Of a DNA stretch of 33,916 bases, positions 1 through 33,916 are shown in pieces. Below the pieces are notes generated by a model that was given only the letters and a program-made list of their open reading frames with translations, did no database searches and was not told where the DNA came from. The number at the start of each line of letters is the position of its first letter. Within the stretch, counting starts at the first letter, position 1. The DNA is taken from positions 1 through 33,916 of the forward strand of contig WGLV01000060.1 of NCBI GenBank assembly GCA_016125385.1. Direction: 5' to 3'. This DNA is from a bacterium. GTDB taxonomy: Bacteria > Hinthialibacterota > Hinthialibacteria > Hinthialibacterales > Hinthialibacteraceae. The translations under genes and the position numbers were made by a program.

Positions 1-48
1 AAGGAATGAACAATAAGGCCAAAGTCATCAGTCATCGTTGCTATGGAT

Positions 49-567
49 TCAGGACGGCGAAAACTTACATCCTGGCTCTATACCATGGACTCGGAAACCT
101 TCCCGAACCAAAACTCGTGCACAAATTCTTGTGAGGAGCCCAAAAATTGAAGGCGGCGTATAGCTTAATTCCGTTTCAAGTTGTTTGGCGATGCTGTTCA
201 GGCACGCGCCAACCAATATGTTTGTAACATCAATCAAGAGTTCTTGCTGATTAAGCTGGTTGTTTTTTTCGTGATATCCCATGATCTGAGCCAATTCATC
301 GCAGCCATCTCTTCCATAAATAACGAACGCTTCCCCATCCATTTCATCATAAAACGCTTGCCGGGTTATCGTCACTTCCTTTAAATTACCGATCATGGAA
401 GGGACGATGTTAGAAACGTCTTCAATTTCAACCAAAACAACATTTGGAACGGAAAGACGAACGAATGTATCGAGAATTTTAGCCAGTGCTGAACCGGCCT
501 GTCCCATCGCGATATTGGTGATCTCTTGCAGTATATCAAAACAATCGTTTGTAAATCGCTCCGTCAT
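49..567 (-). CDS. CheC-type CheY-P phosphatase, 3' end probably frameshifted
   Basis: Likely dephosphorylates a phosphorylated CheY-like receiver in the cytoplasm. Two CheC active-site signatures are visible with exact family spacing (D/S-x3-E-x2-N-x22-P): D11, E15, N18, P41 and, in the second half, E109, D113, N116, P139, the second with Asp in place of the usual Glu. Two signatures fit CheC rather than CheX. The start codon overlaps the stop of the upstream receiver gene as ATGA, so the two are translationally coupled. After P139 the frame turns into unlikely sequence (Arg/Cys-rich, ending at 49). A one-base deletion in the T-run at 142-146 would read PPSILGSSQEF, a better family continuation, but that frame meets a TAG at 78-80 and then stays open to the window edge. 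The annotated C-terminus is therefore doubtful: pseudogene, sequencing error or true variant. Confidence 0.75.
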   Translation of the reverse strand: MTERFTNDCFDILQEITNIAMGQAGSALAKILDTFVRLSVPNVVLVEIEDVSNIVPSMIGNLKEVTITRQAFYDEMDGEAFVIYGRDGCDELAQIMGYHEKNNQLNQQELLIDVTNILVGACLNSIAKQLETELSYTPPSIFGLLTRICARVLVREGFRVHGIEPGCKFSPS

Positions 568-932
568 GATAACACTCCATTTTCTTCCAGCAGGCGGCGA
601 ATCTTGCTGACATCCACTTGTTTTTCCAAAAAGGCGTGGGCGCCAAGCGAAAAAACCCTCTCTTTCGCTTTGGGTTGAATATCGGCGGATACTACGACAA
701 TAAACATGGAATTCTCTTTTTTCGCCAAAACTTCCAGCACTTGATATCCATCTAATTCCGGCATGGTTAAGTCAAGAAACATCACTTCCACGGGATGGGT
801 ATCTACATATTCCAATGCTTCACGCCCATTCGTGACTTCAGCCACTTCCAATTCATCAATCAGGGCCAGCTCATCCTTCAATAATTTGCGGGCAAGACGT
901 GAATCATCTACAATTAGCGTCGGCACAGGCAT
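564..932 (-). CDS. CheY-like single-domain response regulator
   Basis: A 122-residue stand-alone receiver domain that accepts phosphate from a histidine kinase and presumably signals by protein contact, since it has no output domain. Acidic pair D9-D10, phosphoacceptor D54 (in FLDLTMPELDG), switch S82 and conserved K104 are all present; K104 is followed by Gln instead of the usual Pro. The ATG at 932 is chosen because AAGGAG lies nine bases upstream. The open frame reaches back to 1028, but that part encodes Cys/Phe-rich residues that look non-coding. The stop overlaps the start of the CheC-like gene by four bases, so the pair is probably a regulator and its phosphatase. No histidine kinase or other chemotaxis gene lies in the window. 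Base composition is more AT-rich than most neighbours. Confidence 0.88.
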   Translation of the reverse strand: MPVPTLIVDDSRLARKLLKDELALIDELEVAEVTNGREALEYVDTHPVEVMFLDLTMPELDGYQVLEVLAKKENSMFIVVVSADIQPKAKERVFSLGAHAFLEKQVDVSKIRRLLEENGVLS

Positions 933-1449
933 TCCATAAAACTCCTTTTTTTCTATATCTTCACCAAGAACAAAGCAAAAAAAACACCAACACACAAAAA
1001 TGAAGCATACAGAATCGAAAAGATGCAAATAATATCATTATTTACAGAAAAAAACGTTATTATTACGCAAATCCATTTCAAAAGGATGGCTCGGCTTTAT
1101 TTTTTTACATATTAAAAATTCATTTCGCGCATTACAAAAGAAAGAAAAGTAATCGCATCTGCATCAGCAGTATCACATGAAAATGGCTATCGGGAGTTCG
1201 CTACAGATTTAAATGAGCGTAAAAAAAAATCGTCGCGGACGCATCGACTGGTCTGATGTCCACTCATTCTGGAGGGTTGAGCGCCCCATTCGCAAATCGT
1301 TTCGACCGGCTCATACAACTCCATTTCCCGGCGGCGCCGCGTCACTTGCGTGACGGGTCTATTTTGGTGATCCTGTCAGAATCGGATTTCGCCTTTGTGA
1401 CGTCTCATCCATCAATACACCATTCATCCATCACACCAGCGGAGAAAGC
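933..1449. other. AT-rich intergenic region between divergent operons
   Basis: No convincing gene. The left part (about 940-1240) is AT-rich with several A/T runs and should hold the promoter of the minus-strand receiver operon and of plus-strand acpS, but I could not find a well-spaced -35/-10 pair. A small perfect hairpin, GTCAC-TTGC-GTGAC, lies at 1341-1354 without a T-tract. The 70-codon plus-strand frame at 1256-1468 has no ribosome site or recognisable sequence. Confidence 0.5.
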
Positions 1450-1833
1450 ATGGCGATCGTCGGCGTAGGCATGGACATGATTCGCATATCCCGCATCGCG
1501 GCCGCGGTGGAACGGCACGGCGAGCGCTTTTTGCGTCGGCTGTTTCACCCGCGCGAAGTCGAAGTCGCGTATTCGCGGCGGCTCAGCGCCGAATACCTTG
1601 CGGGATGTTTCGCGGTGAAAGAAGCCACGCTGAAAGCGATGGGCGATTTTCCCGGAAGGGCCATCGACTGGGCCGACATCTATATCACGCACGAATGGTC
1701 GGGCAAACCGGTCCTCCATCTGGAAGGCGAAGCGAAAAAACTCAGCGACGAAAAAGGCGCGCGCCGCCACCATGTATCCATCACCCACGACGGCGACCTC
1801 GCGGCGGCTTACGTGATATTGGAAACCGAATAA
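1450..1833 (+). CDS. acpS: Holo-[acyl-carrier-protein] synthase
   Basis: Transfers 4'-phosphopantetheine from coenzyme A to the conserved serine of apo-acyl carrier protein, activating it for fatty-acid synthesis in the cytoplasm. The 127-residue length is typical of AcpS. The Mg2+/CoA-binding signatures are visible: GVGMDMIRI with D9 near the N-terminus and FAVKEATLKA with E58 and K62. The C-terminal half contains the SITHDGDLAAAYVI strand-turn-strand typical of the family. The ATG at 1450 follows GGAGAAAGC. The symporter gene begins 13 bases after the stop, so the two are probably cotranscribed, although their functions are unrelated. Confidence 0.95.
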   Translation: MAIVGVGMDMIRISRIAAAVERHGERFLRRLFHPREVEVAYSRRLSAEYLAGCFAVKEATLKAMGDFPGRAIDWADIYITHEWSGKPVLHLEGEAKKLSDEKGARRHHVSITHDGDLAAAYVILETE

Positions 1834-1846
1834 AACGGGTGAACGC

Positions 1847-3100
1847 ATGAATCAGAAAAACAGTCTGTCGGAATTCGGATTGCTGTTCGGCATCATCGCC
1901 GGCGTGGTGCTGGGCGTGATCTGCGGTTTCGTGTTCGGCGAACAGATGGCGCAGATCAAGTGGATCGGCGACATGTTCATGAACGCGCTGAAGGCGGTTG
2001 TGGTTCCGTTGATCATGGCGTCGATCATTGTGGGCGTCGCCAGTCTGGGCGACGTGCGCAAATTAGGCCCAATGGGCGGCTACACGCTTGGTTTTTACGC
2101 GCTGACCACCGCCATCGCGGTCGGTCTGGGGCTCTTTTTCACCACGCTGTTTCATCCGGGAACCGGTCTGAGTTATGAAGGGCTGGCGGCGCCGGAAGTC
2201 ATCCGCGACCGGGAGTTCAGCTTCATCGATCTCATCACCGGCTTCGTGCCGAGCAACATCTTTCAAAGCATGGCCAATACCGACGTGCTGCCGCTGATCA
2301 TCGCGTCGCTGCTGTTCGGCGGCGTGTTGACCACGCTGGGCGAAAAGGGCAAACCGGTACAGGCGTTTTTCGAGGGTTTTGACGCGGCGATGATGAAGAT
2401 CGTCCAGATCATCATGTGGTTCGCGCCCATCGGCGTCTTCGCCCTGGTGGCTGGCATTCTGGGCCATTACGGCGGCGGGATGGCGGTTTTGAACACCGTA
2501 TTGCAGATCAGCCGGTTCGTCCTCACCGTCATCGTGGGGCTTTCAGTTCACGCCTTCGTCGTGATTCCGCTGCTGCTCTACCTGCTGGCGAAGACCAATC
2601 CGATGCAGTATTTCTACAATATGCTGCCCGCGCTGACTACGGCGTTCTCCACCGCGTCGAGCGCGGCCACCCTGCCCCTCACCATCCGCTGCGTGGAAGA
2701 AAACAACGGCATCTCCCGGCGGACGGCCTCGTTCGTCTTGCCCATCGGCGCCACCGTTAACATGGACGGAACCGCCTTCTACGAGGCGGCCGCCGCTCTG
2801 TTCATCGCCGAAGTTTACGGTATCGACCTGCATTTCGGGCAGCAGCTGACCATTTTCATCACGGCGGTGCTCGCTTCGGTGGGCGCGGCGGCCATTCCCC
2901 ACGCGGGGCTGATCACGATGGTTCTGGTGTTTAAATCGGTCGATCTGCCGGTTGAAGGCATCGGGCTGATCTTTACCGTCGACTGGTTTCTCGACCGGTT
3001 CCGCACGGCGGTCAACGTGTGGGGCGATTCAGCGGGAGCGGCGGTGGTTGAACACATGCTGCCTGAGACCGTGTTGAACGACGCTCCCAAGCAACCGTGA
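1847..3100 (+). CDS. DAACS-family dicarboxylate/amino acid:cation symporter
   Basis: Secondary transporter of the inner membrane that couples uptake of C4-dicarboxylates, glutamate or aspartate to Na+ or H+. At 417 residues it has the expected length, with about eight membrane segments and two re-entrant hairpins. Diagnostic motifs are the serine-rich hairpin STASSAATLP near residues 267-276, GATVNMDGTAFYE with the NMDGT core at about 305-309, the HAGLITM hairpin near 355, and DRFRTAVNVWGDS near the C-terminus, whose Arg, Asn and Asp contribute to substrate and cation binding in GltPh-type proteins. The substrate cannot be read from sequence; the TCA-cycle genes in the same window make a dicarboxylate reasonable, but that is inference. 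Confidence 0.93.
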   Translation: MNQKNSLSEFGLLFGIIAGVVLGVICGFVFGEQMAQIKWIGDMFMNALKAVVVPLIMASIIVGVASLGDVRKLGPMGGYTLGFYALTTAIAVGLGLFFTTLFHPGTGLSYEGLAAPEVIRDREFSFIDLITGFVPSNIFQSMANTDVLPLIIASLLFGGVLTTLGEKGKPVQAFFEGFDAAMMKIVQIIMWFAPIGVFALVAGILGHYGGGMAVLNTVLQISRFVLTVIVGLSVHAFVVIPLLLYLLAKTNPMQYFYNMLPALTTAFSTASSAATLPLTIRCVEENNGISRRTASFVLPIGATVNMDGTAFYEAAAALFIAEVYGIDLHFGQQLTIFITAVLASVGAAAIPHAGLITMVLVFKSVDLPVEGIGLIFTVDWFLDRFRTAVNVWGDSAGAAVVEHMLPETVLNDAPKQP

Positions 3101-3308
3101 CAACTTTTTACATCATTTTTCCGGAAGAGACGGTATTCTTTTCTGATAGTAATTCGTATTTATGGATGCTGGACTGAATGAGAATGGGTTTCGCGGTAAC
3201 TTCAATTTTCAGCGAATGTCACCATAATGTCATCCTGTCCGGTTTTTCGCCGGTATCAGCACTTTCGACCGGTAAAGACCTTCATTTTAAAGAATTGAGA
3301 ACCAAGTC

Positions 3309-4616
3309 ATGAACAAGCAACTCCGCCTCGCACACTGGATGTTCCTCACCGCCGCCATTCTGGCGATATTCGCCGGGTGCGCTCAAAACACGCCGGATGC
3401 GGTGTTTAACCGCGGCATGAAAGCCTATCAGGAGAACGACCTGATCGCGGCGTCGATATATTTCGACGATTTCATCACCAAGTTTCCCGATAACGAGCGT
3501 TCGTGGGACGCATACAACCTGCTGGCGTTGTGTTATTACCGCATGCGCGATTTCGGCAGCGCGCGCGGGGTGTACGAGGAGTTACAGAACAAAGGCTCTC
3601 TGCCCGCCAACATGGTGCTGGAATGCAGCCAGGCGATCGGCCGGCTGTACGCCGAAGAAGGCAACCTGGAAAAAGCGCAGGCCGTGTTTGAAGACGTAAT
3701 CGAAAAAGCCACCGGCCCCGAGCCGAAAATCAACTCCTACTGGATGCTGGCGTCGATGTACGGCAAGCAGAAACAGGCGGAAAAAGCGCACGAATATCTG
3801 GAAACGATTCTGAAAGTCGCTGACAGCGACCTTGAAGACGTAACCACGAAAGTCACCACCAAACTGCAGGCGCTCGAAGCCTCAGCCGACATCTACAAAG
3901 CCAGCGACGAGTTCAGCAAGGCGCGCGACGAATACGCCCGCAGCCTCGACGTGGCGAAATCGGCCACGGGCGTGGTGTGGGCCACCGACGCGCGGCAGAA
4001 CGCCGTGATCAACTGGGCGAACACCTACGTCAGCGCGGGCGATTACGTCTCGGCGGCGACGATTTACGACCACTTGCAGAATAACCCCTACATTCAGGAC
4101 GCGGTTAAACCGCAGTTGATCGTTTACAAGATTCAGAGTCTGGAACGGCTGTTCAGCGGAGACGACGGGAAATATACCCCGGAAGAAACGGCGGTGCTGG
4201 TGCATGAACATCACCGCATGATCGATAACTACGACAACACAGACTACGGAACCAACGCTCGAGTGGAGATCGCCAGCCTGATCAAAGACACCACGCCCGA
4301 CGAAGCGAAAAAATTGCTTGATGAAGCCATCGCGCGCTATGAGAAGGTAATCGCCGAGCCGCCGTCTCCCGACAAACCGGTGCTCGCCATGTTTCAGATC
4401 GCCAACGCCTACATCAAAATGGAGATGTGGGATCAGGCCGAACAGGCGCTGGAGCGAATCAAACTGACGTACTCCGACGTGCCTGAAGCGATGAAACAGG
4501 CTCAGGCGATGGTAGACTATATTCAGAAGCAGAAAGCCGCCGCGGCGGAGACGGCCGCTCCTCTTCCGGACGAAGCCGGGGGAGACGCCGCCACCGGCGC
4601 CGAGCAGGGTGGATAA
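3309..4616 (+). CDS. TPR-repeat lipoprotein
   Basis: Probable periplasmic lipoprotein scaffold. The N-terminus has a hydrophobic signal segment ending in the lipobox IFAGC, so C24 would be lipidated after cleavage by signal peptidase II. The rest is helical with about seven tetratricopeptide-like repeats; clear ones begin near DAVFNRGMKAYQENDLIAA, RSWDAYNLLALCYYRMRDF and EKAQAVFEDVIEKA. The last 30 residues are Ala/Glu/Gly-rich and probably disordered. The fold resembles BamD/YbgF-type proteins, but the length (435) and repeat number differ, so I do not assign it to the Bam complex. The stop overlaps the start of the radical SAM gene by one base (TAATG), implying coupled expression. Confidence 0.88.
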   Translation: MNKQLRLAHWMFLTAAILAIFAGCAQNTPDAVFNRGMKAYQENDLIAASIYFDDFITKFPDNERSWDAYNLLALCYYRMRDFGSARGVYEELQNKGSLPANMVLECSQAIGRLYAEEGNLEKAQAVFEDVIEKATGPEPKINSYWMLASMYGKQKQAEKAHEYLETILKVADSDLEDVTTKVTTKLQALEASADIYKASDEFSKARDEYARSLDVAKSATGVVWATDARQNAVINWANTYVSAGDYVSAATIYDHLQNNPYIQDAVKPQLIVYKIQSLERLFSGDDGKYTPEETAVLVHEHHRMIDNYDNTDYGTNARVEIASLIKDTTPDEAKKLLDEAIARYEKVIAEPPSPDKPVLAMFQIANAYIKMEMWDQAEQALERIKLTYSDVPEAMKQAQAMVDYIQKQKAAAAETAAPLPDEAGGDAATGAEQGG

Positions 4617-6094
4617 TGAAACGCGTGCTGTTGTTCAACCCGCCGTCGGGGCTGTACCGGCGGGACAATCGATGTCAGAACAAGGTGGAAGATCAGACCG
4701 TCAACGTCGTCTTTCCGCCGATGGAGTTGCTCTACAACGCCGCGATTCTCGAACGGGCGGGGCATGAGGTGCGGGTGCGCGATTACCCCGCCATGAACGC
4801 CCAGTGGATGGAACTGATTCATGACGTGCGCGAGTTTAAACCCGATCTCGCCGTCTTCACCGCCACCATCGCGACGCTGGAAACCGACCTGCAGGCCGCC
4901 GCGCTGATCAAGGAACACGCCGCAGGGGCGGTCACCGCCGCCAAGGGCGAGCCGCTTCATTACATGGATGAGGAGATCATCCGGCGCAATCCCTCGCTGG
5001 ACCTGATTTTGCGCGGCGAAGTGGAAGCCTATATCGCGCGCCTCGCGGCGGGTGACGACTGGGCCTCACTGCCGGGCGCGACCTTTCTGCGCGGCGGAGA
5101 AATCGTCAAAACCGAGTCGCACAACGCCGCCGTCACGCTCGACGACCTTCCCCTGCCGGCGCGTCACCTGATCGACGTGGATCGCTACCGCAGCCCTGAA
5201 TCGGGCAACCGGCTGACCACCGTAGTGACCTCGCTGGGCTGCCCCTACAAGTGCATTTTCTGCTCGGTTCCGGCGCTGACCGGAACCAGCGTCCGATACC
5301 GGTCGCCGGAGAGCGTCGCCGCCGAGCTGGAGCATTGCATTGAGCAACACGGTATACGCGAGTTTCTCTTTCACGCCGACACCTTCACGCTGAACAAAAA
5401 CTGGGTGATCCGGCTGTGTCAGCTGATCGTACAGAAAAGTCTCGATATCCGCTGGGGATGCAACAGCCGGGTCGACTCGATCGACGAAGAACGGTTGATC
5501 TGGATGAAGCGGGCGGGATGCTGGGTAATCGGCTTCGGCGTCGAAACCGGCAATGACGAACACCTGCGCATGATGCAGAAACGCGCCACCGCTCAACAGG
5601 CCTTTGACGCAGTGAAACTCTGCCGCAAACACGGCGTACGTTCACACGCGTTTCTGACGTTCGGATATCCATGGGACACGGAGGAGACGATTCAGGCGCT
5701 GATTCGATTCGCCGCCGAACTCGATCCCGATTTCTTTGACTTCAACGTCGTGTTTCCCCTGCCCGGCACCGAGCTCGACCGTCTGGTCGGCGAAAAAGGC
5801 CTGGTCATCCGCGAACGGCTCAGCAACGGCGGCTACGCGGTGGGTGCGGTCTCGACCGAGACGCTTCCTCCCGAGGCGCTGGAACGCTGGCGGCGCAAAG
5901 CGCTGTGGACGATGTACCTGCGTCCGCATTACGTGGCCCGCACGTTGTGGAACGCGGGTTCGCCCGGCAAGGCGATGAACTACCTGAAAGCGGCGATCAA
6001 CCGAGCGGGCAACCTGATCGCGGCGTCGTGGCGTCCTCCCGGAGGAGACGGCGCGTCGCCCCGCGGCGAAGAAGCCGTCAACGCCGCCGGATGA
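4616..6094 (+). CDS. B12-binding-type radical SAM enzyme (BchE-like)
   Basis: Probable S-adenosylmethionine radical enzyme with an N-terminal cobalamin-binding-like Rossmann domain (about residues 1-150) and a radical SAM barrel (about 200-420). The [4Fe-4S] cluster motif is CPYKCIFC with C209, C213 and C216. The SAM-binding region VIGFGVETGNDEHLRMMQK follows in the expected place. The N-terminal domain lacks an obvious DxHxxG cobalamin ligand, as in BchE-like members that bind B12 base-off without it. Substrate unknown; relatives act on tetrapyrroles, hopanoids, lipids and peptides. It is coupled to the TPR lipoprotein upstream, and a second iron-sulfur protein follows 141 bases downstream. 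The C-terminal 40 residues are basic and low-complexity. Confidence 0.88.
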   Translation: MKRVLLFNPPSGLYRRDNRCQNKVEDQTVNVVFPPMELLYNAAILERAGHEVRVRDYPAMNAQWMELIHDVREFKPDLAVFTATIATLETDLQAAALIKEHAAGAVTAAKGEPLHYMDEEIIRRNPSLDLILRGEVEAYIARLAAGDDWASLPGATFLRGGEIVKTESHNAAVTLDDLPLPARHLIDVDRYRSPESGNRLTTVVTSLGCPYKCIFCSVPALTGTSVRYRSPESVAAELEHCIEQHGIREFLFHADTFTLNKNWVIRLCQLIVQKSLDIRWGCNSRVDSIDEERLIWMKRAGCWVIGFGVETGNDEHLRMMQKRATAQQAFDAVKLCRKHGVRSHAFLTFGYPWDTEETIQALIRFAAELDPDFFDFNVVFPLPGTELDRLVGEKGLVIRERLSNGGYAVGAVSTETLPPEALERWRRKALWTMYLRPHYVARTLWNAGSPGKAMNYLKAAINRAGNLIAASWRPPGGDGASPRGEEAVNAAG

Positions 6095-6235
6095 CGCGTA
6101 ACGGCCAGCCGCCATTTTCAACGAGATCCAAACCGATATAATTTCTGGTTGTTTCCAATAACCCCGCCCTGTCGGCGATCGATCCGGCCGGGTGGACTCC
6201 CGGCTCAATCCGCCGGAAACCAAGGTGAGATATCC

Positions 6236-6946
6236 ATGCCGCTTTTTTCCGTCAATCTGAAAGTCGCCGCTGAAGATGAACGCGCTTCGCGCATGAAAGT
6301 TGAAGTATCGCCCACGCTGTGCGACGGGTACGAACCCCTGCCCGGGGCGCTGTCATTACCGATCGATGAGCTTCGCGTGGCCACGTTCGACGACGTGTTC
6401 CGCCTGATGGGTTCAGAAGAAGAGCTCGGCGCGAGGCGGTTATTTCTCGATCTGCGCGGCTTCACCGAGCAGGAACTCTCACGGCTGATCGTCTATCTCG
6501 CGCCGGTGCTGTACCGCTGGACGGGCGAGGATTTCGTCGTGGTGTTGCCCGATCAGGTAGACGCCAAAGACTACCTGCCTCCATTCGCCGACCTGCTGCG
6601 TTCGCTGGAATTGCGGTCACGCGGAATCCGCATCATCTCGTGCCCGACCTGCGCTCGCTGCCGCACCGACTTTCCTGAAATGGTGCGTTCAATCGAAGAC
6701 CGGCTCGAACAGATGGAGACCCCGCTCGACGTCGCCGTCATGGGATGCGAGGTGAACGGCCCCGGTGAAGCGCGCGCCGCCGACATCGGCATCGCGTTCG
6801 GCGATCAGAAAGGGATGTTGTTCAAAAAGGGTGAGAAGGTACGCGTAGTGACGATTGAGGAAGCGGCCGATGTGCTGCTGGCCGAGATCGACGTCATGGC
6901 GAAAGAAGCGGCGCAGGCCGCTCAGGAAGCCGCGTCCGAAGCGTAA
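6236..6946 (+). CDS. Stand-alone IspG-type [4Fe-4S] domain protein
   Basis: A 236-residue protein whose last 100 residues match the C-terminal iron-sulfur domain of IspG (GcpE), the MEP-pathway enzyme making HMBPP. The ligand pattern is exact: C136-x2-C139-x31-C171-x6-E178, the same spacing as C270, C273, C305 and E312 of E. coli IspG, within AVMGCEVNGPGEARAADIGIA and followed by KGMLFKKGEKVRVV. An extra Cys sits at 142. IspG normally has a TIM barrel of about 260 residues before this domain; here only about 130 unrelated residues precede it, so IspG activity is unlikely and the function is unknown. The ATG at 6236 is preferred over an upstream frame start at 6149 because AAGGTGAG precedes it. 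It may act with the neighbouring radical SAM enzyme, which is inference. The 3' end overlaps the convergent gene by 25 bases. Confidence 0.82.
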   Translation: MPLFSVNLKVAAEDERASRMKVEVSPTLCDGYEPLPGALSLPIDELRVATFDDVFRLMGSEEELGARRLFLDLRGFTEQELSRLIVYLAPVLYRWTGEDFVVVLPDQVDAKDYLPPFADLLRSLELRSRGIRIISCPTCARCRTDFPEMVRSIEDRLEQMETPLDVAVMGCEVNGPGEARAADIGIAFGDQKGMLFKKGEKVRVVTIEEAADVLLAEIDVMAKEAAQAAQEAASEA

Positions 6947-7365
6947 TCGCCGCACCCGCTCAAGGTTTCAACCACTTCCTGCCCAAACGAAAATTCGACT
7001 CCGTTCCCGTCCGGATCGCGGATGATACAGAGGTATCCCGCGACCGGACCGTGATCGGACGGTTCCATCCGCAAGATTCCCTCATCCCGCGCCAGCCCGG
7101 CGAGCCGGTCGACCTCGGCGGCAGTGTCAACCTGCATGCCGATGTGGTGAAAACTGGGCGCTTCCGACGCCTGAAAAGGCATTTCCAGCAAGACGATGAT
7201 CAGACGGTCGTTCACCCGGGGGTTGCCCAGCCATGCGACGCGGGTGTTGTGCTCCTTACGTTGAGAGACGACGTCCAACCCAGCGTATTTTTTGTAGAAC
7301 GCCGCCGTGTCTTCGATGTTTTTTACGCAGAATGCAATATGAGTGAGAGTCGCCTTGACCGTCAT
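6922..7365 (-). CDS. VOC-fold (glyoxalase/dioxygenase superfamily) protein
   Basis: A 147-residue single-module vicinal-oxygen-chelate protein, probably a metal-dependent lyase, isomerase or dioxygenase. It has the beta-alpha-beta-beta-beta repeats: THIAFCVKNIEDTAAFY at the N-terminus, FHHIGMQVDTAAEVDRL in the middle and IIRDPDGNGVEFSFG near the end. Candidate metal ligands are the His in the first strand (H9), the second His pair (FHHIG) and the Glu in VEFSF. It resembles methylmalonyl-CoA epimerase and lactoylglutathione lyase families, but the substrate is undetermined. The ATG at 7365 has a good AAAGGAGACGGC site. The last 25 bases overlap the end of the plus-strand IspG-like gene. Confidence 0.85.
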   Translation of the reverse strand: MTVKATLTHIAFCVKNIEDTAAFYKKYAGLDVVSQRKEHNTRVAWLGNPRVNDRLIIVLLEMPFQASEAPSFHHIGMQVDTAAEVDRLAGLARDEGILRMEPSDHGPVAGYLCIIRDPDGNGVEFSFGQEVVETLSGCGDYASDAAS

Positions 7366-7431
7366 GCCGTCTCCTTTAGGGGGTACGGGGTCATGCTAGC
7401 ATGGCGCGCGCGGGGGTGAAACGGACGCGCG

Positions 7432-8742
7432 CTAACGGCTGGAATGAGGAGGGACCTGGGATTCGCGCAGCCATCCACGGGCGCCGATATCCTGTGCGAC
7501 GCGCTCGCCGGCCCAATCGCTTCCCGCGGCGGTCAGGTGACAATTGTCATAGAAATAATCCCACGTTGTTTCATCACGGTCCCGCATGCGCCGAGCCATG
7601 GGCGGCAAAAGGTCAAGCGATTCCACATCAAGACGCCGAGCGATATCGAGTAATTCGCGCTGGGGGGCGTTCTGGTTCTCCGGGTCTTCCAATTGAAAGC
7701 GATGAGGCAGAATCAGCAACAGAAAGCGAGCGCCGCGTTCCCGGCAGGCGCCGGCGATCTGTTTTATAAACCCTTCAGTCACGCGCCAGGCGGCCTGTAT
7801 CTCCTCTTTTTCTGGTTTGTTTACCAGTGTTTTCACATCCATCAGTTCGGCGTACACCGCGCTCTCACGTAATGTCCTGCCAAAGCGAAGTTGAAAGTAC
7901 GCCTTGCGCACGAAGTACGCGACGGCGCTGTTGTTTTCAATGAAGCCAAGCAGAGTACGGCGGATGTACGGAATCGGATTATCCTTACCAAAATCGCCGA
8001 AGCGCGTCGCCGTGTACGCGGGCAGCACGTCATTCAACACAAACCCCCATACAACGACGTCCGGATTCAATTCGACGCCCCGATTGACGAAGTAACGGGC
8101 GACCTGAATCGAACTGTACCCGGGAACGCCCGCGTTGACGCATTCAGCCGGAACCCCGCCTGATTCGAACTCGCGCGAGGCGGCGGCGGGGATGCTGTCT
8201 TCATACGGGAGACGAAGACCGAACACCACAGAGTCGCCGATGAACAGGATGCGCGGCTTATCGGGTTGAGGCTCGAACTCTGGACCACGCAGGCCGAGTG
8301 AGTTGGTTGAAACGGCGACGCCGCCATACTTGCCGTTGTAATTCCTGCGCAAGGCCCATTGGAGACTGTCGTCTTGTTGAAACACTCTCACGTCCCGATA
8401 GGTAAATCGCGCGAAAGGACGCAGGCTCAATTCGAGCACCGTGACGGGAAGCACGACCGCGCTGACCGCCACCATCACGTTTAACGCCGCACCGCTCGTC
8501 AGCGCCCGGCGCAAGATCACGTTGCGCGGCAAGAAAAAATCAATCGAAACGGAAAGTACAAAGACGAAAACCGCGATCCATTGAACGGGTCTCACCGAAG
8601 AAATCGACAAGGCGGCGGCGGGATCGAACAAGTCGGCCAGGAAGGGGAAATACGTCAGCGCGGCGGCGAGCGAAACAAGGGCGTATATCCGCAGGAACAA
8701 ACGGAGGACGCGTACGTTTCTGGTTTGAACGTCAGATTCCAT
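7432..8742 (-). CDS. Membrane-anchored SGNH/GDSL hydrolase
   Basis: A 436-residue protein with two or three N-terminal membrane segments (about residues 12-32, 52-70 and 80-105) followed by an SGNH-hydrolase domain outside or at the membrane. Block I is RILFIGDSVVFG with the nucleophilic Ser; block II is VNAGVPGYSS; block III includes GFVLND; the catalytic His is in DNCHLTAAG. Such domains deacetylate or acylate cell-surface glycans or act as lipases; fusion to membrane helices favours an envelope glycan role, but the substrate is not visible. The upstream PPOX-fold gene is on the same strand 75 bases away. A GC-rich hairpin without a T-tract (8792-8808) lies in that gap. Confidence 0.85.
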   Translation of the reverse strand: MESDVQTRNVRVLRLFLRIYALVSLAAALTYFPFLADLFDPAAALSISSVRPVQWIAVFVFVLSVSIDFFLPRNVILRRALTSGAALNVMVAVSAVVLPVTVLELSLRPFARFTYRDVRVFQQDDSLQWALRRNYNGKYGGVAVSTNSLGLRGPEFEPQPDKPRILFIGDSVVFGLRLPYEDSIPAAASREFESGGVPAECVNAGVPGYSSIQVARYFVNRGVELNPDVVVWGFVLNDVLPAYTATRFGDFGKDNPIPYIRRTLLGFIENNSAVAYFVRKAYFQLRFGRTLRESAVYAELMDVKTLVNKPEKEEIQAAWRVTEGFIKQIAGACRERGARFLLLILPHRFQLEDPENQNAPQRELLDIARRLDVESLDLLPPMARRMRDRDETTWDYFYDNCHLTAAGSDWAGERVAQDIGARGWLRESQVPPHSSR

Positions 8743-8817
8743 GCGTCAATCAGTCGAACGGGGGCGAGCGGTTCGATCGGATCGTTCGTCACCCGGCGGC
8801 GCGCCGGGCGCCCATTC

Positions 8818-9228
8818 TTACTCCAGAGGAATTTGTTTGTAGTCGAGCGCCCAGTCGTTAATCATGCGCACCTCAACCGGTTCAATCACCAGCAGGCGAT
8901 AGTCGGGGTCTTCGAGCATGGGCAGTTTTTCACGCTGGATGGGAACGCGAGCCGCCTCCGCCTCATCGGTAATCAGTGAGGCGCGGCCCAGAACCCGCAC
9001 CTGCCGGTTGGAATCGTCGAGAAAACAGGCTTCAACCAGTTGGTGTGAGGCGATCTGGCGCACCTTTCCCGTATCCTGATGCGAACAGGTCCAGATGCGA
9101 AAACCGTCGTGATGAATACGAGTCATGGGGCGGACGCGAGGCTTGTCGTCTTCCAGCGTCGCCAGAAAAAACAAGCGGCAACGGTCGAGAATCTCCAGTG
9201 CCTGTACACGGATGTCTTTAACGTTCAT
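8818..9228 (-). CDS. PPOX-fold (pyridoxamine 5'-phosphate oxidase-like) flavin protein
   Basis: A small split-barrel protein of 136 residues likely to bind FMN or another flavin/deazaflavin cofactor. Typical features are the strand LFFLATLEDDKPRVRPMT near residues 20-38, the central DTGKVRQIASHQLVEACF and the strand RQVRVLGRASL. The C-terminus ends in VEVRMINDWALDYKQIPLE, which resembles the end of general-stress-type PPOX proteins. The ATG at 9228 is chosen because GGTGGAG lies just upstream; the in-frame ATG at 9249 has no ribosome site. The physiological substrate is unknown. Confidence 0.8.
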   Translation of the reverse strand: MNVKDIRVQALEILDRCRLFFLATLEDDKPRVRPMTRIHHDGFRIWTCSHQDTGKVRQIASHQLVEACFLDDSNRQVRVLGRASLITDEAEAARVPIQREKLPMLEDPDYRLLVIEPVEVRMINDWALDYKQIPLE

Positions 9229-9448
9229 CGGATGCTTCTCCACCTTCATTTTGTTTTTACTATTAAGACGAACTGTCGTTCCCGATCCGTTTAAAAAAGC
9301 AAGAAAAAAATCAAATTCTCTATGTCAATCCGTTCAAGGATGCCGAATTTAAACCATTTCATGCGAACTTGACGATAGATTCTAACATTGACAACCATCG
9401 CTATAAAGATCGGGCTCCGAGTATTTCGCCGTAGTTTATAAAACGAGT

Positions 9449-9454
9449 TATAAT
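9449..9454 (+). promoter_or_regulatory. Candidate -10 box of the kinase gene
   Basis: A perfect TATAAT in an AT-rich stretch 44 bases before the kinase start. No good -35 lies 16-18 bases upstream. A TTGACA at 9388-9393 is too far from it and too close (8 bases) to the TATAAA at 9402. Support is weak. Confidence 0.25.
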
Positions 9455-9497
9455 TTTATAGTAGAGAAGGGTTTCACAGGATAGAGGAGGGACAATC

Positions 9498-10256
9498 ATG
9501 AGCGAATTGCACCAGATCGTCAGCCGCCAAGTCATGAAATGGAACCTGGATCGCCAGACCTACATAGGCAGCCGCCTGGCTGAAACCGCCGATCAGGCCG
9601 AACGCCCCGCCGCGATGAAGCCCATCGTGACTATATCGCGTCAACGAGGCTGCCGGGGCAACGAAACCGCCAAACTTCTCGCCCACGAGTTGAAATACGG
9701 CTTTTTTAACCGGCAGATCATCGATTATATCGCCAACCATGTCGGCGTACGAAGCGAATTGGTTGAATCACTCGATGAACGCGACCGGTCCGAACTGGAA
9801 TTATGGGTCAAAAACCTGATGTCGGAACGCGTTTTCGATCACGACGCGTACATTCACTCGCTGAGCGAGTTGTTTCACGCGGTTACGTTGCAAGGCGGCG
9901 TGGTAATCGTAGGGCGAGGCGCCAACTATCTCATGGCGGGCAATAATGCGTTTCACGTCCGGCTGATCGCGCCTCTGGATACGCGGGTGAGAAACCTGCG
10001 CCAGGCGGAAGGGATGTCGGAAAAGCAGGCGCTGGACCAGATTCACGAAGTGGATGAAAGCCGAAAAAAGTTCATCCGGCGATATTTTCAGCGAGAGATC
10101 AACGATCCACTGGGATACGACCTGATCATCAATATCGAAAAGCTGCCCCTGCACGCAATCATCAAGATCATCGTTTCCGCGATGAAGGCAAGAGGCTGGG
10201 CTCTGGATATGACCGGCGGCGATAAACGAAAACAGCATGCGTCGGCGACTTCGTAA
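9498..10256 (+). CDS. Cytidylate-kinase-like (AAA_26 type) nucleotide kinase
   Basis: A 252-residue P-loop protein of the cytidylate-kinase-like family, probably a nucleoside-monophosphate or other small-molecule kinase. The conserved N-terminal block of the family starts at about residue 42: KPIVTISRQRGCRGNETAK, with a Walker-A-like loop carrying GCRGNE. FFNRQIIDYIA follows, then VVIVGRGANYLM near residue 138 and the Arg-rich lid RKKFIRRYFQRE. About 40 extra residues precede the P-loop, including SRQVMKWNLDRQTYI, which may be a regulatory or dimerisation helix. The ATG at 9498 follows GGAGGGACAATC. It stands alone on its strand, so no pathway is suggested. Confidence 0.82.
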   Translation: MSELHQIVSRQVMKWNLDRQTYIGSRLAETADQAERPAAMKPIVTISRQRGCRGNETAKLLAHELKYGFFNRQIIDYIANHVGVRSELVESLDERDRSELELWVKNLMSERVFDHDAYIHSLSELFHAVTLQGGVVIVGRGANYLMAGNNAFHVRLIAPLDTRVRNLRQAEGMSEKQALDQIHEVDESRKKFIRRYFQREINDPLGYDLIINIEKLPLHAIIKIIVSAMKARGWALDMTGGDKRKQHASATS

Positions 10257-10285
10257 ACGCCGCGTGCGTATTGAAGGCATCAGTA

Positions 10286-10319
10286 AAGACGGCTCACTCC
10301 AGCGTGGAGGAGCCGTCTT
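10286..10319. terminator. Hairpin between convergent genes, overlapping a stop codon
   Basis: A 10 + 5 base-pair stem with a single bulged A and a GCG loop: AAGACGGCTC, CTCCA, then TGGAG and GAGCCGTCTT. It contains the last codons and stop of the minus-strand MASE3 gene. On the minus strand it is followed by a short TTT, on the plus strand by none, so it is a weak intrinsic terminator or a transcript-end stabiliser. Confidence 0.55.
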
Positions 10320-11412
10320 CCAGATCGTCCACGTATTCAGGGTATAGTTTGCGGGCGCATTCAGGACAGATTCCATGACTGAATTGCGCATCGGAATGCT
10401 CCATGAAATAAGTCTCCAGCATTCCCCAATACCCTTTGTCATTACGAATTTTCTTACATTCCGCGCATATGGGAATCAGGCCTCCCAGCGTCTTGATTTC
10501 GCTGGCCGCTTTCTTCAGTTCTTCGATTAACTCATCCCGTTCATGCAGCCGCGCCACCAGCTCGACGCGGGCGCGCTGCAGGGCGATCTCTTTGTCTTTC
10601 AGGTCACGGAACAGAAACTGGTAGGGACGCCGCAGGCCGCTCTCGATCAGCGCTTTATAGATCATGATAAACGAGAGAGTTCCGATAAAATGCCCCAGCT
10701 TGTTGATGAAGCCAAAAGGAGTTGTATACAGCGTGAAACTCAACTCCGCGAGGATGCTTAACACCAGCGCCAGCGTCAGAAGGGTAAAGATTCCCGGTTC
10801 AAACAGGCGGCGCTGAAAAGCCATCGCGGCGATCGTCAGGGCGAAAGTCAGACAGATCAGGTACTCGCTAATAATTTTGAATGATGTCAGGCCGGATTGT
10901 TCGTTAAAACAGGATGGAAAGCGCCGAGTAAAAATCAAGAATAGCAAGATCGCGCATAGCGCCAGATAGCCCCCCATCACCAGCGGCGGATTGATCTTGC
11001 GGCGGAGAAAATACACCGATCCAAGCAGAGAGAGACTTTCGAGATAGCGGGCGGCGATCCAGAGTTGAGTGGGCAGATCGGCGTCGTACTCAGGGAAGAC
11101 GCCCATCCCCCGATACGTCAGGGCATGCAGTAATGTAAACGCCGCAACAAACAGGTAGGCGATACCAAGGAACAGAAGGAAGTGCGATTCCAGAAAATCG
11201 CGCGAGTTCCACGCCAGCATGAAGACCGAGCAGGCGATGACCACGCTGAAGATTTCGACAAGCGAATGAAAGAGGAGATAACTGTACAGGCTCGACGCAT
11301 ACAGCAGCGCGAGAAGAACTCCCACAAACACACCATTAAATATGCGGTCTTTCCAAGGTGATGAAAACAATGTTGGACCCATTTCTATCAGAAAATTATG
11401 ACGCCAATTCAC
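10294..11412 (-). CDS. MASE3-domain membrane sensor with C-terminal Cys motif
   Basis: A 372-residue protein with about seven membrane helices (residues about 25-260) matching the MASE3 sensor region, recognised by DFLESHFLLFLGIAYLFVA, FTLLHALTYRGMG and FINKLGHFIGTLSFI. A short coiled coil (about 275-310) leads to a C-terminal module with CAECKKIRNDKGYW and SHGICPECARKLYPE. That module is common at the ends of PAS, GAF and receiver proteins in deltaproteobacteria-like genomes and is probably metal-binding. MASE3 normally precedes a histidine kinase or GGDEF domain; neither is present. The frame starts with GTG at 11412, preceded by GGATGGG; an ATG at 11382 is the alternative start. Ligand and partner are unknown. 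Confidence 0.82.
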   Translation of the reverse strand: MNWRHNFLIEMGPTLFSSPWKDRIFNGVFVGVLLALLYASSLYSYLLFHSLVEIFSVVIACSVFMLAWNSRDFLESHFLLFLGIAYLFVAAFTLLHALTYRGMGVFPEYDADLPTQLWIAARYLESLSLLGSVYFLRRKINPPLVMGGYLALCAILLFLIFTRRFPSCFNEQSGLTSFKIISEYLICLTFALTIAAMAFQRRLFEPGIFTLLTLALVLSILAELSFTLYTTPFGFINKLGHFIGTLSFIMIYKALIESGLRRPYQFLFRDLKDKEIALQRARVELVARLHERDELIEELKKAASEIKTLGGLIPICAECKKIRNDKGYWGMLETYFMEHSDAQFSHGICPECARKLYPEYVDDLEDGSSTLE

Positions 11413-11455
11413 CCCATCCGGTAATCATACCTGTATGAAATCACCGATCAAACCA

Positions 11456-14400
11456 TTATTCATGAAATTGTATTTCTTCGCCCTCTTTCGTCACGAAGGT
11501 CCATTCACCGTCCGGGCTTCGGCGCGCGGCTTCGATCCAATCCTCTTCCCGGTAATAAGGCGTATTGATTTTTGGAGCGCCGTCGAGCGAATGAATCGCG
11601 CCCCGGCAGTCAACCACGTAGCCGCCGCTGGCTGATACCACCAGCGCCCGGGCGGCGTCGGAGCCGAAATCGGGACCGGTTTCAAAACGGCGGGCTGATC
11701 CCGCCGACGCGACGAATCCGTTTCCAAACAGGACATGAGCGCCGTCGGAATACACGATCAGCTGCCGGACGGGCATGGGGCGGGTTTCAATCGGAAACAC
11801 CTGAACGCGCCCCCGGGCCTGATGGTGATATACCACGCCATCGTTGGCGACGAAGGCGTCCGCGGCGCCGTCGCTCGACGCGGCGTATTTCACGATCGGC
11901 GCGGATTGGCTCCACGGCGCAGCCCATTGCAGCGCGCTGGAGGCGTCAAACACCCGGCCCTGGGCGTCCACCACTCGCAGACCGAGATCGGGGTCGTTCA
12001 ACACAGCGGCCGCGCCTTCCAGCAACGGACCGACCCGGAAACGGTACGTCCCGCTCGCATCGGTCACCACTCCCGATTGCAGCACGGCGCGGGTTGAATC
12101 GCCGATGGCGTACTCCGCCGCGACGGGCGTTCGCTTCCATTCAATGGAATCGCGCCGCAATTGATCGATGCGAATCGTGTCGAGCATGATTTCAGTATGG
12201 GGATACAACCAGCCGCGCGTTTCGACGATATACGTTTCCGGGATATCCGCTTCGACGTTCAGGTTGGTATAGCGGTCAGACAGCAGCGGAGTGTACATAT
12301 TGGTCACCGCCTGCCAGACGAGATTGTTTTCGTGAAACCCGACCACCACATCGCCCTCGCTCCATTCGCGGGCCGAGCGCAAACGGAAGGTTCCTCTGTA
12401 ATGACCATCGGGCAGCTGGAAGAAAGGACCGTGGCAGAAAAAGCGGCCTTCTTCCGTCGACCAGGCCCACAAGGCGCTCTCACGCTCGGCGTCTGGATCG
12501 TAAACCGGTTTGGCCCGATCGAGCAGGAGACTTTCGGCCTGATACCGCGCGCCGGGCTGAATGCACTGCACATCGGGCGCGCAAACGGCTGAGCGAAGCG
12601 GAATCGCTTCTCCGTTCGCATCGGCTCCAACGATAATGGTGGCGGGCGTGAGCAGGCGCAGGAACAGCGTGGGCCGCTCGCCATGTTCGATCAGCGCGAG
12701 ATGCGAGGCTTCCAGTTCGCGCGAGGAACGCACCTCGCCATCGGGCGTCATCGCATACAGGCGAACCGGGGCGTCCGGCGTGCGGTCAAATCGGACGCTG
12801 ATTCGATAACGCCCCGCGTCGAGCATTCCGAATGAATATCGCGTGAAGGGCGATGCGTCGCCAAGCCATTCGCTGCTCACCGCGAAGTCGAGCGCGTGAG
12901 TGGCCGAACCTACATCATCGCTCTTTTGCAGATACCAGCGGCCGCCATCCTGGCGGACGACGGCGAAGCCATCGCTGACCGCGTCATCGTACACTCGTTG
13001 TATCTCTTCTTTTTCTTGCGGCTGGGCCTGATGAAGATCAAGCAGAATCGCATCGGCGCGAGACCAGTCTTGCAGCGCGAGGCGATGGAGCCAGGCGCGT
13101 TCCATCGCGGCGGAATCGGGCATAGCGACGGATTTTTCACGAAATGATTCAGCGAGGTAATCGCCGAAAACAGGCCGGTCGAGACGAGCGGCGAAGTGAC
13201 GGAAGCCAAGCTGGAATAAATCGTAATGGCTCCAGATGTACTGACCGGTGGGGTGAGTCTCCAGGTACTTGATGGGGTGATTGGCGAACGATTCGTTCAA
13301 CCCAACATACGCCGCCGCGCCCAGCTGACGGACCTCTTCGACCCAGGCGGAGTCGTCAATCCAGTCGTTCGCGTTGCGCATGCGATGCCAGCCGTCACGC
13401 CGGGCGAAGTAAAAGAACTCGGGCGTATGGAGCAGCTCGTCCATCACCGCGATCGGTCCGTCGGGCAGTTCATCGCGCAGTTCAACCGCGTCGTGGTAGT
13501 ACAGATACAACGGGCTGTACCACCCCTGTTGAATCGTCATCCACAGGCCGTACCCGCCCATCGCGAGAGGAACCACGATCAGCAACGCGGACGATTTGCG
13601 AAACAGAAAGCGGCCGATCGCGGCAAGCCCCACTCCAGCGAACATCGCCAGCGGCGGAACCGCCGGCAGCGAGTAATACTGATGACCCAGATGATGACCC
13701 GGCACCCCCAGGTATAACGCGACGACGCCCAGCATCCACAACATCGAGAAGCAACGGTTGCCTCTGGCGCGCAGCGAAACCGTCACGCCCAACAGCGCCA
13801 GGGGAACGCCCGCGTAGACCAGAATTTCGATGCAAACGCGGCGCGTCACGGTCGGCCAGAAAGCCGGATCGCGCAGATACTGCAGAAAGTTGTGTTCGAG
13901 CGAAAAGCCGATGTAATGGCGGATGAAGGTCGCGCCGGTTTCTTCATAAAATCCATGAGCGCGCCAATACCACAACGCGGCGGGGAGAAACGTGAGAACG
14001 GCATAGCCCAACAACACCGGAGAGAGAAGGATACGCCAGCCTCGCTTCTCAAAAAACACCGCCGTTATGGGCAGCGCCACAATCAGACCGGTGGGTTTAA
14101 GCGCGATACAGAGCGTCAGACTCAACGCGGAAAAAACCCACCGCGGATCGGCGAGTGCGCCGTTCCATTGAATCAGCCACGCCAGCGCCCAGAGCGAGGC
14201 GCAAACCATCATCATATCGGGTTGAAAAGTGCGTCCAAAAAACACCGCCACCGGCGCGGCGGCGAAGCATGCGGCGGCGAACAGGGCGCTCCATTCATCA
14301 AACCGGCGGCGCACGATGGCATACAGAGCGGCCAACGCGCCCAGCGAACAGAGAATCGATAACACGCGCCCGTAACCATCCCACGGCATGGATGCGCGGT

Positions 14401-14689
14401 ATGCCAGCGAAACCAGCCAGGGAAACAGAGGCAGCTCCATCTCGGCGCGGCCATGAGGCCCCATCCAGTCGATTTCGGGGGAGAGAAACGGCAAGCCGTC
14501 GTGGTAGTAGTTCCAGGCGATCGCGGCGGTTTCGGTCTGGCGCCAGTAATTGAGGTCATACAACGGAGAAGTCAGCCCATACAAGCGCAGCCCCAGGGCG
14601 AAAGCCGCGATGAGCCAGATCCAGACGCGAGACGGGCGCGAACGCGGCGGCGCGTGATCCGCCCCATTCTTCAGGTCATATTCATTCAT
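11456..14689 (-). CDS. GT39-type membrane glycosyltransferase with large beta-rich C-terminal region
   Basis: A 1077-residue protein. Residues 1-500 form a multi-pass membrane domain of the dolichyl-phosphate-mannose/ArnT-like superfamily (GT39/GT83), which transfers sugars from polyprenyl-phosphate donors outside the inner membrane. The first extracellular loop carries the expected acidic residue in SPLYDLNYWRQTETAAIA, and GRTFQPDMMM is typical of the second block. Residues about 560-1077 are soluble and beta-rich, with sections resembling carbohydrate-binding modules (near RYRISVRFDRTPDAPVRLY and GHYRGTFRLRSAREW). Near the end are propeller-like repeats such as DAFVANDGVVYHH, VLFGNGFVAS and GYVVDCRGAIHSLDGAP. 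The start ATG has no clear ribosome site. The zinc-ribbon gene lies 56 bases upstream on the same strand. Confidence 0.82.
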   Translation of the reverse strand: MNEYDLKNGADHAPPRSRPSRVWIWLIAAFALGLRLYGLTSPLYDLNYWRQTETAAIAWNYYHDGLPFLSPEIDWMGPHGRAEMELPLFPWLVSLAYRASMPWDGYGRVLSILCSLGALAALYAIVRRRFDEWSALFAAACFAAAPVAVFFGRTFQPDMMMVCASLWALAWLIQWNGALADPRWVFSALSLTLCIALKPTGLIVALPITAVFFEKRGWRILLSPVLLGYAVLTFLPAALWYWRAHGFYEETGATFIRHYIGFSLEHNFLQYLRDPAFWPTVTRRVCIEILVYAGVPLALLGVTVSLRARGNRCFSMLWMLGVVALYLGVPGHHLGHQYYSLPAVPPLAMFAGVGLAAIGRFLFRKSSALLIVVPLAMGGYGLWMTIQQGWYSPLYLYYHDAVELRDELPDGPIAVMDELLHTPEFFYFARRDGWHRMRNANDWIDDSAWVEEVRQLGAAAYVGLNESFANHPIKYLETHPTGQYIWSHYDLFQLGFRHFAARLDRPVFGDYLAESFREKSVAMPDSAAMERAWLHRLALQDWSRADAILLDLHQAQPQEKEEIQRVYDDAVSDGFAVVRQDGGRWYLQKSDDVGSATHALDFAVSSEWLGDASPFTRYSFGMLDAGRYRISVRFDRTPDAPVRLYAMTPDGEVRSSRELEASHLALIEHGERPTLFLRLLTPATIIVGADANGEAIPLRSAVCAPDVQCIQPGARYQAESLLLDRAKPVYDPDAERESALWAWSTEEGRFFCHGPFFQLPDGHYRGTFRLRSAREWSEGDVVVGFHENNLVWQAVTNMYTPLLSDRYTNLNVEADIPETYIVETRGWLYPHTEIMLDTIRIDQLRRDSIEWKRTPVAAEYAIGDSTRAVLQSGVVTDASGTYRFRVGPLLEGAAAVLNDPDLGLRVVDAQGRVFDASSALQWAAPWSQSAPIVKYAASSDGAADAFVANDGVVYHHQARGRVQVFPIETRPMPVRQLIVYSDGAHVLFGNGFVASAGSARRFETGPDFGSDAARALVVSASGGYVVDCRGAIHSLDGAPKINTPYYREEDWIEAARRSPDGEWTFVTKEGEEIQFHE

Positions 14690-14745
14690 TTGGTTCTATT
14701 CGCGTTTCTATTGGCGTGGCGGGCTCAACCATCAATTCATTTCAT

Positions 14746-15543
14746 TTATGAGTCAACCGGCTTGCGAGCGTGCATGCCGCTCCTCTTTTTGCCCGCATCC
14801 ATCGGCGCGATCAAGGGGGGCGGCGCGGCGGAATTCATCGCGTGATACAGCGAAATTTTTTCATCCTTACGGCACTCCACGCAGAGATCGGATCCAATCG
14901 GCGTTTCGGCGCCGCAGTTTTTACAGGCAATCTTGGGCCGGTCGATCTCAAGCAGTTTGCGTTCCTCCAGCGATAGAATCATCTGGTAGATCACGCCGCG
15001 CGGTTCCAGATTGGCGGCGGGTATGCGAAACACGCCGTCCAGTAAATCCGCCGCGTCTCCATCCAGCTCGGGTCCATCGTATTTCAACAGGTGAAACACC
15101 TGATCGCGCACGATTTGATATGTTGGCGTTGAAAGCATGTCATACGCCATTTTACCCGGCGCCCAATGCAGATAGCGCGCGTTGCAGTAAGCGCAGAGGT
15201 GAGCGAACCAGACGCCCGGTTTTTTGAGCAACGGGGGGAATTTGCGAATATGCCCGGCGAGTTCGATGGGAAATCGATCGAGAACCGCGGTGACCAGCAT
15301 TTCGCGGACTTTGACCGGGCCCTCTTCGGGTTCCTGTTCTTCTTTCTGATTCGCCTGAGCCTGCCCCTCGATCAATAACAGACGCCGGACCAGAGCCAGC
15401 ACGACGCCGAGTTCCTGTTGCTGGCACATCTCGCATGAACCGAGCGCTCCCTTGGACGCCTGGCCGCAATAGATGCACTCAAGCGCCTCGCTGGAAGGGT
15501 TCATGTCGATAACATGAAAATATGTTTTACCGTTGGCTTCCAT
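14746..15543 (-). CDS. Multi-zinc-ribbon protein of unknown function
   Basis: I do not recognise a named family. The 265-residue product has paired cysteines at both ends: CIYCGQ and CEMC near the N-terminus (about residues 24-44), CAYCN in the middle, and CKNCGAETPIGSDLCVEC near residue 226. These are likely zinc-ribbon or rubredoxin-like knuckles. Between them lie helical stretches, including an acidic Glu/Gln-rich segment (QANQKEEQEPEEG). No membrane segment or signal peptide is seen from this start. The frame is open to 15693, but the ATG at 15543 (MEANGKTYFHVIDMN) is preferred because the upstream part is Arg/Cys/Leu-rich; its ribosome site (TTGAGA) is weak. A regulatory or nucleic-acid-binding role is possible but unproven. 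Confidence 0.7.
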   Translation of the reverse strand: MEANGKTYFHVIDMNPSSEALECIYCGQASKGALGSCEMCQQQELGVVLALVRRLLLIEGQAQANQKEEQEPEEGPVKVREMLVTAVLDRFPIELAGHIRKFPPLLKKPGVWFAHLCAYCNARYLHWAPGKMAYDMLSTPTYQIVRDQVFHLLKYDGPELDGDAADLLDGVFRIPAANLEPRGVIYQMILSLEERKLLEIDRPKIACKNCGAETPIGSDLCVECRKDEKISLYHAMNSAAPPPLIAPMDAGKKRSGMHARKPVDS

Positions 15544-15913
15544 GATTGATCTCAAGACGATCCTGACTAAAAAACAAAGCAATAGAAGACGAATGCACCC
15601 ATGATTTCGGCAACCGCTTCTCCATCTCAAAATTGTACTGACTTCAGGCCGGGAATCCATCATGAAGATACGCCTTTGATTATTAATATTCAATCGAAGG
15701 ATTCCGCATGTTTAAACAACCCGAATCAGCAAAGGAAAAAACCGATTCGATTATTCGCAATAAAAGCCGTTTTTATGGGTAAAACGGCGGGGTTTAACCT
15801 CTGATGGGAGGTTCTGTCAGGAGTGAATGACAAGCATTTTACAACTTTTTACAAAACGGGAGCGGCGGCGAAGGCCTTTCTCCGTACACTATACGCAGAG
15901 AGAGGATAAAGCG
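15544..15913. other. Intergenic region between divergent genes
   Basis: No supported gene. It should hold promoters for both flanking genes, but no well-spaced boxes stand out. A small hairpin, AACCTC-TGATGG-GAGGTT, lies at 15796-15813 without a T-tract. The plus-strand gene could start earlier, at the ATG at 15827, which has AGGAG only three bases upstream. Confidence 0.45.
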
Positions 15914-16906
15914 ATGATTGAACCCGTTAACCACGATCCCCAGACCAACTCATTCGACGAAGCCGAAACGCTGTTTTACGCGGAGAGGATTCTCGAACTC
16001 GCCAACTCGGACTACAAACTGCTGGCGCGGCGGCTTTTTCAACAGCACGCCGTTCATGCCCAGCGGCTTCTCAAGCAGGAACACTTCAACCACCTTCGCG
16101 ACCGCGCCGATCAGCCCGACGACTGGTCGGATCAAAAAGAGCAGATGTTGTTCAGGCGGCTGAAAGACGCGGCCGCGTTCAACGAATGCAAAGAGATCCA
16201 CGATTGCGCGCACGAGATTCTGCTGCATCACGATCATCGCGCCGATCGTTGCCCCACGCACCACATTTGCGACGAAGTGAACGAGATTCTGGCGAACAAC
16301 AATGTGCATTACGTCGAACCGGGCGAAATTCAGATCAACGCCAATATTAACGCCACGGTCGACTTCGTGGTTGAAAGCCGCCGTTCAAACGGCGGCGGGT
16401 CGCCGCAGGGCAACCCCGGTTTTTACTGGACGGACGTGTTGGGACGCCGGTATCGCGGGTTTATCAAACAGGTCGACAACGCCCAGATCGGCGACACGCT
16501 GAAACTGAAAATCACCAACATCCCCGGGCTGACCATCAGTTCAAAAAACCACGTCGATCACATTCTCTATCTCGAACCCCGGGTATCGCCGGGCGACGTG
16601 ATCGAAGTCGAGCTCTCAAGCCTCTCTCACACGCACAACAGTTTCACCTTCCGTCATCATTCCTACGACGGTTTTCTGTGGTTCAAACGGCGCGGCGTCA
16701 ACAAGGAAATTTTCAACGAACGGACTTTACACGCGCACGACCGGTTGATGGTGAAAATACTGTACATCACCGATGAAGTGCGCCGATCGTCGCGAGGAAC
16801 CATCACCCGGCTGGGCGTCATCAAGGCGATTCCGGTCAAACGGATCGAGGAGACACGGAGCCCGGAGGCGCATCCAGAAATTGGCGTTGCCACCGTTCAA
16901 GGCTGA
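15914..16906 (+). CDS. Uncharacterised protein with His/Cys-rich helical N-terminus and beta-barrel-like C-terminus
   Basis: No family is recognised with certainty. Residues 1-125 are helical and rich in His and Cys (ECKEIHDCAHEILLHHDH, then CPTHHICDEVNEIL), which could bind metal. Residues about 130-330 are beta-rich. The part from DVLGRRYRGFIKQVDNAQ to GDTLKLKITNIPGLTISSK has the strand pattern and GD-x-L-x-x-x-I-T signature of TRAM/S1-like OB folds, suggesting RNA binding; a second similar block starts at SPGDVIEVELSSLS. The ATG at 15914 follows GAGAGAGGAT. An intrinsic terminator lies 34 bases past the stop. The last 71 bases overlap the 3' end of convergent asnB. Confidence 0.75.
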   Translation: MIEPVNHDPQTNSFDEAETLFYAERILELANSDYKLLARRLFQQHAVHAQRLLKQEHFNHLRDRADQPDDWSDQKEQMLFRRLKDAAAFNECKEIHDCAHEILLHHDHRADRCPTHHICDEVNEILANNNVHYVEPGEIQINANINATVDFVVESRRSNGGGSPQGNPGFYWTDVLGRRYRGFIKQVDNAQIGDTLKLKITNIPGLTISSKNHVDHILYLEPRVSPGDVIEVELSSLSHTHNSFTFRHHSYDGFLWFKRRGVNKEIFNERTLHAHDRLMVKILYITDEVRRSSRGTITRLGVIKAIPVKRIEETRSPEAHPEIGVATVQG

Positions 16907-18764
16907 GTAGAATCCACAACTGATTGTTGTAATCCCGGCGGCCGGCGAAATGATCGCCGGCCAGTCTTTTTATGGCGGCGGGCTCAAACAACCCGCGCCG
17001 CCTGACCGTCTCATCCGAACAGACGTCTTCAATCACATCCCGCAGTTCATGTTTGAACCACTCGCCCACCGGCACGTCGAAGCCGTGTTTGCGCCGGTGA
17101 AGAATCGACGCTGGCAAGCGGTCGGCGAAAGCCTTCTTCAGAATCCACTTGGTGGTCTTCCCGCGCAGTTTTACCGAACCCGGCAGGCGGAACGCGAATT
17201 CTACCAGCTCATGATCGAGAAACGGCACGCGGGATTCCAGCGAATGGAGCATCGACATGCGGTCGACCTTGGTCAGCATGTCGTCGGGTAGATTCTGCCG
17301 AAGGTCGACCCACAACATGCGGTTGAGATCGTCGCCCGGGGGCAAGGCGTCAAACAGACGGCGGCGATGCTGCGTCACAGCGGAAAGGTCGATCTGTTTC
17401 CGCACGGCGGGATGAAGCGTCTGGGCGCGCAGCGCGTCTTCAAAATGAATAGCCCATTGCAAATGGCGTTGAAACGGATCGGGACTGAAGCCGCGGAAAA
17501 ACTTTTTCACCTGCCGCAACAGATCCATCACGCCGCCCGAACGCGATTCAGGCAGTCGCATGGCCGCGTTGGCGAGAACCGACTGCATCGCTCCCGGCAT
17601 CCACGAAACGTAACGGCGGAAATATTCGCCCTGATACTTGCGATACCCCGCCAGGATCTCGTCGCCGCCGTCGCCGGACAACACCACTTTGACGTGTTCA
17701 GCGGCGAGCTGAGAAACGAAGTAGACCGGCAGGCACGACGAATCGGCCAGCGGTTCGTCGAGCTGCCAGGTGATGTCATCCAGCGCGGTAAGCAGATCGG
17801 CCGGTTTGAGACGCCGCTCATAATGATCGGTCTGATACTGTTGCGCGACCGCGCGGGCGTGTTCGGTTTCGTCGAACAGCGAGTGGCCTTCGAATCCGAT
17901 GGAAAACGTTTTGAATCCCGGCCCGATTTCGCCGTGCATCAACGCGACCAGCACGCTGGAATCGACGCCGCCAGAGAGAAACGCCCCCAGCGGAACATCG
18001 GCCATCAGGTGATCGCGCACGGCGCCGCGCAGGCGTTCGCGCAACTCATCGACCATCTCGCCAGTGCGTTCCTGACGCGGCGCGAACGTGATTTCAGGAG
18101 TCCAGTACACGCGGGTTGATACTTCTCCGCCGCGCCAGATCAGCATTTCGCCCGGTTGCAGTTTGTGGATTCCCTTGAAGAGGGTATACGGCGGCGGCGC
18201 GGCGAGATACGCCATGAAAAAGTTCAAGCCGTCAAGATCGATTTCACGCGGGACCTCGGGATCGCACAGGATCGACTTGATCTCGGAGCCGAAACGCAAC
18301 GCGGCGCCGTCACGTTGAACGTACAGTGGTTTGATGCCAAGCCGGTCGCGCGCGAGGATCAATTTGCGCTGGTTGCGATCCCATAACGCGATGGCGAACA
18401 TGCCCCGCAGGCGTTCAACGAAGGCGTCGCCGTATTCGCGGTACGCATGCAGGATGCTTTCGGTGTCGGCGCCGGTCCGGTAGCGATAGCCTCGCGCCTC
18501 AAGATGACGCCTCAGTTCAGGGTGATTATAGATTTCGCCGTTATAAACCACCCAGAGCGATTCGTCTTCCGTGCAGAGCGGCATGTGGCCGTCACCCAAC
18601 CCTACAATGGAAAGGCGGCGCGAACCCAACCCGGCGGGGCCGTCGATATACCAGCCTTCATCATCCGGGCCGCGATGGGCGATGACGTCCGTCATCCGCT
18701 TGAGCAGAGCAGGTTCGGGCGAGCGTTGGGGGTCGGCGTAAATGAGTCCCGCGATTCCACACAT
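16836..18764 (-). CDS. asnB: Asparagine synthase (glutamine-hydrolysing)
   Basis: Makes asparagine from aspartate, ATP and glutamine in the cytoplasm, or amidates a related carboxylate. At 642 residues it has an N-terminal class-II glutaminase domain starting MCGIAG, so C2 becomes the N-terminal nucleophile, with AHRGPDDEG, RLSIVG and YNGEIYNH. The synthetase domain carries the PP-loop FLSGGVDSSV and LSGDGGDEILAGYRKY. The start at 18764 is required for the Cys2 nucleophile; the frame is open 36 bases further upstream. The length suits AsnB and also the amidotransferases of exopolysaccharide/exosortase loci, so the acceptor is not certain; no exosortase gene is in the window. The 3' end overlaps the plus-strand neighbour. 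Confidence 0.94.
   Translation of the reverse strand: MCGIAGLIYADPQRSPEPALLKRMTDVIAHRGPDDEGWYIDGPAGLGSRRLSIVGLGDGHMPLCTEDESLWVVYNGEIYNHPELRRHLEARGYRYRTGADTESILHAYREYGDAFVERLRGMFAIALWDRNQRKLILARDRLGIKPLYVQRDGAALRFGSEIKSILCDPEVPREIDLDGLNFFMAYLAAPPPYTLFKGIHKLQPGEMLIWRGGEVSTRVYWTPEITFAPRQERTGEMVDELRERLRGAVRDHLMADVPLGAFLSGGVDSSVLVALMHGEIGPGFKTFSIGFEGHSLFDETEHARAVAQQYQTDHYERRLKPADLLTALDDITWQLDEPLADSSCLPVYFVSQLAAEHVKVVLSGDGGDEILAGYRKYQGEYFRRYVSWMPGAMQSVLANAAMRLPESRSGGVMDLLRQVKKFFRGFSPDPFQRHLQWAIHFEDALRAQTLHPAVRKQIDLSAVTQHRRRLFDALPPGDDLNRMLWVDLRQNLPDDMLTKVDRMSMLHSLESRVPFLDHELVEFAFRLPGSVKLRGKTTKWILKKAFADRLPASILHRRKHGFDVPVGEWFKHELRDVIEDVCSDETVRRRGLFEPAAIKRLAGDHFAGRRDYNNQLWILLSLERWQRQFLDAPPGSVSPRSV
16940..16971 (+). 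terminator. Intrinsic terminator embedded in the asnB coding strand
   Basis: A perfect nine-base-pair stem (GGCCGGCGA / TCGCCGGCC, loop AATGA) at 16940-16962 followed by AGTCTTTTT. Its position 34 bases after the stop of the plus-strand gene and its T-tract orientation fit a terminator for that gene, although the bases also encode part of the AsnB C-terminus on the other strand. Confidence 0.7.
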
Positions 18765-18994
18765 AAGAATTTCGTGTTCCTTTCCAGACCAGCCTATCAT
18801 GACCCGCCCGGGCGGCGAATCAAGCAGGGGCGAAAGAGTAAGGCGGACAGGGCTTCAAGCCGCATGGCGGCGCAGGAACGTTTTTGAAAAATCATTGAAT
18901 TCACGCTTTCAGAAATGGCGGGCCGTGATAAACTCTGAAGTTGGTTCGAAAGATAAAACGAATACGAAAAGAGAAAGAGAACGATCGACGAGGA

Positions 18995-19534
18995 ATGGGA
19001 ACACGAAAAGCGAAAATCACCGACGTCCGCCGGCTTAAGCAGCTGATCGACAACCACATGCAGGAAGGCTTCATGCTGCCCCGCCCGCTGAATGAACTGT
19101 ACGAAAACGTACGGGAATTCTGGGTATGGGATGAAGACGGCGAAGTACGCGGCTGCGCGGGCCTGCACATCTATTGGGCCGACCTCGCCGAGATCAAATC
19201 TCTGGCGGTGGATCACGCGGGCCGCGGGCGGGGCTGGGGCCGCGCCCTGATTGAGGCCTGCCTTGAAGAAGCGCGCCAGTTGCAGATCGCGCGGGTTTTC
19301 GCATTGACCCAGATTCCCGAATTTTTCCGCAAGATCGGTTTCAGTTATATGGACAAGGCCCAGTTCCCTCACAAGGTGTGGGCCGAGTGTATGCGTTGCC
19401 CTAAATTTCAGGATTGCGACGAAGTCGCGGTCGGCATCACCGTCTGCGAGCCGCTTGACAGCGAACCGGCCTTCGCCCAGTATGGACCGCGTTCACTGCC
19501 GATTATTCATCCGCCCGCGAAGGAGTCATCATGA
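18995..19534 (+). CDS. GNAT acetyltransferase, short N-acetylglutamate-synthase type
   Basis: A 179-residue acetyl-CoA-dependent N-acetyltransferase. The order MLPRPLNELYENVREFWVW, GCAGLHIYWADLAEIKSLAV, then the acetyl-CoA loop RGRGWGRALIEACLEEAR, then FRKIGFSYMDK and LPHKVW-like and CPKFQDCDE segments matches the short ArgA family that makes N-acetylglutamate for arginine synthesis. The C-terminal CxxCPxxxxC cluster is also typical. The ATG at 18995 is preferred to an upstream TTG at 18941 because the family begins with RKAKITDV; the AGGA just before it is unusually close. The stop overlaps the next gene as ATGA, so it is translationally coupled to the microcompartment vertex genes, an unexpected partnership. 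It could instead acetylate a microcompartment-related substrate; no other arginine gene is present. Confidence 0.86.
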   Translation: MGTRKAKITDVRRLKQLIDNHMQEGFMLPRPLNELYENVREFWVWDEDGEVRGCAGLHIYWADLAEIKSLAVDHAGRGRGWGRALIEACLEEARQLQIARVFALTQIPEFFRKIGFSYMDKAQFPHKVWAECMRCPKFQDCDEVAVGITVCEPLDSEPAFAQYGPRSLPIIHPPAKESS

Positions 19535-19845
19535 TTCTGGCGAAAGTCGTCGGAACCGTTGTCAGCACCCAGAAAGATCCCAAACTGGCGGGATTAAAAC
19601 TGATGTTGCTGCAGACGCTTGACATGAACATGAAACTGACCGGCAATTACGTAGTCGCGGCCGACTCGGTGGGCGCCGGGCACGATGAAGTGGTATGCGC
19701 GGCGGCGGGCTCGTCCGCTCGTCTGACCGATAACACCGACGGGCTACCCGTCGATCTCGCCATCATCGCCATCGTCGATTCGCTTGAAGTAGACGGAAAA
19801 TATATCTACCAGAAAAGCGAAGAACCCGCGGCGGCCGGCGTGTAG
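19531..19845 (+). CDS. BMC vertex (pentamer) protein 1, EutN/CcmL family
   Basis: A 104-residue bacterial microcompartment pentamer that would cap the corners of a protein shell. It shows the family pattern fully: ILAKVVGTVVSTQKDPKLAG at the start, LKLMLLQTLD, then VAADSVGAGHDEVVCAAAGSSAR with the conserved VGAG and GSSAR, and the final strand PVDLAIIAIVDSLEVDG. It is the most canonical of the three paralogues here. The start overlaps the acetyltransferase stop (ATGA), and the next paralogue begins 11 bases downstream. No BMC hexamer or trimer shell gene and no encapsulated enzyme is in the window, so the main shell locus must lie elsewhere. Confidence 0.92.
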   Translation: MILAKVVGTVVSTQKDPKLAGLKLMLLQTLDMNMKLTGNYVVAADSVGAGHDEVVCAAAGSSARLTDNTDGLPVDLAIIAIVDSLEVDGKYIYQKSEEPAAAGV

Positions 19846-19856
19846 GAAACTCCCCC

Positions 19857-20135
19857 ATGAACCTCGGCACCGTCATCGGCTCAATGTGGGCGACGCAGAA
19901 AGTATCCAGCATGGAAGGCATGGCGTTTCTGGTCGTGCAACCGCTGGATCAATACCGTCAGCCGATGGGCAAGCCGCTGATCGCGGTCGATCCGGATAAC
20001 CGCGCGGGCAAAGGCGAGACCGTCATCCTCGTCGAAAGCGGCGACGCCATGCAGGTTCGCAAAGGGCACAAAATGCCATCCGACGCCACGATCGTGGCGA
20101 TCGTCGACTCTCTCTCCACGGATGGCCAGCCATGA
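19857..20135 (+). CDS. BMC vertex (pentamer) protein 2, divergent EutN/CcmL family
   Basis: A 92-residue EutN/CcmL-family protein, recognised from NLGTVIGSMWATQKVSSMEG, FLVVQPLDQYRQPMGKP, the AGKGETVILVESGDA segment and ATIVAIVDSL. It is clearly less conserved than paralogue 1: VGAG is replaced by RAGKG after an insertion (DPDNRAGKGE) and the SSAR motif is lost (ESGDAMQVRKG). AGGAAAC precedes the ATG. The stop overlaps the start of paralogue 3 as ATGA. It probably forms pentamers with a different pore or edge surface, or mixes with its paralogues. Confidence 0.88.
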   Translation: MNLGTVIGSMWATQKVSSMEGMAFLVVQPLDQYRQPMGKPLIAVDPDNRAGKGETVILVESGDAMQVRKGHKMPSDATIVAIVDSLSTDGQP

Positions 20136-20455
20136 GACTCGCGCGTGTGGTCGGCAACGTCGTCTCCACCCTCAAGCACGAGACCTACGAAGGCAAACCC
20201 CTGCTGCTGGTCGAACCCGTCAACCCCGATGGGACTCCCAAAGGCCCCGCCACGGTGGCGATCGACTACGTCGGCGCCGGCGAAGGCGAATACGTCATCA
20301 TGGGCGGCGCGCCCGGTCAGGCCAAAGATGTTTTCAAAATCGAGGTGGCGCCCATCCGCGAAATGGTCATGGGCATCATCGACGAAGTCGAACTGAACGG
20401 CGAAGTCGTGCTGCGCGCCTCCGATTCAGACAAACCCCGCGCTCCAAAATCCTGA
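20132..20455 (+). CDS. BMC vertex (pentamer) protein 3, EutN/CcmL family
   Basis: A 107-residue paralogue: RLARVVGNVVSTLKHETYEG, LLLVEPVNPDGTPKG, AIDYVGAGEGEYVIMGG with the conserved VGAGEGE, and MVMGIIDEVELNGEVVL. The usual SSAR motif is replaced by APGQAKDVF, and the C-terminus has a charged tail (DSDKPRAPKS) that could face inside or outside the shell. It closes the operon; the following 128 bases before the convergent gene show no clear intrinsic terminator. Three separate vertex paralogues are known in planctomycete/verrucomicrobial-type compartments, but there they sit with shell hexamers and enzymes. Confidence 0.9.
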   Translation: MRLARVVGNVVSTLKHETYEGKPLLLVEPVNPDGTPKGPATVAIDYVGAGEGEYVIMGGAPGQAKDVFKIEVAPIREMVMGIIDEVELNGEVVLRASDSDKPRAPKS

Positions 20456-20583
20456 ATCAGCGTTATTCATTCTGAATCCTGTTATCGCCTAGGCGCTGTT
20501 GAACCTGATGGGGATTTCCTGTTGGCTCAGGCCTTCAGGTATAACTATTCCCGATCAGGCAACGGCCTTATCGTATGTGTGAA

Positions 20584-21030
20584 TCACGAGCGGACTTCGT
20601 CGTTGGGGATGAGGAGATCGGCGTGGGGATGGCCCTCCTGCTGAGCCATGGGGATATTGGAAACCTGAGAATCGTTCTGAACGCCCAGCGCGGAAAGCGA
20701 AGCCAATGACCGCAGGGCCTCCTGTTCGTCACGCACCCGGATCGCGTCGCGCGCGCGGCCGATCTGCGCCTGAGCGAGTCGCTTGCGGGCGTGATCGCCC
20801 TCGATTCTCATCAGGCCTTCCGCGTAATGATTTTCAAGCTGGTTAATGATTTTTTCATACGAGCGCCAGTTAACCGACAATCGCTTTCGCCTGAACAGCG
20901 ACCCCACCGAACGGTCGAAGTAAAAAAGCACGACCGAAAATATCAGCAGCACTACCAGCGGCCAGGCGACCGCCGCGAAGAACTCGGCATACGCGCGAAT
21001 CAACTCAATGATGAACTCGGAACCGGCCAT
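20584..21030 (-). CDS. Single-pass membrane protein of unknown function
   Basis: A 148-residue protein with one N-terminal membrane helix (about residues 14-38, FFAAVAWPLVVLLIFSVVLF) followed by a basic patch SLFRRKRLSV and a long predicted helical, possibly coiled-coil region (about 55-115). The tail is polar and may be disordered. By the positive-inside rule the soluble part should be cytoplasmic. GAGGGG precedes the ATG at close spacing. No recognised domain. Confidence 0.65.
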   Translation of the reverse strand: MAGSEFIIELIRAYAEFFAAVAWPLVVLLIFSVVLFYFDRSVGSLFRRKRLSVNWRSYEKIINQLENHYAEGLMRIEGDHARKRLAQAQIGRARDAIRVRDEQEALRSLASLSALGVQNDSQVSNIPMAQQEGHPHADLLIPNDEVRS

Positions 21031-21170
21031 GCGCCCCTCGGATCGGGTATTTCATACGTTTTATCTTAGCACGCTTCCCAACGCGATTTGATGCTCATGA
21101 ATGAATACGAAACGCTTGCCGAGTTTCATTCAAAATCATGAAATTGATTTCATTTCGGGCCAGCGCCGGT

Positions 21171-21632
21171 CTAATCACCCATGCGGCTGGCCGTGATCCG
21201 CCAGCGGCTTGATTCCTTCGATAATTCCAGCGACATCACGTAAATTGAGTCTTCGTTTCCACGCAGACCGGGCAGAGGGACTTCGGCGCCGTTCGATTCC
21301 GCGTGAGCAGTGAATTCAATTGTGGCTCGAGCACGGGCGCCCTCTATTTCGACGCGGGACGAAATCAGGCGGACCTGACGATCGGTGGTTCGGGAGAAGA
21401 AATCCTGCATGGCGCCCAGCACCGTGCGTCGATCGACGCCGCCCGCGTGGAGGTATTCTGGCGCGAGGACGCCGCTCAACGTCAGTATGGAGCCGCTCTC
21501 AACCGCGCGGCGGCCTCGTTCAATGAGACGATCGACCCGGTCTTTATCGGAGAGCAGGACGAAATTCATGAGGAACCACGCCAACAGAACGCAGGCGACG
21601 ATCAGCCCGATGAAGTAAAAGAAACCGCGCAT
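21171..21632 (-). CDS. Membrane-anchored NTF2-like protein
   Basis: A 153-residue protein with an N-terminal membrane helix (RGFFYFIGLIVACVLLAWF) and a soluble domain resembling the NTF2/SnoaL cone fold: helical DRVDRLIERGRRAVESG, then LTLSGVLAPEYLHAGG, VLGAMQDFFSRTTDRQ and alternating strands RVEIEGARARATIEFTAHAES and YVMSLELSKESSRWRI. Such modules bind small hydrophobic ligands or serve as assembly domains; no catalytic residues are evident. The ATG at 21632 is chosen over an upstream frame start because of the GGGGAGGGGG site. It follows the ispH terminator and so has its own promoter or depends on read-through. Confidence 0.7.
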   Translation of the reverse strand: MRGFFYFIGLIVACVLLAWFLMNFVLLSDKDRVDRLIERGRRAVESGSILTLSGVLAPEYLHAGGVDRRTVLGAMQDFFSRTTDRQVRLISSRVEIEGARARATIEFTAHAESNGAEVPLPGLRGNEDSIYVMSLELSKESSRWRITASRMGD

Positions 21633-21661
21633 GATAAATTCCCCCTCCCCCACACACAAAA

Positions 21662-21688
21662 CAAAAGGGCGCTCGCGGCGCCCTTTTG
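21662..21688 (-). terminator. Intrinsic terminator of ispH
   Basis: A perfect 11-base-pair stem (CAAAAGGGCGC / GCGCCCTTTTG) with loop CGCGA, read on the minus strand, followed by TTTTGTGTG. It lies 36 bases after the ispH stop. Confidence 0.85.
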
Positions 21689-21724
21689 AGTCGGTACTGG
21701 TATGGGTTTGGAAACGGCCGGCGG

Positions 21725-23005
21725 TCAGGCGCCCAACGCGGGCACGTTGCCGATGACGTCTTCCAGATGGTATCCACGGCATTCGAGCAGGCGTTCGATC
21801 ACTTCGCTGACCACTTTGTCGGGCGTGGAAGCGCCCGCCGTGACGCCGATGGTGACCTCGCCGCGCGGCATCCAGCCCTGTTTGACGATTTCTTCCTTCT
21901 CGCCGAATGGTTTGTGGCGCAACTCGGCTTCGGACACGATGCAATCGACGTCGCTGATGTGATAGGTCGGCGCGTATCGAAGAGCGATTTCACATAAGTG
22001 ATTGGTGTTGCTGCTGTTGTAGCCGCCCACCACGAGGATCAGTTCGGGGTCTTTCGCGCCCAGTTCGATGATGGCGTCCTGCCGCTCCTGGGTGGCGCTG
22101 CAGATGGTGTCGAACGAGCGGAAATGGTCTTTGATGTGTTCGGCGCCGTAGCGGTCTTCCATCGCTTCCTGAATCATTTTGGCGATATGGAGCGACTCGC
22201 TGCTGAGCATGGTCGTCTGGTTGGCCACGCCGATACGGACCAGATCGGTATCCGGATTGAAGTTGGAACTCATGGCGTTGGCGAATTTTTCGAGGAATTC
22301 AACTCGATCGCCGCCGCGGCGAATGAAGCCGCAGACGTATTCCGCCTCCTGTTCGTCGCGCACGATGATGTAGCGCCCTTCACCGAAGCGCATGGCGTGG
22401 GAGGCGGTGGCGATGGTCTCTTCGTGAAAATATTTGCCGTGGATGAGCGAGGTAAAGTTTTCTTTGGCGTAGCGCTCGACCCGCTTCCAGACGTGCATCA
22501 CCGAGCCGCATGTGGTGTCAACCATGGTGCAGCCGACTTTTTTCAGCTCTTCCATCTTGTCCATACTGGCGCCAAAGGCGGGCAGAATGACAACATCGTC
22601 AGGGGTGACGTCATCAAGACTGTACCGATCGCCTTCTTCGCCGCCGGAAAGAAACCGGACGCCCATTTCGCGCAGTTTTGAATTGACGCGCGGGTTGTGG
22701 ATGATCTGGTAGGTGATGTACAGCGTTTTTTCAGGAAACATGCGGCGGGTTTCATAAGCGTAATCGATGGCGCGATCGACTCCATAACAGAAACCGAACT
22801 CCTTCGCCAACAGAATACGCAGGCCTTCCACTTGCAGCGAAAAGCCGTTTTCGCGGAGATACTGGATCACCGCGCTGCGGTATTCTTTCTGCAGTTCTTC
22901 AGTGACTTCGTCTTTCAGGCCGAACCCCTTGCGGTAGATCGGCATATCAGGGTCATTACGCATGCGCCGCTCCTGTAAAAGCTCTTCAAGTTCAAGATTC
23001 ATCAT
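21725..23005 (-). CDS. ispH: 4-hydroxy-3-methylbut-2-enyl diphosphate reductase
   Basis: Last enzyme of the MEP pathway: reduces HMBPP to IPP and DMAPP with a [4Fe-4S] cluster. At 426 residues it is about 110 longer than E. coli IspH, with an N-terminal extension and the sequence type of plants and cyanobacteria (for example IHGKYFHEETIATAS). Cluster cysteines are in FGFCYGVDRAI, DTTCGSVMHVWKR and DTICSATQERQDAI; active-site segments IHNPRVNSKL and VGGYNSSNTNHLCEI are present. The ATG at 23005, with GTGGGG upstream, is preferred to a GTG at 23032. A TATAAT-like box lies at 23089-23094 on the same strand, but without a good -35. A strong terminator follows. Confidence 0.94.
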   Translation of the reverse strand: MMNLELEELLQERRMRNDPDMPIYRKGFGLKDEVTEELQKEYRSAVIQYLRENGFSLQVEGLRILLAKEFGFCYGVDRAIDYAYETRRMFPEKTLYITYQIIHNPRVNSKLREMGVRFLSGGEEGDRYSLDDVTPDDVVILPAFGASMDKMEELKKVGCTMVDTTCGSVMHVWKRVERYAKENFTSLIHGKYFHEETIATASHAMRFGEGRYIIVRDEQEAEYVCGFIRRGGDRVEFLEKFANAMSSNFNPDTDLVRIGVANQTTMLSSESLHIAKMIQEAMEDRYGAEHIKDHFRSFDTICSATQERQDAIIELGAKDPELILVVGGYNSSNTNHLCEIALRYAPTYHISDVDCIVSEAELRHKPFGEKEEIVKQGWMPRGEVTIGVTAGASTPDKVVSEVIERLLECRGYHLEDVIGNVPALGA

Positions 23006-23163
23006 AGTGTAAACCCCACATGGCTTCTTCACAATGGCGTATTCTCCGCCCTCATTTTTACGATTCAGGCCGAGAATGGAAACGCGGGATTATATGAAGA
23101 AAAACAGCGGGGCGATTCGTCCGCCGGGGCGGAAGATCGCTTTAAACGAAAACAAACCCAATT

Positions 23164-23505
23164 CTAATCCTGAAAGGATTGGAGGGCTTCATCGCGGGTG
23201 GAATAGATATCCATCATGCTCTGGATGTGGACCAGTTCAAACATGGCTTTCACGCCGGAGTTAAGAGAACTGAGTTTCAGTTCGCCGCCCGCGTCGCGCT
23301 GGCGGCGCATGGCCGCGAGAATCGCGCCCAGCCCGGAGCTGTCGATGAAGTGAACGTGAGCCAGATCGAGCACGGCGAAGGGGTTGAGCGAGAGCGCGTT
23401 CATCACTTTGTCGCGAAAGCCCTGCACGTTGCCCGCGTCGAAATTCTCTTCGTCCAGCATTACAACCAGAACGCCGTCGCTGGTGGTTTGGGTTGAAAAT
23501 TCCAT
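23164..23505 (-). CDS. STAS-domain protein (anti-sigma factor antagonist type)
   Basis: A 113-residue single-domain STAS protein of the SpoIIAA/RsbV kind, which would bind a partner anti-sigma factor kinase and be controlled by phosphorylation. The signature HFIDSSGLGAILAAMRRQ contains the candidate phosphorylation site S56/S57 after D55. The strand LVVMLDEENFDAGNV lies near the start. The ATG at 23505 follows GGAGAGGCGAG; the frame extends back to 23538. No anti-sigma factor or sigma factor gene is adjacent. It may also act in a partner-switching pathway not tied to a sigma factor. Confidence 0.88.
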   Translation of the reverse strand: MEFSTQTTSDGVLVVMLDEENFDAGNVQGFRDKVMNALSLNPFAVLDLAHVHFIDSSGLGAILAAMRRQRDAGGELKLSSLNSGVKAMFELVHIQSMMDIYSTRDEALQSFQD

Positions 23506-23637
23506 GACTCGCCTCTCCGCCTGTTCCCGGATCACCATCGTTGGAAATTGACTATAGCCTGATTTTTATGAGGAGAGAACAAGAATCCCGGCATGGGGGA
23601 ATGAATCGAAAACGAACCGGCGTCCATTTTTCGATAT

Positions 23638-23669
23638 GAAAAGCGCCTCCCGGAAGACCGGGAGGCGCT
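23638..23669 (-). terminator. Intrinsic terminator downstream of the membrane/beta-barrel gene
   Basis: A perfect 12-base-pair stem (AGCGCCTCCCGG / CCGGGAGGCGCT) with loop TCTT on the minus strand, then TTTT. It starts 25 bases after the stop of the gene at 23695-24516. Confidence 0.85.
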
Positions 23670-23694
23670 CGATCGCCATCATTTTCGGGAGGGT

Positions 23695-24516
23695 TTACCG
23701 AGCCATGACGGGCCGGTTGCGCCGGTAACTGGGCGCCAGTCGTGAACGGCCGCGCATGTTCACCATGTTGGTATGATCGATGGCCGCCATGCGTTGAGGG
23801 CCTGGAATCACGTTTCGCAGGAACGTGAAGAAATGGAGCGTGTCGCCCGTGGTTGAAATCACGTTGAGTTCAACGCGCGATTTCGGCTCAATGGGAACAT
23901 GAAACATTTTTCCATTGGGGAACTGCGCGACGACGCCTTTTTCCATCCCCTGAGATACCCATTCGGCTCGCTGGCCGTCTTTGTAGACGGTATCAAACGC
24001 GACCACCATGCCGTCTTCACTCACGCCAGCCACTTCGCCCTCAAGCGCAACGCCGGGCTGACCACCGATTTTCATGTGGACTTTCGATCCCGCGTCGAGC
24101 GCATTGGTCGAGTTGACGATGGAGGCGAGTTCCTGTTCGTCGCCAAACAGTTTGCTGCGCAGGGCGTCGATCATCGCCCGGTCGGCGCCGCCATGTTTCA
24201 GCGCGTAATCGCGAATCACGCGATCGAAGCTGGAGGGGCTGCGGAGGATGCGCGACGGATCGTTCTCGGCGCCTTCATACGCGGCCTGCAGCAGGTAATG
24301 CCGCTCGGAGTTTGAAAGCGCCATGCGGTCGATGACCTGATCGAATCGAGTCCATTTGTGAGAACGCGATTTGTAGTATTGGACGATCTCAAAAACGCAC
24401 CAAGTCAGCAGTACGCTCAATACAATCATGCCAATGCCAGCCAGCAGGGGAATGAAGGGCCCAAAATCCTGGGTGGGTTTGAAGATATTTTCAAGAATCT
24501 CTCGAGCAGACATCAT
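23695..24516 (-). CDS. Membrane-anchored protein with PilZ-like beta-barrel region
   Basis: A 273-residue protein: one membrane helix at about residues 20-42 (FIPLLAGIGMIVLSVLLTW), a helical region (about 55-135) and a beta-rich domain (about 140-235) that looks like a PilZ- or SH3-like barrel (KVHMKIGGQPGVALEGEVAGV, MVVAFDTVYKDGQRAEWV, SRVELNVISTTGDTLHFF). The canonical c-di-GMP-binding RxxxR and D/NxSxxG motifs are not seen, so nucleotide binding is doubtful. The basic C-terminal tail (RGRSRLAPSYRRNRP) is unusual. AAGGAT lies upstream of tandem ATGs at 24516 and 24513. It is the gene immediately upstream of the STAS gene on the same strand, but a terminator separates them. Confidence 0.6.
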   Translation of the reverse strand: MMSAREILENIFKPTQDFGPFIPLLAGIGMIVLSVLLTWCVFEIVQYYKSRSHKWTRFDQVIDRMALSNSERHYLLQAAYEGAENDPSRILRSPSSFDRVIRDYALKHGGADRAMIDALRSKLFGDEQELASIVNSTNALDAGSKVHMKIGGQPGVALEGEVAGVSEDGMVVAFDTVYKDGQRAEWVSQGMEKGVVAQFPNGKMFHVPIEPKSRVELNVISTTGDTLHFFTFLRNVIPGPQRMAAIDHTNMVNMRGRSRLAPSYRRNRPVMAR

Positions 24517-24732
24517 CTTAATCCTTTTTTATCGGCTCCCATACAAAAACCATATCGCAACGTTTGAGCCAAGTCTCAGGTATTTTTTCACTTCCACGCT
24601 TAACATGGGGCATATCTCGATGCTGATACAGTTTTCGGCCCTGAAAAACCTAAATTGAGGGGATTCAGTCAAGTTTCTCGAATTGAGAGGGGGAATTTCC
24701 ATAAAAAACGCAAAACGCGGGGAAACAGGCGT

Positions 24733-25308
24733 TTATTCGAAGCAGGGACGGTAATTCCGCGCCACTTTGACATATTTGGGGGCAAAAACCGCCTGATTGG
24801 CGCGCTCATCAGCGGTTAATTCACGGATAACCTTTGCGGGAGAGCCCAGAACAAGGCTGTATGGCGGTATTTTCGTCCCCTGAGTCACCAGCGCCCCGGC
24901 GCCGATCAGGGATCCCCGTCCCACCACCGCCTGATTGAGCACGATGGCGCCCATACCGATCAGGCAGTCATCCTCCACCACACAACCATGTAGAATCGCC
25001 TGGTGTCCGACGACCACGTTCGCGCCCACGATACAGGGATCGTCGTCACCGACATGAAGCACGGCGTTATCCTGAATGTTCGTATCATCGCCGACCCGCA
25101 CGGCGGCGATATCGCCTCTCGCCACCGCGCTGAACCAGACGCTGGACCGGTCGCCCAGTACGACATCGCCAATCACCGACGCGTTCGGCGCGATGAAAAC
25201 ATCCGCACCGATATGAGGGACGGCATCCTGATACGGCAACACCAGCCCGCCGCCATAGAGCGACTCGGGCAGTGTCAGATTCATCGGATTCTGAATAAGC
25301 AAGGTCAT
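24733..25308 (-). CDS. Gamma-carbonic-anhydrase-like left-handed beta-helix protein
   Basis: A 191-residue hexapeptide-repeat protein of the gamma-carbonic-anhydrase/PaaY/CaiE group, a trimeric zinc-binding family. Turns such as DVFIAPNASVIGDVVLGDRS, SVWFSAVARGDIAAVRVGDD and NIQDNAVLHVGDDD form the helix. The three candidate zinc ligands are the His in AVLHVGDD and the two in VVGHQAILHGC. The C-terminal LGSPAKVIRELTADE helix is typical. It lies 45 bases downstream of the sulfite reductase gene on the same strand, behind a hairpin. Enzymatic activity cannot be told from sequence, since many family members are acyl or thioester hydrolases, or inactive. There is no strong ribosome site at the ATG. 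Confidence 0.88.
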   Translation of the reverse strand: MTLLIQNPMNLTLPESLYGGGLVLPYQDAVPHIGADVFIAPNASVIGDVVLGDRSSVWFSAVARGDIAAVRVGDDTNIQDNAVLHVGDDDPCIVGANVVVGHQAILHGCVVEDDCLIGMGAIVLNQAVVGRGSLIGAGALVTQGTKIPPYSLVLGSPAKVIRELTADERANQAVFAPKYVKVARNYRPCFE

Positions 25309-25321
25309 TTTTTATAGAAAT

Positions 25322-25343
25322 CGGGCGGCGAAATCGCCGCCCG
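25322..25343 (-). terminator. Hairpin after the sulfite reductase gene
   Basis: A perfect nine-base-pair GC-rich stem (CGGGCGGCG / CGCCGCCCG, loop ATTT) ten bases after the sulfite reductase stop on the minus strand, followed by ATTTCT. The T-tract is weak, so it could be a partial terminator lowering expression of the downstream carbonic-anhydrase-like gene. Confidence 0.55.
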
Positions 25344-25353
25344 GCATGATCGA

Positions 25354-27054
25354 TTAAACCGCTGCGGCGGATTCTTCATGAAACTGCTCGAATGAAGGCG
25401 CGGTGTAGTTGCGCGTCCGCCCCCACCAGTCGCTGAAAAGTTCACCTTCCTCACGCGAGGCGACGTATTCATCGAGATAAGCCCGCACCAGCGCGGGGAT
25501 GTCGTCCAGCCCGACCATTTTGCGCTCCAACCGGCCCAACCGCTCGCCGCGATGCGACCCGCCGACGAACACGGCGTACTTGCCCGGCGATTTGCCCACG
25601 AAGGCGAAGTCGGCGTTGTAGGGCCGAGCGCATCCATTGGGGCAGCCGGTCATGCGGAACAGCAACGGCTCGCCGTCGAGATTAAGCTCGCGGAGGTGGA
25701 CGTCGATCTCGTCGAGCAGTTCCTGAAAGACGCGTTCGCTATCGGCCAGCGCAAGCCCGCATGTGGGTAACGCGACGCAGGCCATGCCCAGCAAACGGGC
25801 TTCGGACATGGTTTCGTGACTCGGAATGCCGTGCTTCTTGAGAAGCGCGTCGACTTCATCTTTTTGTCCGGGTTCGATGTCCGTGAACAGGATGTTGCAA
25901 TTGGGCGTAAAGCGGATCGGGAAGCCAAACGTCTCGGCGATCTCGCGAAGGCCGGTGCGGTATTTCGCCTCTTCGAGATCCTTGATACGGCCTTCGGGGA
26001 TCCATAAGCCGAGAAAGAGTTTGCCGTCGCCCTGTTCGTTCCAGCCCAGCGGATCGCCCGTCGTGCTCCAGGCGATGGGTTTGGGGTCGGACACAGCCGC
26101 TTCTTTGGGCATGCGGGCGATGGTTTCCTTACGCATCCACTCAATGCCCTGCTTTTCAATCAGATACTTCATGCGAGCCTGTTTGCGATCTTCACGGTTG
26201 CCATGGTCGCGCTGTACGCCAACCACAGCCACGCAGGCGTCGACGACGTGAGCGCGATCGACGTAGAACAGGGGTTTGCCCAAGGAAGGGTGAGTGTTGC
26301 TCTTGCCGTGGCTCATCCCCATGCCGCCGCCGGCGATAAGGGTATACCCCGCCACGGCGCCGTCTTCAACATGAGGAACGAGGCCGAGGTCCTGCGTGTA
26401 GACGTCGACATCGTTGCGGGGCGGAACCGCGATGCCGAACTTGAACTTGCGCGGCAGATAGACGTCTTTGTAGATGGGTTCTTCTTCGGATTCATAGGTC
26501 GGGCCGAGGCCGAGTTTCTCCCCATTCAGCCAGATGTCGCTATAGGCGTGGCTGTGGGCGGTGAACACATCGGCCAGCTCGCGCGACAGCGCCCACATGT
26601 CTTCATGGGCGGGCGTTTTAAGGGGGACGGGGGACGCCATCACGTTACGAACCACGTCGCCGCACGCGCCCCACGTAGTGAGACCGCACTCGTTAATGGT
26701 TTTGATGCAGTCCTTTAATTTTCCCTTCAGAACGAAATGGGTCTGCAAGCCCTGACGCGACGTAATGCGTAAAGTGCCGTTGCCGAAGCGGTCGGCCATT
26801 TCATCATGCACGATATATTGGCGCGCCGTCACCATGCCGCCGGGAATCTTGCTGCGCACCATGAACATGTGATAGCGGTCCTTGCCCTCTTTGCGGAGTT
26901 GAACGCGCTGGTCGCGGTCATCCTGCTGGTAGGTTCCGTGAAACTTCAGCAGCTGAAATTCGTTTTCTTCAAACAGGGGCGCGTCCGACGCCAGAGTTTC
27001 GGCGATTTTTCCACGCAATCCCTGACTGTTTCGCTTGATATCTTCGACGGACAT
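25354..27054 (-). CDS. Assimilatory sulfite reductase, siroheme/[4Fe-4S] type
   Basis: Six-electron reduction of sulfite to sulfide, probably with ferredoxin, in the cytoplasm. The 566 residues hold two ferredoxin-like half domains and two catalytic halves. The siroheme-linked [4Fe-4S] cluster ligands are C426 and C432 (CVALPTC) and C471 and C475 (CPNGC). SRQGLQTHFVLKG and WGACGDVVRNVM favour a sulfite rather than nitrite reductase, but the family boundary is not sharp. The ATG at 27054 follows GGGAG at nine bases; the frame stays open to 27120. A promoter with TAAAAT lies upstream. No siroheme, nitrate or sulfate-activation genes are adjacent. Confidence 0.9.
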   Translation of the reverse strand: MSVEDIKRNSQGLRGKIAETLASDAPLFEENEFQLLKFHGTYQQDDRDQRVQLRKEGKDRYHMFMVRSKIPGGMVTARQYIVHDEMADRFGNGTLRITSRQGLQTHFVLKGKLKDCIKTINECGLTTWGACGDVVRNVMASPVPLKTPAHEDMWALSRELADVFTAHSHAYSDIWLNGEKLGLGPTYESEEEPIYKDVYLPRKFKFGIAVPPRNDVDVYTQDLGLVPHVEDGAVAGYTLIAGGGMGMSHGKSNTHPSLGKPLFYVDRAHVVDACVAVVGVQRDHGNREDRKQARMKYLIEKQGIEWMRKETIARMPKEAAVSDPKPIAWSTTGDPLGWNEQGDGKLFLGLWIPEGRIKDLEEAKYRTGLREIAETFGFPIRFTPNCNILFTDIEPGQKDEVDALLKKHGIPSHETMSEARLLGMACVALPTCGLALADSERVFQELLDEIDVHLRELNLDGEPLLFRMTGCPNGCARPYNADFAFVGKSPGKYAVFVGGSHRGERLGRLERKMVGLDDIPALVRAYLDEYVASREEGELFSDWWGRTRNYTAPSFEQFHEESAAAV

Positions 27055-27168
27055 TACGATAGACTCCCATATCAGATTGGCGACATTTCGGCCCATACGG
27101 GGTGCGAAATAGTAGCACAAACGATTGTGTTTCGGGATGGATCGATACGACGCATCCTTTATCTACCT

Positions 27169-27197
27169 ATTTTATAGACAATAAAACCTCCATGCAA
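27169..27197 (-). promoter_or_regulatory. Candidate sigma-70-type promoter of the sulfite reductase gene
   Basis: On the minus strand TTGCAT (27192-27197) and TAAAAT (27169-27174) are separated by 17 bases. The -10 matches five of six consensus bases, the -35 only three. The leader to the ATG would be about 105 bases. Confidence 0.4.
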
Positions 27198-27802
27198 TGG
27201 CATACACAATTTCCAACTAAATTATTATGAATTAGACCGGTATTATAAGAAAATAATCTCTTTTAAACGCTGATTGATTGAATTTGACGGATGGGGCGTT
27301 TACACTAAACGGGTAATGACTCAACTCAATTCCGGTCTGACTGGCTCACGTTCTGAAGAACAGCGCCGACGAATTGAATATTACACCACAGTTTGTAATA
27401 ATGAGTTACGAAATCGGCGGGAGACGCTCAGGATCGCGCCGAATCGGTCGAATATGATGAATGCACCACGTCGCCCATCATGACAACCTGAACCGCGGCG
27501 TTTGTATGTTGAATTTGATTGAAACACTTACACATCCATCGGACCAAGCCCAATCCGGGGTCAAGGCGCCGGACGAATGGGAAGCCCCCTGTCCCGAAAG
27601 CCTTTCACGTCCCGGTATTTTTCAACCCAGTTCGTTAATCAGGAGAGGTTGCAGGCAGCCTCTCTTTTTTTCCGTCCGCTCATCGAAACCATTCATCCCG
27701 ATTCAGACAGCGCAAGGCGGAATTGATTGAGACGCTTTCACCACGCGGCGTCACGCGGCGCGGCGAACCGATCACAAAACAAGCGAAGACGAAGAGAAAA
27801 CA
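27198..27802 (+). other. Leader/intergenic region upstream of sucA
   Basis: About 600 bases without a convincing gene. A weak promoter candidate is TTGACG (27284-27289) with TAAACG 16 bases further on. Nested complementary segments lie at 27364-27419: outer CGCCGA / TCGGCG (27364-27369 with 27414-27419) and inner TATTACA / TGTAATA (27379-27385 with 27394-27400). A strong intrinsic terminator at 27643-27671 follows, 131 bases before the sucA start. The plus-strand frame at 27461-27730 runs through the terminator and is unlikely to be translated. No known riboswitch class was recognised. Confidence 0.5.
27643..27671 (+). terminator. Strong intrinsic terminator in the sucA leader
   Basis: Stem GAGAGGTTGC / GCAGCCTCTC (one G-T pair, tight loop) immediately followed by seven T residues. 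No plus-strand gene precedes it for over 10 kb, apart from the convergent and divergent neighbours. It would therefore end a leader RNA or small RNA transcribed toward sucA. Confidence 0.85.
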
Positions 27803-30595
27803 ATGGTCGATTCTCTGGATTTCGTAACAAGAGCCAACTCCGACTACATTGAAACGATGTACCAGCAATATCAGAAAGACCCGCGCTCGCTCGACGAGCA
27901 CTGGCGGGCCTTTTTCGCTGGCATCGAGCTGGCCTCCGACGGGCCCACCGGGGTGCTCACCGGTTCGAACAACCGCGCCTCCACCCTGCCGCTGGACGTA
28001 GTTCAGCAGGCGGAGGCGGAAAACGACGAGACGCCCTCGGTGGCGAAGGGCGTTTACGCGCTGGTGCATATGTACCGCGAACTGGGCCATTTCGTCGCCA
28101 ATCTCGATCCGCTGGGCCACAACCGGACCTCGCATCCGCTGTTGAAACTGTCGGAATTCGGCCTGTCGCCCGACGACCTCGACCTGTACGTCAACACCGG
28201 CGGATTTATCGGCGAAACCGACGGCACGCTGCGCGACCTGCTCGAAAAACTTCAACGCACTTACTGCGGAACCTTCGCGGTGCAGTACACCGACATCCCC
28301 GACCTGGTACAGCGCATCTGGCTCGAACAACGCATGGAGCCGATATATAACCGGCCCGCGTTTTCAGCCGAAGAATGCCGCGCCATTCTCAACCGGCTGG
28401 TGGAAGCCGAGGAGTTTGAAAACTTTCTGCAGACCCGCTTTCTGGGCAAGAAGCGTTTTTCAGTTGAAGGCGGTGAATCGATGTTGCCGTTGCTCGATAC
28501 GCTGATCGACGTCGCGGGCGACAAGGGCGCGGATGAAATCGTCATGGGGATGGCGCACCGCGGGCGGCTGAACGTATTAACCCATACGCTGGGCAAGCCC
28601 TACGAGATGGTGTTAAGCGAATTTGAAGAATCGAAATTCGCCAAGCCGACCGAAGGCGACGGCGACGTAAAATACCATCAGGGGTATTACAGCGAAAAAC
28701 TGACCGCCTCGAAAAAACGCATCCGGATCACGCTGAGCCCCAATCCCAGCCATCTCGAACTGGTCAATCCGGTGATCGAAGGCATCGTGCGCTCGAAACA
28801 ACAATTTCGCGACGATCACGATCACGCCAAAGTCATCCCCATCCTGATTCACGGCGACGCCGCCTTCACCGGGCAGGGCGTCGTAACCGAAACGCTGAAC
28901 CTGTCAGAACTCTCCGGATACAAAACCGGCGGAACCATTCACGTCATTCTCAACAACCAGCTGGGTTACACCGCCACGCCGCGCCAGACTCGCTTTACTC
29001 CCTACCCCAGCGACGTGGCCAAAACAATCCAGGCGCCGGTTTTTCACGTCAACGCCGACGACCCGCAGGCGGTGGTTCACGCCGCCCGGCTGGCGATGGC
29101 GTTCCGTCAGCAGTTCAAGGTCGACGTCATCATTCACTTGCTCTGCTACCGCCGCTACGGCCACAACGAAACCGACGACCCGACATACACGCAGCCGGTG
29201 ATGTACCGGGAAATCGAAAAACACCCCACCGTGTCGAAGATTTACGCGGAGCGGCTGGTTAAGGAAGGCAAGATCACGCCCGCCGAACTGGAACGGATGC
29301 GCGACGCCGTGCGCAAGCGGCTCGACGCCGCCCTGCAGGACGCGCGCGAGGCGCGGCCGCTCGATCACTACTCGGCGTTTGAGAGCCGATGGAAAGAACT
29401 GGAAAAACCCAACGGGCATAACTGGTTCATCGATACGCCCGCCGACCGCGACCTGTTGCTCAACGTGACGCGCAAGGCGACCCGCGTGCCGCCCGGGTTC
29501 ACCATTCATCCCAAACTGGAGCGCTTGCAGAAACTGCGCCAGAAGATGGTGGAAGGCGAATCGCCGCTCGACTGGGGCTGCGCGGAGATGCTGGCGTTCG
29601 GCAGCCTGCTGATGGAAGGCATCACCATCCGAATCTCGGGTCAGGACAGCGAGCGCGGCACTTTCAGCCACCGCCACGCGGTGTGGTACGACTACGAGAC
29701 CGGCGAACCTTACATTCCGCTGAAGCACATCGATAAGGAGCAATGCGAATTCACCGTGCTCAACTCGATGCTCTCGGAAATGGCGGTATTGGGATTCGAG
29801 TACGGCGTCAGCACCGCCGATCCGTATCAACTGGTGATCTGGGAGGCGCAGTTCGGCGACTTCGTCAACGGCGCCCAGGCGATCATCGACGAATTTCTGG
29901 TGAGTTCCGAATCGAAATGGCAACTCAAGAGCGGGCTGGTTCTGCTGTTGCCGCATGGCTACGAAGGCCAGGGGCCGGATCACTCCAGCGCCCGGCTGGA
30001 GCGCTTTCTGCAGCTCTGCGCCGAAGACAACATCCAGGTATGTTACCCCACCACGCCCGCGCAGATATTTCACCTGCTGCGGTTACAGGTAAAGCGCCCG
30101 TTCCGCAAGCCGCTGGTGGTGATGAGCCCCAAGAGTCTGCTTCGCCACAAAAACGCGGTGTCGCCGATTGAAGAATTCACGCGCGGCGGATTTCAGCCGA
30201 TTCTCCCCGACAAGGAGGAACTGGACGCGGGCGAAGTAAAACGCATCCTCTTCTGCACCGGGAAGATTTTTTACGATCTGTGGAACGAACGCGAAGAGAA
30301 AAACCGGAACGACGTCGCCATCGTCCGCGTGGAACAACTGTATCCCTTCGCGGAACAACGGATTCAGGACATCATTAAACAGTATCCCAACGTCAAGCAG
30401 CTGTTCTGGGTTCAGGAAGAACCCAGCAATATGGGCGCATGGTGGTTCATGCGCCCCCGGTTGCGCAGCCTTCTGCCCAAGGGCGGCAAGCTGCGTTATG
30501 TGGGCCGCGACGCCGCCGCCAGCCCGGCGCACGGTTACCTGACGATTCACCAGGCCGAACAGAAAGAGATCATCGAAAGCGCGTTCAGCGCCTGA
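27803..30595 (+). CDS. sucA: 2-oxoglutarate dehydrogenase E1 component
   Basis: Thiamine-diphosphate-dependent E1 subunit that decarboxylates 2-oxoglutarate and succinylates the lipoyl arm of E2 in the TCA cycle. Its 930 residues have the usual length. The N-terminal E2-binding segment is seen (residues about 8-42, [21 protein letters not shown]). [13 protein letters not shown] follows, then the ThDP/Mg motif starting [12 protein letters not shown] and ending [26 protein letters not shown] lies in the transketolase-like second half, with [15 protein letters not shown] near the end. Start ATG at 27803 with a weak purine-rich site (GAAGAGAAAAC). It is followed by sucB after 56 bases, the standard order. 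Confidence 0.97.
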
Positions 30596-30651
30596 AGCGG
30601 GCTTTTTCCGGCGCGACGCGCCGCCGCCCCGAACCATTAAGGAGCATCACG

Positions 30652-31941
30652 ATGGCCACTGAGGTTAAGATTCCCGCCGTGGGAGAATCGGTCACGGAAG
30701 TGACGCTGGTCGAATGGTTGAAAGCCAACGGAGACAGCGTGGAGAAAGACGAATCGCTCTGTCTGATGGAGACCGACAAAGCCGATTTTGAACTGCCTTC
30801 GCCAGCGGCGGGCGTCGTCAAACACCTGCATAAAGAAGGCGAGACCATCGCGGTGGGAGAAATCGTGGCCGAGATCGATGAATCGGGCGCGGCCGAGCCC
30901 GCCGCCGGCCAGACGCAAACGGCGGAGCCAGCCAAAGACGCCGGCGAAACGCAGGAGTTAAGCCCCGCCGTGCGGCGGTTGATTGAAGAACACAACCTCG
31001 ATCCATCCAAGATTTACGGCAGCGGGCGCGGCGGACGCCTCACCAAGGAAGACGTACTGGCCTATCTGGAAACCAAACAGGCCAAACATGATAAACAACC
31101 GGAACCGGAAGTCACGCGCGACGACTCAGAGCCGCCCGCCGAACACGGCCTGGAAGAATCGGCGCATGCTCCGGCGCCACGCACCCAGCCGCCCGAACCC
31201 AAGTCGATCACCTCGGCGCAACAGATGATTCAGTACCCCGAAGACGGGGTCAAGCGCGTGCCGATGAGCAAGATCAGACGGCGCATCGCCGAACGGCTGG
31301 TCAAAGCGCAGCGCACCACCGCCTCGCTGACGACCTTCAATGAAATCGATATGTCAGCCGTGCTCGCTTTGCGCGAAAAATACAAAGAACGCTTCGATGA
31401 AGTGCATGGCGTTTCGCTGGGGTTGATGTCGTTCTTCGTACGCGCCTGCACGCTGGCGCTGAAGGAATTTCCCCGCGTTAACGCCGGAATCGAAGGTGAT
31501 GACATCATCTATCATCAGCACGTCCACCTCGGCATCGCGGTAAGCACTGAACGCGGGCTGGTGGTTCCGGTGTTGCGCGACGCGGAGACGCTTTCATTCG
31601 CCGACATCGAGTTCGAAATCAAGCGCATGGCCAAGGCGGCGCGCGCCGGCAAACTGAATATTCAGGAGCTCTCGGGCGGCACCTTCACCATCACCAACGG
31701 CGGGATCTACGGCTCGATGCTCTCGACGCCGATTCTCAACCCGCCGCAATCGGCCATACTCGGCATGCATGCCATCGAAAAGCGCCCGGTGGCGCGTGGC
31801 GAGCAGGTCGCCATCAGCCCGATGATGTACGTCGCGCTGACCTACGACCACCGGCTGGTCGACGGGAAGGAATCGGTCTCGTTTCTGGTGAAGATCAAAC
31901 AACTGATCGAAGACCCGTCGCGCATGATGCTGGAAATATAA
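30652..31941 (+). CDS. sucB: 2-oxoglutarate dehydrogenase E2 component (dihydrolipoyl succinyltransferase)
   Basis: Forms the core of the complex and transfers succinyl groups to CoA. Domains in order: one lipoyl domain (residues about 1-77, lipoylated K43 in METDKADFE), an Ala/Glu/Gln linker, the E1/E3-binding domain ([20 protein letters not shown], about 103-140), a second linker, and the acyltransferase domain from about 195 with the catalytic HRLVDG near residue 403. ATG at 30652 is set by AAGGAGCATCACG and the canonical start [14 protein letters not shown]; the frame is open further upstream inside sucA, but that part is not coding. Coexpressed with sucA. Confidence 0.96.
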
Positions 31942-32147
31942 ACGGTCAGCGCCCCGGGCGGCGTCTGAGGCTGATCTATGAATTCTAAGCGCCTTGCGCT
32001 CATTGGTATCTGACGCGGCCTGATTGAGATAGTTCGATCGAAGTTTGCCTGGATCATAACCATGGATCCTGTAGTAAAAGGATTTATCTGCTCTACCCAC
32101 GAAATCCATTGCCGCATTGACGCGCGAATCGCTTGAAGGAGGCGGAA

Positions 32148-33551
32148 TTGAGCGACCCTACGTTCGACCTGATCGTGATCGGCTCGGGACCTGGAGGCTA
32201 TGTGGCGGCGATCCGCGCCGCGCAACTGGGCATGAAGACCGCCTGCGTGGAGAAAGTAAAGGAAGGCTGGGGAGGTACCTGCCTCAACGTCGGCTGCATT
32301 CCCAGCAAAGCGCTGCTCGATTCGAGCCACCTGTATTATGAAGCACAGCACGGCTTCGCCACACACGGCATCAAAACCGGCAAACTCCAGTTCGACGTCG
32401 CCGCCATGCTGGAACGCAAGAACGCCATCGTCAAAGGCCTTACCACCGGCGTCAGCGGCCTCTTCAAAAAGAACAAGATCGAAAAATATCAGGGAACCGC
32501 ACGGCTGGCGGGCGGAGGCGCGGTCGAGATCGTCAACGGCGACTCGGTGGAGCGCATCGCCGCGAAACGCATTCTGCTCGCCAGCGGCAGCGTCCCCATC
32601 GAACTGCCTAACCTCCCCTTCGACGGTGAAACCATCGTCTCATCGACCGAAGCGCTGTGTTTCAATACGGTCCCGAAACGGCTTGCGGTGATCGGCGCGG
32701 GCGCGATCGGGCTGGAGCTGGGCTCAGTCTGGAGCCGGCTGGGCGCCGAGGTCACCGTGATCGAGTTTCTGCCTCACATCGCCCCCACCATGGATCGCGG
32801 CATGACGCGCGAGCTGAAAAAACTGCTCGAAAAGCAGGGGCTGACCTTCATGATGGAGACCAAGGCAAAATCGGCCGACATCAAAAAAGGAAAAGTCACG
32901 TTGACGCTGGAGACGCCGCAGGGCGAAAGCGCGCTGGAATGCGATAAGGTGCTGGTCGCGGTGGGCCGCAAGCCCTGCACCGAAGGCCTTAACCTGGATG
33001 CGGCGGGCGTGAAACTGAACGAAAGGGGCCGCATCATCGTCAACGAAAAGTTCGAAACGTCCGCGCAGGGCGTTTACGCCATCGGCGACGTGATCGGCGG
33101 CGCCATGCTTGCCCACAAAGCCGAAGAAGAAGGCACGGCGGCGGTCGAGATGATGGCGGGACACGCCGCCCACGTCAATTACGACGCCGTGCCCGCCGTG
33201 GTCTACACTCACCCAGAACTGGCATCGGTGGGGATGTCGGAAGAGACCGCCAAAGAAAAAGGCATCGACTATCGCGTCGGCAAGTTTCCCTTCAAGGCGA
33301 ACGGCCGGGCGCGCTGCATGGATGAAGACGCCGGGCTGGTCAAGATTCTCGCTGACGCCAAAACCGATCGCATGCTGGGTATGCACATCCTCTCGGCGCG
33401 CGCGTCGGACATCATCGCCGAGGGAGCCATCGCGATGGAGTTTCACGCCAGCGCGGAAGACGTCGCGCGCTCGGTGCATGCTCACCCCACCCTGCCCGAA
33501 GCGATCAAGGAGGCCGCTCTGGCGGTCGACAAACGGCCAATCCACATCTGA
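32148..33551 (+). CDS. lpdA: Dihydrolipoyl dehydrogenase (E3)
   Basis: FAD-dependent disulfide oxidoreductase that reoxidises dihydrolipoyl groups with NAD+. Residues 1-467: FAD-binding GSGPGG at 12-17, redox pair C45 and C50 in GGTCLNVGCIPSK, NAD-binding GAGAIGLELGSVW near residue 183, FAD-binding YAIGDVIGG near residue 311 and the C-terminal catalytic His in HAHPTLPEA. The start is taken as TTG at 32148, since AAGGAGG sits five bases before it and the product then begins MSDPTFDLIVIG; another in-frame TTG is at 32133, and no ATG fits. It lies 206 bases after sucB and likely belongs to the same transcript. Confidence 0.95.
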   Translation: MSDPTFDLIVIGSGPGGYVAAIRAAQLGMKTACVEKVKEGWGGTCLNVGCIPSKALLDSSHLYYEAQHGFATHGIKTGKLQFDVAAMLERKNAIVKGLTTGVSGLFKKNKIEKYQGTARLAGGGAVEIVNGDSVERIAAKRILLASGSVPIELPNLPFDGETIVSSTEALCFNTVPKRLAVIGAGAIGLELGSVWSRLGAEVTVIEFLPHIAPTMDRGMTRELKKLLEKQGLTFMMETKAKSADIKKGKVTLTLETPQGESALECDKVLVAVGRKPCTEGLNLDAAGVKLNERGRIIVNEKFETSAQGVYAIGDVIGGAMLAHKAEEEGTAAVEMMAGHAAHVNYDAVPAVVYTHPELASVGMSEETAKEKGIDYRVGKFPFKANGRARCMDEDAGLVKILADAKTDRMLGMHILSARASDIIAEGAIAMEFHASAEDVARSVHAHPTLPEAIKEAALAVDKRPIHI

Positions 33552-33748
33552 CCGGCGCACAGTGTCCGCAGCCAAGTGTTTGGGTTTTATGAACCAAGCG
33601 CTCCCGTTGGTCACGGACATGAGTTGATTGAGACGAGTTGAGTTCTTTTAGCCTGAAATGGGATGGGAGAGATTTGTTTCAAGCAGGGATATCCACTCAG
33701 CTAATAGAATCTGAGCGCTACTTTGGCATCAAATATACTCCAAAACAA

Positions 33749-33776
33749 AATCAGGCGGCCGATTGGCCGCCTGATT
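33749..33776. terminator. Bidirectional intrinsic terminator
   Basis: A perfect 12-base-pair stem (AATCAGGCGGCC / GGCCGCCTGATT) with a GATT loop. On the plus strand it is followed by CTTTAGTTTGG, ending the lpdA transcript; on the minus strand it is followed by TTGTTTTGG, ending the partial gene at the right edge. It lies about 200 bases past the lpdA stop. Confidence 0.8.
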
Positions 33777-33787
33777 CTTTAGTTTGG

Positions 33788-33916
33788 CTATCCGTGGGCA
33801 TAGAAAACAGCGTGATGCAATGAGTTTTTGATTTTTTGCATGGTTTGCTTTTGGGACGCGGGGTCCACGAAGCGGGAGAAATTCTTGGGTTGAATCGCGA
33901 GTCCCCAAAGGTGCAT
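33788..33916 (-). CDS. Partial CDS, C-terminal 42 residues, function unknown
   Basis: An open minus-strand frame enters from the right edge and ends at TAG 33788-33790. The visible product begins MHLWGLAIQPKNFSRFV, with the first Met in frame at the very edge, and ends LHHAVFYAHG. A terminator stem begins 12 bases after the stop on this strand, which supports a real gene end. The fragment is too short to assign a family, and the true start may lie outside the window. Confidence 0.45.
   Translation of the reverse strand: MHLWGLAIQPKNFSRFVDPASQKQTMQKIKNSLHHAVFYAHG

Follow-up and report, generated by a model that had tools for sequence, protein, structure and literature searches.

A vertex-protein triplet in one operon with an N-acetylglutamate-synthase-type acetyltransferase: a locus that fits the vertex satellite of a fragmented metabolosome

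The operon and its vertex proteins

The window analyzed here is a stretch of 33,916 nucleotides from a genome of the Hinthialibacterota, an uncultured and poorly known bacterial group. Four genes follow one another on its plus strand. The first (18995..19534) runs from an ATG at 18995 to a TGA at 19534 and encodes a GNAT acetyltransferase of 179 aa (Pfam Acetyltransf_1, 5e-15) of the short, single-domain N-acetylglutamate synthase (NAGS) type, NCBIfam PRK07757. Its start codon is backed by an alignment of nine relatives. The next three encode microcompartment (BMC) vertex proteins: BMC-P1 at 19531..19845 (104 aa; EutN_CcmL, 2.8e-28), BMC-P2 at 19857..20135 (92 aa; EutN_CcmL, 1.8e-23), and BMC-P3 at 20132..20455 (107 aa; EutN_CcmL, 1.8e-23; best PDB match EutN, 2hd3). 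Against PF03319, P1, P2, and P3 score 98.7, 83.3, and 83.2 bits (curated cutoff 25), and the profile is covered from position 1 to 83 of 83. The GNAT and P1 genes overlap as ATGA at 19531-19534, as do P2 and P3 at 20132-20135, and 11 bp separate P1 from P2. The gene upstream of GNAT, asparagine-synthase-like, is on the minus strand and ends at 18800; because it is divergent, the operon promoter presumably lies in the intergenic region 18801..18994, a placement drawn from the ORF positions. A promoter and terminator scan of the locus gave no sigma-70 consensus and nothing above chance, and a search of the 34-kb window for RNA families gave none. Thus, open reading frames, sequence, and Pfam matches bear out the ATGA-coupled GNAT gene and three EutN/CcmL genes of the original prediction. 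Its remark that no hexamer gene occurs in 34 kb is likewise correct, the window holding neither a hexamer nor an aldehyde dehydrogenase.

In a tree of 44 BMC-P sequences, P1, P2, and P3 fall into three separate clades, P1 in a CcmL-like one; these are clades of the tree made here, not the color clades of Sutter et al. 2021. The same clades also hold triplet members from other phyla. The window therefore carries a BMC-P triplet, with three paralogues, one in each distinct clade common to the triplets of other BMCs.

The rest of the compartment

The source genome is 95.8% complete, and it was searched as a whole with profiles for PF03319 and PF00936. All three PF03319 genes fall inside the window (contig C39), and all four PF00936 domains are found on other contigs (C12, C6, and C53). 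Because vertex genes occur only in the window and PF00936 genes only elsewhere, the vertex genes form a true satellite. The original prediction had proposed a satellite locus for vertices and had made this depend on a hexamer somewhere in the genome; the PF00936 search found hexamers, and the proposal holds, with hexamers, a tandem shell protein, PduL, and an acylating aldehyde dehydrogenase on three other contigs.

Contig C12 encodes a hexamer, the phosphotransacylase PduL (PF06130, 2e-62), a 295-aa orphan protein, and the acylating aldehyde dehydrogenase (PRK15398, 1.2e-172). C6 holds a second hexamer, and on C53 an RnfC/PduS-like gene immediately precedes one for a PduT-like tandem shell protein. 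The dehydrogenase, PduL, and the orphan have N-terminal helices resembling encapsulation peptides; those of the dehydrogenase and PduL are amphipathic, with moments of 0.76 and 0.46. The acylating dehydrogenase and the phosphotransacylase thus both carry encapsulation peptides as predicted from sequence, and together the scattered parts are, on this prediction, those of a metabolosome. Relatives hold the same shell and enzyme sets at separate genomic places, also with encapsulation-peptide-like N-termini.

No signature enzyme was recognized at the loci on C12, C6, and C53 or in the window. A class II aldolase and DeoC were considered as signature enzymes; both occur in these genomes but are not specific to BMCs, and neither has an encapsulation peptide where it could be read in frame. 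The 295-aa protein lies between PduL and the dehydrogenase (G000:C12, L036:7901-8788, minus strand) and is kept in the main BMC loci of the class. Pfam, NCBIfam, and PDB searches with it returned no significant match, and it may be the compartment's missing enzyme. The PduS-like RnfC homologue, with the PduT-like protein directly after it (L038:8280-10183, G000:C53), suggests, by analogy with Pdu compartments, a path for electrons across the shell. In several relatives, the second hexamer gene is flanked by a Gfo/Idh/MocA-type oxidoreductase gene and a type IV pilin-like (prepilin) gene (L037:8282-10975 and matching stretches of L111 and L113).

In the fragmented (FRAG) BMC types described by Sutter et al. 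2021 (PMC8217296), shell genes are spread over as many as six places, and a BMC-P triplet is present. Here, shell genes are found at separate places on C39, C12, C6, and C53, and relatives show the same split. FRAG shell genes mostly lie far from enzymes, with an aldehyde dehydrogenase nearby at most and no clear signature enzyme. The present layout agrees with this: the dehydrogenase, PduL, and the orphan lie at one hexamer, and the PduS-like protein lies by the tandem protein. The window fits the vertex satellite locus of a FRAG-like metabolosome, an assignment made by layout and triplet and to no numbered subtype. The satellite part of the original prediction stands; its three vertex genes correspond to the BMC-P triplet already described for fragmented BMCs.

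The acetyltransferase and its linkage to vertex genes

The GNAT scores 198 bits against PRK07757 (cutoff 154). Its best PDB match by sequence is Rv2747 (1.6e-31), a single-domain NAGS of M. tuberculosis. An AlphaFold model (pLDDT 77) matches the folds 5yo2/5yge (3e-15), with classical NAGS next after Rv2747. Sequence and fold are therefore closest to Rv2747 and the GNAT domain of ArgA, as expected of a short-form NAGS. Over 108 residues, the protein is 42% identical to the Arg(A) segment of Moritella, which reportedly rescues an E. coli NAGS mutant (PMC1382215). The genome encodes no second protein of this kind at E ≤ 1e-10, and the arginine pathway is represented across the class, with argB in 13 and ArgJ in 12 of 14 genomes. 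Beyond residue 150, the GNAT tail is unconserved, of low pLDDT, and mostly broken by prolines. No encapsulation peptide was found on the protein, the moment of its tail being at most 0.35 versus 0.46-0.76 for the peptides of the dehydrogenase, PduL, and the orphan; by this measure it lacks the mark of BMC cargo. ArgJ frames in the shell-less family (L101:6887-8698; also in G010 and G013) run to about 600 aa, versus about 420 aa elsewhere, and in G012 the ArgJ domain begins at residue 219, after an extra N-terminal stretch lacking a Pfam match. A bifunctional ArgJ, if that is what the class has, would leave NAGS partly dispensable, which would count against a resident NAGS.

In each of the ten genomes of the class that bear vertex genes (G000-G009, in three families), the GNAT gene lies directly upstream of P1, with gaps of -4 to +27 bp where measured. 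Because it recurs in every one of them, the adjacency is not due to chance. It outlasts its surroundings. Eight loci from relatives were compared; in five, the GNAT-P1 pair has no other gene of the window nearby, and the flanking genes of the window are common only to its closest relatives. P3 has been relocated to a different contig in family f2, yet GNAT remains joined to P1 and, where the contig extends that far, to P2. Since the genomes share one ancestor, the ten cases are one retained association and not ten independent events. The GNAT tree places the linked copies from families f1 and f2 in a single clade (99/93); deeper in the tree, the copies of G009 and of the shell-less family f4 are not firmly placed. 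In one relative (G006:C57, L044:11034-16753), a compact 1001-aa Cas9, Cas1, a Cas2-like gene, and a repeat array lie directly downstream of BMC-P2.

Of 60 vertex-bearing genomes examined from outside the class, about 16 carry a clear homologue of the GNAT, and in none of them is it near a vertex gene. The predicted conservation of the GNAT-vertex order is thus found inside the class (10/10) and fails outside it (0 of about 16). Among the best 80 GNATs in named genomes, only five are near BMC-P genes, all from this lineage. The five carry the GenBank label Candidatus Omnitrophota (SURF_12, Ch114, Zod_Metabat.949, and USCA and USMO bins); SURF_12 we take to be OLB16/Hinthialibacterota, which presumably places all five in this lineage. 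In other genomes, arginine genes are not a recurrent neighbor of the GNAT gene; it lies beside glgC, acyl-CoA dehydrogenase, Lon, and others, as named from their sequences.

Three shell-less members of the class (G010, G012, and G013) each have a single related GNAT among unrelated genes, with no shell gene beside it. The G012 copy, the only one of the three scanned, is above the PRK07757 cutoff at 184 bits. In contrast, G011 (84% complete) has neither BMC-P genes nor a GNAT match, which counts against a resident enzyme. A lone divergent tandem BMC-domain protein is encoded in that same genome (G011:C7, L110:9121-9717), which has no PF03319 gene.

Interpretation and comparison with known systems

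These data are probably best explained by a FRAG-like vertex satellite in which the GNAT is the cell's stand-alone, short-form NAGS, not a part of the compartment, and in which its expression signals are used for the vertices. As judged from its matches, the GNAT is most likely a resident arginine-pathway enzyme whose transcript supplies scarce vertex proteins. It would make N-acetylglutamate for arginine synthesis, and this constitutive gene would carry the vertex genes on its transcript. The start-stop overlaps would couple translation of GNAT and the vertex genes, and the GNAT promoter together with this tight coupling could give steady, low coexpression of vertex proteins. The BMC-P triplet would then close off a shell for which three other places supply the hexamers, the PduT-like tandem protein, and the enzymes, and the coupling would serve expression and not a common reaction. 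A modest, steady, and separate supply is plausible because few vertex copies are needed per shell. Separate regulation of satellite shell genes has been proposed for other BMCs by Sutter et al. 2021 (PMC8217296). Counting against this explanation, the pair has held together much better than the gene order around it, which is not required of a purely incidental neighbor.

The original prediction had offered that the GNAT might modify shell proteins or a compartment metabolite, with a coexpressed arginine gene as its fallback. The fallback is the better fit. The modifier role finds no support in the matches to stand-alone NAGS or in a tail unlike an encapsulation peptide, and three members of the class that lack a shell retain the GNAT with no shell gene near it. 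In its protein-directed form, the GNAT would acetylate vertex, other shell, or cargo proteins at Lys or the N-terminus, tuning closure or permeability. The tight, durable link to P1 in 10/10 vertex-bearing class genomes favors such a role, as do residues fixed in the lineage. Tyr106, present in 70 of 73 unlinked homologues, is gone from the linked GNATs of f1 and f2, in which K15 and R77 have become fixed; of nine linked GNATs, eight lack Tyr106. Some lineage-specific change therefore exists, and it speaks against a pure housekeeping reading. However, the position is Phe in Rv2747 and Arg in Moritella Arg(A). Because the linked GNATs form a clade and known NAGS vary at this position, shared ancestry explains the changes equally well. 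Moreover, the GNAT belongs to the same NCBIfam equivalog as unlinked NAGS-type enzymes and persists in the shell-less relatives, its nearest folds are glutamate-acetylating ArgA enzymes and not protein acetyltransferases, and triplet BMCs that have no adjoining GNAT occur in other phyla. We consider acetylation of compartment proteins unlikely.

Neutral hitch-hiking, in which the vertex genes landed behind a NAGS gene in a common ancestor and the pair was never broken, would give the linkage no regulatory meaning. One origin suffices for it, given the monophyly of the f1 and f2 linked GNATs and the confinement of the link to one class, and elsewhere the GNAT gene adjoins assorted unrelated genes. 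It is nevertheless quite unlikely, as both flanks have been reshuffled and P3 relocated in f2, yet the GNAT-P1 gap is ≤27 bp in all genomes measured.

A metabolic pairing, in which the GNAT would use acyl-CoA from the encapsulated dehydrogenase to acetylate a toxic amine or a small-molecule intermediate of the compartment pathway, is very doubtful. The acylating dehydrogenase and PduL would make acyl-CoA a local product, and the GNAT family binds acetyl-CoA. Against this, the GNAT lacks an encapsulation peptide and remains where the compartment is absent, the core enzymes are at another locus, and the class II and DeoC aldolases of the class genomes are neither BMC-specific nor, where read, tagged with such a peptide. 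Least probable of all is that a NAGS-type GNAT has been turned, in this candidate phylum, into a factor devoted to modifying or regulating the vertices; acetylation of BMC-P, for instance, would let acetyl-CoA or arginine status decide whether shells close. For any direct compartment role, the linkage is the one piece of positive evidence. A resident NAGS lending its expression to the vertex genes is the reading we retain.

To our knowledge, neither a function nor a mode of regulation is known for FRAG BMCs, and we know of no settled explanation for triplicate vertex paralogues encoded apart from facet genes. A vertex-only operon that has a housekeeping enzyme of amino-acid metabolism at its head throughout a class offers a clear natural example for the idea that vertices are expressed apart from the remaining shell, and the results supply a parts list for an uncharacterized candidate-phylum metabolosome. 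The kind of compartment and the BMC-P triplet are already known, and the fixed NAGS-plus-triplet operon seems to be lineage-specific and unreported. It was not found in the main text of PMC8217296 or by a full-text literature search, which also returned nothing relevant on Hinthialibacterota BMCs or on a BMC with a GNAT. This agrees with the earlier impression that the GNAT/vertex pairing had not been described.

Compared with known enzymes, the GNAT resembles M. tuberculosis Rv2747 and Moritella Arg(A) (PMC1382215; PDB 5yge, 5yo2), which are its closest solved sequence and fold and also have a single GNAT domain, and it has the C-terminal Cys motif of Moritella Arg(A). Unlike these, it has BMC-P genes downstream and a variable extra tail, and its NAGS activity is predicted. 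Like the members of PRK07757, it scores above the curated cutoff; among the best 80 named loci of such GNATs, BMC-P linkage occurs only in members of this class (5/80). The satellite loci of the Haliangium-type HO BMC, as given by Sutter et al. 2021, likewise place vertex genes apart from the main shell genes and have triplet BMC-P. The HO satellite, however, has two BMC-P with an aldolase, whereas the present locus has three with a GNAT and no aldolase. In layout, the locus resembles the FRAG BMCs of PMC8217296, which share the scattered shell genes, the triplet with one member per clade, an aldehyde dehydrogenase with no obvious signature enzyme, and an occurrence in candidate phyla. No acetyltransferase is named in the main text of that paper, whereas here the triplet forms one operon headed by a NAGS-type GNAT.
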